From the NCBI GenBank assembly GCA_015062495.1, contig SUUN01000002.1, forward strand, positions 1 to 64,000: 64,000 bases of DNA. The letters are read 5' to 3'. Numbering within the stretch: the stretch's first letter is position 1; each line of letters opens with the position of its first letter. The translations under genes were made by a program, and so were the position numbers. The DNA comes from Alphaproteobacteria bacterium. GTDB taxonomy: Bacteria; Pseudomonadota; Alphaproteobacteria; Rs-D84. The notes beneath the pieces are model-generated. The model did not search any database, had not been told where the DNA came from, and saw only the letters and a program-made list of their open reading frames with translations. Of the stretch, positions 1 through 64,000 are shown one piece after another.

Positions 1-1
1 T

Positions 2-1372
2 ATTTGGGATTTCGTGGTCGCTAGACTCGCTTCTATGCGTGTCGATTCTTGTACTACAGAAGTCAAAAATTGCCTCCAATCCGACGACCGGTGCGGTAAG
101 GATTATACCCAATGTATCGGATTGGATTTAGAGGCACTACGGCAAATGTGTCCACTGGAAAAATTAGTTGCCTGCCAAACCGCCGATGAAAATGGCAACT
201 ATACCGCCCAATGGGACAAATTCGACAGCATCGTCCAAGGAATATGGCTGGGGATAGATAACGCCATGCTAGAACAATGTCAAAACATAGTTAATGAAAA
301 AATGCTGGAAATATGTGGCGATACATCCACATGCATGGCATTTGACGACGACAACATAATTGGCACGGAATCACTGATCAGTTATCAGGAAAACAACGGC
401 AATTATGTAATTGAGGGTCTAATATCCTTTGGCAATATCAAAGTCGAAAAGACACAATCAAGCGATGACGACGTAAAATTTGGCCAATATGAAATCAATA
501 TTAATGATTATAAAAAACACCTGAACGATACAGACCCAACAACGGCACGCGTGGTATCGGCACTGCAATCAACCGCCAACAAAATTAATCAAAAAATTGC
601 CGTCCTGTCCCAAGACCCACAAATAGACATGTGCGTCAATGGTCGCAACCTGCGCCAGATAAACGGACGCGAAACAACATCTGCACGTTTTCCATATTTG
701 CTGGACTCGTCTATTTTGGCGATTATTTCATCTGGGCTGGAACGCGCAAATATAAATTACACCAAAAAGTACAATGAATTACTAGGTCAAGCACTGGAAG
801 CCAAAGATGACGCCGTCAAATCAACGCTTTGCGCCGCCATGGCATCAAGCGACACACCCCAATGCGCCGAATACATATCTATCCTTGGCGAAGCATTCTG
901 CACAAAATATACCGCCAACACATTTGAAAACGTATTCAGCTCAGACACAACCACAGGCATGAGTGGCGAAGACATTTATTCAACCAAATACACAATTTCT
1001 GGCGCAAAACTCAGCGATTTAGCAACAGTCCAACAAAAAGGGCACGGCGAATTCACGCAAACCGATTCCAAGGGAAACATGATTGGAAAAATCGCAATGT
1101 CTGCGGTATATTCCCCAGATAAAAATTTATGCACCCTGACCACAACTACAACCATGTGCGCAAATATGGAAACAGTAATTACCACTGACACAACCACATC
1201 CTGCAAAAGCGGTGGCTTTACATTACTTGGCGGGAATGGCTGCAAAGGTGGCGGTGGCATATTAAATATAGGCGGCGGCAAAAAAACCACAACTGTTGAC
1301 CAAACATTCGAAGGGGTGGCATGCCAAGAATTTATGTCCCCGACCACCACAACAACACAAATCAATATGTAA
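2..1372 (+). CDS. Cys-rich secreted-type protein, 5'-truncated by window edge
   Basis: The frame is open from the first bases of the window (nt 2) to the TAA at 1370-1372, so only the C-terminal ~456 residues are present; the GTG at 14 is not a credible start. I do not recognise a named family. Near the left end a C-x6-C-x6-C-x6-C block ('CTTEVKNC', then 'CGKDYTQC') matches blocks in the genes at 6520 and 7422, so it belongs to that local Cys-rich family. The C-terminal third is Thr/Gly/Cys-rich ('GGNGCKGGGGILNIGGG', then runs of Thr). The missing N-terminus probably carries a signal peptide, as in the relatives. A strong intrinsic terminator follows at once. Function unknown. Confidence 0.75.
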   Translation: MWDFVVARLASMRVDSCTTEVKNCLQSDDRCGKDYTQCIGLDLEALRQMCPLEKLVACQTADENGNYTAQWDKFDSIVQGIWLGIDNAMLEQCQNIVNEKMLEICGDTSTCMAFDDDNIIGTESLISYQENNGNYVIEGLISFGNIKVEKTQSSDDDVKFGQYEININDYKKHLNDTDPTTARVVSALQSTANKINQKIAVLSQDPQIDMCVNGRNLRQINGRETTSARFPYLLDSSILAIISSGLERANINYTKKYNELLGQALEAKDDAVKSTLCAAMASSDTPQCAEYISILGEAFCTKYTANTFENVFSSDTTTGMSGEDIYSTKYTISGAKLSDLATVQQKGHGEFTQTDSKGNMIGKIAMSAVYSPDKNLCTLTTTTTMCANMETVITTDTTTSCKSGGFTLLGGNGCKGGGGILNIGGGKKTTTVDQTFEGVACQEFMSPTTTTTQINM

Positions 1373-1374
1373 AC

Positions 1375-1402
1375 AAAAAACCGCCAATTGGCGGTTTTTT
1401 TT
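1375..1402. terminator. Bidirectional intrinsic terminator
   Basis: Perfect hairpin (AAAAAACCGCC-AATT-GGCGGTTTTTT) between two convergent genes. T-runs on both strands allow it to end transcription from either side. Confidence 0.9.
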
Positions 1403-1814
1403 ATTTCATTCTTTGCTGAATCTGGCTGATACGCGATTGAATTATAGCCTCGTTCAATGAGATATTTGACATCGCCATCACCGATTCCACAAATGCCCGG
1501 GCAGACGGCGCCTTTTCTAAATTCGACGTACGCACACGTAATACAGGCTCTGTCCCAAAGAAATAATGGCTATTGTGTTTACTTACATTAACACCATTGC
1601 TGTGCAAAATATACTTTACCAATGGAATATCTGCATCATCCACAAAGCAATACCAATATCTGTGCTTATTACTCGCAACTGTATAAAACTTGTTCATCGA
1701 TTTAAATGCAACAACCTGGGCATCCAATTGCGGATTGTCACTGGCCACAACCGGTGCTTTGCCTGGGAACAAATTTTTTACATAATTTACAACTGTCTTA
1801 TAACTCAAATCCAT
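1401..1814 (-). CDS. Hypothetical protein, 137 aa
   Basis: Unrecognised soluble protein with no signal peptide or membrane segment. It begins 'MDLSYKTVVNYVKNLFPG' and has a central aromatic stretch 'NKHRYWYCFVDD' and a helical Gln/Arg-rich end 'ISQIQQRMK'. A helix plus a mixed alpha/beta core is plausible, but no motif identifies a fold. It has its own candidate promoter (TTGCCT-16-TATTAT at 1839-1866) with 'AAAGGATAAGAT' before the ATG as ribosome-binding site. It stands alone between the convergent Cys-rich gene and the autotransporter terminator. Function unknown. Confidence 0.7.
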   Translation of the reverse strand: MDLSYKTVVNYVKNLFPGKAPVVASDNPQLDAQVVAFKSMNKFYTVASNKHRYWYCFVDDADIPLVKYILHSNGVNVSKHNSHYFFGTEPVLRVRTSNLEKAPSARAFVESVMAMSNISLNEAIIQSRISQIQQRMK

Positions 1815-1838
1815 ATCTTATCCTTTGATTGCCCCACA

Positions 1839-1866
1839 ATAATATACCCACACAAATAAAAGGCAA
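1839..1866 (-). promoter_or_regulatory. Candidate sigma70 promoter
   Basis: On the minus strand TTGCCT (1861-1866), a 16-bp spacer, then TATTAT (1839-1844), about 25 bp upstream of the ATG at 1814. Confidence 0.45.
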
Positions 1867-1867
1867 G

Positions 1868-1892
1868 AAAAAAACGCCATTCCTGGCGTTTC
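1868..1892 (-). terminator. Terminator of the autotransporter gene
   Basis: Hairpin AAACGCCA-GGAA-TGGCGTTT, followed on the minus strand by a T-run, directly after the stop codon at 1893. Confidence 0.88.
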
Positions 1893-4800
1893 TTATATCC
1901 CCAAACGATGGGTCAACTTCATCATAAATATAGACTCGTTACCAAAGTCATCCGTATGGTTTGGATTAATTCTATATATAAATCCAACTGCACCATCGGT
2001 AAAGTCACCAAACTGATGACGATATGTCCCCATCAAACGCATTTCACGTTTTTCCGGACGCAGGGACAAATCTTCAACATGCGTATCGACAACATTCAAC
2101 TTATAACCATTATCTGGCGCATCCACAACATCATATTGGGCGTACGCATACCGCAACGCACCGTCTGTTATTGCCAACGGCTGGGAAATACCGAATTCAA
2201 AATTTCCAATATTCGCCCCAAACGCAAATGCATTTGATGTTATATCAGTCAACCCCATCACAAATTCACCACTAGCATTCGACCGTGTCTGGGCAAAAGT
2301 CGCACGCGCCGTCAAATCAACCATATCAGATACTTGATATTGCGCAACCGCATCAACGTACATCGTATCCCCATCCCCCAGATTTAACAGTCCACCCGTC
2401 TGGGCCCCCAACAATGTGTCCGTTTCATGCGCACTACCAACAGAACCGATAAATTTGAATTTATCACCCGTCCACGCAACATTGGCCGCCCCACCCTGCA
2501 TCAATCCCAATCTGGCCGGCATATATTGTGCTGAAATCGTCGGATCATTTTCTAACAAACCTTCGTCTGTAATCATACCCGAAAACGCACGCGCACCAAA
2601 CGACCATTTCCCAGAATTATACGCGACATCCGACACAACCGCATTTGACATCAACCCCAAAACTGGATTTGCCAATCCTGAAAAACGCGACACACCATCG
2701 GTAAAGTAATGCTGATACGACGCACCAAAATTCCAGCGACCAGTTGCATAATCCAACGTCAAATTATCCAAGCCATTCAGGTTGTCATTATATGCACGTT
2801 CTGAAAAGGCCATCGTTAAACCAATCGCACCAATCTGATTGCGTTGGGTATTTTCACGCCGCGTTTTAAAATCACCCAACACATCGCCCATATACAGTCC
2901 ACGTTCATCACCCGCGCCAAACGCAAATTCATTTTCCCACACACGTGGCAAACTTAACGACCCATCAACATTTTCCAACACATCAAAGTACGGCGCGCGA
3001 ATTGTCGCACCACGCAAATTCAGCACAGACGATGGCCGGAACACAGTATTCGTCGCCGCCCGCCAAAAAGCATTACCACTGCTTGACACAATATTTGTAC
3101 CATTATAATAATACACTGACGTCCCCGGTTTGGTCGCACGTTCTAAATTTATCAAACCATACCCAAAAACGTCTTTAAATGCAGCCAGGTATTCATCATC
3201 TGTTTCTGGAGAATACTCGCCCGGCAATTCATAGCGTCCCTGCAGGTAAGATACCAATGCTGCTTTAGCCTGCTCCGGTGTTGCACCCCATGGTTTTGCC
3301 GTATCTGGATTTGTTCCCAAATATGCGCCATCCGCCGTCAATGCCAGCAAAGCAAAAACTTCATCATTATCCAAATATGCAAATGCAGACTGAACCGATG
3401 CAATTGCACCTGCCATTGACGCGACCGCCATTTCACTGTTCTCGCCTGGGGCGGCAAAACACCACGGATCAACACCATTTAACCCCAGACCTGCATCACC
3501 ACATTTTCGTGACGCATAAATCGTATCGTAAAAATCATCACTATTATCTTCTGGCGTACCATTATCATTATAGCCTGCTTCCCACTTTGCCAACACAATC
3601 TTCCCAACAGTAGAATTAGGACCTGTATAATCTGACACATCATCTATTGTACTTGTATTAGTCCCAGTACCACTAAGTTCCACAGTAACAACCGATGCAA
3701 ACAGATGTTCCAAATCAGTCCATATTGCGGGTGCATAATTCTCAAACGTGGGATCAAGCGCAGCAACAGACTTTCCATCCCCAACACCATACTCGTATGC
3801 GCCAACCGAATTTACAATTATCTGATTTTGATAATCACCAACCATTGCATATAAACTTTTTGCATCCATTCCAGGCGTATCAACCGTATCATCATTTGTT
3901 TCATCCAAATTGTAGTACACATTAATATAGTTTTCATACGCGCTTTTACGTGCAGCATCCGTAGACAACCCCGATATTCCAGCCTTGAAATCAGACATTT
4001 TTAAGTAACCCAAATTTGTATTTTTCGGATTTAACGCCAGATTTGCAATAACCCCAACCACAGATTCACCTGCGGATTCTAACTTTGCCGCACTTAACAT
4101 CGCCGCATAATTCATCAAATCAATTGTTTTCAAAGAATTAACATTGCCATTAAACAACGCTTCGTAATTTGTCCCATTTTGAACAAAGTTCAAACTAACC
4201 CCATTTTTTGTGCCAGTCAGTACATTTGTATCATCCGTCACATCAACCGCAGAAAAATCACCATCATCGCCCAACGTTATCTTATATTCAACACCATCTA
4301 ATGTAAACGTATCATCATTTGCCCAATCGGTCGCTCCACTTGCATTACTGGATGCACCAACCACCGAATCCAATGCCAGACCGCCACCCGTACGATAAAC
4401 CGTCAATTGTCCATTTGGCACAAAACCATAATAATCGGCAATCCCTGGCTTCCACCCCGCAACTACCTTGGCAGACGTGCTATCTTGTTCAGATGCACTG
4501 CCAAAAACCGTACCATGCCCCGAAAAATCAAATCCTGTACGTTCCGTCAAATCTGTCAAATCCGTTAAATTACTTCTGTTATAAAATTTGCGCGATTGCT
4601 TTGTCAAAGTCGCCATAGCATTTGTACATTCCGTCGACCCTGAACCATACTGAGTGCACGCGGCCTGCGCCACCTTTACCTGATCTTTATCGGCCCAATT
4701 TAACCAGTCATCTGCCAAACTGCCTGTTGTATTAACACCACTGGCACTTACCACTGCCACACCAACCGGCTTACCACCCTCCAATGGGTCACCTGGGAAT

Positions 4801-5513
4801 GGCAAACTGCTTAAATTAAATGGCGTATTATCACTGGTGATACGAATGGTTTCCAACCCCATATACCCACGCGCCATTGAATTATATCCATACGCCATCA
4901 TCAAATAATTAAACTTTTTCATAAAGTTAAAATTATACTCATACGCGTTTGAACTCCACAAATTTACATCATCATCGGCAACCCCTGCAGGTAACGTAAA
5001 CGCCACGTCAACATCCCCACCGCCTGTGTCGCCACCGGGATTATTGCTGGGGCGGTCGCCACCACCATTTGACGCATCATTATCGTTGCCCGGATCGAAC
5101 ACATCCGTCAACAGAAACAGCCCCCCTACAACAACGGCGGCCCCCGCCGCCGCTAAACCAATCCCCTGGGCAGACGACAGTCCGCTGAACAGTCCACCAC
5201 CACCCCTGGGTTTGTTTTTATTATTAAACTTTTTTATCTGACGATCACAATTGGACGCATCCGCCCCATACATCTGCAAAATCTGTGCCGCACGCACATC
5301 ATTGTTCATCAACGCCGTACAAACAATCGACAGCCCCGTTGAATCCACAAAGTTCACATCCGCCCCATTATTCACCAGGGCCTGAACCTGTTGAATATCC
5401 GCGGATTTCGCCGCCGCCAACAACTGGGCCGCCATCATAAATTCATTTGACGCACCAAATGACGCCACCGGTGCCAAGAACAACGAAAACACTAAAATTC
5501 TGATAAACTTCAT
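1893..5513 (-). CDS. S8-type autotransporter with ankyrin N-terminus and degenerate catalytic site
   Basis: 1206 aa. Signal peptide at 1-20; two ankyrin-like repeats at about 25-88 ('NNGADVNFVDSTGLS', 'MYGADASNCD'); a hydrophobic segment at 117-136; a Gly/Asp/Asn-rich linker; a subtilisin-like (S8) domain at about 190-795; and a C-terminal autotransporter beta-barrel of about 280 residues ending 'MMKLTHRLGI'. The S8 assignment rests on 'SGHGTVFGS' around His333, 'WCFAAPG' at 684-690 and 'FGYGLINLERAT' at 783-794, which resemble the equivalent places in S8 autotransporters. The catalytic Asp position reads 'VAVVSASGV' (252-260), and the GTSMAAPHVAG motif reads 'NSEMAVASMAG' (692-702), with Glu694 where the nucleophilic Ser should be. 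A secreted surface protein is likely, but probably not an active protease. Promoter at 5542-5571; RBS AGAGAGA. Confidence 0.85.
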   Translation of the reverse strand: MKFIRILVFSLFLAPVASFGASNEFMMAAQLLAAAKSADIQQVQALVNNGADVNFVDSTGLSIVCTALMNNDVRAAQILQMYGADASNCDRQIKKFNNKNKPRGGGGLFSGLSSAQGIGLAAAGAAVVVGGLFLLTDVFDPGNDNDASNGGGDRPSNNPGGDTGGGDVDVAFTLPAGVADDDVNLWSSNAYEYNFNFMKKFNYLMMAYGYNSMARGYMGLETIRITSDNTPFNLSSLPFPGDPLEGGKPVGVAVVSASGVNTTGSLADDWLNWADKDQVKVAQAACTQYGSGSTECTNAMATLTKQSRKFYNRSNLTDLTDLTERTGFDFSGHGTVFGSASEQDSTSAKVVAGWKPGIADYYGFVPNGQLTVYRTGGGLALDSVVGASSNASGATDWANDDTFTLDGVEYKITLGDDGDFSAVDVTDDTNVLTGTKNGVSLNFVQNGTNYEALFNGNVNSLKTIDLMNYAAMLSAAKLESAGESVVGVIANLALNPKNTNLGYLKMSDFKAGISGLSTDAARKSAYENYINVYYNLDETNDDTVDTPGMDAKSLYAMVGDYQNQIIVNSVGAYEYGVGDGKSVAALDPTFENYAPAIWTDLEHLFASVVTVELSGTGTNTSTIDDVSDYTGPNSTVGKIVLAKWEAGYNDNGTPEDNSDDFYDTIYASRKCGDAGLGLNGVDPWCFAAPGENSEMAVASMAGAIASVQSAFAYLDNDEVFALLALTADGAYLGTNPDTAKPWGATPEQAKAALVSYLQGRYELPGEYSPETDDEYLAAFKDVFGYGLINLERATKPGTSVYYYNGTNIVSSSGNAFWRAATNTVFRPSSVLNLRGATIRAPYFDVLENVDGSLSLPRVWENEFAFGAGDERGLYMGDVLGDFKTRRENTQRNQIGAIGLTMAFSERAYNDNLNGLDNLTLDYATGRWNFGASYQHYFTDGVSRFSGLANPVLGLMSNAVVSDVAYNSGKWSFGARAFSGMITDEGLLENDPTISAQYMPARLGLMQGGAANVAWTGDKFKFIGSVGSAHETDTLLGAQTGGLLNLGDGDTMYVDAVAQYQVSDMVDLTARATFAQTRSNASGEFVMGLTDITSNAFAFGANIGNFEFGISQPLAITDGALRYAYAQYDVVDAPDNGYKLNVVDTHVEDLSLRPEKREMRLMGTYRHQFGDFTDGAVGFIYRINPNHTDDFGNESIFMMKLTHRLGI

Positions 5514-5541
5514 CTATATTCTCTCTTATAAATAAAATCTT

Positions 5542-5571
5542 ATCATATCAGCCTTTTATCTGTCCAGCCAA
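5542..5571 (-). promoter_or_regulatory. Candidate sigma70 promoter of the autotransporter
   Basis: Minus strand TTGGCT (5566-5571), an 18-bp spacer, then TATGAT (5542-5547), about 29 bp from the ATG. Confidence 0.5.
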
Positions 5572-5580
5572 AAAAGCATA

Positions 5581-5610
5581 AAAAAAATCGGTTCGCAACC
5601 GCGAACCGAT
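5581..5610 (-). terminator. Intrinsic terminator of the 250-aa coiled-coil gene
   Basis: A 10-bp perfect stem (ATCGGTTCGC / GCGAACCGAT, 4-nt loop) at 5587-5610, followed by seven T on the minus strand. Confidence 0.92.
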
Positions 5611-5633
5611 TAAATAAAACAACAAAATGTTAA

Positions 5634-6386
5634 TTATTTTGACTTGGTAACAAATACCGCTGTAAATTGAACATTTTGTACCTGGCGTGCACGGGCCAAA
5701 GAATCAGCCGCAATCAGCGCAGCCGGCGTGTTAACAACAACACTGTTGCCATCACCCACAACAATCGCGCCATTATTCACGGAATTGTTATCCAACTTAA
5801 TGTCCGTTTTGCACGCTGCGCCACCGACAACAATCGCACCGTTATTCTGGGAATTATTCAGACTAACGTTTGTCGCACCGCCACATCCAGTTCTTACTGG
5901 CTGCTGAACAATGATAATTGTATCTGGCTTTACCGGTGCTGATTTCACAGGCGCAGGTTTTACCGGTGCTGGCGTCGTTTGCACAGGTTTCTGTGCAGGC
6001 TTGCGCTTGGAATTACGGCAATCCTTTAATTTACCATTAACCACCGTCAAAGAATCATTCAGCGTAGCAATTGAATCGCGCTGTGTACGAATTGTATCAC
6101 GTTGCATACGAATTGTATCCGCCTTGGCACGATTATCCTGGCTTAAACCACCAATCATATTGGTTGCATCACGCATTGCGACACGCAAACTGTCCAATGT
6201 CTGATTTGCGGCAACCAGTTCTGATTTTTTCGCTTCTTTTTCAGAACGTTCAGATTTTTTACCACTGCACTGCGTTGCGCCAAACACAACCAATGCAACT
6301 GCTGCGACGCCCGCCGCAACATGAATAATCCACCATTTTTTTGTTTTCCCTGTCCCCGTTGTTGGTGCAGGTGTTCCAGTAGCCAT
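5634..6386 (-). CDS. Membrane-anchored coiled-coil protein with duplicated Asn/Gly motif
   Basis: 250 aa, not assignable to a named family. A Thr/Pro/Gly-rich cytoplasmic start is followed by one membrane helix (about 19-40, 'WWIIHVAAGVAAVALVVFGA') and a Lys/Glu-rich coiled coil ('RMQRDTIRTQRDSIATLND'). Next comes a Pro-Val-Lys linker of PAPVKPAPVK type that could span the periplasm. The C-terminal domain contains 'NVSLNNSQNNGAIVVG' and then the related 'KLDNNSVNNGAIVVGDGN', an internal duplication. The design suggests an inner-membrane anchor holding a small Asn/Gly-rich periplasmic domain near the wall; this is inference. It has a consensus promoter (6417-6445), the RBS AAAAGGAT and its own terminator. 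Confidence 0.8.
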   Translation of the reverse strand: MATGTPAPTTGTGKTKKWWIIHVAAGVAAVALVVFGATQCSGKKSERSEKEAKKSELVAANQTLDSLRVAMRDATNMIGGLSQDNRAKADTIRMQRDTIRTQRDSIATLNDSLTVVNGKLKDCRNSKRKPAQKPVQTTPAPVKPAPVKSAPVKPDTIIIVQQPVRTGCGGATNVSLNNSQNNGAIVVGGAACKTDIKLDNNSVNNGAIVVGDGNSVVVNTPAALIAADSLARARQVQNVQFTAVFVTKSK

Positions 6387-6416
6387 TTTTTATCCTTTTG
6401 TTATCTACACACAAAC

Positions 6417-6445
6417 AATATAGACAAACGATTACAATTTGTCAA
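6417..6445 (-). promoter_or_regulatory. Consensus sigma70 promoter
   Basis: TTGACA (6440-6445), a 17-bp spacer and TATATT (6417-6422) on the minus strand, for the gene starting at 6386. Confidence 0.8.
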
Positions 6446-6472
6446 TACCTAAAATTAAAATTCTTTTTCCCT

Positions 6473-6501
6473 TTGCACCGCGCACCCGTTTTTGATATAA
6501 T
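6473..6501 (+). promoter_or_regulatory. Sigma70 promoter of the Cys-rich operon
   Basis: TTGCAC (6473-6478), a 17-bp spacer and TATAAT (6496-6501), then AGAGAGA just before the ATG at 6520. It is divergent from the promoter at 6417-6445. Confidence 0.75.
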
Positions 6502-6519
6502 CAGACCAATAGAGAGAAT

Positions 6520-7407
6520 ATGAAAACACATAACACAAATCTTAATTGCAAAATTGCTCTTTGTTCTTTGCTCTTTGCTCTTTGCATTGGCACGGCGGGT
6601 GCTGCAACAACGTGTTCACGTGCAAACCTGACACGCTGTCTGGATTCTGCATGCGCCATTGGTGTATCATCAAACCCGTCCGCCCGGTGTCAATATTGCG
6701 GTACATCCACCGCCGGCACGCCACCAAAAAACGTGATGAAATCCGTATCTGCAGGCACATCGGCAAAATACAATATTTCTGACAAGGAATTAAAGAAAGC
6801 ACCCACCGACCCCGGCCAACGTTATGCCTGGGCGACAAAACAATGCATTGCCAAGGTTGCAGGCTGTACCGCAGACGACGTCACCGACATATACGACAGT
6901 TTAATTGAACAATCGTGCAAGGCCGCCGGCGTATCCGCACAAATGGACAAAACCATTGAATCTGCTGGCAAAACAAAGTCAAAATCCGCGTGCCAGTCTG
7001 AAATTACAAATTGTGTTATATTGGACAAAAACTGCATGGCAGACTATCGCAACTGTGCTGAAAATTCCGATTTTGACAGAATCTTTGCCGCCTGTGGCGT
7101 GGCCAGTGCCGGTTGTGACGAATACATTTCAACAATTCGCACCGATTTAATTGCCGATCGTGACAATGCGGTTAAAAATGCAGAATCAATTTTGAACCAG
7201 ATTGTTGCATCATATCAATCTGCACGCGATAAAAAAATATCATCAATTAAATCTGGATGCGCAAATAATTCTGCACGCGACGCGTGCGTTGCGACCGTTT
7301 GCGCCAACAATATGAACAACGGTTGCGGTGTGGGATATGAATCTGAAAAATCAATGGCAATACAATTATGCAAATTCTATGAAATCGCATGCGCAACGAT
7401 TGACTAA
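6520..7407 (+). CDS. Secreted Cys-rich protein, first gene of three-gene operon
   Basis: 295 aa with a Sec signal peptide whose hydrophobic core ('CSLLFALCIGTAGA') is encoded by a CTCTTTG-repeat stretch (6553-6590). About 18 cysteines in the mature part, in pairs, suggest an oxidised periplasmic or surface protein. A C-x6-C-x6-C-x6-C block ('CQSEITNC', 'CMADYRNC') is shared with the gene at window start and the next gene. Helical segments follow ('IRTDLIADRDNAVKNAESIL'), and the protein ends without a membrane segment. It is followed after 14 bp by the 610-aa relative and then by a protein with an OmpA-like domain, so envelope association is likely. Molecular function unknown. Confidence 0.8.
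   Translation: MKTHNTNLNCKIALCSLLFALCIGTAGAATTCSRANLTRCLDSACAIGVSSNPSARCQYCGTSTAGTPPKNVMKSVSAGTSAKYNISDKELKKAPTDPGQRYAWATKQCIAKVAGCTADDVTDIYDSLIEQSCKAAGVSAQMDKTIESAGKTKSKSACQSEITNCVILDKNCMADYRNCAENSDFDRIFAACGVASAGCDEYISTIRTDLIADRDNAVKNAESILNQIVASYQSARDKKISSIKSGCANNSARDACVATVCANNMNNGCGVGYESEKSMAIQLCKFYEIACATID
6553..6590 (+). repeat. CTCTTTG-type dispersed repeat inside signal-peptide coding sequence
   Basis: ATTGCTCTTTG followed by further near-heptamer repeats of the form (T/C)TCTTTG. Related copies lie at 7465-7490, 11911-11921, 13624-13656 (reverse) and 46719-46731. Confidence 0.75.
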
Positions 7408-7421
7408 GGGCAATAAAACAA

Positions 7422-9254
7422 ATGAAAAAAAACGATAATATTTTTTCAAGACACACCTGTAAACATTGCTCTTTGCTCTTTGCTTTTTGCGCAATGTTTG
7501 TACTGTGTACAACATCGGATGGCGCGGTTGTATCCCGGGGGCAACGCCCAACAACCACGGCCCGCATGCCCACTATGTCGGCAATGATTAACACCACCGC
7601 ATCCAACACATCCGCAACAACCCCAGAAACCGAATCGTCGGATGTTGAATCTGAAACCGAAATTGTTATCGAACCAGAACCCGAAATTATAATCGAAGAT
7701 AAAACATCACAATTTGATGAATTCATGGCGGATTCCACCCCAACGACCGACACATCATCTGAATCATTGGCGGCACAAATTCGCGCACAACGCGCCGCAC
7801 TGGACGCGGCGGACGCGGCATCCGCGGCTGCAAACCAAATGGCCACAGCACGCGCATCGGGCCAAAACGCATGTGATGCCAACCTGCGTGAATGTATGAA
7901 ACAAAAATGTGGCAACGATTATTCGAAATGTGCCGGCGACACAGACACCATGTGGGGAACAAAAATGGACGCATGCCGACGCGACCTGCCGTGCAGTGGA
8001 CATGAATACGCACTGTTTTCAGCCCAGATTAAGGCCGACCGCGACATGAACGCACGCATTGCATCATATAATTCAATTGTTGATTGCGGCAATCGCTATA
8101 ACAATTGCATTGTCACCGAATGCGGTCAAAAATTTACCAAGTGCCTGGGCAAACGCGCGGGCGATGCAGCGATTTCGAAATGCGAAAAAATCGCAAAAAC
8201 ATGCACTCAACAGGACAGCGGTCTGGCATCACGCACACTAAATGTATTTGGCTCACTGCGCGTCGACGCTGAAAAACAGGTTGCCGCCGATGAAAAACGT
8301 CTGTACGAATTGCGCGACAAAATGCGTGACACATGCGGCCGTCTGGGGGCAATGTTTGACGACCGTACATTGGATTGCGTTTACACGGTCAATTTCTTTG
8401 CCGGCGAAGATAACACCCTGTACGCATCGAAAAAAGCATATGCCGGTTCAACATTCAGTTGTGATCAAAACTGGTTTGGTGTCGACATTACCACGTTCAA
8501 GGAAAACGCATTCCGCCTGACACGGACACAAACATCCGCCACATCTGCATTAATGGGTTCGGGCATTGGTATGGCAACAGGCGCAATAACATCGGGCGCA
8601 ATCGATCGCGCAATCGATCGACACAAGGCTGAAAAGGCCTTAAAAGATGCCGAATCCGAACACGAAGAATTATATGGGGATGACGATTCAGATGATGAAA
8701 ACGACACAAAACCAGGCGCAGCCGAACGCCGTTGCAAGCGCGCAAATGGCACATGGGAAAATAACACATGCACCGGCGCAACCTGTGGCAAGAACAAAGA
8801 ATGGAACAACACAAAAAATAAATGTGTAAAAACAAAGGATTCAGGGGAAGATACGGACAATGATTCATCTGAACGCCCCGATAACGAGACCGCCAAAAAG
8901 AATTGTGAAGCCGTCGGTGGAACATGGGATAAAATCTGCAAAGATCCAAAGTGTGGCGATAATGCACTCTGGGACGATTGGACCGGAAAGTGCAAGGAAT
9001 ATGCCGCCGGGGAAAAACCTGCCACTTTTACCGAACAAGAAACCGCATGCAAGATATTTGGCACATGGACTGGGACAACATGTATGTGTAACAATATGGG
9101 CAAATGGAACGCATCTAAAAAAATGTGCGAATGCGACCCACAAACCCAAGAATTCAAAGACGGGAAATGTCAATTTAAGTCTATTAGCGCAACAAACGCC
9201 GGCACAACCGGCACACAATTTAATCTGGGATCACGCAACCTGGGCAAACAATAA
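7422..9254 (+). CDS. Secreted Cys-rich repeat protein, second gene of operon
   Basis: 610 aa. The N-terminal signal sequence ('CSLLFAFCAMFVLC') is again encoded by the CTCTTTG repeat (7465-7490). A Thr/Glu-rich linker follows, then an Ala-rich helix. Two C-x6-C-x4-C-x6-C blocks come next ('CDANLREC..CGNDYSKC' and 'CGNRYNNC..CGQKFTKC'), then a helical middle. A glycine-rich segment 'ALMGSGIGMATGAITSGAI' may touch or cross a membrane. The C-terminal third has three related Cys modules with a 'C...GTW....C' core ('CKRANGTWENNTC', 'CEAVGGTWDKIC', 'CKIFGTWTGTTC'). It lies 14 bp after the preceding gene and 18 bp before the next. No known family recognised; a disulphide-rich surface or periplasmic structure is inferred. 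Confidence 0.8.
   Translation: MKKNDNIFSRHTCKHCSLLFAFCAMFVLCTTSDGAVVSRGQRPTTTARMPTMSAMINTTASNTSATTPETESSDVESETEIVIEPEPEIIIEDKTSQFDEFMADSTPTTDTSSESLAAQIRAQRAALDAADAASAAANQMATARASGQNACDANLRECMKQKCGNDYSKCAGDTDTMWGTKMDACRRDLPCSGHEYALFSAQIKADRDMNARIASYNSIVDCGNRYNNCIVTECGQKFTKCLGKRAGDAAISKCEKIAKTCTQQDSGLASRTLNVFGSLRVDAEKQVAADEKRLYELRDKMRDTCGRLGAMFDDRTLDCVYTVNFFAGEDNTLYASKKAYAGSTFSCDQNWFGVDITTFKENAFRLTRTQTSATSALMGSGIGMATGAITSGAIDRAIDRHKAEKALKDAESEHEELYGDDDSDDENDTKPGAAERRCKRANGTWENNTCTGATCGKNKEWNNTKNKCVKTKDSGEDTDNDSSERPDNETAKKNCEAVGGTWDKICKDPKCGDNALWDDWTGKCKEYAAGEKPATFTEQETACKIFGTWTGTTCMCNNMGKWNASKKMCECDPQTQEFKDGKCQFKSISATNAGTTGTQFNLGSRNLGKQ
7465..7490 (+). repeat. CTCTTTG-type dispersed repeat inside signal-peptide coding sequence
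   Basis: ATTGCTCTTTGCTCTTTGCT and on to 7490, in frame in the 610-aa gene; same motif as at 6553-6590. Confidence 0.75.
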
Positions 9255-9272
9255 GAAAAAGAACCAACAACC

Positions 9273-11858
9273 ATGAAAAAATTATTAACTGTCTTTATTA
9301 TTTGTTCCATCGCCACCCTGCCCGCAATGGCGGTTGAATGTAATACTACTACTCTTTTTGACATATTGGCCCAATATTGTGATGCCGAAGGTTACAAATA
9401 CAACACAAACACAGGGGTGGGCGATAATGCCTATGGCAGTTACAGAACATACAGCAATTCAATTGAAATTGGTTGCTATAAATTCAAAAATACAGACCAC
9501 AAAAAAATGACAACAGCCGTGGCCACAGCATGCAACATTCCAGAAAGTAAGGTCACAATCCAAACCGACCTACAACGCAGTACCAGCCAAGTACAATGCA
9601 AAGATATTGACAAAAAGAATGGAATCACAGAATTACAATACATTGATGGCGTATGCGCCCCCACCAAATGCCTGACACCACGTTGGGAATTATCCGGCAA
9701 TGGCAAACGCGCAAAATGCATTGAACAAAAATGTGAATTTAAGCATGGCACTGGAAAATGGGAACAAAACGGCGACACATGGGAATGTAAATTAACAGCA
9801 TGCGACACCGCCAAAGGCTGGAAAAAGAACGACGCCGGTAACGCATGTATTGAAATGTTGGATGAATGCACCGCCGAACAAAAGGCCACGCATCCAAACG
9901 CAACAAAAACCGGCATAAAAAAAGGCACTGAAACCTGTATCGCCCAGGAATGTAAATGCGGATATGATTTAACAAACGACCAATGCGTTGAATGGTCATC
10001 GGACAAACAATGCACCAATGACACAAAACCAAAATTACCCAAGAATGCAAAGTCTGCCAAGATGATATGCAATGCTAAGGGCAAGGCCACATGTGAAATC
10101 ACGGCTTGCCAAGACGGCTATGACCACAACACAGAAAAAAACAAATGCACCAAGCCCGGTGAACCCGACACCGATGAAGACGTAGATTCTGATAGCGCAA
10201 TCGTTCCACCAACCGATGGTGGCAATGACCAAACACAACAAAATGAACCGCGCCTGTCCGAAGCAGATTCACTGGCAAAAATCGACGAATTACGGGACAA
10301 TGCCGACGCAATGAAGGCCAAAGAACAATCCACCGCCAATAAACTATTGGGCGCGGCTGGGATGGGCGCAACCGGTATCGGTGGCATGCAAATGGCATCC
10401 GCCATGGCCGAAGAAAATGCCGACGCCGATGCCGAGGCCGCCATGCGTGCCTATCTGGCCACATTCCATTGCAACTATGGCGCGGGGAAAAACATCCCGG
10501 GTGGCGAACGTGATGTTGAATTGCCGGGTGGCAATGAATTAATCGGCTTGTATTCCGAATATGTAAATCTGGCAAATGATTTAAAGGTTCGCAAAACCGC
10601 CCTGGACATGCGCCCGGGTATTGAATCTGAACCAATTTTGGACGCGGCAACATCTGGATTATATGACGACGTCGCAATTGGCAAAACATCCGGCGCATAC
10701 ACATCCCTGGCACGCGCATTAATGGACCCGAACGGCCCAGACGCCGCCGCATGGGCCGCACAAAAGGCAGAAACCGCCGACAAAAAGGAAACCGGCATGA
10801 TAACCGCGGGCATTGGCGCGGCGGGTTCACTGGTTGGTAACCTGGCCATTAATTCAGGCAAGGCAAAGCAAAACAAACTGGATGAAATCCTGAATAAATA
10901 CGATAAAAAGAAACAATTACTGGATGATCTGCAATCAGATGTGGCCATAATCCCGCCTCAAACCGCCGCATGCCCTGACGGCACAACGGGCACGGCACAC
11001 CCAGATTGCACATGTACCGACACAACAAAAATATATAACCCAAACACACATGCATGCGAAGAATGTGTTGGCGGACAAACGGTACAAAGTGGCAAATGCG
11101 AATGTCCAACCGATAAACCGCTGTGGGATAATCGTATCAGCCAATGCGTTGCCGAACCAACCACTTGCACTCCACAGTGTACCCCAACCGATGGTGACCA
11201 CCTGATTGTTCAAAATAATTGTTCGTGCACATGCAGCGATGGCTATACATATGAAAATGGGACATGTACATGTACCGGTGAAAACAAACAAATTGGTGCA
11301 GACGGCAAATGCCAAACAATTGAAACAAAAACAATTGTAGAACGTATTTCAACCCAGACAACAACAACGGTTGAAAACGCATCGTTGCCGGCCGGTTCGC
11401 TGTTCAAGGTTGGATCATATGAACTGGTAGACGCTGCAAAAACCGCCCTGAACACATTTATAAAGGGCTTGTCCGATGCAAGATACACAAACTGCAAAAT
11501 CACAATAGATGGATATACCGACCCATTAGGTGGCACAAATACAAATAAAACATTATCACAAAATCGTGCCAACGCCGTAAAGCAGCATATCGAAGGTTTA
11601 AACAATCCTGCGATTGAATCTGTCACCGCTGTGGGACACGGCGAAAACAAATGTACATGCGGCGCAGGCAAATCATCCACTGACACCGACGGTCAAATTA
11701 ATGGAATTCAAATTAATTATAGTGACCGCGAGTACAGTGCGTGTTCTGGAAAAGATACCACCCACTCATTATCCGGCAACGCACGCTACGCCCCATGTCG
11801 CCGTGTTGAAATAACCGCTGATTGTAAACAAATCACAACGGTAACCCAACAACAATAA
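9273..11858 (+). CDS. Secreted Cys-rich protein with OmpA-like C-terminal domain
   Basis: 861 aa. Signal peptide 1-20 ('MKKLLTVFIICSIATLPAMA'). The N-terminal ~300 residues are tandem Cys modules ('CKCGYDLTNDQC', 'CEITACQDGYDHNTEKNKC'). A mostly helical Ala-rich middle has two hydrophobic Gly/Ala stretches ('LLGAAGMGATGIGGMQMA', 'MITAGIGAAGSLVGNLAI'). More EGF-like Cys motifs follow ('CECPTDKPLWDNRISQC', 'CSCTCSDGYTYENGTC'). The C-terminus has OmpA-family peptidoglycan-binding features ('ITIDGYTDPLGGTNTN', 'LSQNRANAVKQHI', 'VTAVGHGE', 'CRRVEI'). This probably tethers the protein to the cell wall. It is the last gene of the 6520-11858 operon, so the three products may form one envelope complex (inference). 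Confidence 0.85.
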   Translation: MKKLLTVFIICSIATLPAMAVECNTTTLFDILAQYCDAEGYKYNTNTGVGDNAYGSYRTYSNSIEIGCYKFKNTDHKKMTTAVATACNIPESKVTIQTDLQRSTSQVQCKDIDKKNGITELQYIDGVCAPTKCLTPRWELSGNGKRAKCIEQKCEFKHGTGKWEQNGDTWECKLTACDTAKGWKKNDAGNACIEMLDECTAEQKATHPNATKTGIKKGTETCIAQECKCGYDLTNDQCVEWSSDKQCTNDTKPKLPKNAKSAKMICNAKGKATCEITACQDGYDHNTEKNKCTKPGEPDTDEDVDSDSAIVPPTDGGNDQTQQNEPRLSEADSLAKIDELRDNADAMKAKEQSTANKLLGAAGMGATGIGGMQMASAMAEENADADAEAAMRAYLATFHCNYGAGKNIPGGERDVELPGGNELIGLYSEYVNLANDLKVRKTALDMRPGIESEPILDAATSGLYDDVAIGKTSGAYTSLARALMDPNGPDAAAWAAQKAETADKKETGMITAGIGAAGSLVGNLAINSGKAKQNKLDEILNKYDKKKQLLDDLQSDVAIIPPQTAACPDGTTGTAHPDCTCTDTTKIYNPNTHACEECVGGQTVQSGKCECPTDKPLWDNRISQCVAEPTTCTPQCTPTDGDHLIVQNNCSCTCSDGYTYENGTCTCTGENKQIGADGKCQTIETKTIVERISTQTTTTVENASLPAGSLFKVGSYELVDAAKTALNTFIKGLSDARYTNCKITIDGYTDPLGGTNTNKTLSQNRANAVKQHIEGLNNPAIESVTAVGHGENKCTCGAGKSSTDTDGQINGIQINYSDREYSACSGKDTTHSLSGNARYAPCRRVEITADCKQITTVTQQQ

Positions 11859-11863
11859 CAACC

Positions 11864-11890
11864 CACCGCCCATCCGGGCGGTGTTTATTT
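11864..11890 (+). terminator. Terminator of the Cys-rich operon
   Basis: Stem ACCGCCC-ATCC-GGGCGGT followed by GTTTATTT, just after the stop at 11858. Confidence 0.85.
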
Positions 11891-11910
11891 AGCGAAGTAA
11901 TTATTCAATA

Positions 11911-11921
11911 ATTGCTCTTTG
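11911..11921 (+). repeat. Short CTCTTTG-type repeat
   Basis: ATTGCTCTTTG in the intergenic gap, the same core as the longer copies at 6553 and 7465. Confidence 0.5.
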
Positions 11922-11922
11922 T

Positions 11923-11952
11923 AAAAAATCCCCGCAGGCGCGGGGATTTTTT
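11923..11952. terminator. Bidirectional intrinsic terminator
   Basis: Stem AAAAAATCCCCGC-AGGC-GCGGGGATTTTTT, palindromic with A- and T-runs on both sides. It overlaps the stop codon of the minus-strand gene at 11951. Confidence 0.9.
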
Positions 11953-12253
11953 ATTTCACAATACGACGCTGAATTTCAGTTCCCATTGGTTTATAAACCG
12001 TAACCGGTTGATACACCTGATAGTGGTCAATCACTTCGGTATATGTCTTGACGCGTACAGGCTGTGCCTTTTTCGCACATGGCTTAACATCACGACTGGA
12101 AACAAAACGTTTATCACAGCCACATCCACAACCCACATCTGCGCCAACACGTTCATATGTTGTTATTGTTTCTGTTTCAGTATATGTATACCCGGCACAC
12201 GCCACCCCACATACAAACAACACACCAAACATCGCCAATAAATATTTTTTCAT
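11951..12253 (-). CDS. Small secreted Cys/Tyr/Thr-rich protein
   Basis: 100 aa from the ATG at 12253. That start is preceded by AAAGGTGA at good spacing; an in-frame GTG at 12262 falls inside this ribosome-binding site and is rejected. Signal peptide 'MKKYLLAMFGVLFVCGVACA' may contain a lipobox-like 'GVAC', so a lipoprotein is possible. The mature part has 'YTYTETETITTYERV', a 'CGCGCD' cluster and a Tyr/Val-rich tail 'VIDHYQVYQPVTVYKP'. Six cysteines in the region after the signal sequence and its own transcription unit point to a small envelope protein. Family not recognised. Confidence 0.65.
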   Translation of the reverse strand: MKKYLLAMFGVLFVCGVACAGYTYTETETITTYERVGADVGCGCGCDKRFVSSRDVKPCAKKAQPVRVKTYTEVIDHYQVYQPVTVYKPMGTEIQRRIVK

Positions 12254-12348
12254 AAAAATCACCTTTGACCCATTAATAAAACATTCCCCACCCTGCTTAC
12301 AGCAAAACTATATCAGTCCACACACAGATTGCCAGAAAAAAATCCCTA

Positions 12349-12377
12349 TTGACATTACATCATCCCACGCATATGAT
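12349..12377 (+). promoter_or_regulatory. Near-perfect sigma70 promoter
   Basis: TTGACA (12349-12354), a 17-bp spacer and TATGAT (12372-12377). The transcript would start near 12384, about 16 nt ahead of the small gene at 12400. Confidence 0.82.
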
Positions 12378-12399
12378 GTATATTCACAAAAGGAAAAAA

Positions 12400-12588
12400 A
12401 TGTCAAAAACAAATGAACCTGACGGTATATATACAATAACTGAACGCAATTATAATATTCTGCAAACACAAATCAGTGAAATTCAAAATATGTTAATTCG
12501 CCAAGATCACTATATATTAATAGAAACCGCAATGGACGAACTGACCATGACCTTGCGCAATGCAATTACCCCAAAAAAACAAAAATAA
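12400..12588 (+). CDS. Small soluble helical protein, 62 aa
   Basis: The ATG at 12400 has AAAAGGA 6-10 bp upstream and sits directly behind a strong promoter; an earlier in-frame ATG at 12349 overlaps the -35 box and is rejected. The 62-residue product ('MSKTNEPDGIYTITERNYN') is mostly amphipathic helix ('ILQTQISEIQNMLIRQ') with no Cys, signal peptide or membrane segment. A dimeric regulator or coiled-coil cap is possible but nothing proves it. A bidirectional terminator (12587-12609) ends the unit. The strong promoter suggests the peptide is abundant. Confidence 0.7.
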   Translation: MSKTNEPDGIYTITERNYNILQTQISEIQNMLIRQDHYILIETAMDELTMTLRNAITPKKQK

Positions 12589-12609
12589 TCCCGCCAACTG
12601 GCGGGATTT
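12587..12609. terminator. Bidirectional intrinsic terminator
   Basis: AATCCCGCC-AACT-GGCGGGATT with flanking A/T runs between two convergent genes. Confidence 0.85.
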
Positions 12610-13296
12610 CTATTCAGTATAATAACAGTTTGACGTGTACTGATACGACCCAGCACCATCCGTTAATGTTGATGTCGTTGGAATATAACATGATGTTATT
12701 TCCGTACTGCCCGCGGCACTCGTTCCATAAACACCACCAGACGACGGACATCGCGTACACCCGCGATATCCATTCAGTTGCGAATAACTGGCAGTACCAT
12801 AATACCCGGCCGCACAACGATACTTGGTGGATTGGGTACATTCACACCCGGTTGTGAGCCCACAGCTAAATTCAGTCAGGGACTGATACCCCGTTTTTGG
12901 CGAAGACCATATTGGCATAATACCGGCGCCACAACTGTCACACTGTGTACCGCACGTACAAATGTTTCGTGTGGTGTTGGTAAAGTTTAAGTTACACACC
13001 GCCCCATAAGCAGATTCATCAGACAAATTTTGCTGTGCCAGTTCCAGATAATCTTCATTACATCCACCGGTACAAGATTGGTATTTAAGATAATATCCAT
13101 TAGCGCTGTTATATAAACATTTGGTCGTATAACTGCTGCACACCCCAGATACATGCGTCATCTCATACACAATCGCGGTTGACGACGTGGGACACGTAGC
13201 AGATACACACCCCTGCAGCCCCACCGACGGATCCAGCGACACCGCATTCGCCCCTATTGGTATCACAGCCAATATCGGTATTAAGAATTTTTTCAT
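12610..13296 (-). CDS. Secreted Cys-rich protein with structured mRNA leader
   Basis: 228 aa. Signal peptide 'MKKFLIPILAVIPIGANA'. The mature protein has more than 20 cysteines in EGF/TNFR-like spacing ('CTCGTQCDSCGAG', 'CGLTTGCECTQSTKYRC', 'GCTRCPSSGGVYGTSAAGS'). The last motif is the same style as the 'CPAGTYQ' repeats of the gene at 38160, so these are probably extracytoplasmic disulphide-rich relatives. The start is well defined by TCAGGAG with 8 nt to the ATG. That Shine-Dalgarno can pair with an upstream leader segment (see 13297-13444), so translation may be controlled by RNA folding. Specific role unknown. Confidence 0.78.
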   Translation of the reverse strand: MKKFLIPILAVIPIGANAVSLDPSVGLQGCVSATCPTSSTAIVYEMTHVSGVCSSYTTKCLYNSANGYYLKYQSCTGGCNEDYLELAQQNLSDESAYGAVCNLNFTNTTRNICTCGTQCDSCGAGIMPIWSSPKTGYQSLTEFSCGLTTGCECTQSTKYRCAAGYYGTASYSQLNGYRGCTRCPSSGGVYGTSAAGSTEITSCYIPTTSTLTDGAGSYQYTSNCYYTE

Positions 13297-13349
13297 TTTT
13301 CAATCTCCTGATTTTTTGTTAAACAAAAAACCACCGCTGTAATGCAAGT

Positions 13350-13440
13350 GGTCAGGAGGTTGATAGCAATCCATAGAATTGTGTGCTTATTTATATATAT
13401 CGCAACCCTCCTGACCCAATTGGGTATCAGGAGTTTTTTT
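13350..13440 (+). ncRNA. Possible antisense RNA to the leader
   Basis: On the plus strand, TTGTTA-16-TGTAAT (13316-13343) could start an RNA near 13350. It would run through the complementary segments to a convincing terminator (CTCCTGACCC-AATT-GGGTATCAGGAG then seven T, 13408-13440). No plus-strand gene upstream otherwise explains that terminator. The promoter is weak and the RNA is unproven. Confidence 0.3.
13408..13440 (+). terminator. Plus-strand intrinsic terminator
   Basis: Seven-bp outer stem (CTCCTGA/TCAGGAG) with an inner CCC-AATT-GGG, followed by TTTTTTT. It has no obvious protein-coding gene to serve. Confidence 0.75.
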
Positions 13441-13450
13441 ATTCATCGAA

Positions 13451-13479
13451 ATAATAAAACACGACGCATAACGCGTCAT
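13451..13479 (-). promoter_or_regulatory. Candidate promoter of the structured leader
   Basis: Minus strand ATGACG (13474-13479), a 17-bp spacer and TATTAT (13451-13456), giving a start near 13444 and a 148-nt leader. Confidence 0.4.
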
Positions 13480-13585
13480 TAAGTACATATTCCGACGCTA
13501 TGGCACGGGCTATCACACCCCATCGCCGGAACACCCGACGACATCCCTATTATACGCTATACTCGCCACAAATTCAAATACTTAG
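13480..13585. other. Intergenic stretch without recognised features
   Basis: No credible ORF, RNA gene or repeat seen between the leader promoter and the MITE-like element. Confidence 0.5.
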
Positions 13586-13795
13586 ATAAATAAAAGTTTA
13601 TCGCAGTTTGCCCGTTGGGCAAACAAAGAGCAAATAGCAAAGCGCAAAGAGCAATTAATATTAAGACTCGTCATTCCCGCGAAGGCGGGAATCCACTGCG
13701 TCGCAGACATTTTTATGCAGTCCCTGCGGGGCAATAGATACCCGCCTGCGCGGGTATGACGATTTTATTTTTTACTTCGTTAAACTTTTATTTAT
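13586..13795. mobile_element. MITE-like element with 15-bp terminal inverted repeats
   Basis: Ends are ATAAATAAAAGTTTA (13586-13600) and its exact reverse complement (13781-13795). Inside are a GTTTGCCC-GTT-GGGCAAAC palindrome (13606-13624), the reverse CTCTTTG repeat (13624-13656), ATTCCCGC-GAAG-GCGGGAAT (13673-13692), and TGCAGTCCCTGCGGGGCA plus TACCCGCCTGCGCGGGTA hairpins. There is no coding capacity. A second, partly rearranged copy in the opposite orientation is at 46487-46764. Confidence 0.65.
13624..13656 (-). repeat. CTCTTTG-type repeat inside the MITE-like element
   Basis: Reverse strand reads AATTGCTCTTTGCGCTTTGC and on to CTCTTTG, the same unit found in the coding copies at 6553 and 7465. 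Confidence 0.75.
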
Positions 13796-13863
13796 CGCAG
13801 TACTATATACCCGTCCCACGAAGTTTTAACGAAGTGGGATTCCACAACTGCACTCTGAACACT

Positions 13864-13890
13864 AAAAATCCCGCCAATTGGCGGGATTTT
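13864..13890. terminator. Terminator of the ribosomal protein operon
   Basis: AAAAATCCCGCC-AATT-GGCGGGATTTTT immediately after the rpsK stop codon; the minus-strand read-out gives a T-run. Confidence 0.88.
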
Positions 13891-14274
13891 TTATACTCTA
13901 CGCACCTTCTTTGGGCGACAGCCATTGTGTGGAATGCGCGTTGTATCTGTGATGGACTGCACAACCAGACCGGCATTTGCCAATCCACGTACAGCAGATT
14001 CACGACCCTGACCAATACCACGCATCAAAACATCAACTGTTTTCATACCCATTTCGGCGACTTTCTTACCAACTGCATCGGCAACGATTGTTGCGGCATA
14101 TGGTGTGGACTTTTTTGCGCCCTTAAAATTATTTGCCCCAGCGGTTGCCCATGTCAACACGGCGCCAGACTGGTCTGTGATTGTAATACGTGTATTGTTA
14201 TTAGTCGCAACAACATGTGCAATGCCATGTGATACTTTTTTCACGACTTTCTTTTTAGCTTTTGTAACTGCCAT
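13891..14274 (-). CDS. rpsK: 30S ribosomal protein S11
   Basis: 127 aa, full length. S11 hallmarks: 'GIAHVVATNNNTRITITDQ', 'GANNFKGAKKSTPYAA' and the C-terminal 'DTTRIPHNGCRPKKVRRV'. S11 lies on the 30S platform near the mRNA exit and partners S6/S18. It is the last gene of the operon here. In most Alphaproteobacteria rpoA and rplQ follow; instead a terminator ends transcription. The 163-bp gap before it (from rpsM) contains a hairpin repeat at 14349-14427. Confidence 0.98.
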   Translation of the reverse strand: MAVTKAKKKVVKKVSHGIAHVVATNNNTRITITDQSGAVLTWATAGANNFKGAKKSTPYAATIVADAVGKKVAEMGMKTVDVLMRGIGQGRESAVRGLANAGLVVQSITDTTRIPHNGCRPKKVRRV

Positions 14275-14348
14275 TTTATTTTAACCTTTTTTCGATGTCT
14301 TCAATTAACTATGGTGTTAATCTCTACCTTATTCTTAAATTTAAGAGA

Positions 14349-14427
14349 ACATTACAGATGCGTGGTTGTTGGCAAGTGCAGTGTACAAAAGTTACATAAA
14401 CGCGCCAACAACAAGCAGATGTGATGT
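14349..14427 (-). repeat. GUGUACAAA-loop hairpin element, copy A
   Basis: Long imperfect inverted repeat with GTTGTTGGC (14366-14374) pairing GCCAACAAC (14404-14412) around a GCAGTGTACAAAAGTTACAT centre. It lies 11 bp after the rpsM stop, between rpsM and rpsK. Copies B and C are at 31199-31281 and 40284-40365. Confidence 0.7.
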
Positions 14428-14437
14428 TATATTAAAT

Positions 14438-14815
14438 TTATTTCCCTTTGGTTGCAGAACCGGCCACCACAATACGCTTCCCCTTACGTGTACGCGCATT
14501 TGTCTGGGTACGCTGACCACGAACCGGCAAGCGGTTACGATGGCGAATACCACGATATGCCTTTAAATCCTGCAAACGTTTGATGTTCATTGTGACTTCA
14601 CGACGAACGTCACCTTCTACCTTAAAGTTCTCTTCGATATATTTCGAAATTTTAATAACATCCTCGTCTGTCAGATCTTTTGCGCGCAGACCGTCTTTTA
14701 ATTTCAACGCCTTCACAATCTGTGCCGATTTTGCCGGCCCAATACCATGAATATACTGCAACGCAATTTCGATACGTTTTTCAGTCGGAATGTTAACACC
14801 TGCTATACGTGCCAT
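14438..14815 (-). CDS. rpsM: 30S ribosomal protein S13
   Basis: 125 aa. Starts '[19 protein letters not shown]', has '[13 protein letters not shown]' (helix-two-turn-helix) and the basic tail '[15 protein letters not shown]' that reaches the decoding-site tRNAs. S13 sits on the 30S head and contacts L5 across bridge B1b. It follows secY after 151 bp; the usual adk, infA or rpmJ genes are missing from that gap. RBS AAAAGGAAAA. Confidence 0.98.
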
Positions 14816-14966
14816 TTTTCATTTTCCTTTTTATTTAACTGCGGTTCATCCAGTCCACCGGATTCCCCGATTCCCAACCCTTGGGCTTACACCCGCAGGC
14901 TATTTTATTTTGCCGAATAATTTTATATAAATATCAGCAAAAGTCAAATCTTGTTTTATTTCCACA

Positions 14967-16283
14967 TTAACCGCGGAAACGCCCCTTTTTCTGTGCCTTT
15001 TTGATGACACCGCTGTACTGTTTCGCAACCAGGTATGATTGCACCTGATTAACTGTGTCCAACACAACGCCCGCCACAATCAGTACACTTGTACCGCCAA
15101 TTGTTAACGGCATACCCAAATGTGTGTTCAAAATAATTGGTAAAACACAAACCACAATCAGATATGCAACACCAATTGCCGTTGTACGCGAAACAACATT
15201 ATCCAAATACTTAATGGTCTGTTCACCTGGACGCACACCCGGAACATAGCCACCTGCATTTTTCAGGTTATTGCTGGTTTCTTCGGAATTGAAAATTACT
15301 GCCGTCTGGAAATATGCAAAGAATGCAATTAAAACGGTAAACAGCAAAATATATGACCAAGTTCCATATGTAAAGAACCCAAGTATCGTCTGAACGGTTA
15401 AATTTTCACTTTGCACAAAACGCTGAACAAATGCAGGCAACATCATAATAGACGATGCAAACACCGGCCCCATAACCCCCGACATATTAATCTTAATCGG
15501 CAGATATGATGCATTGGTATTCACAACACCATTAGCCATAACCTGGCGTGGATACAGAATCTGAATACGACGCTGCGCCTGTTCAAAGAACGCAATCAAC
15601 GCCACAATACCAACCACGAATGCGACAACCAATGCAATCATTGCAGGTGAAATCTGACCAACAGACCCCAAGGATACCAACTGTGCAATACCGCCTGGAA
15701 CCTCGGCAATAATACCGGCAAAGATTAACAATGATGCGCCCTGTCCGATACCACGTGCAGTAATCTGTTCCGCCAACCACATGACGAACACAGTACCACC
15801 AACCAACGCAATAATTGCAGACAATTCAAACGCAAACCCCGGGTTCACAACAGCCGCCACACCATTAACCGGCGCCATTGCTTCCAGTCCACGAACAACC
15901 GCCCACCCCTGAACAACCGCCAACAAAACGGCCAAATAACGGGTATACTGGTTAATTTTCACGCGTCCCGATTCACCCTCTTTACGCAATTCCCCCAAAG
16001 ACTTGCTGGTTGCACTTAACAACTGCAAAACGATTGATGCCGAAATATACGGGAAAATGTTCAATGCCAACACCGACATACGCGACAGTGATCCACCACT
16101 GAACATATCAAACATACCCATCATTCCATTATCACCCTGGAACAGGTGCAAAACCGCCGACGCATTAACCCCCGGCAGTGGAATGAACGACCCAATACGA
16201 TAAACAATCAGCGCCCCCAACGTAAACAGAATACGCTTCTGCAAATCGCTAAGATTACCGAAAAAGCCTTTTAAGAATTTCAT
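14967..16283 (-). CDS. secY: Protein translocase subunit SecY
   Basis: 438 aa inner-membrane channel subunit with about ten hydrophobic helices. Family signatures: 'GSFIPLPGVNASAVL' in the plug region after TM1, 'ALNIFPYISASIVLQLL' for TM2, and 'NLKNAGGYVPGVRPGEQT' in the cytosolic loop that contacts SecA and ribosomes. It forms SecYEG and would export the many signal-peptide proteins of this window. It sits after rplO in the standard spc order. No strong Shine-Dalgarno is visible ahead of the ATG. Confidence 0.98.
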   Translation of the reverse strand: MKFLKGFFGNLSDLQKRILFTLGALIVYRIGSFIPLPGVNASAVLHLFQGDNGMMGMFDMFSGGSLSRMSVLALNIFPYISASIVLQLLSATSKSLGELRKEGESGRVKINQYTRYLAVLLAVVQGWAVVRGLEAMAPVNGVAAVVNPGFAFELSAIIALVGGTVFVMWLAEQITARGIGQGASLLIFAGIIAEVPGGIAQLVSLGSVGQISPAMIALVVAFVVGIVALIAFFEQAQRRIQILYPRQVMANGVVNTNASYLPIKINMSGVMGPVFASSIMMLPAFVQRFVQSENLTVQTILGFFTYGTWSYILLFTVLIAFFAYFQTAVIFNSEETSNNLKNAGGYVPGVRPGEQTIKYLDNVVSRTTAIGVAYLIVVCVLPIILNTHLGMPLTIGGTSVLIVAGVVLDTVNQVQSYLVAKQYSGVIKKAQKKGRFRG

Positions 16284-16348
16284 TGTGTGAACTTTTTAAC
16301 CATTGATTGGCATCTGGGTTGCCAGATGCCAAATTCAGATTTTATGAT

Positions 16349-16807
16349 TTAGTTATTTTTGATTGTGCCACCGGCCTTAACAATCGCAGCCTCTGCCGCT
16401 TTGGACCATTTGTCCGCAACAACATTAACTGCTGTCTTGATTTCGCCCTTGGCCAATACTTTCAAACCATCCAATTTGCGATTGATAATTTTTGCCGCCA
16501 TCAAAGAATCAACTGTGATGTCTTTTGATGCATCAATCTTGCCCGCTGCAATAAATTTTTCAATATCACCCAGATTGATTGTCACATATTCTTTGGCAAA
16601 TGGATTGTTGAAACCAAATTTTGGGAAACGACGCAAAATTGGCATCTGACCACCCTGGAATGTCGCCTGCTTGCGTGATCCACTGCGTGCCTTTTGACCC
16701 TTGTGACCACGACCAGCTGTCTTACCAGACCCAGATCCCATACCACGACCAACGCGTGTTGCGTTCTGACGTGCACCAAAATTATCCATCAAAGCATTTA
16801 ATTTCAT
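16349..16807 (-). CDS. rplO: 50S ribosomal protein L15
   Basis: 152 aa. The Gly/Arg-rich N-terminus 'RVGRGMGSGSGKTAGRGHKG' penetrates 23S rRNA, followed by the globular domain ('PILRRFPKFGF'). Normal length and position between rpmD and secY. Confidence 0.98.
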   Translation of the reverse strand: MKLNALMDNFGARQNATRVGRGMGSGSGKTAGRGHKGQKARSGSRKQATFQGGQMPILRRFPKFGFNNPFAKEYVTINLGDIEKFIAAGKIDASKDITVDSLMAAKIINRKLDGLKVLAKGEIKTAVNVVADKWSKAAEAAIVKAGGTIKNN

Positions 16808-16889
16808 TTCTTTTTCCTTTTATCCTATAACTACTATGTAGTTCTTTGTCGCACGAAAACAAGACTGTTTTCGTACTCGGTTTACTTTT

Positions 16890-17066
16890 TTATTTTACAA
16901 CTTCGACCAGGTGTGAAACCTTGGCAATCATGCCACGAACAGATTCAGAATCTGTGATTTCTTTGGTCTTGCCGATACGTCCCAGGCCCAACGCTTTTAC
17001 AATTTTGACCTGTGCTTCTGGACGACCGATAGTACTTTTAACTTGTTTTACAACTATTTTAGCCAT
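16890..17066 (-). CDS. rpmD: 50S ribosomal protein L30
   Basis: 58 aa small gene between rplO and rpsE. It translates from the ATG at 17066 to the TAA at 16890: 'MAKIVVKQVKSTIGRPEAQ', then 'LGLGRIGKTKEI' and 'MIAKVSHLVEVVK'. This is the compact bacterial L30 fold, and GGAGATT lies upstream of the start. Its presence is useful taxonomically because some reduced lineages lose L30. Confidence 0.96.
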   Translation of the reverse strand: MAKIVVKQVKSTIGRPEAQVKIVKALGLGRIGKTKEITDSESVRGMIAKVSHLVEVVK

Positions 17067-17097
17067 AATTAAATCTCCTGTTTATCTTGTGTCCAGA

Positions 17098-17658
17098 TTA
17101 TTTTGCATCCGCTTCATCGGCAACTTCTAATTTTTTGCCATCACGACCTGCGATGATTTCTGCCACTGTCTTGCCACGACGTGCCGCCACAGTCTTTGGC
17201 GAATTCATCTTGTTAAACGCCAAGAACGCCGCACGAATCATGTTGTTTGGATTATTTGAACCCTGTGATTTAACAACAACGTCCTGAACGCCCAAACATT
17301 CAAACACCGCACGCAACGCACCACCAGCGATGATACCAGTACCTGGAACTGCACTACGTACAACCAATTTGCTAGCGCCATATTTTGCTGCGCTGTCATG
17401 ATGCAGTGTACGACCTTCTTTCAGTGGTACACGAATCATTTTCGCTTTGGCTGCCTTGGTTGCCTTCTGCACTGCAGATTGCACTTCCAACGCTTTACCT
17501 TTACCAAAACCTACGCGACCTGCTTTGTCCCCGACAACAACCAATGCCGAGAAAGACATATTGCGACCGCCCTTTACAGTCTTAGACACACGGTTAATAG
17601 AAACTAATTTATCAACCAAGTTATCTGTCTGCAATTTTTTATCATCAAAACGTGCCAT
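17098..17658 (-). CDS. rpsE: 30S ribosomal protein S5
   Basis: 186 aa. The double-stranded-RNA-binding-like N-domain contains '[20 protein letters not shown]' and '[11 protein letters not shown]', and the C-domain '[19 protein letters not shown]'. S5 forms part of the mRNA entry channel and helicase site and affects fidelity. Canonical position between rplR and rpmD. Confidence 0.98.
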
Positions 17659-17681
17659 TATTATACTCCGTCTTATTCAAA

Positions 17682-18038
17682 TTAAATTCTTACGCCACCT
17701 GCGCGGATTGCTTCGCACAGTGCCTTAACACGACCATGATAGCGATAACCGCCACGATCAAAATAACAGTTGTCAGCAATCTTAGCAGCAACTACACGTT
17801 CTGCAAATGCTTTACCAACCAGTTCGGCACCGGCAACATTCCAACCCTTGCCTGCAAACGCCTTTTCTTTGGACGAAGCCGCACAGATTGTGTGTCCCTT
17901 GGTGTCATCAATCGCCTGGATTTCAATATGACGACCAGAACGGAAAACTGACAAACGAATCTTGCCAGGATTTTTTCTTTTCAACGCACCGCGATTCGCC
18001 AGTGTACGTCTTTCTTCTGAATTCAAATGTTTCAACAT
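17682..18038 (-). CDS. rplR: 50S ribosomal protein L18
   Basis: 118 aa from the ATG at 18038 ('MLKHLNSEERRTLANRG'), chosen because AAAAAAGGAAAAAG lies immediately upstream; an in-frame ATG at 18062 has no such site. Motifs 'RLSVFRSGRHIEIQAID' and 'DRGGYRYHGRVKALCEAIR' are typical. L18 binds 5S rRNA with L5 in the central protuberance. Confidence 0.97.
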   Translation of the reverse strand: MLKHLNSEERRTLANRGALKRKNPGKIRLSVFRSGRHIEIQAIDDTKGHTICAASSKEKAFAGKGWNVAGAELVGKAFAERVVAAKIADNCYFDRGGYRYHGRVKALCEAIRAGGVRI

Positions 18039-18090
18039 TTTCTTTTTCCTTTTTTCCGACATCCGTAACAGCGGACATCAAAGTTAATTA

Positions 18091-18642
18091 TTATTTCTTC
18101 TTACCTTCTTTGCGGCGGATTCTTTCGCCCTTATAGAAGATACCTTTACCCTTGTATGGATCTACCTTGCGCACTTTGTGAACTTTATCAGCAAATTGCC
18201 CAACCAAGCATTTATCCATACCTTTAATGGTGAATTCTGTTGGTGCATCACCCATCACAACGGTCAAACCCGCTGGGATGTCCATGATAACATCATGTGA
18301 ATAGCCCGCAACCAAAACCAATTGACTGCCCTTAACAGATGCTTTATAACCAACACCCTTCATGTACATTTCTTTTTCAAAGCCTTTGGAAACACCTTCG
18401 ACCGCATTACGAATATTGCGTGCCATTGTGCCCCACATTGTACGCGACTGTTTTTCTTCGGCATCTTTTGGGTTAATAACAACCTGACCTTCTTCGATAA
18501 CAATATCGACCAAGCCAGCATTCTTTGTATCCAATGGCAAACTCAGTTCACCTTTTGGTCCTTTAACAATCACAGCGTTGTCCACAATCGCGACAGATAC
18601 GCCTTCACTCAGTTTAACTGGATATTTTCCTGCACGTGACAT
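18091..18642 (-). CDS. rplF: 50S ribosomal protein L6
   Basis: 183 aa with two tandem L6 folds. 'GPKGELSLPL' lies in the first; 'MKGVGYKASVKGSQLVLVAG' and the C-terminal 'DPYKGKGIFYKGERIRRKEG' lie in the second. L6 lies near the sarcin-ricin loop and the factor-binding site. Confidence 0.98.
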   Translation of the reverse strand: MSRAGKYPVKLSEGVSVAIVDNAVIVKGPKGELSLPLDTKNAGLVDIVIEEGQVVINPKDAEEKQSRTMWGTMARNIRNAVEGVSKGFEKEMYMKGVGYKASVKGSQLVLVAGYSHDVIMDIPAGLTVVMGDAPTEFTIKGMDKCLVGQFADKVHKVRKVDPYKGKGIFYKGERIRRKEGKKK

Positions 18643-18662
18643 AACTTAATCCTCGCTTTTAC

Positions 18663-19061
18663 TTAGATAACCTTGCACAACACTTCACCACCGACGTTCA
18701 TCAAACGTGCCTTGTGGTCTGTCATAACACCATTTGGTGTTGACACGATTGCGATACCCAACCCATTCAATACCTTTGGCATTTTGGCACTACCGGAATA
18801 AACACGACGACCTGGTTTGGATACAACTGAAATTTCTTGGATTGCACCGTTTCCGCCAACATACTTCAATTCAACAACCAAATTTGAACGATGTTCATCG
18901 ATTGCATCAATACGGAAATCAGTAATAAAACCTTCTTCTTTTAATACAGACAAAACAGCCTGACGCAGTTTGCTGTTTGGAACGACGATTGTTTCTTTAC
19001 CTGCATTTTGACCATTACGGATGCGGGTAACCATATCGCCGATTGGGTGTGATAGTGACAT
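18663..19061 (-). CDS. rpsH: 30S ribosomal protein S8
   Basis: 132 aa. N-terminal 'HPIGDMVTRIRNGQNAG' and C-terminal 'VSTPNGVMTDHKARLMNVGG' match S8, a primary binder of 16S rRNA helix 21. In enteric bacteria S8 also represses the spc operon through an mRNA mimic near rplE; I did not identify an equivalent site here. Confidence 0.98.
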   Translation of the reverse strand: MSLSHPIGDMVTRIRNGQNAGKETIVVPNSKLRQAVLSVLKEEGFITDFRIDAIDEHRSNLVVELKYVGGNGAIQEISVVSKPGRRVYSGSAKMPKVLNGLGIAIVSTPNGVMTDHKARLMNVGGEVLCKVI

Positions 19062-19149
19062 CTTTTTTACTCCTTACATGTGTGGGGGAAAATCCCCCTG
19101 CACTGTTTATCTTCCAACTGCATTGTCCACAGTTGTGCTTGTTCTTTTT

Positions 19150-19452
19150 TTACCAGCTAGACTTACGTACACCTGGCAGTTTACCTTCACTGGCCATTGT
19201 ACGCACCTGCTGACGGCACAAACCGAACAAACGCGAGAACCCGCGTGAACGACCTGTGACGCTGCAACGATTGCGCAAACGTGTTGGGTTTGCATTACGT
19301 GGCAATTTTGCCAACTTTTTCATTGCATCGATTCTTTCTTCTGGTGTCGCATTAACAGACATTTTTGCCTTGATTGTTTCACGCTTTTTTGCATACTGCG
19401 CAACCAGCTTTTCACGTTTATGTTGTTTATTAATTAACGCTAATTTCGCCAT
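19150..19452 (-). CDS. rpsN: 30S ribosomal protein S14, zinc-free type
   Basis: 100 aa. The long form lacks the CxxC...CxxC zinc ligands (only '[11 protein letters not shown]' and 'GLCRQQ' carry Cys). C-terminal '[17 protein letters not shown]' is diagnostic. S14 packs in the 30S head near S3 and S10. Confidence 0.98.
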
Positions 19453-19470
19453 CTTTTTTACCTTTTTTAA

Positions 19471-20016
19471 TTATTTCAAAACCAATGGCAAGCCGATTTT
19501 AGTCAGCAATGCACGTGCTTCGTCATCTGTTTTCGCTGTTGTTGCGATAACAATATCCATACCACGAATGGCATCGATTTTATCAACAGAAATTTCTGGG
19601 AAAATCAAATGTTCTTTGATACCGAACGCATAATTACCACGACCGTCGAACTTAGATTTTGACAATCCACGAAAGTCCTTAACACGTGGCAACGCAACTG
19701 TAATCAGTTTATCCAAGAAATCATACATTCTTTTACCACGCAGTGTAACTTTTGTACCAATTTCCTGACCTTCGCGCAGACGATATGTTGCGATTGATTT
19801 TTTCGCACGTGTCTTAACTGCTTTCTGGGCTGCAATCGCTGTCAAATCAGCAACCGCTGCATCCAATTTCTTTTTATCAGACACTGCTTCACCAACGCCC
19901 ATGTTCAAAACGATTTTTGTCAGTTTTGGAACTGCAAACGTATTTTTATAGCCGAATTCTTTAACCAATTCTGGCACAATTTCTTTTTCATAAATTTCAC
20001 GCAATCTGCTTTGCAT
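19471..20016 (-). CDS. rplE: 50S ribosomal protein L5
   Basis: 181 aa. '[19 protein letters not shown]' near the N-terminus and '[19 protein letters not shown]' then '[19 protein letters not shown]' are diagnostic. It binds 5S rRNA with L18 and makes the bridge to S13. Confidence 0.98.
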
Positions 20017-20070
20017 TTCTTTTTTCCTTTTGTTGTGTTCCCGTAACAGCGGGCAACAATTTACCTGTTA

Positions 20071-20373
20071 TTAAATCTCAGCACCAGATTTTTTTGCAAC
20101 GCGAACTTTTTTGCCGTTTTCAACTTTGTAACCAACGCGTGTTGCCTTTTTGGTTTTTGGATCAACCAATGCAACGTTGGAAACATGAACCGGCGCTTCG
20201 CGGTCAATGATATGACCTGGCTGTTCCTGTGTTGGTTTGATGTGCCATTTACGACGATTGACACCTTCGACAACAACACGTTCTTCTGCTGGGCGTGCTT
20301 CCAGTACCTTACCTTTGACGCCTTTGAATTTTCCCGAAATAACTACGACTTCGTCGCCTTTTTTAATTTTCAT
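20071..20373 (-). CDS. rplX: 50S ribosomal protein L24
   Basis: 100 aa from the ATG at 20373, which has GGAAGG 8 nt upstream; the earlier ATG at 20388 would overlap that site and is rejected. KOW motif '[20 protein letters not shown]' then '[15 protein letters not shown]'. L24 is an assembly-initiating protein of the 50S subunit. Confidence 0.97.
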
Positions 20374-20395
20374 TTTATGACCTTCCATCTGTTAT

Positions 20396-20770
20396 TTAGA
20401 TTACTTCTGGTGCCAAAGACACGATTTTCTGAACATCGTATTTACGACGAACTTCACGGGCAATTGGCCCAAAGATACGTGTGCCAATTGGTTCAAAGTT
20501 GTTTTTGTTAATCAAAACAACCGCATTGTCGTCAAAACGAATAATAGAACCGTCTGGACGTTTCACAGGAAACTTTGTACGAACGATAATCGCACGCTGT
20601 ACTGTACCCTTTTGAACTTTACCACGTGGAATGGCTTCTTTAATAGCAACAACAATTTTGTCGCCAACTGTTGCATAACGACGATGAGAACCGCCCAAAA
20701 CCTTGATGCACATTGCTTTACGTGCACCACTGTTGTCTGCAACTGTCATAACTGTTTCATTTTGAATCAT
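20396..20770 (-). CDS. rplN: 50S ribosomal protein L14
   Basis: 124 aa from the ATG at 20770 ('[20 protein letters not shown]'), with AAAAGGATT ahead of it; a longer reading from 20809 adds unrelated residues and is rejected. '[20 protein letters not shown]' and '[20 protein letters not shown]' are L14 signatures. L14 forms an intersubunit bridge and is the target of RsfS-type silencing. Confidence 0.98.
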
Positions 20771-20876
20771 AACTTTAATCCTTTTCCTGCAGGCGGGGCA
20801 ATCCCCCACCGCTTTGTTATAGGTTCCGACTGTCGCCTTATAATTCCCGAACCGACCTCAAAGAACCTGTTGATTA

Positions 20877-21146
20877 TTAGTCAACTACTTCAACTGCATC
20901 GTCTTTGGAAACACCAACGCGCCCCTTAACAACCCAAGACTTTGTCTTAGAGATTGGACGATGTTCTTCGATTGCAACGATTTCACCAATTTTATATTCA
21001 TTGTTTTCATCGTGCGCTTTGTACTTTTTGTTCTGCTTAACGAACTTACCGTACAGTGGGTGACGGAAACGACGTTCCACTTCTACAACGACTGTTTTGT
21101 CGTTTGCTGTACTGATAACTGTCCCTTGCAGTATACGTCTTGGCAT
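20877..21146 (-). CDS. rpsQ: 30S ribosomal protein S17
   Basis: 89 aa. OB-fold protein with '[20 protein letters not shown]' and '[20 protein letters not shown]', typical of S17. A primary 16S rRNA binder on the 30S body. It is followed after 106 bp by rplN and preceded by a 147-bp gap after rpmC that holds no gene. Confidence 0.98.
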
Positions 21147-21293
21147 AACTATTATCCCTTATACTGTTTGTTTAACCCACAGACTTTACTTAATTTTTTG
21201 CGCAAAGCCCCCGGATTAAATCCTGGTTTCCTTAAATCTGACCCCGTCTATATTATCTAAAAATTTAGAAATATCAACAAAAATCAGCAATTT

Positions 21294-21485
21294 TTATTTT
21301 TTTGCCGCGTTCAGTTTTGTCTTAACACGTGCAATTTCACGACGGGTCTGACGCATAACATGTGTTTTTGGCATCTGACCTGCTGCATGCTGAAAACGCT
21401 GGTTCATCTGTTCTTTTTTCAAATCAACCAATTTGCTTTCCAATGCTTCCATCGTCAATTCTGTTTCAACTTTCTTTTCTGCCAT
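21294..21485 (-). CDS. rpmC: 50S ribosomal protein L29
   Basis: 63 aa two-helix protein: 'ELTMEALESKLVDLKKEQMN' then 'TRREIARVKTKLNAAKK'. It lies at the peptide exit, next to the trigger factor and SRP docking site. Standard location between rplP and rpsQ. Confidence 0.96.
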   Translation of the reverse strand: MAEKKVETELTMEALESKLVDLKKEQMNQRFQHAAGQMPKTHVMRQTRREIARVKTKLNAAKK

Positions 21486-21538
21486 TTCTGCTACCTTTTT
21501 TTGCCCTGCCCCGGTTTTTTCCCGGGGACTGCAATTAA

Positions 21539-21952
21539 TTAGTTAACTTTACGTTCAACAACTTTTGTTTTCACTGGCAGTTTCGCCGCCGCCAATGCGA
21601 ACGCTTCATATGCAACTTCTGGTTTTACACCATCCAATTCGAACATGATGCGACCTGGCTTAACACGGCAAATCCAGTATTCCACTGCACCCTTACCTTT
21701 ACCCATACGAACTTCGGCAGGTTTCTTGGTAACTGGCACATCTGGGAATATACGAATCCACAGTTTACCCATACGACGCATATGACGTGTGATTGCACGA
21801 CGCGCTGCTTCGATTTGACGCGCAGTGATACGTTCTGGTGACATCGCCTTCAGTCCGAACGAACCAAACGCTAATTCGCTGCCACCCTTCGCAACGCCGT
21901 GAATACGGCCCTTATGCTGTTTGCGAAATTTTGTTTTCTTTGGCATTAACAT
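21539..21952 (-). CDS. rplP: 50S ribosomal protein L16
   Basis: 137 aa. The start '[19 protein letters not shown]' corresponds to the usual MLxPKR; GAAGGA is 8 nt upstream. '[20 protein letters not shown]' and '[20 protein letters not shown]' are diagnostic. L16 positions A-site tRNA near the peptidyl transferase centre. Confidence 0.98.
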
Positions 21953-21990
21953 GATACAAATCCTTCAATTTCTAATAATTGTTTTAATTA

Positions 21991-22692
21991 TTATTTGTGC
22001 TTTCTTTCGCTGCTGCCGGCATATTCTGTCGGACGCGCCATTTCAGATGCCAATTTATCCTTGTTAACAACATCACCGGTATAAATCCAAACTTTTACAC
22101 CGATAACACCATATGTTGTTTTGGCCTGGATTGACGCATAGTCAATATCCGCACGCAATGTATGCAGTGGAATACGACCTTCGCGGATTTGTTCGCTACG
22201 TGCGATTTCAGCACCATTCAAACGACCAGAACACATAACTTTGATACCCTGGGCGCCTGCTTTCTGTGCATTCTGCACAGCTTTCTTCATTGCACGTTTA
22301 AAGGATACACGACCTTCGATCTGCTGTGCAATGTTCTGCGCAACCAACTGCGCATTCAGGTCTGGACGGCGAACTTCGTAAATATTTACGACAACCTGGT
22401 CATTTTTAACCAGTTTCTTGATATCGTTACGCAGTGTTTCGATATCGGCACCGTTCTTACCAATAATCATACCAGGTCTGCTGGTATGAATAGTCACGAC
22501 AACCTTTTTGGCAAAGCGTTCAATAACAACCTTGGCCAAACCGGCTTTCTTTAATTTCTTTTCGATAAACTTGCGAATTTTGACGTCTTCTGCCAACAAA
22601 GCCGCATAGTCTTTTTTACCTGCAATCCAGCGTGAATCTGTAATCTTGTTGATAAACTCACGCAGTGAAATTGGTGATACTTTCTGTCCCAT
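21991..22692 (-). CDS. rpsC: 30S ribosomal protein S3
   Basis: 233 aa. KH domain with '[20 protein letters not shown]' (GxxG loop) and C-terminal '[20 protein letters not shown]'. S3 lines the mRNA entry tunnel with S4 and S5. Confidence 0.98.
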
Positions 22693-22783
22693 TTCTTTTT
22701 TCCTTAAACTTAGTGGGGGTGTTCTTGAAGTGTTTCCACTTTATTCAGGAATTTTCATTCCATACCACCCCACACGACTTACC

Positions 22784-23188
22784 TTATTTTGTTGTTTCTT
22801 TTTTTGCTGCCTTCTTTTTCGATGGCGCCGTGCCTGATTCCAAAACGATTGTCAAATTTGAAAAAGGTTTCAGAATTGGACGTGCACTGCCACGTGGTCC
22901 CGGCATAATGCGCTTCATAGTCAACGCTTTGCCACACCAAATTTCTTTGACGAACAAAGTTTCAACTGGCAACTTTTTGTTGTGTTCTGCATTTGCAGTC
23001 GCAGACAACAAAGTTTTCAGCACTTCACCTGCTACACGTTTTTTCGAAAATTTCAAGACATCAACAGCGCGTTCCACTGGTAAACCACGAACCATGTCGC
23101 ATACCAGATTCAGCTTCTGATGGCTAACGCGGATCATTTTATTGAACGCGCGCACCTGATTTTCTTTAATTCCATATCTTGCTGTCAT
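22784..23188 (-). CDS. rplV: 50S ribosomal protein L22
   Basis: 134 aa. 'VRGLPVERAVDVLKFSKKR' and 'KRIMPGPRGSARPILKPFSN', the latter being the beta-hairpin that lines the exit tunnel. The C-terminus carries a short Lys-rich extension ('PSKKKAAKKETTK'). Confidence 0.98.
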   Translation of the reverse strand: MTARYGIKENQVRAFNKMIRVSHQKLNLVCDMVRGLPVERAVDVLKFSKKRVAGEVLKTLLSATANAEHNKKLPVETLFVKEIWCGKALTMKRIMPGPRGSARPILKPFSNLTIVLESGTAPSKKKAAKKETTK

Positions 23189-23204
23189 AACTTACCACCC
23201 TATA

Positions 23205-23489
23205 TTATTTCTTACCTGCTGCGGCTTTTTTATTAGCGGCATGACCTTTAAATGTACGTGTTGGCGCAAATTCACCCAACTTGTGACCAATCATATCTTC
23301 TACGATTGATACAGGGATAAATTTATTACCATTGTGCACATCAAATGTCAGTCCCACCATCTGTGGTATAATTGTGCTACCACGGGACCAGGTTTTAATT
23401 GGTTTACGGTCATCTTTTTCAATTGCCGCTGCTGTTTTCTTCAACACAGACGGATGAACATAAGGACCTTTCCATACTGAACGAGACAT
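23205..23489 (-). CDS. rpsS: 30S ribosomal protein S19
   Basis: 94 aa from the second of two adjacent ATGs (23489), which is better spaced from CGGAG than the first (23492). '[18 protein letters not shown]' and '[15 protein letters not shown]' are S19 hallmarks. It acts with S13 in the 30S head. Confidence 0.97.
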
Positions 23490-23511
23490 CATTTACTCCG
23501 TTTATTTCTTA

Positions 23512-24345
23512 TTATTTCTTTTTCGCCAAATGTCTGCTGCGAATAATCATCTTAGCAGTACGTTTATTGCTACGGGTACGATATCCCTTGGCTGGAATAC
23601 CTGTACGTGATACCGGTTCGTGGCCCTTAGAATGACCATTACCACCACCCATTGGGTGATCTACTGGGTTCATCGCCATACCGCGTACTGATGGGCGGAT
23701 ACCCAACCAACGTGCGCGACCAGCTTTACCCAAGTTGACATTGCGCTGATCTGGATTAGATACGCTGCCAACTGTTGCCAAACAATCGGAATGAACTTTG
23801 CGCAACTCACCGCTGTTCAACTTAATCTGTGCATAAACACCGTCTTTACCCATCAACTGCGCATAGCAACCCGCACTACGTGCCAACTGACCACCTGCGC
23901 CTGGTTTCAATTCGATGTTATGTACGATTGTACCGATTGGCATATTCTTCAATGGCATTGTGTTACCCGGCTTAATATCTGCATACTGTGCCGAAATAAC
24001 CACATCACCCGCCTTTAAATCGCGCGGTGCCAAGATATAAGAACGCATACCGTCTGTATATTCAATCAATGCGATAAATGCGGTACGGTTTGGATCATAT
24101 TCCAAACGCACAACTGTCGCTGGAACATCCATCTTCTTACGTTTAAAGTCAATCAAACGATATTTACGTTTATGACCACCACCCTGGTGCATAACTGTTA
24201 CATGACCAAAGTTATTACGTCCACCTTTGGACTTCAAACCAACTGTCAATGCCTTTTCTGGCGCACCACGGTACAGTTCACTGCGATCAACCTGGGTCAA
24301 TCCGCGTGTACCTGGTGTTGTTGGCTTATAATGTTTCAATGCCAT
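23512..24345 (-). CDS. rplB: 50S ribosomal protein L2
   Basis: 277 aa. '[20 protein letters not shown]' and the C-terminal '[20 protein letters not shown]', the conserved loop close to the peptidyl transferase centre. Required for subunit association. Normal length and order. Confidence 0.98.
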
Positions 24346-24422
24346 TTTTTTCTTACCTTTGTTTTCTCACCCTGACACTAGCATCCTTTTCTTTGGGTTC
24401 TCTGCCAGGGCGGTATATTATA

Positions 24423-24755
24423 CTACATATTTGCTGACAAATCCAGTTTTGCATCTGCCGGCAAAGATACATATGCTTTTTTTACAGTGCGCTGTGTACC
24501 TGTGCTGCGACCACGGAAGGTTTTAACCTTCCCCTTAGTGACTACAACGTTAACCTTGGTTGGTTTTACGCCATAGATTGCTTCGACCGCACGTGCCACA
24601 TCTTCTTTGGTTGCTTGCATAGCAACTTCGAACGCTACACCGTTGCTTTCAGACAGTTTTGCTGCCTTTTCCGAGATAATCGGACGACGCAGTATATCAT
24701 AAATACCGGCTGTCGCAACGATTTTTTTCTCTGCACTTACTTTCTTTTCTGCCAT
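24423..24755 (-). CDS. rplW: 50S ribosomal protein L23
   Basis: 110 aa, with an N-terminal extension of about 15 residues compared with the shortest L23s. 'ILRRPIISEKAAKLSE' and 'VTKGKVKTFRGRSTGTQ' are typical. It docks trigger factor and SRP at the tunnel exit. Confidence 0.97.
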   Translation of the reverse strand: MAEKKVSAEKKIVATAGIYDILRRPIISEKAAKLSESNGVAFEVAMQATKEDVARAVEAIYGVKPTKVNVVVTKGKVKTFRGRSTGTQRTVKKAYVSLPADAKLDLSANM

Positions 24756-24781
24756 TTTGCTTACCTCAATTCTTTAATTGA

Positions 24782-25402
24782 TTACGCCAATCTTGCTTCA
24801 ACCGCTTTGACTGCGTCTGCTGTCAAAACTAATTTTTCATGTTTCAAGATGTCCAAAACATTCAAACCAATCGTTGGCAACACATCAACATTTGCGATAT
24901 TTGCCGCAGATTTAACAAAGTTTTCATCTAATTCTGTGGCCCCTACGAACAAAGCAGATGCGATTTCCAGTTTTTTCAACTGCTTCGCGAATGCGTTTGT
25001 CTTCGCTGCTGCCAACTTTTCAGAATCAATGATAACCAGGCTGCCGTCTTTTGCCTTGGATGACAACGCCATCTTCAGACCCAATGAACGGATTTTCTTT
25101 GGCAAGTCAATAGAATGGTCGCGAACGACTGGTCCATGAACTACGCCACCGCCACGCATGTGAACATTATATCTTTCACCCTGACGTGCGTTACCTGTCT
25201 TTTTCTGTTTGAACGCTTTCTTACCACTGCCCTGAACATCTGATACAGTTTTAACTGCATGCGTACCGGCACGTGATTTTGCACGCTGCCATGTAACAAC
25301 ACGGTGCAAGATGTCCGCACGTGGTTCCAAACCAAAGATGCTATCAGCCAGTTCAACCGAACCAACTTTCTTTCCATCGAAATTAATAATATCTAATTGC
25401 AT
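24782..25402 (-). CDS. rplD: 50S ribosomal protein L4
   Basis: 206 aa. The long loop region 'VQGSGKKAFKQKKTGNARQG' lines the exit tunnel, and 'LGLKMALSSKAKDGSLVIID' follows. In enterics L4 represses the S10 operon; no leader comparable to that is evident here. Confidence 0.98.
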   Translation of the reverse strand: MQLDIINFDGKKVGSVELADSIFGLEPRADILHRVVTWQRAKSRAGTHAVKTVSDVQGSGKKAFKQKKTGNARQGERYNVHMRGGGVVHGPVVRDHSIDLPKKIRSLGLKMALSSKAKDGSLVIIDSEKLAAAKTNAFAKQLKKLEIASALFVGATELDENFVKSAANIANVDVLPTIGLNVLDILKHEKLVLTADAVKAVEARLA

Positions 25403-25432
25403 TTTACTTACCTCACTCTTGCTGTTAACTTA

Positions 25433-26158
25433 TTATTCCGCAACAGCTTCTGTTTCGGTTACTGTTTCAGCTACAACTTCTGCTGCTTTCGCTGCGACTG
25501 TTGGAACTGGCAAATCCTTGTGTTCTTTTTTGATTGCGTCTGTAACCAGAACAAATGTACCATTTGCACCTGGAACTGCGCCTTCGACAAAGATCAGATT
25601 TTCTGCTTCATCTGTACCGAACACTTTCAAGTTCTGAACTGTGACAGTTTCATTACCCATCTGTCCTGCCATCTTTTTACCTTTCAGAACGCGGCCTGGC
25701 CATTCACGCATACCAGTACCACCGATGGAACGATGTGCTTTCAATACACCGTGGGTTGCTTCCTTACCGCCAAAGTTATGACGTTTCATAGCACCCTGAT
25801 AGCCTTTACCTTTACTTGTTGCTTGTACATCAACGAATTGACCGGCAACAAAATGAGATGCCATCAACTGTGTCCCTGCTGGGATAACACAGTCATCCGA
25901 TACACGGAATTCTACAACCTTGCGATATGGTTTTACGCCTGCTTTTTCAGCCGCAACCAACTGTGGTTTTGCTACATGTTTTGCCTTGGCTTCGCGCAAA
26001 CCCAAAATATTTGCGACATAACCGTTCTTTTCTTGCGTGCGATTTCCAATGACGGCACAGTCACCCACAGACAAAACTGTCACAGGATGCGCAACACCGG
26101 CATCATCATACAGACGCGTCATTCCAATTTTTGTTGTAATTAATCCGCTACGTTTCAT
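25433..26158 (-). CDS. rplC: 50S ribosomal protein L3
   Basis: 241 aa. 'GLITTKIGMTRLYDDAGVAH' at the start, then 'KRHNFGGKEATHGVLKAHRS' and 'LKGKKMAGQMGNETVTVQNL'. The C-terminal tail 'VAAKAAEVVAETVTETEAVA' is an acidic Ala/Val/Glu extension beyond the core fold. L3 starts 50S assembly. Confidence 0.98.
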   Translation of the reverse strand: MKRSGLITTKIGMTRLYDDAGVAHPVTVLSVGDCAVIGNRTQEKNGYVANILGLREAKAKHVAKPQLVAAEKAGVKPYRKVVEFRVSDDCVIPAGTQLMASHFVAGQFVDVQATSKGKGYQGAMKRHNFGGKEATHGVLKAHRSIGGTGMREWPGRVLKGKKMAGQMGNETVTVQNLKVFGTDEAENLIFVEGAVPGANGTFVLVTDAIKKEHKDLPVPTVAAKAAEVVAETVTETEAVAE

Positions 26159-26237
26159 TTTTTTATGCCTTTTTTTATGTCAGTTGGTTGGTATGGTGTA
26201 CACACTGCCACGCCAACACTAACAGATTATTTTAATT

Positions 26238-26549
26238 TTACAATTTAATTTTTACATCAACACCAGACGCCAAATCCAACTTCATCAAGGCATCAACTGT
26301 CTGAGGGGTTGGATTAACAATATCTACAACCGCTTTATGATTGCGGATTTCGAACTGTTCACGCGACTTCTTGTCAACGTGTGGTGAACGGTTGACCGTA
26401 AATTTCTGCACCAATGTTGGCAGACGAACTGGTCCAACTACATCTGCGCCTGTGCGCTTGGCAGTTTTTACAATTTCTTCGACAGATTCCATCAAGATAC
26501 GATGGTCGAATGCTGTCAACTTGATACGAATTTTTGATGTTGGTACCAT
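26238..26549 (-). CDS. rpsJ: 30S ribosomal protein S10
   Basis: 103 aa from the ATG at 26549 ('[19 protein letters not shown]'), with AAGGA 8 nt upstream; this matches the family length, while an in-frame start at 26615 would add 22 unrelated residues. Also known as NusE, it joins NusB/NusG antitermination. Contains '[20 protein letters not shown]'. Confidence 0.98.
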
Positions 26550-26625
26550 TACCGTTTTCCTTATATTTATCTGGGCGGTAATCACTGACACTTTTAATTC
26601 AGTTACACCGCCCAAGACTGTTTAA

Positions 26626-27813
26626 TTATTTAATGATTTTGGATACAACACCTGCGCCAACTGTGCGACCGCCTTCACGGATAGCAAAGCGACGACCTTC
26701 GTCCATAGCAATTGGTGCAATCAACTGCACGTTGATACGGACATTGTCACCTGGCAGAACCATTTCTTTGTCTGCTGGCAAAGTGATTGTACCTGTTACG
26801 TCTGTTGTGCTAAAGAAGAACTGTGGACGATAGTTGCTAAAGAACGCTGTATGACGGCCACCTTCTTCTTTGGTCAAGATATAGACTTCGGCTTCGAATT
26901 CTGTGTGTGGTGTAATAGAACCTGGCTTACAGATAATCTGACCACGTTCTACATCTTCCTTCTTGGTACCACGCAACAACAGACCTACGTTATCACCGGC
27001 TTCACCCTGATCCAGCAATTTGCGGAACATTTCAACGCCTGTAACTGTTGTTTTCTGTGTTGGACGCAGACCAACGATTTCACATTCGTCACCAACTTTG
27101 ATAACACCTGATTCAACACGACCTGTTACCACTGTACCACGACCTGTGATGCTGAACACGTCTTCGATTGGCATCAAGAATGGTTTGTCAACTGGACGTT
27201 CTGGCATTGGGATATATTCGTCACACGCCTTTAACAACGCATCAATCGCTTCTTTACCCAAGCCATCATTTTTATCTTCAACAGCTGATACCGCAGAACC
27301 ACGGATAATTGGTGCATTGTCACCGTCAAAGTCGTTCGCAGACAACAGTTCACGGATTTCCATTTCAACCAATTCCAACAATTCTGGGTCATTTGCCAAG
27401 TCGCATTTGTTCAAGAACACAACGATTTTTGGAATACCAACCTGACGTGCCAACAAGATGTGTTCACGTGTCTGTGGCATTGGACCATCTGTCGCTGCAA
27501 CAACCAAGATTGCGCCGTCCATCTGCGCCGCACCGGTAATCATGTTTTTAACATAGTCCGCGTGCCCTGGGCAGTCAACGTGTGCATAGTGACGTGATTC
27601 TGTTTCATATTCAACGTGCGCTGTGTTAATCGTGATACCACGCTGTTTTTCTTCTGGCGCATTATCAATCTGATCAACACCCTTCTGTGCATCAGCACCA
27701 ACACCATAGTGGTGAACGATAGCAGCAGTCAATGTTGTTTTACCATGGTCAACGTGGCCAATTGTACCAATATTGACGTGTGGTTTGCTTCTTACATACT
27801 TTTCTTTTGCCAT
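26626..27813 (-). CDS. tuf: Elongation factor Tu
   Basis: 395 aa GTPase that delivers aminoacyl-tRNA. P-loop '[14 protein letters not shown]', switch II '[12 protein letters not shown]', 'NKCD' base-recognition motif, and domain 3 '[15 protein letters not shown]'. It lies between fusA and rpsJ as in the str operon. RBS AAGGAGAAA. Confidence 0.99.
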
Positions 27814-27864
27814 TAGTTTTCTCCTTAGGCTTGCTTGTTAGTTTTTGTTAGAACTTCTTGTTAA

Positions 27865-29946
27865 TTATTTCGTCAGCTTCTTGATTACTTCGTCAGCAAC
27901 GTTTGTCGGGACTTCGTCATAGTGCGACAATTCCATATATGGATTTGCACGACCCTGTGACAAAGAACGCAATGTCTTTACGTACCCAAACAGATTTGCC
28001 AATGGAACATACGCAGAAATCAACTGATTACCGAACTGTGTTTCGATACCGTTAATCTGGCCACGGCGACTGTTCAAGTCCCCAATGATGTCACCGACGT
28101 ATTCTTCCGGTGTATTAACCGAAAGCTTCATAATCGGTTCCAGCAATTTCGGCGCCGCTTTTTTCATTGCCTCTCTGAAGCATGCGCGTGCCGCAATTTC
28201 AAAGCACAATACATTAGAGTCAACTTCGTGATACTTACCATCTACCAATGTAGCTTTGAAATCTACTGTTGGATAGCCAATCAGAACACCTGTCTGCTGG
28301 GCTATCTTCAAACCTTTTTCCACACCTGGGATATATTCTTTTGGAATCGCACCACCAACAATCTTGTTGTCGAATTCGTATCCCTGACCTGGTTCCAATG
28401 GTTCAAATTCAATCTTAACCTGTGCGTACTGACCCGAACCACCAGACTGTTTCTTGTGTGTGTATTCTTCTGTGACCGGCTTGCGGAATGTTTCACGGTA
28501 TGCGATACGTGGTTCACCAACGTTTACATCCACCTTGAATTCACGCAACAGTCGATCGACCAAAATTTCCAAGTGCAATTCACCAACACCCGACAAAATG
28601 GTCTGACCTGATTCTTCGTCAACCGACACACGGAACGAAGGATCTTCTTTGGCCAACGCCTGCAGACCCAATGACATCTTTTCAATGTCTGCCTTGGTCT
28701 TTGGTTCAACTGCGATGCTCATAACAGGCTCTGGAACATGAATTGATTCCAACAGAATTGGATTCGCTTCGTCGCACAGTGTGTCACCTGTAATTGTTTC
28801 TTTCATACCAACCAAAGTGATAATATCACCGGCCGATGCTTCTTTGATTTCTTCACGGTTATTTGAATGCATCAACAACATACGACCAACGCGTTCACGT
28901 TTATCACGGTTAGAATTATAGATATAAGAACCCGACACCAACTTACCCGAATAAATACGGATAAACATCAAGTTACCTACAAATGGGTCATTTGCCACCT
29001 TAAACGCCAAGGCACTAAATGGTTCTTTGGCATCTGGCTTACGCGAATCGGCCGTTTCACCGTCCATCTTTGTCCCACTAATCGCTGGGATATCCAATGG
29101 GCTTGGCAAATAGTCAACAATCGCATCCAACAATGGCTGAACACCCTTGTTCTTAAACGCTGTACCACACAAAACTGGGTTAAAGTTCTGGTTGATTGTA
29201 CCCTTGCGGATTAACTTTTTGATGGTTGCGACATCTGGAATTGTTCCTTCCATGTACGCTTCCATAATTTCATCGTCCAGTGTTACAACTTCTTCAATCA
29301 GTTTTTCGTGTAATTCCTGTGCCTTTTCCTTTAATTCTTCTGGGATTTCAACGATGTGTGGATCTTTGCCCATATCATCTTCCCAGACAATTCCGCGCAT
29401 TTCGATAACATCGACAACGCCACGGAAATCAGATTCTGCGCCAATTGGGAAATTAACAACCAACGGATTTGCACCCAAACGTTCACGAATCATATCAACA
29501 CAGCGGAAGAAGTTCCCACCAATACGATCCATTTTGTTAATAAAGCAAATACGTGGAACCGCATAACGGTCTGCCTGGCGCCATACAGTTTCTGTCTGTG
29601 GCTGAACGCCCGACACAGATTCAAATACGGCAACCGCACCGTCCAGAACACGCAGTGAACGTTCTACTTCCATAGTAAAGTCCACGTGCCCCGGTGTATC
29701 AATCAGATTGATACGATGGTCGCGCCAAAAGCATGTTGTTGCGGCCGATGTAATTGTAATACCACGTTCTTGTTCCTGTTCCATCCAGTCCATGGTTGCG
29801 CCACCATCGTGCACTTCACCAATCTTGTATGTTTTACCAGTATAGAACAAGATACGTTCAGATGTTGTTGTTTTACCCGCGTCAATATGGGCCATAATGC
29901 CGATATTGCGGTACATATGTAAAGGTGCGGTTTTCCCGACTGACAT
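27865..29946 (-). CDS. fusA: Elongation factor G
   Basis: 693 aa translocase GTPase. '[19 protein letters not shown]' P-loop, '[20 protein letters not shown]' switch II and 'NKMDR' guanine motif. Domain IV-V regions ('[16 protein letters not shown]', '[20 protein letters not shown]') are complete. Follows rpsG by 27 bp. Confidence 0.99.
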
Positions 29947-29973
29947 TGTATCTTTCCTTTGCCTTTGTATTGA

Positions 29974-30447
29974 TTACCAGCGGAAGTGAGCAAACGCCTT
30001 GTTCGCTTCTGCCATTTTATGTGTATCAATTTTCTTTTTAAATGCGCCACCCTGACCGTTCAAGGCATCACGCAATTCGCCAAACAGTCTGTCATCCATG
30101 CTGCGTTCACCACGTTTACGCGCAAATCCGACCAACCAACGCAACGCCAATGTCTGCTGGCGCGCCGGTCTTACTTCGACTGGAACCTGGTATGTTGCAC
30201 CACCTACACGACGACCCTTAACTTCGACCGACGGTTTCAACGCATCAATCGCTTCCAAGAATGCTGTCAATTCATCACCGTCTTTGGCAATCTTTTTCAA
30301 TTTATCCATTGCACCATATACGATGTTTTCAGCAACTTCTTTTTTGCCGTCCCACATAACAATATTAATACATTTCGCAACAACCAAATTACCGTATTTG
30401 GAATCTGGCAAGATTTCACGTTTTGTTGCAGCTTTACGTCTTGACAT
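29974..30447 (-). CDS. rpsG: 30S ribosomal protein S7
   Basis: 157 aa. '[20 protein letters not shown]' and '[20 protein letters not shown]', then '[20 protein letters not shown]'. S7 nucleates the 30S head and lines the E-site. Confidence 0.98.
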
Positions 30448-30525
30448 ATTTATTTTCCTTTTATCGCTTCATCTGGGTTTTCCCCAGATTACTCACGCAC
30501 ATTACATGCGTGTGGTTAACATTTA

Positions 30526-30897
30526 TTATTTCTTTGTTTTGGCACCATACAAAGAACGACCCTGTTTACGTGCATCAACACCCTTGGTATCCAAGACACC
30601 ACGAATAATATGATACTTTACACCAGGCAAGTCCTTTACACGACCACCACGAATCATAACAACACTGTGTTCCTGCAGGTTATGACCTTCGCCAGGAATA
30701 TAAGCGGTTACTTCGCGGCCGTTTGCCAGTTTTACACGGGCAACCTTACGCTGCGCCGAGTTAGGTTTTTTCGGTGTTGTCGTATAAACACGTGTGCAAA
30801 CACCACGTTTCTGTGGGTTTTCCATCATGTCAGGCGCAGTGCTTTTCACCACGACTTTTTTACGAGGCTTCCGAATCAGTTGGTTTACTGTTGGCAT
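30526..30897 (-). CDS. rpsL: 30S ribosomal protein S12
   Basis: 123 aa, first gene of the long operon. Decoding-centre loops '[18 protein letters not shown]' and '[19 protein letters not shown]' are present. The lysine at the classical streptomycin-determining position is retained; a Gln follows the 'PNSA' where E. coli has Leu. RBS AAAGAGAT. Confidence 0.98.
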
Positions 30898-31050
30898 TCA
30901 AAATCTCTTTGTTTTTTTCTACCTATTTTACTCTGCACAAAAGCCGCCTATTCAGACTTATTTCAACGACTTATGCCGGATTATAAATCTGTCAGTGTAA
31001 GCGGTTTTTATGTATTCCTTGCTTTCCTTGTTTACACAGAAAGCGCACTT
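30898..31050 (-). promoter_or_regulatory. 5' leader of the rpsL operon
   Basis: About 147 nt untranslated leader between the promoter start site (near 31044) and rpsL. Weak self-complementarity (AAAACCGC near 31010 with GCGGCTTTT near 30945) is visible, but no recognised regulatory RNA. 31080-31198 holds nothing identifiable. Confidence 0.4.
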
Positions 31051-31079
31051 ACTATAATCGCGCCCCCCCAAATTGTCAA
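31051..31079 (-). promoter_or_regulatory. Consensus sigma70 promoter of the str-S10-spc operon
   Basis: TTGACA (31074-31079), a 17-bp GC-rich spacer with a G7 run, then TATAGT (31051-31056) on the minus strand. It is the only strong promoter seen for the 17-kb ribosomal cluster. Confidence 0.88.
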
Positions 31080-31198
31080 GGAAAATATGGGAAAAAACCT
31101 TAAAAAACCCGCTTGAAAACCCCACAAAATCAGGATTTTACAGCAAACACCAAAAATGACAAATTTTCAATCAGTCTACTTTTATAAAAATAAAAGAT

Positions 31199-31281
31199 AA
31201 TGGCGTAGATATGGTATGGGGGCGACATCGTAGTGTACAAACGCTACATGAGATGTCGCCCCCGCCCATAGATATGCCATT
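31199..31281 (-). repeat. GUGUACAAA-loop hairpin element, copy B
   Basis: AATGGC...GGGGGCGACATC pairs with GATGTCGCCCCC...GCCATT around GTAGTGTACAAACGCTAC. It sits 14 bp downstream of the stop codon of the barrel gene at 31295, and shares ends (AATGG / AGATATGCCATT) with copy C. Confidence 0.75.
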
Positions 31282-31294
31282 AGATTTTATTTTA

Positions 31295-32044
31295 TCAAAA
31301 ATCAATTCCGAACATCACCCCCATCGTCGCCGGGCTGTTCTTGAAACTGTGCACAACATCTTTTTCCAAATAAAAGCCCAAATACTTGGTCGCATCAATA
31401 TTATAATTAATTCCGCATTGCAATCTCAGCCGTTCCCCATCATAGTAATCATCAAACAAATCAAAATCAAACATCAATCCGCCAACCCAGTTCCAGCGAT
31501 TATTAACAATATACTGTCCCTGAATACCGACGGTCATCGCCCACGCATCAAATGTATCTTGTGGCAAATCATCGTTCAGATAATCCACCTGCACCACCCC
31601 TGCAACGGTCCAATTGTCTGTTATGCGTCCCATTCGCGCACCCGCCGTCCAATTATATGCAACCGTCTGTAAATTTTCACGCGTATCATAGATTTGTTTT
31701 ACATCACCATAAACCTCGGCATGCAATTGATTTTCATGCCACAAATCCCAATCAAACCCAAATTCCAAATCATTCCATGACCATTTTCCAAATTCTGGAT
31801 TATCCGATGAATCATAAGACCCCGATGTCGCCACATGAATCGCAAAGGCATCAGATACCCCATACCCAAATTCATCGGCAATAACAAATCTGTCAAATTC
31901 AGAATTTGCTTGCAACGGCGTTAAAATATTATAAAACCGCCCCTGTGCCGGATTATAAAACGGATTACCATTTATTACATTGGCGGCCCCTGCCCCACCC
32001 GACACAAATGCCAGCGCACACGACAAAAGAAAAATTTTTTTCAT
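31295..32044 (-). CDS. Outer-membrane beta-barrel protein, paralogue 1
   Basis: 249 aa. Signal peptide 'MKKIFLLSCALAFVSGGAGA', then a mature start 'ANVINGNPFYNPAQGRFYN', shared with the next gene upstream. Alternating aromatic beta strands ('WTVAGVVQVDYLND', 'YNIDATKYLGFYLEKD') run to a C-terminal 'MFGIDF' ending in Phe, the signature of Bam-inserted barrels. About 10-12 strands are expected. It is probably a small porin-like or structural outer-membrane protein; substrate unknown. Its close tandem relation to 32165-32932 indicates duplication. Confidence 0.8.
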   Translation of the reverse strand: MKKIFLLSCALAFVSGGAGAANVINGNPFYNPAQGRFYNILTPLQANSEFDRFVIADEFGYGVSDAFAIHVATSGSYDSSDNPEFGKWSWNDLEFGFDWDLWHENQLHAEVYGDVKQIYDTRENLQTVAYNWTAGARMGRITDNWTVAGVVQVDYLNDDLPQDTFDAWAMTVGIQGQYIVNNRWNWVGGLMFDFDLFDDYYDGERLRLQCGINYNIDATKYLGFYLEKDVVHSFKNSPATMGVMFGIDF

Positions 32045-32113
32045 ATATTTCTCCCTTTCTTTCGCAATCCGATTTTAAGAAATATGAAAAAATATATAAA
32101 CAGGAACGAATTC

Positions 32114-32141
32114 AAAAAAACACCCCCGGAAACCGGGGGTG
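32114..32141 (-). terminator. Intrinsic terminator between the barrel paralogues
   Basis: CACCCCCGG-TTT-CCGGGGGTG then TTTTTTT on the minus strand, after the stop at 32165. Confidence 0.92.
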
Positions 32142-32164
32142 AATATTAACAGTTGTACGTTTGA

Positions 32165-32932
32165 TTAAAAGTCGATTCCAAAGTTCACACCAAACCCAAA
32201 TCCATCGACCCATTCCCAGTCACCTGTTGAATGTTCCATTTCACCCATGAAATATGCACCAATGTACTTGGTTTCATCCAGGTTATAGTTTGCACCGATT
32301 TTACCAGTCCATTTACCTGCATCTTCAAATTCATCGTCCAACATACCAGTGTATTCAACACCAGCAATCAGATTCCACTGTGGACACAGAACCAACTGGC
32401 CATCGACACCAACACTCAAACGATGTGCACCATCATCGCCCCAATTGAACGATTCAGAATTCAAATAATCAAAGTCAACATGACCCGCCAATGTCCAACC
32501 TTCGCCGACATAACCGCCACGCATACCGATTGTCCATGTGTAATCCGTTACACCTTTATCCAAGAATGGCACGTGATCACCCCATACTGTATCTAAACTG
32601 TACACACCGTACACATCCGCCTTCCAGTTACCCATATCAATCGCACGATAATTCAGTCCAACGGTAAATTCATCCCACGACATCGCATCAAAGCCTTCTG
32701 CCTCGGATACGCCCGTCTTCATGAACACTGCCAATTCATTTGTGATACCATAACCAAATTCTTCGGTAATACCCCAATCTTCGATTGCTTCTGAATGTGA
32801 TTCTACTGCAAAATTGCTATAAAAACGACCTTCGCCCGGGCGATATAATGGATTACCATCAATAATATTTGCCGCGTGCGCACCTGATACTGCAAAAAAT
32901 GCCAACAAAGAAGTTAATGCTAATTTTTTCAT
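32165..32932 (-). CDS. Outer-membrane beta-barrel protein, paralogue 2
   Basis: 255 aa from the ATG at 32932; AAAGGA lies 6 nt upstream, while it abuts the in-frame ATG at 32938. Signal peptide 'MKKLALTSLLAFFAVSGAHA', mature start 'ANIIDGNPLYRPGEGRFYS', and C-terminus 'GFGFGVNFGIDF'. Homologous along its length to 31295-32044 ('EFGYGITNELAVFMKTG' versus 'EFGYGVSDAFAIHVATS'). A strong terminator separates the pair, so each may have its own regulation. Confidence 0.82.
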   Translation of the reverse strand: MKKLALTSLLAFFAVSGAHAANIIDGNPLYRPGEGRFYSNFAVESHSEAIEDWGITEEFGYGITNELAVFMKTGVSEAEGFDAMSWDEFTVGLNYRAIDMGNWKADVYGVYSLDTVWGDHVPFLDKGVTDYTWTIGMRGGYVGEGWTLAGHVDFDYLNSESFNWGDDGAHRLSVGVDGQLVLCPQWNLIAGVEYTGMLDDEFEDAGKWTGKIGANYNLDETKYIGAYFMGEMEHSTGDWEWVDGFGFGVNFGIDF

Positions 32933-33031
32933 ATTCATTCCTTTCGTTTTTGTTAACCAAGACCACTTGTTTTCAGTCCCGTTAATACAATTTTATCAGG
33001 TATAAAATCCCACCCGCAAGGTTAAAGATTT

Positions 33032-33060
33032 TTGCAAAACCACCAAAAATATGATATTAT
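33032..33060 (+). promoter_or_regulatory. Candidate promoter for a small RNA
   Basis: TTGCAA (33032-33037), a 17-bp spacer and TATTAT (33055-33060) on the plus strand, with no coding gene downstream on that strand. Confidence 0.45.
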
Positions 33061-33066
33061 CCCACG

Positions 33067-33131
33067 CGTGCACGAATCGGATTTTAGTCACAACACACAA
33101 TTCAAACGCCCATACACCGGGCGTTTTATTA
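33067..33131 (+). ncRNA. Candidate ~65-nt small RNA
   Basis: Lies between a sigma70-like promoter (33032-33060) and a hairpin AAACGCCC-ATACACC-GGGCGTTT plus TTATT (33104-33131). It contains a CGCGTGCACG near-palindrome. It is in a 259-bp gap between two minus-strand genes. Prediction only; the U-tract is short. Confidence 0.3.
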
Positions 33132-33191
33132 AATTTGTTATAATTCGTTATACTTTTTAATAATTATCAAAAATAACAGACTGACGATTTT

Positions 33192-34211
33192 TTAATTTTT
33201 ATTTTTTAATTTTTTTATCTCGCGCCAGTCATTGTGATTTTTTTTATGTTCTTCATAGTCTTTGGAAAACAAATGGCCACCCCGCCCGTCTGCAACAAAG
33301 AACAAATAATTCGTGTCCGCCGGCCTTAACACCGCCCGAATCGCATTTTCACCAACATTGGCAATTGCCCCCGGCGGCAGGCCCTTGTTCCTATACGTGT
33401 TATACGGACTGTCTATTTTCAAATGCCCGCGCAATAACGGTTGGCCCTGCATATCGCCCAGTCCATCAGTCAACGCATAGACAACTGTTGGGTCGGCCTG
33501 CAACCGCATCCCCCGGTTCAACCGATTCAGATACACACTGGCCACAATCGGCATTTCACGTGCCTGGGGCGTTTCCTTTTGTACGATTGACGCCAACGTA
33601 ATAACATCGTCCCAATCCTGTAACGGCTTTGGCAATCGACGATTCGTACGTTCCCACGCCCCCCGTACATTTACCATTTTTTTGCGCGCCAAATCCAGAA
33701 CCGCCAACCGATTCATCCCACGCGCCACCGTATATGTATCTGGGAACACATCACCATCACGCAAATTACACACCGGCGCACTGTTCCCTGATTTACATTC
33801 CACCGCGCCCGTCAATGCAGATGACTGCAACAACAGGTTCTTAATTTGTTTTATGGTTAACCCTTCGGGAATAACGATTGTAGTAGATGCCACGCGTCCA
33901 TTTGCGAACATATCTGCGATTCGCCAACTGCTGGCTGAAACGGGAATATCATATTGTCCGGTTTGAATTTTCCCCCCATTAAATCGCACCGACATTACAA
34001 AAACTTCTTCTGAATCAATTAATTTTTGTTTGTACAATCTGCGCGCGACCCCTGATACAGTATCCCCCGCCACAATATCAAACACAACCGGTTTTGAAAC
34101 CGTTGAATGAATACCAAACATATACAACACCACACACAGCACAATCAACACTGGTGCGACAATCAATTGAACAATAACACGCTTTGGAAATAATTTTCTA
34201 CGTCTTGCCAT
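33192..34211 (-). CDS. mltG: Endolytic murein transglycosylase MltG (YceG-like)
   Basis: 339 aa from the ATG at 34211 ('MARRRKLFPKR'); an in-frame start at 34277 would add 22 non-homologous residues. N-terminal basic segment and one TM helix (about 14-34), then a LysM-like part ('FDIVAGDTVSGVARRLY') and the YceG catalytic domain. Signatures 'TLASIVQKETPQAREMPIVA' (containing the invariant catalytic Glu), 'RLNRGMRLQADPTVVYAL' and 'SPYNTYRNKGLPPGAIANVG' are intact. It cuts nascent glycan strands at the inner membrane and thus sets strand length. In many Alphaproteobacteria mltG follows fabF; here fabF is about 6 kb away, so the pair has been split. Confidence 0.95.
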   Translation of the reverse strand: MARRRKLFPKRVIVQLIVAPVLIVLCVVLYMFGIHSTVSKPVVFDIVAGDTVSGVARRLYKQKLIDSEEVFVMSVRFNGGKIQTGQYDIPVSASSWRIADMFANGRVASTTIVIPEGLTIKQIKNLLLQSSALTGAVECKSGNSAPVCNLRDGDVFPDTYTVARGMNRLAVLDLARKKMVNVRGAWERTNRRLPKPLQDWDDVITLASIVQKETPQAREMPIVASVYLNRLNRGMRLQADPTVVYALTDGLGDMQGQPLLRGHLKIDSPYNTYRNKGLPPGAIANVGENAIRAVLRPADTNYLFFVADGRGGHLFSKDYEEHKKNHNDWREIKKLKNKN

Positions 34212-34360
34212 GGTCTGTTTATTATTACAGACAAAACCCCCATTTGCAAACGCAAAACCACAAGGGGCGAACAACATTTATTGTTGCACAAAGATAAATA
34301 ATATCAATCTCTTTATTCAGAAAAATCAAAAAAATATTTAATGACAACAACGTTTCACCT

Positions 34361-34375
34361 TTGAACAATGTTCAA
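34361..34375. promoter_or_regulatory. Palindrome TTGAACAATGTTCAA
   Basis: Perfect 6-bp arms with a 3-bp centre, 43 bp upstream of the small gene at 34418. It may be an operator. It does not match the alphaproteobacterial LexA direct repeat (GTTC-N7-GTTC). Confidence 0.4.
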
Positions 34376-34417
34376 TGAAGCGAACACGACACTTCGTAAC
34401 AACCCAAAGGACAAACG

Positions 34418-34636
34418 ATGAAACAAAACACTAACAAAAAAATGTATCTGATGCCCGATTCAGAACCACTAACAACCTCAACAGGCGCCAGTGACGACGG
34501 CAATTCAGCAGTTATTGTAATTGTGGACACAGACGGCGAATACATTGACACAACTAAATTAAGCGAAAAAATAAAATATCCAGCCATGTTAATGCAACAA
34601 CGCATAACACAAGGATTTCGTAATCGTATCCGCTAA
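34418..34636 (+). CDS. Small hypothetical protein, 72 aa, upstream of M16 peptidase
   Basis: The ATG at 34418 has AAAGGA at good spacing. The product has a polar N-terminal half ('MPDSEPLTTSTGASDDG'), a short beta-forming core 'AVIVIVDTDG' and a basic C-terminus 'QRITQGFRNRIR', with no Cys, signal peptide or membrane helix. It lies 73 bp before an M16 peptidase gene on the same strand, so the two are probably co-transcribed; the peptide could be a partner or substrate (inference). No family recognised. Confidence 0.65.
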   Translation: MKQNTNKKMYLMPDSEPLTTSTGASDDGNSAVIVIVDTDGEYIDTTKLSEKIKYPAMLMQQRITQGFRNRIR

Positions 34637-34709
34637 TTAATTTATCAAAAAAAGGGTCGCCAATAACATTGGATTGACGGCCCATAATAAAAAAAAAGAG
34701 CACAACATA

Positions 34710-35972
34710 ATGCACCAGGCAGAAATTTACAACCTATCAAACGGAATCCCCATAATCTTGCACAACGCGCCATTTCACACATGCAAAATACTATTCAGCC
34801 TACATTTTGGTGCATGCGACGAAACCACGCCAGAATATGGCATAACGCATTTTATAGAACATTTATTAGGACAAAGCACAACAGGCAACAAAACCTTTGG
34901 TAATCTAACCAAGAAAATTGAAACACTGGGGGGCAATATTAGTCTATATACAACATACAACAAAATAGGATGCTATATCAATATATTGCCCGCCCACCTA
35001 ATCGATACTATACAAATTATCGCCCCACAAATAATGTCCCCCGTGTTTGACACAGAAAAAATCGAACAAGAAAAACACGTCATTTTAACAGAACACAAAA
35101 GATATAGCGCCCAAAATTCTTGGTTTCTGTTCGCCCAAGAAAACTTATTCAAAAACACTGGACTGGGGCACAACATAACAGGAACACCAGAGACAATAAA
35201 TTCATTTACATCACAAGCCCTATCAAAATATTATCATTCACACCTATCCAGCGACAAATTCAACATCGTTGTTATCGGCCCAATAGATAACAAAGACAAA
35301 TTATTAGCCAAACTGGAATCTGCATTTGGCGACATGCCATACACACCATACACACAACAATCGTGGGCCACAACCCCAACCATCGCCCATGATTTCAAAC
35401 AAGACATCTGCAACACTAAGCTAGTATTAGCATTTGCAGATAAAATTCCAGATACACGCAAAAACCAAATTGCCACAGGATTATTCAAAAAAATCCTACA
35501 AGACCGTTTAATTAACTATTTGCGCTATCAAAACGGACTAGTTTATTCAGTAAAATGTTTAACCATGGGAACCGGCAACACAAAATTATACACAATTGAA
35601 ACCGAAGCACAACCACAACTAATAGAAACAATCACACAAAAAATTGCATCAGAATGCAAAACCATTCTAACAACACGACCGATAACATCTAACGAATTAC
35701 AAACTGCTAAAAATGTTATAAAATATCAAAATGCACGCGTAATGGATTCAATAGATAAAAGTTGCGAAACATATGCACAATATATGAAACACTATGGAAA
35801 AGTTTATGATTTTAACTTGGAAAACACAGAACTGGATAACCTGACCCTATCTGATATCACAAACATAGGACACATCATTTTGAACACCCCCCTATCCATA
35901 ATAACACAAGGGCCTACACAAAATAACAATCTAATAAACATATGGCAAGACAACTTTACTTTGCCTAAATAA
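34710..35972 (+). CDS. M16-family zinc metallopeptidase
   Basis: 420 aa from the ATG at 34710; a TTG 36 bp upstream is unlikely. Zinc motif HxxEH is intact ('HFIEH', 47-51). Glu121 and Glu128 in 'EQEKHVILTEHK' fall at the distances expected for the accessory and third zinc-ligand glutamates of pitrilysin/MPP enzymes (70 and 77 after the last His). The C-terminal half has 'LINYLRYQNGLVYSV', matching the R/Y substrate-binding region of the inactive lobe. No signal peptide is seen, so it is probably cytoplasmic. Codon use looks more A-rich than in neighbours ('ataaca', 'aaaaca'), which may hint at transfer. Confidence 0.88.
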   Translation: MHQAEIYNLSNGIPIILHNAPFHTCKILFSLHFGACDETTPEYGITHFIEHLLGQSTTGNKTFGNLTKKIETLGGNISLYTTYNKIGCYINILPAHLIDTIQIIAPQIMSPVFDTEKIEQEKHVILTEHKRYSAQNSWFLFAQENLFKNTGLGHNITGTPETINSFTSQALSKYYHSHLSSDKFNIVVIGPIDNKDKLLAKLESAFGDMPYTPYTQQSWATTPTIAHDFKQDICNTKLVLAFADKIPDTRKNQIATGLFKKILQDRLINYLRYQNGLVYSVKCLTMGTGNTKLYTIETEAQPQLIETITQKIASECKTILTTRPITSNELQTAKNVIKYQNARVMDSIDKSCETYAQYMKHYGKVYDFNLENTELDNLTLSDITNIGHIILNTPLSIITQGPTQNNNLINIWQDNFTLPK

Positions 35973-35996
35973 AAATCCGACGATGCCGGATTTTTA
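35971..35996. terminator. Bidirectional terminator
   Basis: AAAAATCCG-ACGATGC-CGGATTTTT between the convergent M16 peptidase and acyl-CoA ligase genes. Confidence 0.8.
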
Positions 35997-37679
35997 TTAT
36001 TTTTCATCACCCAACCCAATTGTACTTTTAATTGGGTCAACGATTGATTCCTTGGCACTGTCCAGTGTGCGAATTAACGCACGCCGAATCTTACCACTGA
36101 TTGTCATAGGCAATGTTTCTACAAATTCAATCACGCGTGGCGCTTTATAATGCGCGGCGCGCGATTTTGCATAATCTTGCAATTGCCGCACCAGCGCATC
36201 TGTCTGTTGAAAATATTTATTCAGAACAATCGTTGCCTTGACCGCCTGGCCACGCGATGGATCTGGGATACCCGTGACGGCAACTTCACGCACCGCGGGA
36301 TGTTCCAGTAATACCGATTCGACTTCGAACGGACTGACACGATAACCACTGGTTTTAATTAAATCATCATTACGCCCCACGAACCAGAAATATCCATCTG
36401 CATCAAAATACGCCATATCACCCGTGTGATAAATCCCATCACGATAGACCGCATTTGTCTGCTTGTCATTTTTATGGTATCCCTGGAACAGCCCCAATGG
36501 TTTACCGTCCTTGACATTAACACAGATTTCACCAACGGTATTCGGTTCGGTCACCACGCGTCCACGTTCATCCAATAATTTCACATCCCAACCTGCGGCC
36601 GGCATTCCCATTGCACCCGGCTTTGGTTCAATCCACTGGTTTGTAAATATCATAACGCACGTTTCGGTTTGACCAAATCCTTCGCGCAGTTTAACACCTG
36701 TGCTGTCTAAAAATCTTTCATATACCTCTGGATTCAATGCCTCGCCGGCGACATCGGCCTTGACCAACGACGACAAATCATATTTAGACATATCCGCATG
36801 AATCATCATTTTATATGCCGTTGGTGGTGCACAGAACGATGTGATTTTATGTTCTGCAATTGCGTTCAGCAAATCGTGGGCTGTAAATATGCGACTGAAA
36901 TCGAACACAAAGACCGTCGCCCCCGCCAACCATTGGCCATACATTTTACCCCACGAACATTTTGCCCAACCCGATTCGGACAATGTAAAGTGAATATCGC
37001 CATCAACCAATCGCTGCCAGAACACCGCGGTATTAATATGCCCCAACGGATATACAAAATTGTGCGCCACCATTTTCGGCATATCGGTTGTCCCACTGGT
37101 AAAGTACACAACCATTGTATCCGTGTTTTCATTTGGCACGCGTTCCAATGTCTGCGGATATGATTCGCACGCCGCACTAATTTCTGCACAATCAATTAGT
37201 TGAATGTTTTCTTTATCACCAATTGCCCTTTTAATTTCATCCACAACATTACCATCATCAAACGCGATTACCGCGGACGCTTCTGCTGTCTTTAACCTGT
37301 ATTCTATATCCTTGCTTTTCAATTGATTAGTTGACGGAATTGGAACCACTCCTAATTTATGCATCGCCATCATCAATACCCAGTATTCCCATCTGCGACG
37401 CATAAACAGTAAAACTGTATCCCCACGCTTTAACCCACGCTGGCCCAGAAAGTTTGCCACCGCGTTCGACCATTTGGACAACATGCTAAAAGTAATATTC
37501 TTTTTTTCACCCGCATCGTTTGTCCATAAAATTGCGACTTTATCTGGGGTTTCAGACGCGATAACATCCACGACATCATATGCAAAGTTAAAATTTTCCG
37601 GAACATTCACCACCGCATTTTTTGAATAATCATCATAATTATTAAATTCATCCTGTTTCAAGAGCCGCTTAAAAAACAT
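35997..37679 (-). CDS. Acyl-CoA synthetase (AMP-forming, ACSM/acetyl-CoA synthetase-like)
   Basis: 560 aa from the ATG at 37679, preceded by AAAAAGGAAAAAAAG; a longer reading from 37781 adds a hydrophobic stretch without RBS and is rejected. Activates a carboxylate to acyl-AMP and then the CoA thioester. Motifs: P-loop 'YFTSGTTDMPKM', 'GFGQTE', 'YHTGDMAYFDADGYFWFVGR' and the catalytic lysine motif 'PMTISGKIRR'. 'SGWAKCSWGKMYGQW' and 'GEALNPEVYERF' resemble medium-chain (ACSM/MbcS) ligases rather than true Acs. The P-loop has Asp where Gly is usual (SGTTD). Exact substrate unknown. Confidence 0.88.
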   Translation of the reverse strand: MFFKRLLKQDEFNNYDDYSKNAVVNVPENFNFAYDVVDVIASETPDKVAILWTNDAGEKKNITFSMLSKWSNAVANFLGQRGLKRGDTVLLFMRRRWEYWVLMMAMHKLGVVPIPSTNQLKSKDIEYRLKTAEASAVIAFDDGNVVDEIKRAIGDKENIQLIDCAEISAACESYPQTLERVPNENTDTMVVYFTSGTTDMPKMVAHNFVYPLGHINTAVFWQRLVDGDIHFTLSESGWAKCSWGKMYGQWLAGATVFVFDFSRIFTAHDLLNAIAEHKITSFCAPPTAYKMMIHADMSKYDLSSLVKADVAGEALNPEVYERFLDSTGVKLREGFGQTETCVMIFTNQWIEPKPGAMGMPAAGWDVKLLDERGRVVTEPNTVGEICVNVKDGKPLGLFQGYHKNDKQTNAVYRDGIYHTGDMAYFDADGYFWFVGRNDDLIKTSGYRVSPFEVESVLLEHPAVREVAVTGIPDPSRGQAVKATIVLNKYFQQTDALVRQLQDYAKSRAAHYKAPRVIEFVETLPMTISGKIRRALIRTLDSAKESIVDPIKSTIGLGDEK

Positions 37680-37755
37680 CTTTTTTTCCTTTTTAGTGCA
37701 AAATAAATATAATGCACATATGCCAAAACACAAATAAAAAAACAAAAAAATTACA

Positions 37756-37784
37756 TTGATTTTTATATCAAAAGGTCGCATAAT
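37756..37784 (+). promoter_or_regulatory. tRNA-Pro promoter
   Basis: TTGATT (37756-37761), a 17-bp spacer and CATAAT (37779-37784), ending 14 bp before the tRNA. Confidence 0.65.
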
Positions 37785-37798
37785 CAGCGCACAACAAT

Positions 37799-37875
<77 letters not shown>

Positions 37876-37885
37876 TAAAATTCAG

Positions 37886-37910
37886 ACCACCATTTGGGTG
37901 GTTTTTATTT
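37886..37910 (+). terminator. tRNA-Pro terminator
   Basis: ACCACC-ATTTG-GGTGGT followed by TTTTATTTTAT. Confidence 0.8.
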
Positions 37911-38066
37911 TATGTCGCCATTTGAAAATTCATATAATCTGATATATAATAATCGGTAAATATATGGGGACATGTATTTGGGGCCTTAGAAAAGCCTGTG
38001 AAAAAGCAGTGTGATAAAATATCACATTGGAATCCGATTTCAACGATGACGCAATTCGCGCCATTA

Positions 38067-38096
38067 TTGTGCTTATACGATTTGCGCTTAAATAAT
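38067..38096 (+). promoter_or_regulatory. Candidate promoter of the EGF-like Cys-rich gene
   Basis: TTGTGC (38067-38072), an 18-bp spacer and AATAAT (38091-38096). A GTGATA-AAA-TATCAC palindrome at 38011-38025 lies upstream and could be an operator. Confidence 0.4.
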
Positions 38097-38159
38097 ATTG
38101 CGCGACCTTTTTCACATATTTTTCTGACGCCCCACAAACACACCACACACGGGGGACAT

Positions 38160-40235
38160 ATGAGAAAAAAATTCAGCATCACACACATAATATTTTACAT
38201 CACCTACATTGTATTCCCCATACACCTGTGGGGAACGGTCGGTGGCGGTGTATGTGAAAAGATACAAGACTCTAACTCCTGCACCGAGGTTGCCGGTTGC
38301 TATTGGAATTATAATGGTCAAACCGGATCCTGTATCCGTTGTCCCGAAGGGTATTATTGCACAAACAAAGATCGACACTCTTGCAATATAAGCGGCTATG
38401 TACAAACCGGTGGTGTTGACATGCTAGAAATAAACAGTTGGGGAACGGGGCTTGAATCCAAGGAAGAATGCGAAACAAACACCACAGCCACCCTTTACTG
38501 TCCGGCATCACATTATTTTGGACAAAGCGGAACACAGTACAAATGCATACCCTGCACCGCAAAAATGGAAGACGGCACTATACAAACCTCCAAAGTGGAA
38601 GACAACATCAGTAATAAAAAAGATACTATAACCCAATTATTAACGAACTATGGTCGTGCAAAACGTTGCATAACATGTGGCAAAAATGCAGAACCTGACG
38701 ATGACGGCATCGGATGCGTATGCCCAGACGGCTATCAATTCACAGGAAAATCTGAAACACAAGTGTATGACAACACCCAATGCGAACAAAAATCGATCAT
38801 CATAACATGTAATCCAGGCTATTATGTAAAGTCTGGTAAATGCGAACAATGCCCTGTCGGTACATACCAAGCAATGAATAACTTTACCGGCACGGAATGT
38901 ACCCTATGCGACATCGGGTACTCGAATGCATTGCCTGGTCAAGAAACCTGCGATGTCTGTCCCGCTGGCACATATCAAGACAAAACTGGCCAATCATCAT
39001 GCAAACCCTGCCCCACAGGGAAATATCAAAACGAACAAGGCCAATCAAGTTGCAAATCCTGTATCAATGACATAGTAAAACTTACAAATACAGATAAAAA
39101 TTGTTCTCTAACTGCAATAAATGTAACGGATAAGACATCACTTGACAATTGCGAATACACCCTTACATCAGCCCAAGGCTATTATCTAACCCGTGGTGCC
39201 AACGTCGGGGAATATTATCATTTCACATGCAATCAATGCCCCAACCTAACAACCATAGATGCTAAAACAATTACAGGAAACAGAACAGTCTTGTATGACG
39301 AAGTCGGCACAATGGCAGACGGTCATGCATGCAGCACGAACTGTTCATGCGATGGCAAGAATAATAAAGAAGGTGCCTGCATAAACAATGCCGGCGCATA
39401 CAGATGCGAATGTATAGAAGGCTATCACGTAAAGGACGAAACTCGCGATACGATATCCTATAATCCCATCAATGGACAAAAAGATTGCGAAATAAACAAA
39501 TACTATATTCGCTATTACTGCAATTCTGACGATTCAAGCCCCACCAAGGAAATCGAAATAGAATATGGTGGCGAACATTATATTTTACCATCCAACACAT
39601 GTCAAAAAACAGGATATACATTTAACGGGTGGCTCGAAGAAAATTCAAACACAACATACACAAACGAAACATCCCTAATCGTTGACCAAGACTATGTCTT
39701 TAAGGCACAATGGGCGGTTAAAGAATTTAAGGTAAATTACAGCGGGAATGAAAACACAGCTGGCAATGCCCCCAGCGAACCAACAACATGCACGTATGAC
39801 AAACCGTGCAATGCCCCCGACAACACATATATGCGCGCTGGATACATATTTGCGAATAAATGGTCTTGTCAATATATGCCACAGGCGGGGCAAAAATTGC
39901 AACCTTGCTGTAAAACAATCAATTCGATGGGTTTTGATACAGGCACATGCGAAATCTCCCCCGGGACCGACATATCAACAATTTCGGGCGGAAATGATAT
40001 ATTACTTAGCGCAATATGGACCACGTGCCAGGCGGGCTATTATTGCCCTGGCACAAACTCCGACCCAAAAACCGAGCAAAAAAAATGCCCCGCCGGTTCA
40101 ACAACCGCTGAGGGTGCCACTTACATAACCGACTGCCATATGGTCGGTGGCACAACCCAGATTTGTGATACAAACGGATGCTTTACACTGCCCAACACCG
40201 CTGGGAACATATTCTATCAGGGCGCATCACAATAA
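38160..40235 (+). CDS. Large secreted Cys-rich protein with EGF/ephrin-receptor-like and InlB-type repeats
   Basis: 691 aa from the ATG at 38160, behind GGGGGAC; a reading from 37998 has no signal peptide at its front and is rejected. N-terminal signal or anchor 'FSITHIIFYITYIVFPIHLW'. Then tandem Cys modules: 'CPVGTYQAMNNFTGTEC', 'CPAGTYQDKTGQSSC', 'CPTGKYQNEQGQSSC' (GCC2/GCC3, ephrin-receptor-like), and an EGF-like 'NCSCDGKNNKEGAC..CECIEGY'. A segment 'TGYTFNGWLEENSNTTY..VFKAQWA' looks like a Flg_new/InlB B-repeat. The end 'GTTQICDTNGCFTLP' has no membrane anchor. Probably a surface or secreted adhesin-type protein; ligand unknown. Confidence 0.85.
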   Translation: MRKKFSITHIIFYITYIVFPIHLWGTVGGGVCEKIQDSNSCTEVAGCYWNYNGQTGSCIRCPEGYYCTNKDRHSCNISGYVQTGGVDMLEINSWGTGLESKEECETNTTATLYCPASHYFGQSGTQYKCIPCTAKMEDGTIQTSKVEDNISNKKDTITQLLTNYGRAKRCITCGKNAEPDDDGIGCVCPDGYQFTGKSETQVYDNTQCEQKSIIITCNPGYYVKSGKCEQCPVGTYQAMNNFTGTECTLCDIGYSNALPGQETCDVCPAGTYQDKTGQSSCKPCPTGKYQNEQGQSSCKSCINDIVKLTNTDKNCSLTAINVTDKTSLDNCEYTLTSAQGYYLTRGANVGEYYHFTCNQCPNLTTIDAKTITGNRTVLYDEVGTMADGHACSTNCSCDGKNNKEGACINNAGAYRCECIEGYHVKDETRDTISYNPINGQKDCEINKYYIRYYCNSDDSSPTKEIEIEYGGEHYILPSNTCQKTGYTFNGWLEENSNTTYTNETSLIVDQDYVFKAQWAVKEFKVNYSGNENTAGNAPSEPTTCTYDKPCNAPDNTYMRAGYIFANKWSCQYMPQAGQKLQPCCKTINSMGFDTGTCEISPGTDISTISGGNDILLSAIWTTCQAGYYCPGTNSDPKTEQKKCPAGSTTAEGATYITDCHMVGGTTQICDTNGCFTLPNTAGNIFYQGASQ

Positions 40236-40283
40236 TAAAAATCCCAAAAACACTTCAAATTCTGGGGGAATAAAATTCAAGAA

Positions 40284-40365
40284 AATGGTATAGATGCACG
40301 CAGTGCCGACAACGCAGTGTACAAAACGTACATAAGTTGTCGACACCGCTTGCAGATATGCCATT
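40284..40365 (-). repeat. GUGUACAAA-loop hairpin element, copy C
   Basis: AATGG...CGACAAC pairs with GTTGTCG...GCCATT around GCAGTGTACAAAACGTACAT. It abuts the fabF stop codon (40366) and also lies downstream of the convergent gene at 40235. Shares 5' and 3' ends with copy B. Confidence 0.75.
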
Positions 40366-41616
40366 TTATTGGATTTTTTTAAGGACCAGCGACGCGTTTG
40401 TTCCACCAAAACCGAACGAATTACTCAACGCCACATCCACCTTGCGTTTTTTTGCAACATGCGGCACAAGGTCAAAATCCCCCACCGCATCTTCGGGGTC
40501 ATCCAAGTTAATTGTTGGTGGCACAATACCATCACGAATTGCGCACGCACAGAATATCGCTTCGACCGCACCGGCCGCACCCAACAAATGCCCCGTCACA
40601 GATTTTGTTGACGACATCGATACCGGCGCATCACCAAACAGACTTTGCACCGCCGCCAATTCACCAACATCACCCAAACCGGTCGATGTACCATGCGCGT
40701 TGATATAATCAACGTCGGCTGGATTAACACCCGCATCTTTTAACGCGGCAATCATTGCACGTTTGCCACCTTCGCCATTTGGCGATGGTGCTGTAATATG
40801 ATATGCATCACCTGACATACCGTAACCTGCAACCTCGGCATAGATTTTTGCACCGCGTGCAACAGCATGTTCATATTCTTCCAGAACCAGGACACCTGCC
40901 CCTTCGGCCATGATAAATCCATCGCGTCCCTTGTCCCATGGGCGTGATGCCGCCGCCGGATTATCGTTGCGCGTACTTAATGCCTTCATCGCCGAAAATC
41001 CAGCCAGCGCAATACGACTGACCGCACCTTCGGTGCCACCACAAATCATAATATCTGCATCACCATATTTTACCATACGTGCTGCTTCGCCAATTGAATG
41101 GGCACCGGTTGCACATGCCGTCACAACGGAAATATTTGGCCCCTGGAAACCATATTTAATTGAAATATTACCCGCCGCCATATTAATAATCCCCTTGGGG
41201 ATAAAAAACGGACTAACGCGACGTGGACCGCCGATATGCAGTTCAATACAGTTATCATAAATCGTATTAAATCCACCAATACCACTGCCAACTGATACAC
41301 CGATACGTGTTTTATCACCATCATATGTATCCAGCCCGGCATCTTTGATGGCTTCGTCCGCCGCCACAATGCCATATATTTCACATTTATCCAGTTTGCG
41401 CTGTTCACGGGCATCCACCACCGCGTCTGGGTTATATTGACCGGGTTCAGTTCCATATTCTGGGACACCTGCGATTTGCGATGCCAAATCATCTACTTCG
41501 AATGAATCAATCTTTTTAACCCCAGACTTTCCCGCCAGGATATTTTTCCACGCATGCTCAACACCTGTTCCAACAGGGGACACAATACCCATACCGGTAA
41601 TAACAACTCTTCTCAT
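40366..41616 (-). CDS. fabF: 3-oxoacyl-ACP synthase II
   Basis: 416 aa from the ATG at 41616 ('MRRVVITGMGIVSPVGTG') with AAAAGGA 9-10 nt upstream. Condensing enzyme that elongates acyl-ACP with malonyl-ACP. Cys nucleophile in 'VTACATGAHSIGEA', His in 'INAHGTSTGLGD' and 'KSVTGHLLGAAGAVE' are all present. It lies directly downstream of acpP, whose product is its substrate carrier, separated by a hairpin. Confidence 0.98.
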   Translation of the reverse strand: MRRVVITGMGIVSPVGTGVEHAWKNILAGKSGVKKIDSFEVDDLASQIAGVPEYGTEPGQYNPDAVVDAREQRKLDKCEIYGIVAADEAIKDAGLDTYDGDKTRIGVSVGSGIGGFNTIYDNCIELHIGGPRRVSPFFIPKGIINMAAGNISIKYGFQGPNISVVTACATGAHSIGEAARMVKYGDADIMICGGTEGAVSRIALAGFSAMKALSTRNDNPAAASRPWDKGRDGFIMAEGAGVLVLEEYEHAVARGAKIYAEVAGYGMSGDAYHITAPSPNGEGGKRAMIAALKDAGVNPADVDYINAHGTSTGLGDVGELAAVQSLFGDAPVSMSSTKSVTGHLLGAAGAVEAIFCACAIRDGIVPPTINLDDPEDAVGDFDLVPHVAKKRKVDVALSNSFGFGGTNASLVLKKIQ

Positions 41617-41653
41617 AATATATATTCCTTTTGTATAACTAACATACGCCCAT

Positions 41654-41683
41654 ATGATATACTGTTTCCCACGAAAAAGACAA
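41654..41683 (-). promoter_or_regulatory. Candidate fabF promoter
   Basis: Minus strand TTGTCT (41678-41683), an 18-bp spacer and TATCAT (41654-41659), inside the acpP-fabF gap. Confidence 0.45.
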
Positions 41684-41689
41684 TAAAAA

Positions 41690-41719
41690 AATCCGCCTGC
41701 ACAATTGCCCAAGCGGAAA
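41690..41719 (-). terminator. Intrinsic terminator after acpP
   Basis: TCCGCTTG-N10-CAGGCGGA followed by TTTTTTT on the minus strand. It may attenuate read-through from acpP into fabF. Confidence 0.8.
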
Positions 41720-41740
41720 AAACCTTACACAAAACAATAA

Positions 41741-41977
41741 TTAGTTTTTCTTGTGTTCGTCGATGTATTTAACTGCATCGCCAACTTTTTCCAATTTTGT
41801 TGCTGCATCATCTGGAATTGTGATGTCGAATTCTTTTTCCACTTCCATAACGAATTCTACAACGTCCAGGGAATCAGCACCCAAATCGTTTACAAACGTT
41901 GCAGATTCTGTAACTTTATCTTCTGATACGCCCAGTTTTTCAACTACGATTTTCTTTACTTTTTCAAAAGTTGTCAT
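41741..41977 (-). CDS. acpP: Acyl carrier protein
   Basis: 78 aa acidic four-helix protein. Phosphopantetheine attachment Ser36 in '[12 protein letters not shown]'; '[19 protein letters not shown]' is the typical helix III region. Strong promoter at 42037-42065, RBS AAAGGAAA. Supplies acyl chains to FabF and, directly or after conversion, PlsC. Confidence 0.98.
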
Positions 41978-42036
41978 TTCTTTTCCTTTGTTTTAGTTAA
42001 ATTGTTTGGTCCATACCATGACCGTCATTGATTACT

Positions 42037-42065
42037 AAACTATCATTTTCTAACATATGTGTCAA
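42037..42065 (-). promoter_or_regulatory. acpP promoter
   Basis: TTGACA (42060-42065), a 17-bp spacer and TAGTTT (42037-42042) on the minus strand. Confidence 0.7.
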
Positions 42066-42107
42066 GGAATTATAACAAACGATAACAAACGCTTGACAAA
42101 TGCGAAA

Positions 42108-43115
42108 TTATATGCATGGGCTGCAAATATCATCCAACAAATTATTCATATTCACCCGCAGATCTTCCCTATCCGACGCCCACACCAACTGTCGCATCAT
42201 AAATTTATGCACGTCATCCATCGTTAAATTTGGAATTCCCGCCGCCATGACAACACGCTTCCATGCCGTACGCGGATCAATTAAATGCACCCCGCCATGT
42301 CCTGGGAAAACCCAATGCCCATCCTGGGGTAAATCCTGCAACAGTACAATTGCCCGATCTGGCAAAGGATGCGTATTCCACATATCGTGATTAAAATCCA
42401 GGTCTTCCCACGCCATAGAAAAAATTTTTGACCGTGTTGCGAACCCATAAATCTGCATCAAAAAAGCTGCACGCAAAATAACATTATCCATGTCATTAAT
42501 TACCCGCATCAGCCGTTGCAACCCTGCCCTGTTCAATGGTCGAACACGTCGGGTTTGTTTGATTTTATCCAAACCAATCGCAGGATTAGATTTTACATAT
42601 CCCATATCCACCGCATAATTAAAAATACTTTGCAACAATTCCTGCATACGCGCAGCAATGGCAACACCACGAATATTTTGCACACACGCACGCACATCAT
42701 CAGATGTAATCCCAGATATTTTTTTATCAAACAGCACCACCAAATGCCGATTAATTGCGCGCACCAATTTCATATGCGAATCTTCCCCGCGCCGAACCTT
42801 GTTCGCCAAATACAAATCCAAGAACTGCTTAAATGTAATTTTCTTTCTGCGCACAGGCGGTTTTTTTGCCGCATTTTCCAGAATCTGTGGCACCGCGCTG
42901 CGTGCATCTTCGATATCAACATCTGGATATTTACCAATTAAAATTCGTTTATCCTTGCCCCGCACACGTTTACGAACAAAGAAAGTCTTGACCCCCCGAC
43001 TGGTAATATACATCCGCAAACGTGGTTCAGAAATATCCTGAACGACATCAAACCCCGTCGCCGGCGCCGGCAGATTATCCAAGATATACGGATTAAAATA
43101 AAATTGGTGTGCCAT
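42108..43115 (-). CDS. P4-type tyrosine recombinase, probably inactive
   Basis: 335 aa. N-terminal arm-binding region of P4-integrase type ('RLRMYITSRGVKTFFVRKRV', 'ILIGKYPDVDIEDARSA'), then a SAM-like core-binding domain ('LQSIFNYAVDMGYVKSNPAI'), then a shortened catalytic domain. The first Arg is present in 'YGFATRSKIFSMAWEDLDF'. The HxxR box, expected near 'TMDDVHKFMMRQLVWA', reads DxxH, and the C-terminal Tyr segment is absent: the protein ends 'NNLLDDICSPCI'. P4 integrases are usually about 400 aa. Probably a domesticated or decaying integrase remnant next to acpP; no att repeats were recognised. Confidence 0.78.
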   Translation of the reverse strand: MAHQFYFNPYILDNLPAPATGFDVVQDISEPRLRMYITSRGVKTFFVRKRVRGKDKRILIGKYPDVDIEDARSAVPQILENAAKKPPVRRKKITFKQFLDLYLANKVRRGEDSHMKLVRAINRHLVVLFDKKISGITSDDVRACVQNIRGVAIAARMQELLQSIFNYAVDMGYVKSNPAIGLDKIKQTRRVRPLNRAGLQRLMRVINDMDNVILRAAFLMQIYGFATRSKIFSMAWEDLDFNHDMWNTHPLPDRAIVLLQDLPQDGHWVFPGHGGVHLIDPRTAWKRVVMAAGIPNLTMDDVHKFMMRQLVWASDREDLRVNMNNLLDDICSPCI

Positions 43116-43134
43116 GGGCCACCCCCTTGGTTTA

Positions 43135-43545
43135 TTATTTTACACGCATAAATTTGTTTGCCCAATACCCCGCACAGACAATCTTTAAATCATCAAATTT
43201 TTGTCTGTTTTCACAGTATTGATTATTATCTTTCCACATCACACACAAATTATTCTGGCATTTCTGCTCGTGTCCTTCTGGTACAAAGTGCGGACAGCGC
43301 ACAACCTGATACGCACAGGGCGAATGTTCAAACAATTCAAACTCGCCAACCAACTGCTTGCTTTTTATACATGCATTTCCTGTCCCTATGCTATCGTCAA
43401 TTCCATAATGACGAACTAATGGCATCCCGGATACGACCATATCCTTCTCGGCCCGGCTCAGTGCCTTTTTCAATCCTCTATATTCACGCCAATCCGTCAA
43501 AATTTGCGCCACTGGTGTTTTTCTCAGATAATCAAACCACTTCAT
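43135..43545 (-). CDS. Hypothetical Cys-containing protein, 136 aa
   Basis: Unrecognised. Basic N-terminus ('MKWFDYLRKTPVAQIL') and a C-terminal half with seven Cys ('CAYQVVRCPHF', 'CQNNLCVMW', 'YCENRQ', 'IVCAGYW'). This could bind zinc or be disulphide-linked; no signal peptide argues for the former. It starts 10 bp after lepA and ends 19 bp before the integrase-like gene, so it is probably part of the lepA transcript. Confidence 0.65.
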   Translation of the reverse strand: MKWFDYLRKTPVAQILTDWREYRGLKKALSRAEKDMVVSGMPLVRHYGIDDSIGTGNACIKSKQLVGEFELFEHSPCAYQVVRCPHFVPEGHEQKCQNNLCVMWKDNNQYCENRQKFDDLKIVCAGYWANKFMRVK

Positions 43546-43555
43546 ATTGTACCCC

Positions 43556-45349
43556 TTATGATACCTTTAATGCATTAATAAACGCAGACTGTGGGATTTC
43601 TACATTACCGAACGAACGCATACGCTTTTTACCCTCTTTCTGCTTTTCCAGCAACTTGCGTTTACGCGTAATATCCCCGCCATAGCATTTTGCGGTTACG
43701 TCTTTGCGATATGCCGCAATTGTCTCTCTTGCGATAATCTTGCCCCCGATTGCGGCCTGCAAAGGAATCTTGAATTGATGCCGCGGTATCAGGTCTTTCA
43801 GTTTTTCTACAATCTGACGACCACGTTTTTCCGCAAAAGAACGATGACACATAAACGACAACGGTTCTACATTTTCCTCATTGACCAAAATATTGACTTT
43901 CACCAAATCAGACGCCTGATACCCATAGACCACATAGTCAAACGACGCATACCCTGACGAAATCGACTTTACCCTGTCATAGAAATCAAACACAATTTCT
44001 GCCAACGGCAACTGATAAACCAACACCGCGCGATTACCAACATATGAAATATTTTCCTGAACCCCGCGCCGTTCCGAACACAGCGACATAATCCCCCCCA
44101 TATATTTATCAGGCATCATAATTGTCGCACGCACCCAGGGTTCTTCGATTGCGGCGATTCGTGTTGGCTCTGGCATATCGGCTGGATTTTCCAAATCAAT
44201 CACCGACCCATCACGCATATGAATTTTATACAGCACACTTGGCACAGTGTTAATCAGATTCAGATTAAATTCACGCGCCAACCGTTCACTAATAATTTCC
44301 ATATGCAACAGGCCCAAGAACCCACATCGCAACCCAAATCCCAATGCCGATGATTTTTCAACTGTGAACATAAACGACGCATCATTCAGTGCTAACTTTT
44401 CCGCACTTTCACGAAACGTTGGATAATCATCTGCCTCAACCGGAAAGAATGACGAAAACACCACCGGCACAGACGGTTTAAACCCTGGCAACATCTGGGC
44501 ATTATCATATTTCGAATCGATAATCGTATCACCAACCTTGCAATCATGAATTGTCTTCATACCGGTAATAATAAATCCAATTTCCCCGGTATGCAGTTTA
44601 TCCACATTCACCATTTTTGGCGTAAAGTAACCAATCTTGTCGACAACATATTCCGCGCCCGTTGCCATAAACTTAATCTTTTGCCCACGTGTCAGCGTCC
44701 CATCAACCACACGCACCAGTATCACAACACCCAAATAAGAATCGTACCACGAATCGACCAACAGCGCGCGCGTCGGCGCATTTTCATCCCCATGTGGCGC
44801 AGGCAATTTATTTACAATTTCTTCCAGCAATTCTGGCACACCATCGCCGGTTTTACCCGATACCGCCAATGCATCCCCTGCGTCCAGTCCAATCACATCT
44901 GCAATCTGTTCGCGTGTGGACTGCACATCACTGGACGGCAAATCAATCTTATTCAATACCGGCAACATTTCCAGATCATTATCCAACGCCAAATACGCAT
45001 TAGCCAATGTCTGTGCCTGAACCCCCTGGGTTGCGTCAACCAACACCAACGCACCTTCGCACGCAGCCAGCGACCGCGACACTTCGTATGAAAAGTCCAC
45101 ATGTCCCGGCGTATCCATCAAATTCAGTTGATATGTTTCACCATTTTTCGCCGTGTAATTCAACCGCACAGTCTGGGCTTTAATCGTAATCCCACGTTCA
45201 CGTTCAATATCCATAGAATCCAGAACTTGGGCCTTCATCTCGCGCGATTGCAAGCCGCCAGTAAATTCAATCAGACGGTCAGACAACGTCGATTTTCCAT
45301 GGTCAATATGTGCGACGATTGAAAAATTCCGGATATTAGACTGCTTCAT
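43556..45349 (-). CDS. lepA: Elongation factor 4 (LepA)
   Basis: 597 aa translational GTPase. '[20 protein letters not shown]' P-loop, '[20 protein letters not shown]' switch II, 'NKID', and the LepA-specific C-terminal domain ('[20 protein letters not shown]', '[19 protein letters not shown]'). It promotes back-translocation or ribosome assembly under stress. RBS AAGGTGG upstream of 'MKQSNIRN'. Confidence 0.98.
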
Positions 45350-45426
45350 ACAAAACCACCTTGCTTATGCGGCAATGATATACCAGTATTCACGCATTCG
45401 CAAGGCGAAAATTCAACAAAACCAGA

Positions 45427-45777
45427 TTATTTTAAATTACTCAACAATTCATCAATACGCGCCGCACGTTCCAACGTATCGTCATAGGCAAACTTAATAT
45501 CTGGCACATATTTCTGATTCATGCGCGCCGCCAATTCGAACCGCACAGCGCGTGTAATTGCATCCAGCCGCGCCTGCACCGCCGCCACATCCAAATTACG
45601 CGTATAGAAATACAACCGCACAAATTGCAATCCCCCATGCGAATCCGCCCCAACCAGCGACACCCCCGAAATCAACGGATCATCCCCATATATATCCCGC
45701 AGAATTTCCGCCACCAGTGTCTGAACCTTGCTTGCAACACGTTCGCCACGATTTGAATTAAATTGTTTTTTTGGCAT
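45427..45777 (-). CDS. rbfA: Ribosome-binding factor A
   Basis: 116 aa KH-like protein. 'RGERVASKVQTLVAEILRDI', 'GVSLVGADSHGGLQFVRLYF' and 'PDIKFAYDDTLERAARIDEL' fit RbfA, a 30S maturation factor. Located upstream of lepA, a pairing that puts two ribosome-assembly functions together; infB/truB, the usual partners, are not here. Confidence 0.95.
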   Translation of the reverse strand: MPKKQFNSNRGERVASKVQTLVAEILRDIYGDDPLISGVSLVGADSHGGLQFVRLYFYTRNLDVAAVQARLDAITRAVRFELAARMNQKYVPDIKFAYDDTLERAARIDELLSNLK

Positions 45778-45865
45778 GTATATTGTCTTTTTTTATGTTA
45801 TCATTGTTAAGATATAAAATATAAAACCACAATCAAGTAATTTTTTTAAACAACGGGGACATGGG

Positions 45866-46441
45866 ATGAAATTTTCAGAATACATATTGGCCAAATCAGA
45901 ATCGCGCGCATATTCGTGGATTGTATTTTTGCTAACCATTTGCGAATCCATATTTTTATTCATCCCACCCGAAGTCTTTATGACCCCACCAATTATTGCG
46001 AACAAGAAACGCGCCGTCCCGATTACAGTCGCCGCGTCACTTGGCTCTATTGTTGGTGGTACGATTGCCTATATGATTGGTATGTGGCTGTATGATTCTG
46101 TTGGCGTATGGTTGATTGAAACATTTTCCAATCCTGAATTAATTGAATCAACAATCAAACCGATGTTCAGCCAATATGGCATCTGGATAATTGTCCTGAC
46201 TGCGGTAACCCCAATACCGTATAAATTGCTGGCCATATGGCTGGGTTTTATCGGCTATCCACTGTGGATATTTTTGGCGGTATCGGCAATATTCCGCACA
46301 GGCCGCTTTGCAATAATCGCGTCCCTGCTCTATTTTTTCCAGGAACGCGCCAACGCAATTGTTAAAAAGTACTTCTGGCCATTAACACTTGGCGCGATAA
46401 TTGCGGCGGGCCTTGGCATATGCCTGGTCAGCCTGTTTTAA
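45866..46441 (+). CDS. YqaA/DedA-type integral membrane protein
   Basis: 191 aa with about five hydrophobic helices. 'ESIFLFIPPEVFMTPPIIAN', 'AASLGSIVGGTIAYMIGMWL' and 'IVLTAVTPIPYKLLAIWLGF' match the SNARE-associated (VTT/DedA) superfamily, YqaA branch. Members are lipid scramblase or transporter proteins of the inner membrane. Start at ATG 45866 after GGGGAC. Divergent from rbfA and followed by a terminator. Confidence 0.85.
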   Translation: MKFSEYILAKSESRAYSWIVFLLTICESIFLFIPPEVFMTPPIIANKKRAVPITVAASLGSIVGGTIAYMIGMWLYDSVGVWLIETFSNPELIESTIKPMFSQYGIWIIVLTAVTPIPYKLLAIWLGFIGYPLWIFLAVSAIFRTGRFAIIASLLYFFQERANAIVKKYFWPLTLGAIIAAGLGICLVSLF

Positions 46442-46445
46442 TCAG

Positions 46446-46470
46446 ATCCCGCCCCAGCGGGATTTTTTAT
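46446..46470 (+). terminator. Intrinsic terminator of the YqaA-type gene
   Basis: ATCCCGC-CCCA-GCGGGAT followed by TTTTTATT. Confidence 0.88.
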
Positions 46471-46486
46471 TCCCCCACATACCCAG

Positions 46487-46764
46487 ATAAACAAAAGTTT
46501 ATCGAAGTAAAAAAAATAAAAACGTCATACCCGCTTCGGGCCCCGCAAAAATTGAAAATTTTTGTGGGTGATACCAGGCGGGTATCCATTGCCCCGCAGG
46601 GACTGCAACATAAATAAAAGTTTAGTAGAATACTTCTTGCTAGCCCTACCTTTGTCATTCCCGCGCAGGCGGGAACAGGGACTAAGAAAATTTTTATGGG
46701 CAATACCAGACGGGTATCAATTGCTCTTTGTTTGCCCAACGGACAAAATTAAATAAACTTTTAT
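46487..46764. mobile_element. MITE-like element, second copy (rearranged)
   Basis: Ends ATAAACAAAAGTTTA (46487-46501) and TAAACTTTTATG (46754-46765). Internal: an extra ATAAATAAAAGTTTA copy (46613-46627), a CCCGCAAAAATT-GAA-AATTTTTGTGGG hairpin, GCCCCGCAGGGACTGCA, CATTCCCGCGCAGGCGGGAA, and AATTGCTCTTTGTTTGCCCA (46719-46738). The same modules occur in inverse order at 13586-13795. No coding capacity. Confidence 0.6.
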
Positions 46765-46786
46765 GTAGCGGGTTGGTTGCACGAAT

Positions 46787-46811
46787 AAAAATCCCCCAGA
46801 TGGGGGATTTT
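46787..46811 (-). terminator. Terminator of the fibre-like gene array
   Basis: AAAATCCCCC-ATCT-GGGGGATTTT with a T-run on the minus strand, just after the stop at 46816. Confidence 0.9.
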
Positions 46812-46815
46812 ATAC

Positions 46816-48594
46816 TTATTCAACCCAAATGGTTGCCCATGACGTCGGATTTGACTCCGCACCATATGGAATACTCATACCCGTCACCGCCGTCGCAACA
46901 CCACCAGAGGTGACATAAACAGGTCTTGTCGTTGTTCCCGCCGCAATATTCGCCGTATGCGTAACCGCCGTACTTTTATCCTGCTTTGTATTCGTCAAAT
47001 TATCAAGCGTATCTCCAATACCTTCATCATACGTGGAAATGGCATCTGATAACTCCGTCTTGGTCGCATAGGTATTCACAATGTTATTACCACTGCCGTC
47101 TTGTGTCGCCTTGGTCGCAGATGCCGCATTACCACTTGTACTTAACTTACCCGCCAGTGCTGTATTCAAAGCAGCCTGTGTCATCGTACCATCTGTGTTC
47201 GTACCTGTACCTGTGTACAACTTGGTCAACCCAGACGTTGTTGCCGTACCAGTGCTATATGTCGTATTGGTATCCGTACCACTAACCGTAATCACACCAT
47301 CACTAATACCAACAGTAACACTACCAGAACCCTTGATGTTCGACGTCGTTAATGTCGCCTGCTTCGTTGCCAAACCATCACTTAACGCAGTCTTGGTCGC
47401 ATAGGTATTCACAATGTTATTACCACTGCCGTCTTGTGTCGCCTTGGTCGCAGATGCCGCATTACCACTTGTACTTAACTTACCCGCCAGTGCTGTATTC
47501 AAAGCAGCCTGTGTCATCGTACCATCTGTGTTCGTACCTGTACCTGTGTACAACTTGGTCAACCCAGACGTTGTTGCCGTACCAGTGCTATATGTCGTAT
47601 TGGTATCCGTACCACTAACCGTAATCACACCATCACTAATACCAACAGTAACACTACCAGAACCCTTGATGTTCGACGTCGTTAATGTCGCCTGCTTCGT
47701 TGCCAAACCATCACTTAACGCAGTCTTGGTCGCATAGGTATTCACAATGTTATTACCACTCGCGTCCGCAGTCGCCTTCGCCGCTGTACCACTATAACTG
47801 GTTATCGCGGTTGCAACACCATTTGAATTTACATAAACCGGAAGCGTCTCAGACCCCGCCGCAGTATTCGCCGTATGCGTAACCGCCGTACTTTTATCCT
47901 GCTTTGTATTCGTCAAATTATCAAGTGTATCTCCAATACCTTCATCATACGTGGAAATGGCATCTGATAACTCCGTCTTGGTCGCATAGGTATTCACAAT
48001 GTTATTACCACTGCCGTCTTGTGTCGCTTTGGTCGCAGATGCCGCATTACCACTTGTGCTTAACTTACCCGCCAGTGCTGTATTCAAAGCAGCCTGTGTC
48101 ATCGTACCATCTGTGTTCGTACCTGTACCTGTGTACAACTTGGTCAACCCAGACGTTGTCGCCGTACCAGTGCTATATGTCGTATTGGTATCCGTACCAC
48201 TAACCGTAATCACACCATCACTAATACCAACAGTAACACTGCCTGAACCCTTGATATTCGACGTCGTTAACTTATCCTGTTTATTTGCCAACGCGTCATT
48301 TGCCGACTTGGCACTGGCTGCTGCCGCTGCTGCACTTGATGCCGCATTCAACGCAGACTGTCCCGCCGCTGCGGCATGTGCCTCGGCCGCCTGGGCTGAT
48401 GCACCGGCCTTGTTCACGGCCTTGTTCACATATGAAACACCCGCAATACCCGCACCATCGGTCGGGGTTTGATCCTCATAAACATCATGCGCCGTACCAA
48501 CGGATTCACCTGACGCAGGCGCATTCGCCCACGCAGAACTGACCGCCAACATTGCCACCAAAGATACCGCAAAAACAAACTTAGTCTTAATCAT
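46816..48594 (-). CDS. Secreted phage-fibre-like repeat protein with 111-aa perfect repeats
   Basis: 592 aa from the ATG at 48594 ('MIKTKFVFAVSLVAMLAVSS' signal peptide). A 'GVSYVNKAVNK' motif and Ala-rich coiled coil ('AAGQSALNAASSAAAAAASA') lead into repeat units of about 111 residues containing 'SVTVGISDGVITVSGTDTN', 'TYSTGTATTSGLTKLYTGTG' and 'MTQAALNTALAGKLSTSG', which read like tail-fibre beta-helical or trimeric repeats. Two adjacent units are identical at DNA level. The C-terminus 'PTSWATIWVE' carries the Trp-type ending shared by the array. Promoter TTGTGC-18-TATAAT upstream. Surface localisation is inferred. Confidence 0.8.
   Translation of the reverse strand: MIKTKFVFAVSLVAMLAVSSAWANAPASGESVGTAHDVYEDQTPTDGAGIAGVSYVNKAVNKAGASAQAAEAHAAAAGQSALNAASSAAAAAASAKSANDALANKQDKLTTSNIKGSGSVTVGISDGVITVSGTDTNTTYSTGTATTSGLTKLYTGTGTNTDGTMTQAALNTALAGKLSTSGNAASATKATQDGSGNNIVNTYATKTELSDAISTYDEGIGDTLDNLTNTKQDKSTAVTHTANTAAGSETLPVYVNSNGVATAITSYSGTAAKATADASGNNIVNTYATKTALSDGLATKQATLTTSNIKGSGSVTVGISDGVITVSGTDTNTTYSTGTATTSGLTKLYTGTGTNTDGTMTQAALNTALAGKLSTSGNAASATKATQDGSGNNIVNTYATKTALSDGLATKQATLTTSNIKGSGSVTVGISDGVITVSGTDTNTTYSTGTATTSGLTKLYTGTGTNTDGTMTQAALNTALAGKLSTSGNAASATKATQDGSGNNIVNTYATKTELSDAISTYDEGIGDTLDNLTNTKQDKSTAVTHTANIAAGTTTRPVYVTSGGVATAVTGMSIPYGAESNPTSWATIWVE
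47057..47722 (-). repeat. Two identical 333-bp tandem repeats
   Basis: 47057-47389 and 47390-47722 appear identical base for base. A third, slightly diverged copy lies at 47975-48273, and a start of another at 47723-47756. The flanking segment 46954-47056 is repeated at 47872-47974. The unit is 111 codons, so copy number can change in frame. Confidence 0.9.
47975..48273 (-). repeat. Diverged third copy of the 333-bp repeat
   Basis: Differs from the tandem pair at a few positions, mostly third-codon changes (for example GTCGCTTTGG versus GTCGCCTTGG). Confidence 0.8.
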
Positions 48595-48642
48595 CAGGAC
48601 ATCCCACCAAATATTTTTCACCACTCTCTGTTTCGTTTATGC

Positions 48643-48672
48643 ATTATATTCAATTTCGCCCATATCGCACAA
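48643..48672 (-). promoter_or_regulatory. Sigma70 promoter of the 592-aa fibre-like gene
   Basis: TTGTGC (48667-48672), an 18-bp spacer and a perfect TATAAT (48643-48648) on the minus strand. Confidence 0.7.
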
Positions 48673-48737
48673 GGACAAAATGACGCATATTGCAAAAATT
48701 TTTTCACAATTTTTGTAATATGGCCAAAATCAAAACC

Positions 48738-48775
48738 TTATCCGGTTTGGGTGGTACACCACCCACCCCGGATAA
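48738..48775 (-). terminator. Two-part hairpin terminator
   Basis: Outer TTATCCGG/CCGGATAA and inner GGGTGG-TACA-CCACCC, then GGTTTTGATTTT on the minus strand. A second A/T hairpin (CAAAAATT...AATTTTTG) follows at 48693-48715. Confidence 0.75.
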
Positions 48776-48788
48776 TATATTCAGGCTA

Positions 48789-50069
48789 TTAATAGGAAAC
48801 CTTTTCCCATTGGATTGTCCCCTCTTTGGCAACCAAAGAACACGTACCTGTGCTACAATAGCTAGGCAAGCCTTCATAATAAGACTTGATAGTTGTCCAA
48901 GTCCCATCCTTGTTACCCAACTGATAATCAGCTGTCGATTTCGCCTGTTTTGTATCAGCTGTTGCCTGGGCATCATCACCGGCTTTTTTCGCCGCCGCTA
49001 CTGCTGCGTTATTTGTTGTTTGATATTCACCCAATGCAGCCGCTGCTGTTGCTTCTGCACCAGATTTTGCAGTTGCTGCTGCAGAATCTGCATACGCTTT
49101 CAAAGTCGTATCCTGAGCACTCTGAGAATCTGCCAACGCATCATTTGTAACATAATCTTTCAATGCACCGTTATCACCAGTAACCGCATTAGCGATTGCA
49201 GTAGAAACTTCTGATGAATTCATAAATTCTGCGTCTGCCGCTGTTTTTGTATAAACATCTGCAGAATTTGCCTTTAACGACAACGCTGCATCGTTGGATT
49301 CGATATAAGCGTCAATATCTGCCTGGGCATCATCACCGGCTTTTTTCGCCGCCGCTACTGCTTCAGCATTTGTTGTTTTATATGCATCCAAATCTGCCTG
49401 GGCATCATCACCGGCTTTTTTCGCCGTCGCTACTGCTGCATCATTTGTTGTTTTATATGCATTCAATGCAGCCGCTGCTGTTGCTTCTGCACCAGATTTT
49501 GCAGTTGCTGCTGCATCAGCTGCTACAGAATCTGCATACGCTTTCAAAGTCGTATCCTGAGCACTCTGAGAATCTGCCAACGCATCATTTGTAACATAAT
49601 CTTTCAATGCACCGTTATCACCAGTAACCGCACTAGCGATTGCTGCTGAAACTTCTGATGAATTCATAAATTCTGCATCTGCCGCTGTTTTTGTATAAAC
49701 ATCTGCAGAATTTGCCTTTAATGCCAACGCCGCATTGTTGGATTCGATATAAGCGTCAATATCTGCCTGGGCATCATCACCGGCTTGTTTCGCCGCCGCT
49801 ACTGCCGCATCGTTTGATGTTTGATAAGAAGTAAAGCTGGACGAAAGTTCATCAATAACTGTACCATAACCATCATCCATAGTAGTCATCCCATCCTTCA
49901 ACTCGTTAATAGCACCAACCAAGTTCGTTTTTTCTGTCGTAGTCAAATTGCTCAACGTACCGGCAGTCGCCGTAATCTGCTTACCAACATAGTCTGTTGA
50001 TGCGATTTCTGCGTTTGCTGCGCTGACCGCCATCATTGCAAACAGAGATACTGTTAATATTTTTTTCAT
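48789..50069 (-). CDS. Secreted Ala-rich coiled-coil protein of the fibre-like array
   Basis: 426 aa. Signal peptide 'MKKILTVSLFAMMAVSAANA', then 'EIASTDYVGKQI' (the array's N-terminal motif). Long heptad-type repeats follow ('AAAKKAGDDAQADIDAYIES', 'AEFMNSSEVSAAIASAVTGD'); the unit 'KDYVTNDALADSQSAQDTTL' occurs twice. C-terminal domain 'YCSTGTCSLVAKEGTIQW' has a C-x4-C pair and Trp. Probably a trimeric surface fibre. No barrel or LPXTG anchor is present, so attachment must come from a partner. Confidence 0.78.
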   Translation of the reverse strand: MKKILTVSLFAMMAVSAANAEIASTDYVGKQITATAGTLSNLTTTEKTNLVGAINELKDGMTTMDDGYGTVIDELSSSFTSYQTSNDAAVAAAKQAGDDAQADIDAYIESNNAALALKANSADVYTKTAADAEFMNSSEVSAAIASAVTGDNGALKDYVTNDALADSQSAQDTTLKAYADSVAADAAATAKSGAEATAAAALNAYKTTNDAAVATAKKAGDDAQADLDAYKTTNAEAVAAAKKAGDDAQADIDAYIESNDAALSLKANSADVYTKTAADAEFMNSSEVSTAIANAVTGDNGALKDYVTNDALADSQSAQDTTLKAYADSAAATAKSGAEATAAAALGEYQTTNNAAVAAAKKAGDDAQATADTKQAKSTADYQLGNKDGTWTTIKSYYEGLPSYCSTGTCSLVAKEGTIQWEKVSY

Positions 50070-50130
50070 TTTTCTTTCCTTTCTTTCTTGTTTTGTCTTT
50101 GGTTTATTTGATTTTTTTTATTTATGCCGT

Positions 50131-50152
50131 GGGCGAACCACCACCCACGACA
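50131..50152 (-). other. Hairpin in the leader of the 426-aa gene
   Basis: CGTGGG/CCCACG stem without a following T-run on the minus strand; a possible mRNA 5'-UTR structure. Confidence 0.35.
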
Positions 50153-50175
50153 CAAAATTTCACGTGGCGTGATTA

Positions 50176-51222
50176 TTATTCACCTTCACGCGCAATCAGT
50201 TCCCAATAGTAAGTCGCCTGACCATTTGCCGACGTAGCGGTCAAAACATACTTACCATCTGTTTCATTTGCAGCCGTTGGAATTGTCAATTTTTCTGCCA
50301 AGGATTCAGACAATCCTGTAACCTTAGAAGATGAAACAGCCGAAATCTTTTCGTCGGTAACAGCACCATTTGCAATCTTGCCAGATTGAACCGCGCCATC
50401 TGCCAATTTAGCCGTTGTCACCGCCAAATTATCAATATCATCTGTACCAACGGTATCTTTATATGCCAACGCCTTCAAGCTCGATTTCAACGCATAAGAT
50501 GTCAAAGCCGTTTCCATCGCAGAGGTTTTCGCATACTGATCCAAATTAGCCGCCGTGAACGCATCTGCAATGGATTTTGCAACAGAACCCGTCGTATTTT
50601 CATCGCCATTCAACGTTGCAATCGCGCTTGTATTGGTTGCAATATTTGCCGCATTTGTTTCAACCGCCGTTTTATCACCCTTTAATTCCAAAGCCGCATT
50701 CAAATCTGTTGTTGTGGTATAGTCACCCAACGCAGTTTCAATAGCACCAGAAACCTCTTCTGCATTCTGGAATGAATCAATCTCTGTCTGCAAACTTTCA
50801 TCCAACTTTGCCTTAGAAATAGAGCCATCCTTCAAGGTTAACGAACCACCCTGAACATTTTCAATATCCTGTTGCAAGGTTGCAACCTTGGCAACCAGGC
50901 CATTTGTTTCATCGTTAACCGTTGTTTCCAACGCATCAATATCCTGTTCAGCAGTTGCAATTGCATCCGCATTCGCCTGAACAGCCGCATCATTGGTTGT
51001 CTTATAGCCAGCCAAATCATCCGCAACGGCCTTGGTCGCATTTTCGGCTGCGGTTTTATTATTTGTAACGGTTTGTGTTAATGACGTAACGGCCGATGTA
51101 ATTGAACCTTGTTCACCAACAAAACTGTCAACATAGCCCTTAGATGCAACGGCTGCGTCTGCACCAGATGTCGCACACAGGCCCAACATAACGGTAAATA
51201 TACCAGCTGTTAATTTTTTCAT
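50176..51222 (-). CDS. Secreted coiled-coil protein of the fibre-like array
   Basis: 348 aa. Signal peptide 'MKKLTAGIFTVMLGLCATSG', mature motif 'AVASKGYVDSFVGEQGS'. Mostly helical heptads ('ENATKAVADDLAGYKTTNDA', 'VAKVATLQQDIENVQGGSLT'). A segment 'TAKLADGAVQSGKIANGAVT' resembles the 'L.DGAVT..KIA.GAVT' repeats common in phage tail fibres. C-terminal 'KYVLTATSANGQATYYW' fits the array's ending. RBS GAAGGGAAGG, promoter TTTACA-18-TAGGAT. Confidence 0.78.
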   Translation of the reverse strand: MKKLTAGIFTVMLGLCATSGADAAVASKGYVDSFVGEQGSITSAVTSLTQTVTNNKTAAENATKAVADDLAGYKTTNDAAVQANADAIATAEQDIDALETTVNDETNGLVAKVATLQQDIENVQGGSLTLKDGSISKAKLDESLQTEIDSFQNAEEVSGAIETALGDYTTTTDLNAALELKGDKTAVETNAANIATNTSAIATLNGDENTTGSVAKSIADAFTAANLDQYAKTSAMETALTSYALKSSLKALAYKDTVGTDDIDNLAVTTAKLADGAVQSGKIANGAVTDEKISAVSSSKVTGLSESLAEKLTIPTAANETDGKYVLTATSANGQATYYWELIAREGE

Positions 51223-51252
51223 GATTTTCCCTTCCCTTCATTCGGTTATTTC

Positions 51253-51282
51253 ATCCTATCATTTTTTGCCAATGTGTGTAAA
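51253..51282 (-). promoter_or_regulatory. Candidate promoter
   Basis: TTTACA (51277-51282), an 18-bp spacer and TAGGAT (51253-51258) on the minus strand; a CGATTCGT motif lies just upstream (51291-51298). Confidence 0.5.
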
Positions 51283-51315
51283 GACAAAAAACGAATCGGA
51301 TGAAATATTTTTAAA

Positions 51316-52362
51316 TTAGTTAGACGCCGTTGGTGTTGCGGTCAATGGTGTCCATGCAAAAGTACCATCCGATGTCATAGACAGAACACAAGTATTGGAT
51401 TCAGACTGACATTCCTCTGGGACATTCGCCGTCGCCAATAATGTCAGAGTATCCGCATTTGCTTTCTTGGCAATTTCTTCTGTATTCGTTGCAACCTGGG
51501 CAACAGTTTCAGTTGTAACACCGGAATTCACCGCCGCCAATTGCCCCTCGGTCAAAGTATCCTGTTTGCCAGACAAAGCAGATGTTGCCGCCTGGTCAGC
51601 TTCCTTACGCGCTGTTTCTTCTGCAGTCAAGGCGGACTGTTTTGCATAATCAGCCAACGTTGTATTTAAAACTGCTGTTGTTGTGTAATCCGCAAATTTT
51701 GCATCAACATCACTCAAAGCAGTTTTTGTCGCAAATGTTGAATCTGCGTCTGTTTTGGAATAAACGTCGGCTGTATTCGCCTTGCCGGCAACCGCATTTG
51801 CGATATCTGTTGCAACCTGAGTTTTATCGGCCTTTAAAGCCAAAGCATTATTAACATCTTGGGTTTTGGCATAACCTTCCAAGGAAATATTACCTTCGCC
51901 AATATCTGTCAAAGTTTGCGAAACGTAAGCCTTTACTTCATCCTGGGTATAAGTTTGTGTTTTTGCATAAACACTATCTACATCAGCCTTGGTTGCCAAT
52001 AATTCATTTGCTTCCGTTTTTGTATAAACATCGGCTGCATTTGCCTTGGTTGCTACAACTTCTTCCAAAGCATCAACTTCGTCCTGGGCCTTGTCTGCTG
52101 CTGCCTGTGCTGTTGCAACCGCGCCATCTTCGGCTGCGATAACATTTGTAATCTGCTGGCTTACCTGTGTTTCTGTCAGGTATGTATCAGCCGCTGCTTC
52201 CTTGGTCAGATAATTATTTGTGATGTTTTCAACAGATGTCGAAACCTCACCAATTTTGCTGTCAACATAGCCCTGGGACGCAACAGTAACCGCCGCGTTC
52301 GCACCGGTGACGCCTAAAATCGCCGCCATTGCGCCTGAAAACATGATGTTTTTTACTTTCAT
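51316..52362 (-). CDS. Secreted coiled-coil protein of the fibre-like array
   Basis: 348 aa. Signal peptide 'MKVKNIMFSGAMAAILGVTG', mature motif 'VASQGYVDSKIGEVSTSV'. Coiled-coil blocks 'ALKADKTQVATDIANAVAGK' and 'DVYTKTEANELLATKADVDS' resemble the 'K.DVYTKTE.D' helices of phage fibre and adhesin stalks. C-terminal 'CQSESNTCVLSMTSDGTFAW' has a Cys pair and Trp. Close in signal sequence to the 697-aa member (MKVKNI...FSG), indicating recent duplication. Own promoter at 52402-52431. Confidence 0.78.
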   Translation of the reverse strand: MKVKNIMFSGAMAAILGVTGANAAVTVASQGYVDSKIGEVSTSVENITNNYLTKEAAADTYLTETQVSQQITNVIAAEDGAVATAQAAADKAQDEVDALEEVVATKANAADVYTKTEANELLATKADVDSVYAKTQTYTQDEVKAYVSQTLTDIGEGNISLEGYAKTQDVNNALALKADKTQVATDIANAVAGKANTADVYSKTDADSTFATKTALSDVDAKFADYTTTAVLNTTLADYAKQSALTAEETARKEADQAATSALSGKQDTLTEGQLAAVNSGVTTETVAQVATNTEEIAKKANADTLTLLATANVPEECQSESNTCVLSMTSDGTFAWTPLTATPTASN

Positions 52363-52401
52363 TTTTTTCCTTCCTTTCTTTCGTTTTTTTTATTTTGTTT
52401 T

Positions 52402-52431
52402 ATTTTACCATTTTTCAGCGAATCGCGTCAA
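52402..52431 (-). promoter_or_regulatory. Sigma70 promoter with CGATTCGC in the spacer
   Basis: TTGACG (52426-52431), an 18-bp spacer beginning CGATTCGC, then TAAAAT (52402-52407), for the gene at 51316-52362. Confidence 0.65.
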
Positions 52432-52449
52432 TGGCTAAATATGCTCTTA

Positions 52450-54102
52450 TTAATTGTTATTCAACGCACCCGCAATAACAACCCATGTCAAATTACCTTC
52501 GGTATCCGACGACAGTGCACACGCCCCAGATGCCGACTTACATGCCTCGGTCGGGGCTGGGATTGCTGCATATGCAACAACACGGACATCTTCAACCGTT
52601 TCATCCAATTCGGCAATGTCGGCGGTATTTGTGCTAACCTGGGTTTGCAGTGTAGACAGATCGCCCGCCACTTCGTTCACCTTGGTAACCGCCGCATTTG
52701 CAATCGTCTGGGACACTGCGATTGATGGATACTTGGTTGCCTTGTCCGCAGAACTCATGGCTTCAATCTGTTCAGCGGTGGCGTCTGAGACCTTGTTCGC
52801 AACCATTTCCACATCCGCAGATTTTGCATAATCAGTCAATGCTGCATCGGTAATATAACCCGCGTCATTTTCAAATTCCGAAACCTTGGTTGGGATTGTC
52901 GGTATTAATAATTCCACCGCATCAATCGCCGCCGTTAATTCCGCATCGGTCGCGTATGTGTCGCCCAGTTTGCTGATTGTTTCCTGGATTGTGGTAACTG
53001 TGGATGCATCTGCCTTGCCAGACTGCAATGCTGTAACCGCATCTTCCAGTGTTTTCAAATCTGCCGCAACCAGATATTCACCCTTGGCCTGCTTTTCATC
53101 AATGGCCGCCTGTAATGTCGTCTGCAAATTCGTCAAATCCTGATCCGTTGCCAAACCTTCAATTGATGGGATTTCTGGTTTGTCATTCAAATCATTATAT
53201 GAACCAGATGTCGCAACCGCCGCCAAATCGGATAATTTTACATACCCTTCCAAACTTGGGATACTAATCGCATTAATTTTGGCCAACAATTCTGCGTCCG
53301 CCGTCGTCATATCAGTTTTGGTCGCATACGTGTCGCCCAGTTTGCTAATTGATTCCTGGATTGTGGTAATTGTGGATGCGTCTGCCTTGCCAGACTGCAA
53401 TTCCGCAACCGCATCACTCAGTTCTGTCAAATCCGACGCAACCAGATAGTCACCGGCAATCTGCTTGTTCGCAATTTCTGTTTCCAATGCAGAACGCAAA
53501 TCTGTTAAATCCTGATCCGTTGCCAAACCTTCAATTGATGGAATGTCTGGTTTGTTCGTCAAATCAGCATATGAACCCGATGTCGCAACCGACGCCAAGT
53601 CCGCAGTTTTTGCATACGCAGACAAATCAATATTATCAATCGCCGACTGAACATTCGCAATCGCCGTGCTTACTTCGTCATCTGTGGCATATGTGTCACC
53701 CAATGCGTCAACTGTGTTTTGTAACGCTTCCAGGTCTGCAACCGTGGCCTTGCCCGATTCCAATGCAGCAACCGCTTCGTTCAATTCTGTCAAGCTGTCC
53801 GCCGTTAACACATCGCCTACATTCGCCTTGGAATCCAATGCCGCCTTTAATTCATTAATAGCCGGAATTGCCAATTTAGCTTCTGTATCAAGGGTCAACC
53901 ATGCACCAGACGAGTCCTTGGTATTCAACATATCACGCAACAAAAGAATGTTGTTTTGCAGAGACTTATCCTGCTTATCAACATAGGTTTTCGTCACAGT
54001 TACCGAATACGCAGGACTAGCGATCAAAGCCGCAATTAAAGAGAATAATAAAAAATTTGTTTTCTTAACCATTTTTCGCGCCAATTTCACAATTGCTCCC
54101 AT
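52450..54102 (-). CDS. Secreted phage-fibre-like repeat protein of the array
   Basis: 550 aa if started at 54102; 'MVKKTNFLLFSLIAALIASP' at 54072 is an equally good signal-peptide start, and a GTG at 54090 has GGGAG ahead, so the start is uncertain. Mature motif 'VTVTKTYVDKQDKSLQNN'. Repeats of 'VATSGSYNDLNDKPEIPSIE' and 'SGKADASTITTIQESISKLG'; the 'SGSYNDLxDKPxIP' motif is well known from phage tail-fibre proteins. C-terminal 'CKSASGACALSSDTEGNLTW' gives the array signature. Ends without an anchor. Confidence 0.78.
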   Translation of the reverse strand: MGAIVKLARKMVKKTNFLLFSLIAALIASPAYSVTVTKTYVDKQDKSLQNNILLLRDMLNTKDSSGAWLTLDTEAKLAIPAINELKAALDSKANVGDVLTADSLTELNEAVAALESGKATVADLEALQNTVDALGDTYATDDEVSTAIANVQSAIDNIDLSAYAKTADLASVATSGSYADLTNKPDIPSIEGLATDQDLTDLRSALETEIANKQIAGDYLVASDLTELSDAVAELQSGKADASTITTIQESISKLGDTYATKTDMTTADAELLAKINAISIPSLEGYVKLSDLAAVATSGSYNDLNDKPEIPSIEGLATDQDLTNLQTTLQAAIDEKQAKGEYLVAADLKTLEDAVTALQSGKADASTVTTIQETISKLGDTYATDAELTAAIDAVELLIPTIPTKVSEFENDAGYITDAALTDYAKSADVEMVANKVSDATAEQIEAMSSADKATKYPSIAVSQTIANAAVTKVNEVAGDLSTLQTQVSTNTADIAELDETVEDVRVVAYAAIPAPTEACKSASGACALSSDTEGNLTWVVIAGALNNN

Positions 54103-54141
54103 TTATTTATAAGAGAAACAGCATTTTGCTACTCTCTAATC

Positions 54142-56235
54142 CTACATATCAAAACCACTATCGCCCATCAAATCCAATGTATCCAGCCAATCATAACCTT
54201 CTGGTTTACCATCTTCACCGATACTCAACATCAGCACATATTCACCATATGTTGTTGGTGTTGCTGTCGGATTCGGAACAAATGACGAAGTATCAACACT
54301 TGCAGAAATCGTATTATCTGTAATGGTAATACCCGCACCAGCAGTCAATGTATCTTGCTTGGCATTCAGTTCGTCTTTGGTTGCCAGCGTTGCCGTTGCC
54401 GTGTCAATTGCTTGGGAAACTTGGGTCGATGTCTGATAACCGGCCTCGTTAATAGTCTTGATATCGGCTGTATTCGTACTGACCTGGGTCTGCAACGATG
54501 ACAAATCACCTGCAACTTCGTTCACCTTGGTAACAGCCGCATCTGCAATTGTCTGCGCCACGGCAATCGATGGATATTTCGATTGCTTCTCGGTCGAACC
54601 CATCGCTTCAATTTCATCAGCGGTGGCCGACGAAACCTTGTTCGATACACTTTCCTTGCCCGCCAAAGCCGCTTCAACATCCGCTGTTTTTGCATAGTCC
54701 GCCAGGCTTGGGATTTCAATTGCATCAATTGCATTCTGTAATGCAGTATCCGCCGCGGTCATATCAGACTTGGTGGCATATGTATTGCCCAGATTGTTAA
54801 TTGTTGTTTGAATCGTTTCAACCGTGGATGCGTCCGCCTTGCCAGACTGCAATGCTGCAACCGCATCATTCAGTGTTTGCAAATCTGCCGCAACCAGATA
54901 TTCACCCTTGGCCTGCTTTTCATCAATCGCCGCCTGTAATGTCGCCTGCAAATTCGTCAAAGCCTGTTCGGTTGCCAAACCTTCAATTGATGGAATTTCT
55001 GGTTTGTCATTCAAATCATTATATGAACCAGATGTCGCAACCGCCGCCAAATCAGATGACTTTACATACCCTTCCAAACTTGGGATTTCAATTGCATTAA
55101 TTTTGGCCAACAAATCTGCATCCGCCGTCGTCATATCAGACTTGGTTGCATATGTATTACCCAAATTATTAATTGTTGTTTGAATCGTTTCAACCGTGGA
55201 TGCGTTTGCCTTGCCAGACTGCAATTCCGCAATCGCATCATTCAGTTCCGTCAAATCCGCCGCAACCAGATATTCACCCTTGGCCTGCTTATCTTCAATT
55301 GCCGCTTCCAAGGTTGTTTTTAAATTTGCCAACTCTTGATCTGTTGCCATATCCGCAATCGCTGTGGTAATCGCACCCTGAACATCAGTTGATGTCTGAT
55401 AACCTGCGCTCTTCAACGCATTAATTTCGGCTGTGTTGCCATTAACCAGTGCCGTCAATGCATCCAACGCAGATGTTGTCGCATATCCATCCAAATCAAT
55501 TTCACCACCGGCCACTGCATCCGCAATCTTTTGATCAATTACATCTTTGGTATAAACATTGTTCTTTAATGTGCCCAGCTCAGTCGATATCGCTGTCAAT
55601 GCATCCGCCGTGGCATAATCACCAGAATCCTGCTTTTTCGCAATTTCTGTCTCCAATGCAGTACGCAGTTCAGTCAATTGTGTGTTTGTTACCAAATTCG
55701 ACACATCTGGAATCTTAATCGCATCAATTGCCGCCTGTAATCTTTCCTCGGCCGATGTTAATTCAGATTTTTTTGCATAATCCGCAGAAATCGTATTAAC
55801 CGTTGTTTGCAAATTTTCAACAACCGTTTTGTCAACAGTACCGCTTTGCAACGTTTCAACCGTTGTCTTTAACGTTTCCAATTCTGCCGCATCTGCATAA
55901 TCACCCTTGGCCTGCTTGTCATCAATCGCCGCCTGCAACGTTGTCTTCAAGTTATTCAAATCCGTTTCAGTCAGATAACCCGCTGCCTTTAAATCTGCAA
56001 TATCCAGTGTATTCTGATTCACCTGTGTCGCAACCGTATTCAAAGATTCCTGGGTAGCCTTTTGACCAACCGTCGTTTCCAACGCTTCCAAATCAATCAA
56101 GTTTGCCTTACCCGCCAACTGCGTATCAACATACGACTTACTTGCCAGATTAACCGATGCCGCATCCGCCGCACCGCAAAGGCCCGCAAATATCATGGCC
56201 GCAAATCCTGAAAAAGCAATATTCTTAACTTTCAT
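54142..56235 (-). CDS. Largest secreted fibre-like repeat protein of the array
   Basis: 697 aa. Signal peptide 'MKVKNIAFSGFAAMIFAGLC', mature motif 'NLASKSYVDTQLAGKANL'. Multiple units combine 'LQAAIDEKQAKGEYLVAADL', 'LQSGKADASTVETIQTTINN' and 'SGSYNDLNDKPEIPSIEGLA'. These repeats are also in the 550-aa neighbour, so the genes probably exchange sequence by recombination. Ends 'YVLMLSIGEDGKPEGYDW' and a short acidic tail. Follows the 692-aa gene after 34 bp, which suggests co-transcription. Confidence 0.78.
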   Translation of the reverse strand: MKVKNIAFSGFAAMIFAGLCGAADAASVNLASKSYVDTQLAGKANLIDLEALETTVGQKATQESLNTVATQVNQNTLDIADLKAAGYLTETDLNNLKTTLQAAIDDKQAKGDYADAAELETLKTTVETLQSGTVDKTVVENLQTTVNTISADYAKKSELTSAEERLQAAIDAIKIPDVSNLVTNTQLTELRTALETEIAKKQDSGDYATADALTAISTELGTLKNNVYTKDVIDQKIADAVAGGEIDLDGYATTSALDALTALVNGNTAEINALKSAGYQTSTDVQGAITTAIADMATDQELANLKTTLEAAIEDKQAKGEYLVAADLTELNDAIAELQSGKANASTVETIQTTINNLGNTYATKSDMTTADADLLAKINAIEIPSLEGYVKSSDLAAVATSGSYNDLNDKPEIPSIEGLATEQALTNLQATLQAAIDEKQAKGEYLVAADLQTLNDAVAALQSGKADASTVETIQTTINNLGNTYATKSDMTAADTALQNAIDAIEIPSLADYAKTADVEAALAGKESVSNKVSSATADEIEAMGSTEKQSKYPSIAVAQTIADAAVTKVNEVAGDLSSLQTQVSTNTADIKTINEAGYQTSTQVSQAIDTATATLATKDELNAKQDTLTAGAGITITDNTISASVDTSSFVPNPTATPTTYGEYVLMLSIGEDGKPEGYDWLDTLDLMGDSGFDM

Positions 56236-56269
56236 AATCCTTTCCTTTCTTTACACAGTTTTGCAACCG

Positions 56270-58348
56270 TTATTCCGCATCAACCGTTACAGAAACCCAC
56301 GATGAAGTTCCATCCCCATTGGACATCAGCATCACCATTTCGCCCTCGGCCGCACCAGTATTAATTTTATCAGATGTAACCGCGCCCGCCTGAATCTTGT
56401 CCGCAGTAATCGAACCATCTGGAATTTCATATGCATTCATTGCATTTGAAACCGTGGTATCAACCTGGGTCGTCGTCACATACTGATTCATATCTGGCGC
56501 ACCTTCTAAATCTGCATAGTTACCAGATATCGCAACCGGCGACAATTCAGATTTCTTGACATAATCCGTCAAAGACTCCGTCAGGGCCGTCAACCCATTT
56601 GACAATTCTGTATCCTTGGCTTCCAATGCCGCCTTGGCTTCATTCAGTGCCGCAACCGTCGCATAGTCTGACAAATCAATTTCACCACCAGACACCGCAT
56701 CCGCAATCTTTTGATTGATTTCTTCACGCGTATAAGAATCATTTTTCAATTCTGCCAACGCATCCGAAACATCCTGCAACGCACCAGATGTCGCATAATC
56801 ACCCGCATCGGCCTTGGCATTAATCTGCGATTCCAACGCAGTGCGCAATGTCGTCAAATCATCCTGGGTTATCAGTGTTGGTTTATCCGTCAAATCATTG
56901 TACGAACCCGTTTTCGCCACATCTGCCAAATCTTCCAATTCCGCCGCATTCAAATTCGCCAAATTCTGGGCCGCATCTGCCGCCACCTTGGCCGCATCCG
57001 CAGCAGACTGCGCTGCTTCTACCTCGCTCGTAATAGACGCCGTAATGATATCCAAAGCACCCTGTTTTACATACCCTGCATCATTTTCAAACTCAGAAAC
57101 CTTGGTTGGCACAACCGGAATATCGCCCTTGGTCGCGAACTTTGCATCCGCTTCTGCCTTGGTATAATAATTCGTTAATTCAATCTGCCCCTTATTAATA
57201 TTATCAATCGCGGCCTGCAATTCAGATTTTGCAGTTTCCAACTCACCCTTGGTCGCCAAATTTGCTATTTTAGCATCAATCGCCTGCGAAACCTGATCCG
57301 CTGTCTGCAAACCTGCAATCGCCTGCGTCACATAATCAGAAGTTATAAAATCTTTGACCGAATCCTTGGTCGCCAATTTTGCCATCTCTGTTTGCAATTC
57401 AGTAATTTCGCCCTTGGTCGCCAAATCCTGAATCATCGACTCAACCGCATCAGACTTCACAAAATCCTTAATCTGTTCCTGTGTCGCCACATCTTCCAAC
57501 TGCGCCATCACAGATTCAACCTGTGAACTCAAACCTTCTACATCTTCTTGCAATTGCGATACTGTTTCGCCACTTGCACCACCACTTTGCAATCCCTCAA
57601 CCGTCGATTCCAAATCAGCAACACGATTTAACAAATCATCCGACGCAATATCACCCAAACCATCAACTGTCTTTTTCAACGATTCCAGCCCAGTTTCCAA
57701 CGTCGCAATCGCCGTTTCATTTGCAGACACACGCCCCGTCAACGTATCCAGCGCATCCTGCAAGGCTTTCAACCCTTCAAACGACGCAAAACCACCGGAC
57801 CACACTTCTTTATCGCCCTGGCTGATTGTCAGTTTACCATCTTCTTCCTCAACCGAAATTCTATAACCACCATCGGTCATATCATTCAAATCTTTTTGTA
57901 ACTGTTTTACATCAACCTGCATCTGTTCAATATCAATCAACAGATCGCCAAACTTACCATCATATTCGCCAAGCCCCAGCACTTCTTCCAATTTCGTCAC
58001 GCGCTGTTCGACACCTGCCTGGCCTAAGTTACCACCACTGGACGGCTTACTACTAACCGCACTGGACGACGCCAAATATTTTCCAATGGACAAACGTGGA
58101 CTGGCCGCGGCGCGCGTCGATGTTGACGCTGTCGTTGTTGTATCACCGACACGCATCGAACCACCACGCACAGTGGATTTCGCAGCACTGGTTGATTTCG
58201 ACCCCGTTGACGCGGCACTGGACGCACTTGAATAAGTCCCCGCCCCACCCAAGGAACGCACCGCCGGCGCACCAAACGATGGCATTGCCATCGCTGTGCA
58301 CAACACGCAAACTATTGATAGTGTTGATATTTTTAATTCGTTTTTCAT
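56270..58348 (-). CDS. First gene of the fibre-like array, Ser/Thr-rich head with coiled coils
   Basis: 692 aa. Signal peptide 'MKNELKISTLSIVCVLCTAM', then a low-complexity Ser/Thr/Ala region ('TYSSASSAASTGSKSTSAAK') instead of the YVD motif, and a coiled coil ('LLIDIEQMQVDVKQLQKDLN'). Tail-fibre-like elements 'SGNYADLEGAPDMNQYVTTT' and 'DKPTLITQDDLTTLRTALES' follow. 'SITADKIQAGAVTSDKINTG' matches phage fibre knobs. The end 'MVMLMSNGDGTSSW' is the shared C-terminal signature. The different N-terminus and 5'-most position may mean a distinct role. Promoter TTGACC-18-TAAACT. Confidence 0.78.
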   Translation of the reverse strand: MKNELKISTLSIVCVLCTAMAMPSFGAPAVRSLGGAGTYSSASSAASTGSKSTSAAKSTVRGGSMRVGDTTTTASTSTRAAASPRLSIGKYLASSSAVSSKPSSGGNLGQAGVEQRVTKLEEVLGLGEYDGKFGDLLIDIEQMQVDVKQLQKDLNDMTDGGYRISVEEEDGKLTISQGDKEVWSGGFASFEGLKALQDALDTLTGRVSANETAIATLETGLESLKKTVDGLGDIASDDLLNRVADLESTVEGLQSGGASGETVSQLQEDVEGLSSQVESVMAQLEDVATQEQIKDFVKSDAVESMIQDLATKGEITELQTEMAKLATKDSVKDFITSDYVTQAIAGLQTADQVSQAIDAKIANLATKGELETAKSELQAAIDNINKGQIELTNYYTKAEADAKFATKGDIPVVPTKVSEFENDAGYVKQGALDIITASITSEVEAAQSAADAAKVAADAAQNLANLNAAELEDLADVAKTGSYNDLTDKPTLITQDDLTTLRTALESQINAKADAGDYATSGALQDVSDALAELKNDSYTREEINQKIADAVSGGEIDLSDYATVAALNEAKAALEAKDTELSNGLTALTESLTDYVKKSELSPVAISGNYADLEGAPDMNQYVTTTQVDTTVSNAMNAYEIPDGSITADKIQAGAVTSDKINTGAAEGEMVMLMSNGDGTSSWVSVTVDAE

Positions 58349-58371
58349 AAGCTCTCTTCTCTGCTATTTTT

Positions 58372-58401
58372 AGTTTATCACATTTTGCGAATCGGGGTCA
58401 A
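58372..58401 (-). promoter_or_regulatory. Sigma70 promoter of the 692-aa gene with CGATTCGC in the spacer
   Basis: TTGACC (58396-58401), an 18-bp spacer containing CCGATTCGC, then TAAACT (58372-58377). Confidence 0.65.
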
Positions 58402-58428
58402 TACCCTTTTTCCTAAATTTTAATTTTT

Positions 58429-59145
58429 TTAAAATTCATACCGCAATCCAACCGATATCGAGTTATCCAAAATCAGCCCAATATCATTGCTGATATCGTA
58501 TTCATTACCGTCCAGATACTCAAACTGGCGCGTATGTTCTGGCCCCCACAGCATCGCCAAACGATAACGGAAATCCAACAACAAATTATAATCCAGATGA
58601 TATGACCAACCCGCCATCAAACCAACCATTGGCGAAACATTACGCTCTGAACTGTCACCACCTGTAAAGAAAGTCCCCTGCCAGCGCACCTTGGGCAACG
58701 CAACACCCAATCCAGCCCCAACATACAGACCATTTGCAAAATCATAATACCCATTTGCCATTACATACGGAACTGTCAACTTAAAGGTCGTCCCAACATC
58801 TTCTTCTTCAAATTCGGAAATAATACCAGCCTCAACTTCGGCACGCCAAAAATAATTAAATGTACGACCTGCAAAAACGTTCCCGCCCAACAACAGTTCT
58901 GTAAAACTTTCTGACCTATCTAATTCTGACGCGTTTGGCGCACTGGTACTATATTCATTTTCCCAGTTCATTATATTTAAATCCAGTCGTCCACCGATAT
59001 ACCAGTGTCCAACCTCGGCCCGGTCTGTGTAATCATATGTAACCTTGTAAACGCCATCCTGGCCACGTTGCAAATAATTAGGCGCCGCATTCGCCGCAGT
59101 TGTTGCCAATGCCATTACACCCAAAACAGATACTATTTTTTTCAT
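58429..59145 (-). CDS. Outer-membrane beta-barrel protein
   Basis: 238 aa from the ATG at 59145, with GGAGGG at ideal distance; the earlier in-frame ATG at 59169 overlaps the promoter and is rejected. Signal peptide 'MKKIVSVLGVMALATTAANA'. Amphipathic strands such as 'VGHWYIGGRLDLNIMNWENE', 'NGLYVGAGLGVALPKVRWQG' and the C-terminal 'SISVGLRYEF' ending in Phe. An OmpA/opacity-like 8-strand barrel is the best guess. It lies upstream (in transcription) of the seven fibre-like genes, so it might anchor or export them, but that is inference. Confidence 0.82.
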   Translation of the reverse strand: MKKIVSVLGVMALATTAANAAPNYLQRGQDGVYKVTYDYTDRAEVGHWYIGGRLDLNIMNWENEYSTSAPNASELDRSESFTELLLGGNVFAGRTFNYFWRAEVEAGIISEFEEEDVGTTFKLTVPYVMANGYYDFANGLYVGAGLGVALPKVRWQGTFFTGGDSSERNVSPMVGLMAGWSYHLDYNLLLDFRYRLAMLWGPEHTRQFEYLDGNEYDISNDIGLILDNSISVGLRYEF

Positions 59146-59169
59146 TATACACCCTCCATTTTTTCCCAT

Positions 59170-59198
59170 AGTATATCACAAATCGCCCCCATTTCCAA
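59170..59198 (-). promoter_or_regulatory. Promoter of the outer-membrane barrel gene
   Basis: TTGGAA (59193-59198), a 17-bp spacer containing GCGATTTG, then TATACT (59170-59175) on the minus strand. Confidence 0.6.
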
Positions 59199-59215
59199 AG
59201 CACAAAAATATGCTA

Positions 59216-59244
59216 TTGACATCTTTTTGCATTTTTTGCTAATT
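59216..59244 (+). promoter_or_regulatory. Promoter of the Pal-like gene
   Basis: TTGACA (59216-59221), a 17-bp spacer and CTAATT (59239-59244); divergent from the barrel promoter. Confidence 0.6.
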
Positions 59245-59278
59245 TTTTTACATACAAGACAAAGAAAGGATTTTCATC

Positions 59279-59674
59279 ATGAAAAAATATTTGGTTATTT
59301 TGGCGGCACTGTCCATCAACGCATGTACACACGTCCCATCCGACATATCCGGACATCAGGTTTTTTTCGACTTTGATTCAGCAAAAATTTCCGACGACGC
59401 ACGCGATGAACTGGAATCCCAGGCATTATATATGAAGAAAAACCCAGACACCACCATTGTAATCGAAGGTCGCTGCGACGAACGTGGTTCAACTGAATAC
59501 AATCTGGCATTGGGTGCATTGCGCGCCGGCAACGCTGCCCACGTAATTATCCAGGACGGCGTTGAATCCGAACGCATCAAAACAGTATCTTATGGCAAAG
59601 AAAACCCAATCTATCCGGGCACAGGCGAAGAAGTCTGGTCAAAAAACCGCAACGCCACAACCCGTGTAAAATAA
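59279..59674 (+). CDS. Pal-like OmpA-family lipoprotein
   Basis: 131 aa. Lipoprotein signal 'MKKYLVILAALSINAC' with Cys16 as the lipidation site. Then the OmpA peptidoglycan-binding domain: 'VFFDFDSAKISDDARDEL', 'IEGRCDERGSTEYNLALG' and 'VSYGKENPIYPG'. The 'GRCDERGSTEYN' signature is that of Pal; it links outer membrane and murein and works with TolB. tolB is only 4 kb away but on the other strand, so the usual tol-pal operon is broken. RBS AAAGAAAGGA; terminator at 59679. Confidence 0.9.
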   Translation: MKKYLVILAALSINACTHVPSDISGHQVFFDFDSAKISDDARDELESQALYMKKNPDTTIVIEGRCDERGSTEYNLALGALRAGNAAHVIIQDGVESERIKTVSYGKENPIYPGTGEEVWSKNRNATTRVK

Positions 59675-59678
59675 AAAT

Positions 59679-59704
59679 TCCCCCCACACACGGGGGATTT
59701 TTAT
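59679..59704 (+). terminator. Intrinsic terminator of the Pal-like gene
   Basis: TCCCCCC...CGGGGGA stem then TTTTTATT. It lies directly against the ftsE promoter. Confidence 0.85.
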
Positions 59705-59733
59705 TTGACGATATATTTTTTTTCTATTATATT
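59705..59733 (+). promoter_or_regulatory. ftsE promoter placing the start at the ATG
   Basis: TTGACG (59705-59710), a 17-bp spacer and TATATT (59728-59733). The expected start is within a base or two of the ATG at 59741, implying a leaderless mRNA. Confidence 0.55.
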
Positions 59734-59740
59734 TTCAAAC

Positions 59741-60535
59741 ATGGAAGAAAAGACTGCAATCTCGTTCGCAAATGTGGCGGCGTGTTATGACGGCACACCC
59801 GAAATTCTGACTGATGTTTCTTTTAATATCAGCAGTGGTGCATTTTATTTTCTATCGGGCGCATCTGGCGCGGGCAAAACCACATTATTACGCCTGATAT
59901 ACCAATTGCACAAACCATCACGCGGACAGATAAAATTATTTGGTCGCATCACCAACGACATGACGCGCGACGAAATCACACAAATTCGGCAAAAAATGGC
60001 CATTGTTTTCCAGGATTATTCACTGCTGTCACATCTATCGGTGTTTGATAATGTCGCCCTGCCCCTGCGCGTACGTGGCATGCCCGAAGTTAAAATAAAA
60101 AAATTGGTAACCAAGGTACTTGACTGGGTCGGTCTGGGCAAATTCGCCGACGCTGCGCCATTGACACTATCCGGCGGACAAAAGCAACGCGTATCGGTCG
60201 CACGCGCGATCACAATCCAGCCCACAATTTTATTAGCAGACGAACCAACCGGCAATCTGGACGACGAAAACGCATCACGCCTGATGGAACTGTTCATACA
60301 AATGAACAAAATGTTTGGCACAACAATTATTCTGGCCACACACAGTAAAAAGTTGATGGAAACCTATAAATTTCCTGTAATCCACGTCGAAAATCATCGG
60401 GTCAGTTTTTCTGGAAAATCCACCCCTATGACACAAAAAAACGATTCGGACGCTAAACGCATATGGCGCGGTCCAAAACCACAAAATTATTTTACAGAAC
60501 TGTCCAAACAGTTTGACGATATCGGGAACGCATAA
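59741..60535 (+). CDS. ftsE: Cell division ATP-binding protein FtsE
   Basis: 264 aa from the ATG at 59741 ('MEEKTAISFANVAACYDGTP'); a TTG at 59705 lies in the promoter. ABC ATPase: Walker A 'GASGAGKTTLL', signature 'LSGGQKQRVSVARAI', Walker B 'ILLADEPTGNLD', switch His in 'ILATHSKKLM'. With FtsX it activates periplasmic murein hydrolases at the septum. It carries a C-terminal tail of about 40 residues beyond the usual FtsE end ('GKSTPMTQKNDSDAKRIWRG'). No Shine-Dalgarno precedes it. Confidence 0.95.
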   Translation: MEEKTAISFANVAACYDGTPEILTDVSFNISSGAFYFLSGASGAGKTTLLRLIYQLHKPSRGQIKLFGRITNDMTRDEITQIRQKMAIVFQDYSLLSHLSVFDNVALPLRVRGMPEVKIKKLVTKVLDWVGLGKFADAAPLTLSGGQKQRVSVARAITIQPTILLADEPTGNLDDENASRLMELFIQMNKMFGTTIILATHSKKLMETYKFPVIHVENHRVSFSGKSTPMTQKNDSDAKRIWRGPKPQNYFTELSKQFDDIGNA

Positions 60536-60538
60536 GAA

Positions 60539-61375
60539 ATGAAAAAACCTGTTGTATTTTCTTTGGTACGCGAACAATCCATGTTTATGACGGCAATTAT
60601 GTCGTTATTAACATTCTTATCTGTACTGGCACTGGGGATTGCGCTGTCTATTGGCACTGGCGTAATGCGTTGGAACGCACAATGGGAAAATTTTGCCACC
60701 GTCCAGGTAACAAACCCAGACAACATTAATAAGACCAAGAAAATCATCACGGACAACGCCGACAAAATAAAAACACTTAACGAAATCAGCACAGACCAGA
60801 TGAACGAATTAATGTCACCATGGATATCGGGGGGCGGTGTATTAAAAAACTATTTACCAAAAATGTGGGAAATTGAATTCAACACAACCGCCGATTTAAA
60901 ATCGGTTGGCGAACAGATATCAAAGCACGCACGATTTTTAACACATGCCACGGCCCTGAAATCATCCACGGGGGCGGGTTGGAAAATGATACTTATGTCA
61001 TCTTTTATATTGATTTTGACCATTGGCGCAATCGGCATATGCATTTCATATATCGCACGCAACACGGCAATGTTACACCGCCGGGAATTAGAAATATTGA
61101 ATCAAATTGGCGCATCTGACAATTTCATTGCCCACCAAATGCAGATAATCGTCGCAAAAATCAGCGCAACCGCCGCCACAATTGGTTTTATTGCAGCAAC
61201 ACCTGTATTGCTGCTGATTATATCCACGGCCCACAGTGCCCGCGTTGGCTTGATGGCTATGCTGGGGCTGTCGGGGGGCGGATGGCTCACACTTGCATTA
61301 TTACCTGTGGCAATCGTTCTGTTTTCCATATGGACGACCCAGCGCACAACAATCAAGATACTGAAAAATTCATAA
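60539..61375 (+). CDS. ftsX: Cell division protein FtsX
   Basis: 278 aa, starting 3 bp after ftsE. One N-terminal TM helix ('LSLLTFLSVLALGIALSIG'), a periplasmic domain, then three more helices including 'ILILTIGAIGICISYIAR' and 'LSGGGWLTLALLPVAIVLFS'. The cytosolic 'HRRELEILNQIGASDNFIAH' is the FtsX-type coupling helix. It transmits FtsE ATP hydrolysis to hydrolase activators. Confidence 0.93.
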   Translation: MKKPVVFSLVREQSMFMTAIMSLLTFLSVLALGIALSIGTGVMRWNAQWENFATVQVTNPDNINKTKKIITDNADKIKTLNEISTDQMNELMSPWISGGGVLKNYLPKMWEIEFNTTADLKSVGEQISKHARFLTHATALKSSTGAGWKMILMSSFILILTIGAIGICISYIARNTAMLHRRELEILNQIGASDNFIAHQMQIIVAKISATAATIGFIAATPVLLLIISTAHSARVGLMAMLGLSGGGWLTLALLPVAIVLFSIWTTQRTTIKILKNS

Positions 61376-61376
61376 C

Positions 61377-61889
61377 ATGCGCAAATTATTGACCCCATCT
61401 TTTGTAATTTTTGCATGCTTTATACTGGGTGGCATGATTTTTAAATCTGTTGCGCCAATTCGTTGTGACACAATTTATCCAAACGACAGTATTTTTGTTT
61501 TGACCGGTGATGAACGACGGATTCCATTCGCCATGCGCAAAATGCGCGAATTTCCAACCGCCGACCTGTACATCATCGGTGCAGGCGCTCAGGGAAAAAT
61601 AGACGTCGCGCGTCCTGCGGTTATTGAATCAACATCCAAATCCACATATCAAAACGCCCTGGCCATACGCGACATCGCAACCGCCCGCAATCTGAAACGC
61701 GTTGTCATCATCACAACCGAAGACCACATAAACCGTGCCACATACCTGATAAAAAACGAATTACCAATGGTCGATGTTATTGCATGTCCTGCAACCTTGG
61801 CCGGCATGCCCCCAACAAAAAGACTTGAAAGATGGGCCACCGAATATATAAAATACATTGCAACAATGCTGGGGATCAAGGAAAGTTAA
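61377..61889 (+). CDS. YdcF/DUF218-family membrane-associated protein
   Basis: 170 aa. An N-terminal TM segment ('PSFVIFACFILGGMIF') and the DUF218 alpha/beta fold: 'NDSIFVLTGDERRIPFAMRK', 'LYIIGAG', 'STSKSTYQNALAIRDIA' and 'VVIITTEDHINRATYLI'. Members resemble SanA/ElyC and are linked to envelope integrity and lipid-carrier handling. It lies 1 bp after ftsX and before plsC, an arrangement typical of Alphaproteobacteria. Confidence 0.9.
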   Translation: MRKLLTPSFVIFACFILGGMIFKSVAPIRCDTIYPNDSIFVLTGDERRIPFAMRKMREFPTADLYIIGAGAQGKIDVARPAVIESTSKSTYQNALAIRDIATARNLKRVVIITTEDHINRATYLIKNELPMVDVIACPATLAGMPPTKRLERWATEYIKYIATMLGIKES

Positions 61890-61908
61890 TTTTATCAAAG
61901 GAAGAAAA

Positions 61909-62616
61909 ATGTTCAGAACCATTATATTTAAAATCGCATTGGCAACACACTTTATTTTATGGTCGCCTATATTATTAATCGGGCTGATTAACAAGAAATT
62001 ATGTGGTTGGCTGGTATTCCACTGCGCATATGGCGTATTGATTGTGGCGCGTATATTTGGTGGCATAAAATATCGCGTAGTATTTCCACAAAACGAAGAA
62101 AATGGTATCCCCATGATACCAAACGAAAACCATCGCCTGGATGGCAAGGTTATAATCGCTGCCAAACATATGTCCATTCTTGAAATTGCCGTTATTTCCA
62201 AGGTTGTACGCAACACATTTTTCATTATGAAACGCGAATTAATGTGGATTCCAATCTATGGCTGGGCATTTTGGCGCATGGGCATGATTGGTGTAAATCG
62301 CGCGGCGGGCCGTACAAATCTGTCTAAATTATCACACCAGGTTGAAAAAGAGGTTCTGGACGGACGCATCCTGGTAATATTCCCCGAAGGCACACGTGCA
62401 AAACCCGGGCAACAGATTCAGTTAAAGGGCGGCCTGCTGTTCCTGGCACGTCACCTGAAATTGCCAATTTTACCGGTTGGCACAGACGCGGGGCTATATT
62501 GGCCAAAACATGGTCGCATCACCCCTGGAACAGCCACGGTAACATTTGAACCGATTTTACCCAGCAAGGCATCCCTGGACGAAATCAGCGAAGCAATCAA
62601 CCGTCACAGCGCATAA
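61909..62616 (+). CDS. plsC: 1-acyl-sn-glycerol-3-phosphate acyltransferase
   Basis: 235 aa from the ATG at 61909, with AAAGGAAG upstream. N-terminal TM helix, then the acyltransferase motif as 'AKHMSILEIAVI' (H-x4-E instead of the more common H-x4-D), glycerol-phosphate motif 'RAAGRTNLSKL' and 'IFPEGTRAKPGQQ'. It makes phosphatidic acid at the inner membrane. The Glu variant is, to my knowledge, seen in some alphaproteobacterial homologues, so activity is expected. Confidence 0.92.
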   Translation: MFRTIIFKIALATHFILWSPILLIGLINKKLCGWLVFHCAYGVLIVARIFGGIKYRVVFPQNEENGIPMIPNENHRLDGKVIIAAKHMSILEIAVISKVVRNTFFIMKRELMWIPIYGWAFWRMGMIGVNRAAGRTNLSKLSHQVEKEVLDGRILVIFPEGTRAKPGQQIQLKGGLLFLARHLKLPILPVGTDAGLYWPKHGRITPGTATVTFEPILPSKASLDEISEAINRHSA

Positions 62617-62622
62617 AAATAG

Positions 62623-62649
62623 AATGATTTGTTCTAAAAACAAATCATT
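62623..62649. terminator. A/T-rich hairpin between convergent genes
   Basis: AATGATTTGT-TCTAAAA-ACAAATCATT, a perfect 10-bp stem; weak T-run, so termination is probable but not certain. Confidence 0.6.
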
Positions 62650-62654
62650 ATAAT

Positions 62655-63065
62655 TTATTTACACCAAGGTTGGCGTTTACCGCCACTATACGGGCGCGCC
62701 AACCCAGAATCAATCATAACCCGCCCAACATCGCGCCCATCAGGCAAAATCACATTGGCATTTATTCGCCCCAGATATTTATCATCTTTGATATTTTGCA
62801 AATCAACAACTGTTCCGCGCGGTATTATTGTCGCCAACAAGTCACGCGCACTTTGTGCCATAACCTTTTCTGCCGCGCATTTACCATTTATTTCAGGCGT
62901 ATCTATATTAATCAAACGCACCCGAACTGTTATTTCAACATCCGCATCCAGCATAACCCCAGCGGAAAAAGTATCACCATCAAAGTGATAATCCACCGTT
63001 GCCGGAACCGCATTTGCCACCCCAGACATAAACATACACAGTATAAAAAATAACAATTTTTTCAT
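62655..63065 (-). CDS. Secreted thermonuclease-family (SNase-like) protein
   Basis: 136 aa. Signal peptide 'MKKLLFFILCMFMSGVANA'. SNase fold: 'VDYHFDGDTFSAG', 'VRVRLINIDTPEINGKC' (catalytic Arg and Glu), 'KYLGRINANVILPDGRDVGR' (second catalytic Arg) and 'SGLARPYSGGKRQPWC'. It would cleave nucleic acid in the periplasm or outside. Two Cys ('NGKCAAE', 'PWCK') could form a disulphide. Its own gene unit is flanked by terminators. Confidence 0.9.
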   Translation of the reverse strand: MKKLLFFILCMFMSGVANAVPATVDYHFDGDTFSAGVMLDADVEITVRVRLINIDTPEINGKCAAEKVMAQSARDLLATIIPRGTVVDLQNIKDDKYLGRINANVILPDGRDVGRVMIDSGLARPYSGGKRQPWCK

Positions 63066-63096
63066 ATTTCCTGTCTCATATCTAATGTTTCACCAT

Positions 63097-63121
63097 AAAA
63101 ACCGCCCAACGGGCGGTTTTT
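63097..63121 (-). terminator. tolB terminator
   Basis: AACCGCCC-GTT-GGGCGGTT then TTTT on the minus strand, at the end of the tolB reading frame. Confidence 0.88.
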
Positions 63122-64000
63122 ATGGCAATCGTGGCGACCATGTTGGTTCCAGTCCATTAACCCCATCGGGCAATTCAATATCATATATATTTTGCCCTGT
63201 AATATCTACACTGCGAATATGACTGATTCTTTCGATGCCATCAATCGCCTTTTCTGTTTCATAGTATACAATACGCCGCGAACCCGGGGCCCATGATGGG
63301 GCCTCCATAAACCAGCCACCGGCCAATATTTTTTCATTCCGCCCCTGGGGATTCATAATACCGACATAGAACGTATCGTCTGCTATTTTTGTAAATGCGA
63401 TAAATTGACCATCAGGCGACCATGCCGGCGTCGCATATCGCCCCGCCCCATACGTCAGGCGTTCCACCGCCCCCGTTTCCAGATCCAGCATATGAATCTG
63501 TTGACGTCCCGACCGATCAGAATTAAATGCCATCTTTTTACCATCTGGCGAATAAGACGGACTGGTATTAATCGAATTACCAAACGTCAACTGACGCAAT
63601 TCCTTGGTCTCGATATTATATTCATAGATATGTGTAATACCCTTTTTAACCAGCGATATCGCAACCCGCGTACCATCTGGTGAAAAGCGTGGCGCAAAGT
63701 TCATGCCACCAAATTGCCCCAACCGACGCTGTTCCCCAGTATCCAGATCCAAAGACCACACCATCGGATCATCATTGTAATAAGACAAAAATACAATCGA
63801 TTGCATATTTGGCGAAAAATGCGGCGACATAACAAATGTATCCATATCAGACAGATAGCGCATTCCATAGCCGTCCTGGTCCATAATTGCCAAACGTTTA
63901 ATACGCTTATGCACTGGTCCTGTTTCAGCAATAAACACAATCTGGGTATCAAAGTATCCAACTTCGCCGGTCAAACGTTCATAAATCGCATCCGCCATAA
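63120..64000 (-). CDS. tolB: Tol-Pal system protein TolB, C-terminal part
   Basis: The frame runs off the window at 64000, so only the last ~293 residues are seen; the ATG at 63998 is internal (TolB usually reads 'HKxADAIYE' here). It opens '[20 protein letters not shown]' and continues as a six-bladed beta-propeller with repeated 'FSPDG', '[16 protein letters not shown]' and '[10 protein letters not shown]' blades. TolB binds Pal and TolA in the periplasm. A plausible partner is the Pal-like lipoprotein at 59279. Confidence 0.95.

Follow-up and report, generated by a model that had tools for sequence, protein, structure and literature searches.

The gene under study is located on the minus strand of the window (the whole stretch of 64,000 nucleotides that was analysed) at 12610..13296 and encodes a protein of 228 amino acids, for which neither a Pfam nor a PHROG family was found. 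The product has a signal-peptide-like start; as the original prediction had stated, it is Cys-rich, and a 24-codon ORF (13300..13374, minus strand) does end 3 nt before the main ATG. A functional role for this short ORF is not sustained, however: its start codon is not conserved, and since its ATG sits in a hypervariable loop (B1, see below) and is missing from the aligned copies of the same genome, the ORF is considered a chance one. At 7422-11858, the window contains the genes of two large secreted Cys-/repeat-rich proteins of 610 and 861 aa, the second one with a C-terminal OmpA domain (PF00691); the regions upstream of both genes were covered by the covariance-model scans (R1 and R2) described below.

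A sigma-70-like promoter, TTGAAT-17 nt-TATAAT (10/12 consensus bases), lies at 13549..13577 on the minus strand; from its position, the transcription start is predicted at about 13542-13548, and an aligned TATAAT is present in most of the copies of the leader in the same genome. The leader had been thought to measure about 148 nt; a length of about 250 nt (13297..13548, minus strand) was found, the copies being homologous from the start codon up to the promoter at 13577-13549. The four segments on which the prediction was centred are only half of the element, and the upstream half, where the helices with the strongest covariation have their partner strands, had been missed. None of the shuffles folds as well as the leader, whether the 181-nt (z -4.7) or the full 259-nt version (z -5.1) is considered. 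The words CTCCTGA/TCAGGAG were found four times in the 64-kb window against 1.9 expected, and all four occurrences fall inside the leader. Just 5' of the -35 box, a short palindrome, GATAAACTTTTATTTATC, can be seen (window 13585-13605 and 13782-13800), which is located in the same place in many copies; the orientation of its centre is opposite between copies (the window, L010 and L012 vs. L009 and L011). REP-like inverted repeats, ATTCCCGCGAAGGCGGGAAT ... ACCCGCCTGCGCGGGTATGACG, lie at 13670-13770, between the promoter region of the leader and ribosomal-protein genes.

Read from 5' to 3', the leader comprises the hairpin H1, the hairpin H2 with strand A1, strand A2, H3/T1, segment 1, segment 2, the P2 arm, the P3 hairpin with strand B1, and strand B2, followed by segment 3, the terminator T2, the Shine-Dalgarno (SD) sequence and the gene (all the coordinates of these features refer to the minus strand). 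These parts form two modules of one RNA: module 1 consists of H1, H2, A1, A2 and T1, and module 2 of a three-way junction closed by the pairing of segments 2 and 3, with B1 and B2, and then T2.

In module 1, the stem of the 5' hairpin H1 (TCGUCGG-GUGUU-CCGGCGA, 13523..13541) comprises 6 bp or more in 146/150 copies. The hairpin H2 (GGGG-loop-CCC, 13507..13521) displays A1, and its arms covary, changing together between GGGG/CCCx and GAGG/CCUC in 149 of the 150 copies. The module is closed by T1 (GACGC-GUUAU-GCGUC plus a U-rich tail, 13452..13477), a terminator-like hairpin that was found in 43/60 copies of the subtype of the window vs. 9/97 of the other subtype; the sequence and the aligned copies suggest that H3 (GCGUC...GACGC, 13473..13498) might be an anti-terminator of T1. 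A few copies are devoid of module 1, a promoter immediately preceding segment 2. Such module-2 copies, either stand-alone or in tandem, can be seen at L106, L147, L148 and L158; at L148, the B1/B2 strands of the second copy exactly match the A2/A1 strands of the first one, and this match is better than that of the B1 belonging to the first copy itself. The tandem copies are followed by a small conserved protein of about 63 aa (MSLFK.E...; L148 561-749, with relatives in L106 and L147).

The four complementary segments are present on the minus strand, as the original prediction had described them. Segment 1 (CTCCTGATACCC, = CUCCUGAUACCC; 13433-13422) pairs with segment 2 (GGGTCAGGAGG, = GGGUCAGGAGG; 13417-13407), with matching changes among copies; segment 2 is also the 5' strand of the junction stem P1, whose 3' strand is segment 3 (CCTCCTGACC, = CCUCCUGACC; 13359-13350), bearing the anti-SD-like core CCUCC; segment 4 is the SD sequence itself (TCAGGAG, i.e., UCAGGAG; 13311-13305). 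Within the junction, the P2 arm (13381..13406) contains a conserved internal loop, GYGA...AAUAAGC, and its arms covary (GCGG/CCGC, GUUGC/GCAAC, GUGG/CCAC, GUCGC/GCGAC); the P3 hairpin (CAAUU-CUAUG-GAUUG, 13367..13381) is 91.8% paired, with two-sided changes in 5/5 pairs. The ACC of the terminator T2 (ACCAC...GUGGUUUUUU, 13325..13352) also belongs to the end of segment 3, and its first CC to the end of the 2:3 stem; T2 is terminator-like in 155/164 copies.

A BLAST search of the leader against its own genome (0.9 Mb, 3 contigs) disclosed 12 copies with 72-100% identity, each of them located directly 5' of a gene whose start codon lies at a near-constant distance. With a covariance model built on the 3' half of the leader (R1), this number rose to more than 20, and with a broader one (R2) to about 28, the R2 listing for this genome having 29 rows, one of which is the reverse strand of another; the E-values of both models are rough. 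The same genome also harbors a second, more diverged subtype, with segments GUCGGGG/CCCCGAC and a larger P2 (C1:300683-300773, C1:52590, C1:409833, C2:336905 and C1:359215); for the Rfam family sRNA-Xcc1, the score of one of its copies is 49.5 bits, and a glycosyltransferase-like gene is located after one of them.

The element is present in 138/142 genomes of the same family, representing all of its genera (13/13), and in 173/201 genomes of the order, Rs-D84, whose members are genome-reduced gut symbionts (PMC12306168). The highest number found in one genome was 52 matches, in the relative G002. Outside the order, R2 revealed relatives in 25 of 385 genomes of the class (further alphaproteobacterial families) and in a few other proteobacteria; in those of these distant relatives that were read, the complementarity between A and B strands is present. 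When 84,980 species genomes were scanned for a DNA pattern, the matches listed came exclusively from gut- or termite-associated Alphaproteobacteria MAGs, including Candidatus Enterousia. The core pattern was also observed on four IMG/VR viral contigs (L197-L200), in one of which it precedes a Rha-type phage regulator.

The comparison of these homologous leaders, a covariance search that the prediction had itself proposed, supports the pairings 1:2 and 2:3, which compete with each other and are both kept through compensatory changes; the mutual exclusivity that had been claimed thus holds in outline. In 100 sequences, 99.4% of the cells of P1 (segments 2:3) are paired and two-sided changes occur in 7/8 pairs; the covariation score of P1 is 0.440 vs. 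0.160 after shuffling and at most 0.103 in slid controls, where the alignment was fitted to the covariance model, which favours the structure, and the slid controls were handled identically. The main subtypes read UGA/UCA/UGA or AAC/GUU/AAC in segments 1/2/3, and full three-base matching was observed for 1:2 in 97/143 copies, for 2:3 in 131/143, and for both in 87/143.

The third pairing that had been proposed, between segment 3 and the SD sequence, finds no support as a conserved feature beyond the generic GGAG/CUCC core, since a segment 3 gains nothing from being matched to its own SD rather than to the SD of another copy (own vs. foreign, 6.05 vs. 6.08 bp; 4.83 vs. 4.80 bp), and a conserved SD sequestration was therefore rejected. 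A trend in distant relatives, between clades, for a GGAAG SD to accompany a CUUCC segment 3 was likewise set aside, being confounded by the SD preference of the genomes. The 3:4 pairing does form in the predicted minimum free energy (MFE) structure of the window leader, though not conserved among copies. The flanks of segment 3 vary and its CCUCC core is nearly invariant; this core could have an anti-SD function or serve something else.

Two further helices connect the modules. Strand A1 (UGAUAGC, 13509..13515) is complementary to B2 (GCUAUCA, 13361..13367), a hypervariable joining strand 5' of segment 3, and strand A2 (CCAUAG, 13498..13503) to B1 (CUAUGG, 13371..13376), the hypervariable loop of P3. 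In an alignment-free comparison of 164 copies, at least 7 Watson-Crick pairs between A1 and B2 were found in 91% of the copies vs. 7% when strands of different copies were mismatched; for A2:B1, at least 6 pairs were found in 72% of own vs. 7% of cross combinations, and this helix is formed in the predicted MFE structure of the window leader. In the 28 copies of the genome, a rough automatic parse distinguished 28 A1+A2 combinations, several of its assignments being wrong; when these copies were read by eye, the combinations were also distinct, with some A1 strands shared. Hence, A1:B2, A2:B1, 1:2 and 2:3 all covary, and each copy of the genome has an A/B address of its own. A second downstream target, like seqC of phage P4, was not recognized, complements of a copy's own 7-mers being no commoner downstream than cross ones. 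For the module-2-only copies, a search for an exact A partner, i.e., a target in trans, matched only their own antisense strands in the genomes G850 and G851; the corresponding search in G852 gave two further matches.

The genes following the element share some features, and the sequences up- and downstream of the copies are otherwise unrelated. After the 12 BLAST copies, most gene products contain many cysteines and begin with what looks like a signal peptide, and two are small HTH-like proteins. According to a crude signal-peptide rule, 94/155 ORFs located after elements look secreted; among those of at least 150 aa, the fraction is 56/70 vs. 221/785 in a background set that includes spurious frames, and the cysteine content of the secreted-looking ORFs is 5.4% vs. 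1.8% in the background. HTH domains occur in at least 12/139 downstream proteins, to which the PHROGs search adds phage regulator and anti-repressor families. The downstream start codon lies at a near-fixed distance after T2 (median 29 nt).

As to known RNA families, the statement that the leader matches no riboswitch class holds true for the window copy: the Rfam scan, which had been suggested as a check, gave no match at gathering thresholds, and the relaxed scan of the leader gave matches at chance level only. None of the Rfam 15 riboswitch families was matched, nor were the models of sRNA-Xcc1, C4, c4-a1b1 or isrK; the window copy was therefore rejected as a member of an Rfam family. It does not reach the 53 bits of the gathering threshold of sRNA-Xcc1 (RF02221); distant relatives retrieved with R2 reach 56-77 bits for this family, over the threshold. 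Four of nine distant loci scanned are above it (L280, L281, L269 and L273), with two more below. In the family of the window, the sRNA-Xcc1 model has matches in 65/95 genomes, 4 of them over the cut-off, and in the genome of the window it matches seven places, some at the elements described here, not at the window copy. The topology of the junction, with P1, P2 and P3 and a joining strand 5' of the 3' side of P1, is that of the RF02221 consensus; the two RNAs are also alike in the 6-nt loop of P3, and the internal loop of P2 may correspond to the A-rich one of sRNA-Xcc1. The P2 internal loop reads GAUAUAUAUAAAUAAG in the window, its putative counterpart in sRNA-Xcc1 being AAUACAA/GGAAUA, and L232, L243, L259 and L269 bridge the way to that consensus. 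The kinship of the window copy to sRNA-Xcc1 runs through intermediates, and by the thresholds of the families it does not count as a member.

sRNA-Xcc1, filed as the gene of an 88-nt sRNA and observed as an RNA of this length (PMC2996969), is a Xanthomonas integron-cassette RNA located upstream of symE in cassettes (PMC12444791); an upstream complementary module or a leader role is not described for it in the searchable open PMC literature. Unlike it, the window copy is devoid of the GAAA-type hairpin in P2, possesses T2, and has bacterial secreted or HTH genes downstream. Among the genes located after the distant elements, KilA-N/Bro-type antirepressor-like proteins are encoded.

The plan of the whole leader can be compared with that of phage regulatory RNAs. 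The window copy gave no match to isrK (RF01394), whose gathering threshold is 50 bits; module 1 of the copy L009 is matched weakly by isrK, end to end (19.1 bits, E 0.042 in a search of 291 nt). The leader shows the isrK-type plan, i.e., a 5' promoter, an upstream hairpin module, a middle strand that pairs downstream, and a terminator in between. In relaxed scans, neither the window leader nor the relatives' copies matched C4 (RF01695) or c4-a1b1 (RF03163), two families that the same Rfam library does find in Gifsy-1 and P4, where Rfam places isrK and c4-a1b1 directly upstream of C4. In Gifsy-1, the strands A1 (TTGGCGT, in a GGG..CCC hairpin), A2 (TCACCG), B1 (CGGTGA) and B2 (ACGCCAA) follow each other in the same order as in the leader. 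The element itself occurs in two phages, where it comprises module 1, a strong T1 and A/B strands that match: in Rac-SA53 it is located directly before ant, and in the Vibrio phage VPBES it precedes a small ORF and the gene of a DNA-binding protein.

The IsrK-orf45-anrP system of Gifsy-1 resembles the leader in its promoter, in a 77-nt module with H1, H2 and a terminator, and in the read-through to a complementary module. It is known from mutations that the IsrK helices b-I, b-II, d-I and d-II represent alternative folds switching translation (PMC4825925): in the inactive fold, the central part of IsrK is paired to a downstream segment, and the ribosome binding site (RBS) lies in a local hairpin; in the other fold, this central part folds into a hairpin by itself, and the pairing partner of the RBS is located downstream; the short IsrK, acting in trans, turns translation on (PMC4825925). 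The helices described there (PMC4825925) have counterparts in the leader, namely A:B/H2 for b-I/b-II and 1:2/2:3 for d-I/d-II. The leader differs in that its sequence is below the thresholds of the families, T2 is added, no antirepressor is controlled, and an orf45-like frame is not conserved; the idea that segment 2 might be the SD of a conserved small ORF comparable to orf45 was rejected, no suitably spaced start codon being present in the copies read.

In the immunity region of P4, isrK/c4-a1b1 (seqA) is followed by C4 (CI) in the same order as here, and the pairing of CI RNA with seqA leads to early termination of transcription (PMC4825925, PMC10111431); differently from the leader, the P4 system is present in one copy per genome and has an immunity function, and the leader is devoid of a second downstream target like seqC. 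With C4 the leader shares two short variable strands that are complementary within the leader (A1:B2 and A2:B1). According to work cited in PMC5320573, ant is blocked by C4 in P1 and P7, and a difference of 4 nt between their paired strands is sufficient to abolish cross-reaction between the two phages. A C4-like group of sRNAs has multiplied within one bacterial genome in Acinetobacter baumannii (PMC5320573); like the c4-ant RNAs of P1 and P7, these are three-stem RNAs with two short variable address loops (PMC5320573). The A. baumannii sRNAs are without known targets, whereas here the complementary strand sits in the same leader, and the C4 model gives no match. Amino-acid attenuators and translational riboswitches share with the leader the competition between 1:2 and 2:3 and the terminator logic; unlike them, it shows neither a conserved coding leader peptide nor a match to a riboswitch family.

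These data suggest, with a probability of about two thirds, that the leader works as an antisense switch with two modules, of the type known from phage immunity, and was multiplied to control secreted Cys-rich and small HTH proteins. According to this model, the transcript would pick one of two folds. In fold I, A:B and 1:2 would be paired and segment 3 would be available for covering the SD, in the case of this copy, and the terminators could form, so that the gene would be off; the predicted MFE structure of the window leader is fold I, with segment 3 over the SD. In fold II, H2 and 2:3 would form; segment 3 would be occupied and its CC denied to T2, leaving the SD free, so that the gene would be on. 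A short RNA bearing an identical address might set the choice in trans, the candidates being the T1-terminated module 1 (like the short IsrK) or a processed module 2 (like C4, P4 CI or sRNA-Xcc1), and the distinct addresses would stop the approximately 28 copies from cross-talking. We infer the ON/OFF direction, the action in trans and the processing from IsrK, C4 and P4. As for the origin, the leader may derive from the leaders of phage antirepressor genes, or share a common descent with them, and would then have been multiplied in the bacterial lineage. The switch or attenuator logic that had been read from the four segments is thus retained as far as the mutually exclusive pairing is concerned; a conserved sequestration of the SD and a metabolite riboswitch model are not.

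Other explanations can be considered. If the leader were a new metabolite or ion riboswitch, the junction with its GYGA...AAUAARC loop would be the aptamer, the A:B helices would be structural pseudoknots, and the ligand would favour 2:3, leading to antitermination at T2. The complex conserved junction with its invariant internal loop, as well as the conservation of both the competing hairpin 1:2 and T2, would fit such a device, and hypervariable helices are also expected among paralogous aptamers; however, the downstream genes encode surface proteins, HTH proteins and antirepressors rather than the enzymes of one metabolic pathway, no Rfam riboswitch is matched, and the relatives are a known sRNA family, which makes this explanation quite improbable. 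Base-pairing with a partner RNA appears more likely than a metabolite as the input, because the layout equals that of the phage isrK/c4-a1b1 plus C4 antisense leaders.

Such a partner would be dispensable if the leader worked purely in cis, the competition of A:B with 2:3 being a kinetic folding timer sensitive to transcription speed, the ribosome, Rho or temperature. Nearly every copy does hold all of its partner strands in cis, the stand-alone module-2 copies are without an exact A partner, and fold I is the MFE structure; nevertheless, IsrK and C4/CI, to which the leader is related, are short RNAs with an action in trans (PMC4825925; PMC5320573; PMC10111431), sRNA-Xcc1 was observed as an RNA of 88 nt (PMC2996969), and T1 would release a short module 1, so that an attenuator without any trans RNA is considered unlikely. 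Finally, the number of copies, the few tandem and module-2-only ones among them, and the fact that T2 could end a free-standing RNA might point to a repeat or mobile element carrying an sRNA gene with its own terminator, next to which the downstream genes would be incidental. In that case, neither the near-fixed distance between T2 and the gene start (median 29 nt) nor the excess of secreted-looking proteins among the longer downstream ORFs (56/70 vs. 221/785 in the crude test) would be expected, and the flanking sequences are otherwise unrelated on both sides; this explanation is given very little credit.

Going back to the two-module antisense switch, it may tentatively be proposed, as a possibility rated below even odds, that dozens of address-coded antisense leaders form a network in which each surface or HTH gene has a pair of complementary strands to itself and the short RNA of one locus switches that locus only, resulting in an independent, possibly bistable, expression of surface proteins. 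If this were true, a surface repertoire would be controlled in a manner resembling phase variation through RNA pairing alone, by means of a domesticated phage immunity device, and since the address strands covary, their specificity is directly testable by compensatory mutation. The two-module plan joins sRNA-Xcc1, isrK/c4-a1b1 and C4/P4 CI, which have been filed separately, and sRNA-Xcc1, instead of being an orphan sRNA, would gain a testable role as one half of a leader switch. A phage regulatory RNA would then have been adopted on a large scale by bacteria with genomes of 0.7-1.1 Mb, in which few other regulators are expected.

Follow-up and report, generated by a model that had tools for sequence, protein, structure and literature searches.

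An ERIC-like hairpin repeat placed behind stop codons in gut Alphaproteobacteria

Known hairpin repeats and the wider family

How the ERIC repeat moves and what it does have been open questions since its description around 1990-91. ERIC (also IRU or RU-1) was described in Enterobacteriaceae and Vibrionaceae (PMC10969869) and has TA termini with a short TIR and a target duplication (PMC2229807). Like ERIC, the element studied here is an imperfect, intergenic, multicopy hairpin of similar size (ERIC is about 127 bp) that is mobile and has no known transposase, and both have an apical stem, a GA/GA internal loop, a G.T-closed 5-bp helix and a short loop. Unlike ERIC, the element has neither the ERIC core GCTTACATAAGTAAG (the ERIC1R/ERIC2 primer sites) nor the TATACCC/GGGTATA ends, and it is therefore regarded as ERIC-like and not as ERIC. 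Its apical loop has one T more in the left strand, its outer stems are A/T and contain AGAT/AGAT loops, and it further differs in being strictly placed and oriented relative to stop codons, in forming tandem arrays and in apparently replacing terminators.

Three other systems are comparable in part. The REP/BIME (RAYT) sequences are also intergenic palindromes, and part of the REPs lie no more than 15 nt from stop codons (PMC12306157). However, REPs are 20-40 bp (PMC3733652), shorter than the element, and the Y1 transposase is absent from the source genome and from 113 of 115 relatives, the other two having one. The betaproteobacterial repeat element (BRE) is likewise an intergenic repeat, of about 90 bp, that occurs in tandem, but it is GC-rich and its orientation is not tied to replication according to its authors (PMC3110155); it is set apart here by description only. 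Integron attC sites are hairpins directly behind stop codons in one orientation, as is the element, whose ends on reading contain no GTTRRRY/RYYYAAC boxes and whose neighbours are scattered core genes, not cassettes.

The apex pattern was multicopy, with zero control matches, in Chromobacterium haemolyticum, a Balneolales MAG, a gammaproteobacterial MAG (22 copies), Fukatsuia (17) and a termite Rickettsiales MAG (11). Folding and whole-genome counts indicate that many of the non-alphaproteobacterial matches are genuine multicopy repeats; those in Flavobacteria, Paenibacillus and Clostridium fold poorly and were rejected as chance. The inspected outside copies fold as long hairpins with the GA/GA plus G.T module, which is common to ERIC and to the Chromobacterium, Balneolales, Methylophilus and termite Rickettsiales repeats. 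Scores against our covariance model were 91-46 bits for Rickettsiales, 37 for Balneolales, 34 for the gammaproteobacterial MAG, 33 for Methylophilus, 29 for Chromobacterium and 25 for Fukatsuia. Random class and phylum samples hold few copies, so the distribution is patchy. Placement and orientation are looser in these other hosts, and mixed orientation was seen.

The Chromobacterium repeat (56 copies; L325-L344) is a hairpin of 140-170 bp with the same apex. In the Balneolales MAG (G172; L029/L061), which lies outside Proteobacteria, an ERIC-like hairpin repeat is present 45 times. E. coli ERIC gave no match to the covariance model of the alphaproteobacterial element. The Fukatsuia copies share 74% identity over 129 bp with an unannotated E. 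coli repeat, CCCCAGGAGC..GTGACTGGGGTGAG, in which the core was recognised by the ERIC primer sequences; judged by this similarity, the Fukatsuia copies are ERIC. A cross-phylum hairpin superfamily with ERIC as one branch, moving without a dedicated Y1 or reverse transcriptase (by a replication-polar single-strand route or template switch), inserting at stops and domesticating itself as terminators, is conceivable but improbable.

Copies and their placement

The host group is gut Alphaproteobacteria, Candidatus Enterousia and its kin. The source genome consists of 900 kb in three contigs, and the window, the whole 64,000-nt stretch that was analysed, is C2:1-64000. An earlier note on this DNA had proposed three hairpins of ~80 bp with a common apex. 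The positions and the apex were borne out: the exact apex AGTGTACAAANNNTACAT occurs three times in the window, in copies A, B and C only (Table 1), where it reads AGTGTACAAA..TACAT, and looser matches (3 mismatches) were as frequent as expected by chance (3 vs. 2.75). The extent was too short, as an A/T-rich outer stem continues past the GC arms; by covariance model extents, the hairpins are 107-117 nt long.

Table 1. Element copies in the window and parts of copy B
Feature	Position	Strand	Description	Evidence
Copy A	14333..14447	+	behind stop of rpsM (S13), minus-strand gene 14438-14815	covariance model, E 4.7e-19, 95 bits; fold; gene context
Copy B	31184..31300	+	stem 31187-31293; behind stop of minus-strand gene 31295-32044	covariance model, E 8.1e-25, 118.6 bits; fold
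Copy B GC-rich arms	31219..31264 (approximate span)	+	GGGGGCGACATC / GATGTCGCCCCC	sequence, fold
Copy B apex	31230..31252	+	GTA/GA internal loop, G.T-closed 5-bp helix GTGTA/TACAT, loop CAAACGC	invariant pairs
Stop codon beside copy B	31295..31297	-	TGA	sequence
Copy C	40269..40384	+	behind fabF, minus-strand gene 40366-41712	covariance model, E 5.6e-23

On the plus strand, the outer stem is A/T-rich and is either AATAAAAGATAATGGTAT / ATGCCATTAGATTTTATT or of a second type. Inward of it lie an AGAT/AGAT internal loop, in which tandem G.A pairs are possible, the variable GC-rich arm and the apex, which consists of the GTA/GA loop, a five-pair helix closed by G.T and a loop of 6-7 nt. The element core is GTGTACARANNNTACATGA. 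Model pairs 50-54/62-66 are invariant, and the G.T is present in 16 of 16 copies. Folding is weaker in the mRNA sense for all 16 copies (copy B, -62.3 kcal/mol on the plus strand and -53.8 on the minus strand). The plus strand owes its lower energies to G.U and G.A that are fixed in its outer stem and apex. Read as mRNA, the conserved modules are mismatched, with C.U in place of G.A and A.C in place of G.U. Rfam matched only tRNA in the window at the gathering threshold and gave no plausible sub-threshold match to the element at a relaxed one. The sole Rfam or ARAGORN match in the window is a tRNA-Pro (CGG) at 37799-37875.

A pattern search of the source genome (≤2 mismatches) gave 17 matches on the plus strand and 3 on the minus strand; the reversed control pattern gave 1 and 3, respectively. 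The genome-wide covariance-model search that the earlier note had proposed, run with a model made from 16 element copies, returned 18 strong full-length copies, all on the plus strand: 17 in C2 (14 to 222 kb) and one in C3. Copies in this genome are confined to one chromosome arm. The minus-strand model matches are the same palindromes read from the other strand. Near-identical copies occupy unrelated sites (31184, 83873 and 174565). A shortened derivative without the apex half lies beside the dnaN copy (C2 67715-67787), and a degenerate copy is found at C2 69147-69263.

Genes on C2 were called by longest ORF. In all 15 independent sites, a minus-strand gene has its stop codon at the right end of the element, at most about 18 nt from the model end, and the stop-codon rule with fixed orientation noticed in the window thus holds genome-wide. 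The gap to the other neighbour ranges from 24 to over 200 nt, and the stop-adjacent zone of leading-strand genes makes up 8% of the intergenic DNA. Some copies hold the stop codon within the stem; the outer stem of copy C contains the TAA of fabF. The preceding genes, named by inspection, are a mixed core set (rpsM, fabF, efp, dnaN, ftsK, trxB, yebC, addB, secB and others), and the gene beside copy B encodes, by inspection, a secreted or outer-membrane-like protein. A preference for TAA (14/15 sites vs. 80% of genes) was not informative.

GC skew marks the minus strand as leading at the element sites of the source genome. The skew of this genome (G000) is about -0.2 in C2 0-245 kb and +0.15 in C1 0-190 kb, and it is near zero across the remaining half. 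The covariance-model search found no copy in C1 0-190 kb, and a simple lagging-strand rule was rejected, as it fails for this strongly and oppositely skewed region.

The element is present in 104 of 142 sampled genomes of the family, with 0-26 matches each, and is dense enough in these genomes for single insertions to be tracked. Among 133 copies listed in 15 genomes, mixed orientation was found in none of the 31 contigs with at least two listed copies (73 copies beyond the first). Nearly all related loci have the same stop-codon offset, and nearly every one has negative local GC skew. Many sites are orthologous between relatives, above all behind efp, and tandem arrays reach up to four units. 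At the efp and dnaN sites, the arms differ between close species. Occupancy behind dnaN is patchy: it takes six changes on the tree, of which well-supported branches require at least four, and the occupied G155 is sister to the empty G049 with support of 99/98. No target-site duplication was definable. Among close relatives, no empty site was found whose flanks match those of an occupied one, and TA is present at some element ends only.

Transcript ends and mobility

In 30 of 30 empty efp and dnaN sites, the stop is followed within about 70 nt by an ordinary hairpin-plus-T terminator. Beyond the element, one was found in only about 5 of 30 occupied sites (p 5e-12 vs. empty). Occupancy and terminators were called by eye where the pattern script missed diverged copies; these calls comprise six occupied sites with diverged copies, three terminators that were retained and an imperfect terminator at one empty site (L282). 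In the source genome, an ordinary terminator follows the stop at 2/15 element sites vs. 34/80 others (p 0.04). Terminators are thus present at empty sites and mostly absent at occupied ones, indicating a probable role of the element in ending or protecting the transcript. The element is not itself an intrinsic terminator of the usual form: no GC-rich stem with a T run directly after it was found, and the GC arms lie inside a base formed by an A/U-rich mismatched stem with a T-rich tail. Termination could be Rho-dependent, because Rho is present. The loss of terminators could also be a by-product of insertion.

We favour, at a probability of roughly 0.55, an ERIC-like nonautonomous mobile hairpin that inserts behind stops and takes over 3'-end formation. 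The element would insert in one orientation directly behind a leading-strand stop, between stop and terminator, and its long hairpin, U-rich in the 3' arm, would become the 3' end of the gene, as a terminator, a 3'-end protector or both. The ordinary terminator may decay once the hairpin has taken over, and copies would multiply in tandem and between sites. The element offers sharp rules that can be tested, namely, a stop codon, one strand, one orientation, a lost terminator and arm exchange at the apex.

A plain selfish repeat without host function would agree with the near-identical copies at unrelated sites, the tandem arrays and a copy number that varies widely, down to zero. Insertions would then have been purged except where they lie behind a stop and ahead of a terminator that can be dispensed with, and the insertion event itself would remove or displace terminators. 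Purging, however, does not account for the single orientation or for the fact that other intergenic DNA and lagging-strand stops are avoided, and most sites have no other terminator, yet transcripts must end. We consider this explanation unlikely.

Another possibility is a replication-polar single-stranded DNA element that moves as the plus-strand hairpin, which carries the G.A and G.T modules, with insertion at the fork setting the strand bias. The constant association with leading-strand genes, the negative skew around related loci and the restriction to one strand of modules that are common to ERIC are consistent with this. The explanation is nevertheless doubtful, given the copy-free, oppositely skewed part of C1, the rarity of Y1 transposases among the relatives and the mixed orientation in other taxa. 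No reverse transcriptase was found in the element-rich genomes G000 (the source genome), G047, G059 and G115. Y1 transposase and reverse transcriptase were both rejected as mobilisers, being absent from the source genome. A reverse transcriptase gene occurs in 38 of 115 genomes of the genus, mostly as frames of 330-390 aa, possibly of retron or defence type.

Covariation and turnover of the arms

The covariation of the arms proposed in the earlier note was confirmed. In the covariance alignment, both sides had changed in 31 of 41 pairs, and none of 500 shuffles was as strong. The covariation score was 0.49, vs. 0.17 for shuffled and about 0.1 for slid alignments, and 92.5% of cells were paired, vs. 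75% and 37-46%, respectively. Random positions and orientations without covariation, the outcome that the note had named as speaking against it, did not occur.

Its conclusion that compensatory divergence implies selection on structure, taken as RNA structure, found no support in the form given. Classical compensatory RNA evolution proceeds via tolerated wobble pairs and should enrich G.U on the functional strand. The 78 distinct arm pairs contain 1,254 Watson-Crick pairs, 41 G.U and 56 A.C, so that G.U is not enriched over A.C (p=0.15), and changes on both sides (107 cells) are much more frequent than changes on one side that leave a standard pair (28). Among 111 copies, the arms are well matched in 82 and poorly matched in 15. 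Most of the latter are recognisable chimeras, in which the left arm of one copy and the right arm of another, of two types, are joined at the apex; a few are second units that have the GCAAGGGG module as their left part.

The lack of G.U enrichment and the poorly matched, mostly chimeric copies favour a DNA-level reading, and block replacement with palindrome correction accounts for the covariation better than point-by-point selection on RNA pairing does. Under the favoured mobile-hairpin reading, arms would be renewed when copies exchange sequence at the conserved apex and template switching then corrects the palindrome, which would keep them complementary without base-by-base selection. Template switching is known to create and repair hairpins (PMC8794818) and, although we infer this step, appears to fit the arm pattern better than classical compensatory evolution does.

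A cis-acting regulatory or stabilising element of the mRNA 3' untranslated region, selected for RNA pairing and inherited mainly by descent, would suit the strong covariation and the fixed spot behind stops of core genes (rpsM, efp, dnaN, ftsK and fabF) that recurs at orthologous sites, but it is quite unlikely, given the G.U counts, the mismatched modules and weaker fold in the mRNA sense, the patchy occupancy, the chimeric copies and the absence of the element from about a quarter of the relatives. Strong covariation in a hairpin thus need not mean selection on RNA structure.

A motif, GC[AT]AGGGG (gene sense), follows elements and separates tandem units; it often forms the loop of a small hairpin, the stem of which varies. 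All six of its intergenic plus-strand occurrences in C2 adjoin elements (66337, 69133, 129868, 138924, 163283 and 169149). Of the efp and dnaN sites, 14 of the 30 occupied ones have it and none of the 30 empty ones, and it also occurs in the arrays L026, L088 and L177.

Follow-up and report, generated by a model that had tools for sequence, protein, structure and literature searches.

An operon-like gene unit probably encoding an outer-membrane barrel and exported, variable fibers in a lineage of gut Alphaproteobacteria

The window, i.e., the whole 64,000-nucleotide stretch of DNA that was analyzed (contig SUUN01000002.1 of alphaproteobacterial assembly GCA_015062495.1), contains seven consecutive minus-strand genes encoding proteins of 592, 426, 348, 348, 550, 697, and 692 aa. 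This array was noticed in a first-pass annotation made from the sequence alone, and the open reading frame list confirmed that it is real. The seven genes are the downstream part of a unit with the order OMP-A-B-C-D-E-F, which is led by a small barrel gene (OMP) and ends with gene F and a terminator-like hairpin. Array neighbors in the window are lepA, rbfA, a gene for a VTT-domain membrane protein, a pal-like gene, ftsE/ftsX, a plsC-like gene, and tolB. The features of the unit are as follows.

59279 to 59674, plus strand: Pal-like OmpA-domain lipoprotein, divergent neighbor of OMP (Pfam OmpA, 3e-20)
58429 to 59169, minus strand: OMP, small outer-membrane beta-barrel protein, first in the unit, likely start at 59145
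56270 to 58348, minus strand: gene A, 692 aa; signal peptide, VRSLGGAGTY, low-complexity linker, RLSIGKYL, shaft of coiled coil and fiber repeats
58073 to 58099, minus strand: PRLSIGKYL motif of gene A, residues 84 to 92
54142 to 56235, minus strand: gene B, 697 aa; signal peptide, LASKSYVD, shaft with SGSYNDLNDKPEIPS, C terminus unlike the cap described below
52450 to 54102, minus strand: gene B2, 550 aa; signal peptide, TVTKTYVD, B-like shaft, C-terminal cap
51316 to 52362, minus strand: gene C, 348 aa; signal peptide, VASQGYVD, coiled-coil shaft, C-terminal cap
50176 to 51222, minus strand: gene D, 348 aa; signal peptide, VASKGYVD, coiled coil, DGAVQxxKI/NGAVTxxKI repeats, C-terminal cap
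48789 to 50069, minus strand: gene E, 426 aa; signal peptide, IASTDYVG, Ala-rich shaft, C-terminal cap
46816 to 48594, minus strand: gene F, 592 aa; signal peptide, shaft of beta-type repeats, C terminus ...SWATIWVE
46937 to 48270, no strand assigned: ~333-bp repeat in three near-identical copies (97.4 to 99.5%) inside gene F
46788 to 46811, no strand assigned: terminator-like hairpin directly after gene F, with a 10-pair stem that is T-rich on both sides

The hairpin has the longest stem, in a region where a consensus scan returned 18 sites versus 13.6 expected. The open reading frame of gene F (46816 to 48624) encodes 592 aa if translation starts at the ATG (48594) and 602 aa if it starts at a GTG farther upstream.

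The two ends of the array proteins are distinctive. As judged from sequence, all seven have the Sec signal peptide reported earlier, with a basic N terminus, a hydrophobic core, and an AxA-like site and without a lipobox. The earlier statement that most carry an AS.xYVD-type motif after the signal peptide held in part: exact ASxxYVD is present in B, C, and D, near matches are found in E (IASTDYVG) and B2 (TVTKTYVD), and the first (A) and last (F) genes have N termini of other types. A motif with a conserved Tyr lies near the mature N terminus of most members, and each array position retains a signal peptide and an N-terminal motif that are specific to it. Orthologues of gene A align with six invariant columns, and all 32 have an [RL]LS[IL]Gx[YF]-type motif. 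At the other end, proteins B2 to E share a C-terminal cap, C-x5-C-VL...W-x-x-I, which the cap profile located at 52471 to 52599 in B2 (E = 8e-12), 51331 to 51462 in C (5e-13), 50179 to 50328 in D (3e-12), where the Cys pair is replaced, and 48792 to 48917 in E (7e-11). Cysteines are nearly confined to signal peptides and the cap; in 70 proteins of classes B/C, D, and E, which add up to 27,349 residues, none lies in the middle, and 54 of the 70 have a Cys pair in their last 60 residues. The cap occurs in 62 of 114 genomes of the order, all 62 belonging to one family, and, in a sample of 385 genomes drawn from across the class, was found in none from outside the genus. It had no PHROG or PDB relative. 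Gene F orthologues end differently, 20 of them with IWVE/IWVQ, which is the feature by which they were classed.

Between these ends lie shafts of several kinds: heptad coiled coil, phage-fiber-like repeats (SYNDLxDKP and DGAVTxxKI), and, in sister genera, collagen triple helix. The repeats that the first-pass annotation placed in the larger members were located as SGSYNDL(N/T)DKP in A, B, and B2 and as DGAVT/DGSIT..KI in A and D. Its heptad stalks were strongly borne out when orthologues were pooled by class, the only setting in which the test was decisive, but mostly not in single proteins, where periodicity reached z = 2.9 to 3.7 in two of seven and was not significant for most. Pooled spectra of classes A, B/C, D, and E peaked at 3.5 residues, at 1.7 to 2.3 times the level in shuffled sequence, and class F gave a weak signal. 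A low-confidence AlphaFold2 model of D (pLDDT 47) shows long helices, with a beta hairpin at the C terminus. Members in sister genera have collagen stalks that match Pfam PF01391 with values as low as 3e-29. Collagen folds only as a trimer, and heptads together with collagen repeats suggest that the array proteins are probably trimeric.

Ends are class specific and kept, and the shafts between them diverge fast. For the C-class proteins of L142 and L154, values were 100% for N45, 68% of alignment length for the middle, and 80% for C45; for the D class they were 67%, 30%, and 47%, and for the flanking FtsE 94%. Products of recombination are visible in the ~333-bp repeats of gene F (97 to 99.5% identical) and in an E-F fusion through a deletion of ~1.8 kb that distinguishes two close relatives. 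B and B2 have 508 bp in common at 87% identity, and the shaft of E contains a ~430-bp duplication with repeats that are 92% identical. The number of exported fiber proteins per unit ranges from four to seven, and one species (G014) shows a dispersed expansion to about 20 copies.

Conserved synteny, proposed at the outset as a check, was seen across the genus, where the unit is kept at the FtsE...RbfA-LepA locus (about 30 genomes). In two sister genera, a unit with the same gene order has been relocated beside trxB, with OMP still leading. Some genus members (G002, G046, G057, G059, and L003) are without the array, so it is not essential. OMP was found in 48 of 59 genus genomes and stands immediately upstream of gene A in all 31 loci where this could be judged. 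It matches Pfam Opacity (24 bits versus a cutoff of 21), and 24 of 30 orthologues match OMP_b-brl; a sequence search found no solved relative, and the single-sequence AlphaFold2 model is poor (pLDDT 30). Of the partnership between barrel and array suggested earlier, the genomic side is borne out by these 31 loci and by the joint second locus, and physical contact between the proteins is something we infer. The barrel family is small (8-strand type) and too narrow for passage of a trimer.

Resemblance to phage tail fibers raises the question of a phage origin. SYNDLxDKP, DGAVTxxKI, and the collagen-associated LSAYExAxxxGFxGTxxEW are typical phage-fiber motifs, and their occurrence in the shafts, with weak shaft matches to tail-fiber or tail proteins, would fit a captured prophage tail locus that gained signal peptides and was retained as an exported fiber system. 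Such domestication is possible, though on balance we consider it unlikely. The likeness is weak and limited to low-complexity shaft repeats (28% identity over a stretch), and it may reflect convergence or repeated, piecemeal capture. No phage relatives of the N- and C-terminal modules were found: tblastn of 50,697 phage records gave no match for genes B and F, those for D and B2 were short and confined to the shaft, and IMG/VR scans yielded no members for genes A and B and one 23-residue match. Housekeeping genes flank the array at every locus read. A cryptic prophage or phage-derived defense element still linked to phage biology is highly improbable; beyond the shaft likeness nothing favors it, every member has a signal peptide, chromosomal synteny is fixed over the genus, and viral collections gave no members. 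As first noted, capsid, tail, and lysis genes are lacking near the array in the window; likewise, no homologue was seen inside an intact prophage, and no virion genes were near any locus read. The array shares with phage tail fibers its coiled-coil, beta-repeat, and collagen-like repeats and a long, modular, presumably trimeric design, but differs in its signal peptides, bacterial synteny, own terminal modules, and lack of virion genes. The earlier picture of domesticated fiber modules survives as exported, modular, probably trimeric stalks without a prophage; capture from phage was not borne out.

Instead, we favor a lineage-specific, operon-like unit that probably combines an outer-membrane barrel with exported, likely trimeric, variable fibers. 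Globular periplasmic enzymes were rejected, as no enzyme family matched above its cutoff. Like trimeric autotransporter adhesins of the YadA/BadA type, the array proteins have a Sec signal peptide and exported, modular coiled-coil stalks that evolve fast; however, a scan of the seven genes and relatives gave no YadA-family anchor, head, or stalk match in Pfam, a self-translocating C-terminal barrel is lacking, and a small barrel is instead encoded by a gene of its own ahead of the set. A YadA autotransporter was rejected because no anchor matched. None of the genes in the operon encodes a known surface anchor or translocator, and the proteins might remain periplasmic. There, coiled coils might act with the Pal-like and barrel proteins to link or space envelope layers, a reading consistent with export signals of the Sec type only and with the Pal-like gene adjoining many loci, including the relocated unit in L204. 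We regard such a tether as improbable, since fast change in shafts and copy number better suits exposure to a changing environment, collagen and phage-fiber repeats are unusual in such proteins, and the Pal-like gene is missing beside OMP in several loci.

If the fibers do reach the surface, the best candidate for outer-membrane export would be the type IVb pilus apparatus represented by the genome's sole secretin and its TcpQ-family neighbor. The genome also encodes type-IV-pilin-like proteins, and its large minor-pilin-like proteins, located at G000:C2 357,840 to 361,707, have no solved relatives by sequence. The secretin was present in 50 of 50 genomes tested, array-less ones included, and its presence/absence profile therefore gives no link to the array. 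TcpF and CofJ, globular proteins encoded within the pilus operon, have a Sec signal followed by a short mature N terminus with a conserved aromatic residue (PMC9565799). The array proteins resemble them in the Sec signal and N-terminal aromatic motif, alongside a TCP-type secretin/TcpQ pair in the genome, but are long rods encoded outside the pilus operon. Export through this secretin, with the aromatic motif as a TcpF/CofJ-like secretion signal, is only a tentative proposal. The fuller scheme of family-specific surface fibers whose N-terminal tags define their own slots, whose shafts are swapped by recombination, and which exit via the pilus secretin is more doubtful still.

In the variable-fiber reading that we favor, signal peptidase would cut each protein to leave a position-specific module at the mature start (ASxxYVD, or VRxLGGxGTY in A). 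An exchangeable rod of heptad coiled coil, phage-fiber-like beta repeats, or collagen triple helix would follow, probably trimerizing and ending in a small beta cap, disulfide bonded in most B2-E orthologues. Recombination between repeats would lengthen, shorten, and swap the rods while the ends stay, and the resulting variable fibers may function in adhesion or evasion at the surfaces of hosts or protists. Trimer state, surface exposure, and a role in adhesion or antigenic variation are all inferred here. Anaplasma Msp2/p44 and Mycoplasma lipoprotein families likewise combine conserved ends and variable centers with expansion and recombination. The array follows the same pattern but differs in protein architecture, and no expression site or silent-cassette system was identified.

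Literature searches for the repeat motifs and for features of the family turned up no account of this system. It offers a natural series of fiber proteins with conserved ends, between which coiled-coil, beta-repeat, and collagen shafts, each a different trimeric fold, take one another's place, and it poses the question of how Sec-exported rods with no known anchor get to the surface. Considering that gut-bacterial genomes of ~0.9 Mb devote some 11 kb to these genes and keep their arrangement genus-wide, the array is probably important for life in the gut.

The host genome is 0.90 Mb in size and 97.7% complete; its contig 2 begins with the window (64 kb). The nearest named LepA relatives come from an uncultured "Rickettsiales" MAG and from other alphaproteobacterial or proteobacterial MAGs (L001 to L003), one of them from a rumen series. 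An ORF listing of the window recovered the seven consecutive genes of the first-pass annotation at their positions, downstream of an outer-membrane barrel gene (OMP), and by inspection all seven products start with a Sec-type signal peptide:

58429 to 59169, minus strand, OMP
56270 to 58348, minus strand, array gene A
54142 to 56235, minus strand, array gene B
52450 to 54102, minus strand, array gene B2
51316 to 52362, minus strand, array gene C
50176 to 51222, minus strand, array gene D
48789 to 50069, minus strand, array gene E
46816 to 48594, minus strand, array gene F

The ASxxYVD motif said to follow the signal peptide in most of them is exact in three and present in near forms in two, but the first and last genes differ. 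One strand is used throughout from OMP to F, with intergenic gaps of 34 to 194 bp, and a 10-pair hairpin with T-runs lies 3′ of F. Array G+C content (43 to 48%) is the same as that of the surroundings and thus gives no sign of recent foreign DNA.

OMP was detected in 48 of 59 genus genomes and lies 1 to 16 kb from LepA on one contig in ~30. Gene order, read in 36 loci with OMP and LepA on one contig plus L002 and L003, is FtsX-FtsE-(Pal)-OMP-A-B-C-D-E-F-VTT-RbfA-LepA, where VTT is a VTT-domain membrane protein. Content differs by lineage, with OMP and A only in some and OMP only in others; L003, G046, and G059 have neither OMP nor array, and FtsE, VTT, and RbfA are adjacent there. The proposed link between barrel and array was supported by synteny, as A directly follows OMP in 31/31 evaluable loci. 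Two further genera in the family (G080 and G112) have the unit beside thioredoxin reductase instead, still in the order OMP-A-D/E-F; this survival at another locus is our strongest argument for treating barrel and array as belonging together. In G023 (L202:6418-9162), the E-F-VTT segment is tandemly repeated and the RbfA N terminus is fused to an E-type shaft (the rod between the protein ends), reflecting either real duplication or assembly error.

Each array position has its own characteristic ends: VRxLGGxGTY at the N terminus of A, with RLSIGKYL further along; N-terminal MKVKNIxFSGFxAAIL in B/C, MKKLTAGIF in D, and MKKILTxSLVAMMAVSAANA in E; and C-terminal IWVE or IWVQ in F. In pairwise orthologue comparisons, the N-terminal 45 residues were usually well conserved, for A and B/C often equally to flanking genes, and middles dropped to 10 to 50% of alignment length between species. 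A C-terminal cap (C-x5-C-VL...W-x-x-I) is common to B2 through E; in alignment A1, its Leu and Trp are invariant, and most sequences also carry a Cys pair. Its profile matched 62 of 114 order genomes, all within one family, and only members of this genus in a class-wide sample (385 genomes); no relatives were found in PHROG and no credible one in the PDB. In a set of 70 B/C, D, and E proteins, the middles contain no cysteines, whereas two or more fall within the final 60 residues of 54 proteins, the pattern anticipated if the exported cap carries a disulfide.

Recombination is visible within and between the genes. F contains three ~333-bp repeats (97 to 99.5% identical), E an internal duplication (92%), and B and B2 have 508 bp in common (87%). 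Between the near relatives L143 and L157 (flanking DNA ~94 to 95% identical), a ~1.8-kb deletion at a shared repeat fuses the E N terminus to the F C terminus. G014 has 24 cap-profile matches; the eleven loci read there (L187 to L197, several contigs) hold twelve D-like genes, single or paired among housekeeping genes, most with ~300 bp of upstream DNA in common. These dispersed D-type genes, at least twelve, are often close to contig ends and constitute a recently expanded family.

The proteins had been described as phage-tail-fibre-like, which holds for the shafts but not for the proteins as wholes. Against phage records (tblastn), D and B2 gave short matches in the shaft only, and B and F gave none. 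Scans of IMG/VR with A and B were negative; an alignment of A N termini produced a single 23-residue viral match, treated as chance. PHROG matches of the seven proteins were weak and mostly to unknown-function or tail/head families. Together, these results indicate fibre-like shafts, possibly of phage ancestry, in otherwise bacterial proteins. Pooled shafts of A, B/C, D, and E showed a hydrophobic periodicity peak at 3.5 residues, 1.7 to 2.3 times shuffled values; F shafts look beta-type rather than heptad. In sister genera, the shafts of A and F consist of collagen repeats (PF01391, maximum 101 bits; cut-off, 27.2). Collagen and such phage-type shafts form trimers in characterized proteins, from which we infer by analogy that the array proteins would form homotrimers. 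The AlphaFold model of D was too weak to corroborate this state.

No translocator genes are encoded in the array operon. The genome encodes a single Omp85 protein and a single secretin, a lipoprotein whose gene adjoins a TcpQ-family gene (L220:3981-6568), as well as pilin-like proteins, including three large consecutive ones (403 to 451 aa; L223:11840-15707, elsewhere on the contig). The secretin/TcpQ-family pair and large pilin-like proteins apparently form a type IVb pilus system; the secretin was found in 50/50 genomes tested, including array-less ones. In the Vibrio cholerae TCP system, TcpF uses a short segment at its mature N terminus, in which aromatic residues are key, to bind the trimeric minor pilin, and it leaves through the secretin (PMC9565799). 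By analogy, the Tyr-containing mature N termini of the array proteins could act like this segment.

Two more exported proteins (window:7422-9254 and L223:17758-19998) start with an R(M)PTMSAxxN-type motif like RLSIGKYL of gene A, possibly a common envelope-binding signal. An exported-looking 745-aa protein with cysteine-rich Ephrin_rec_like and Listeria-Bacteroides repeat domains (window:37998-40235) is unusual for a reduced alphaproteobacterial genome. Also present are a VirD4-like type IV secretion coupling protein above the Pfam cut-off (L223:6303-8552) and, by eye only, a small VirB2-like membrane protein (L219:1901-2320).

On balance, the array and OMP are a genuine, rapidly evolving gene set restricted to one family and probably make exported fibres with an outer-membrane barrel as partner; their architecture and variability suggest that they serve adhesion or surface variation.
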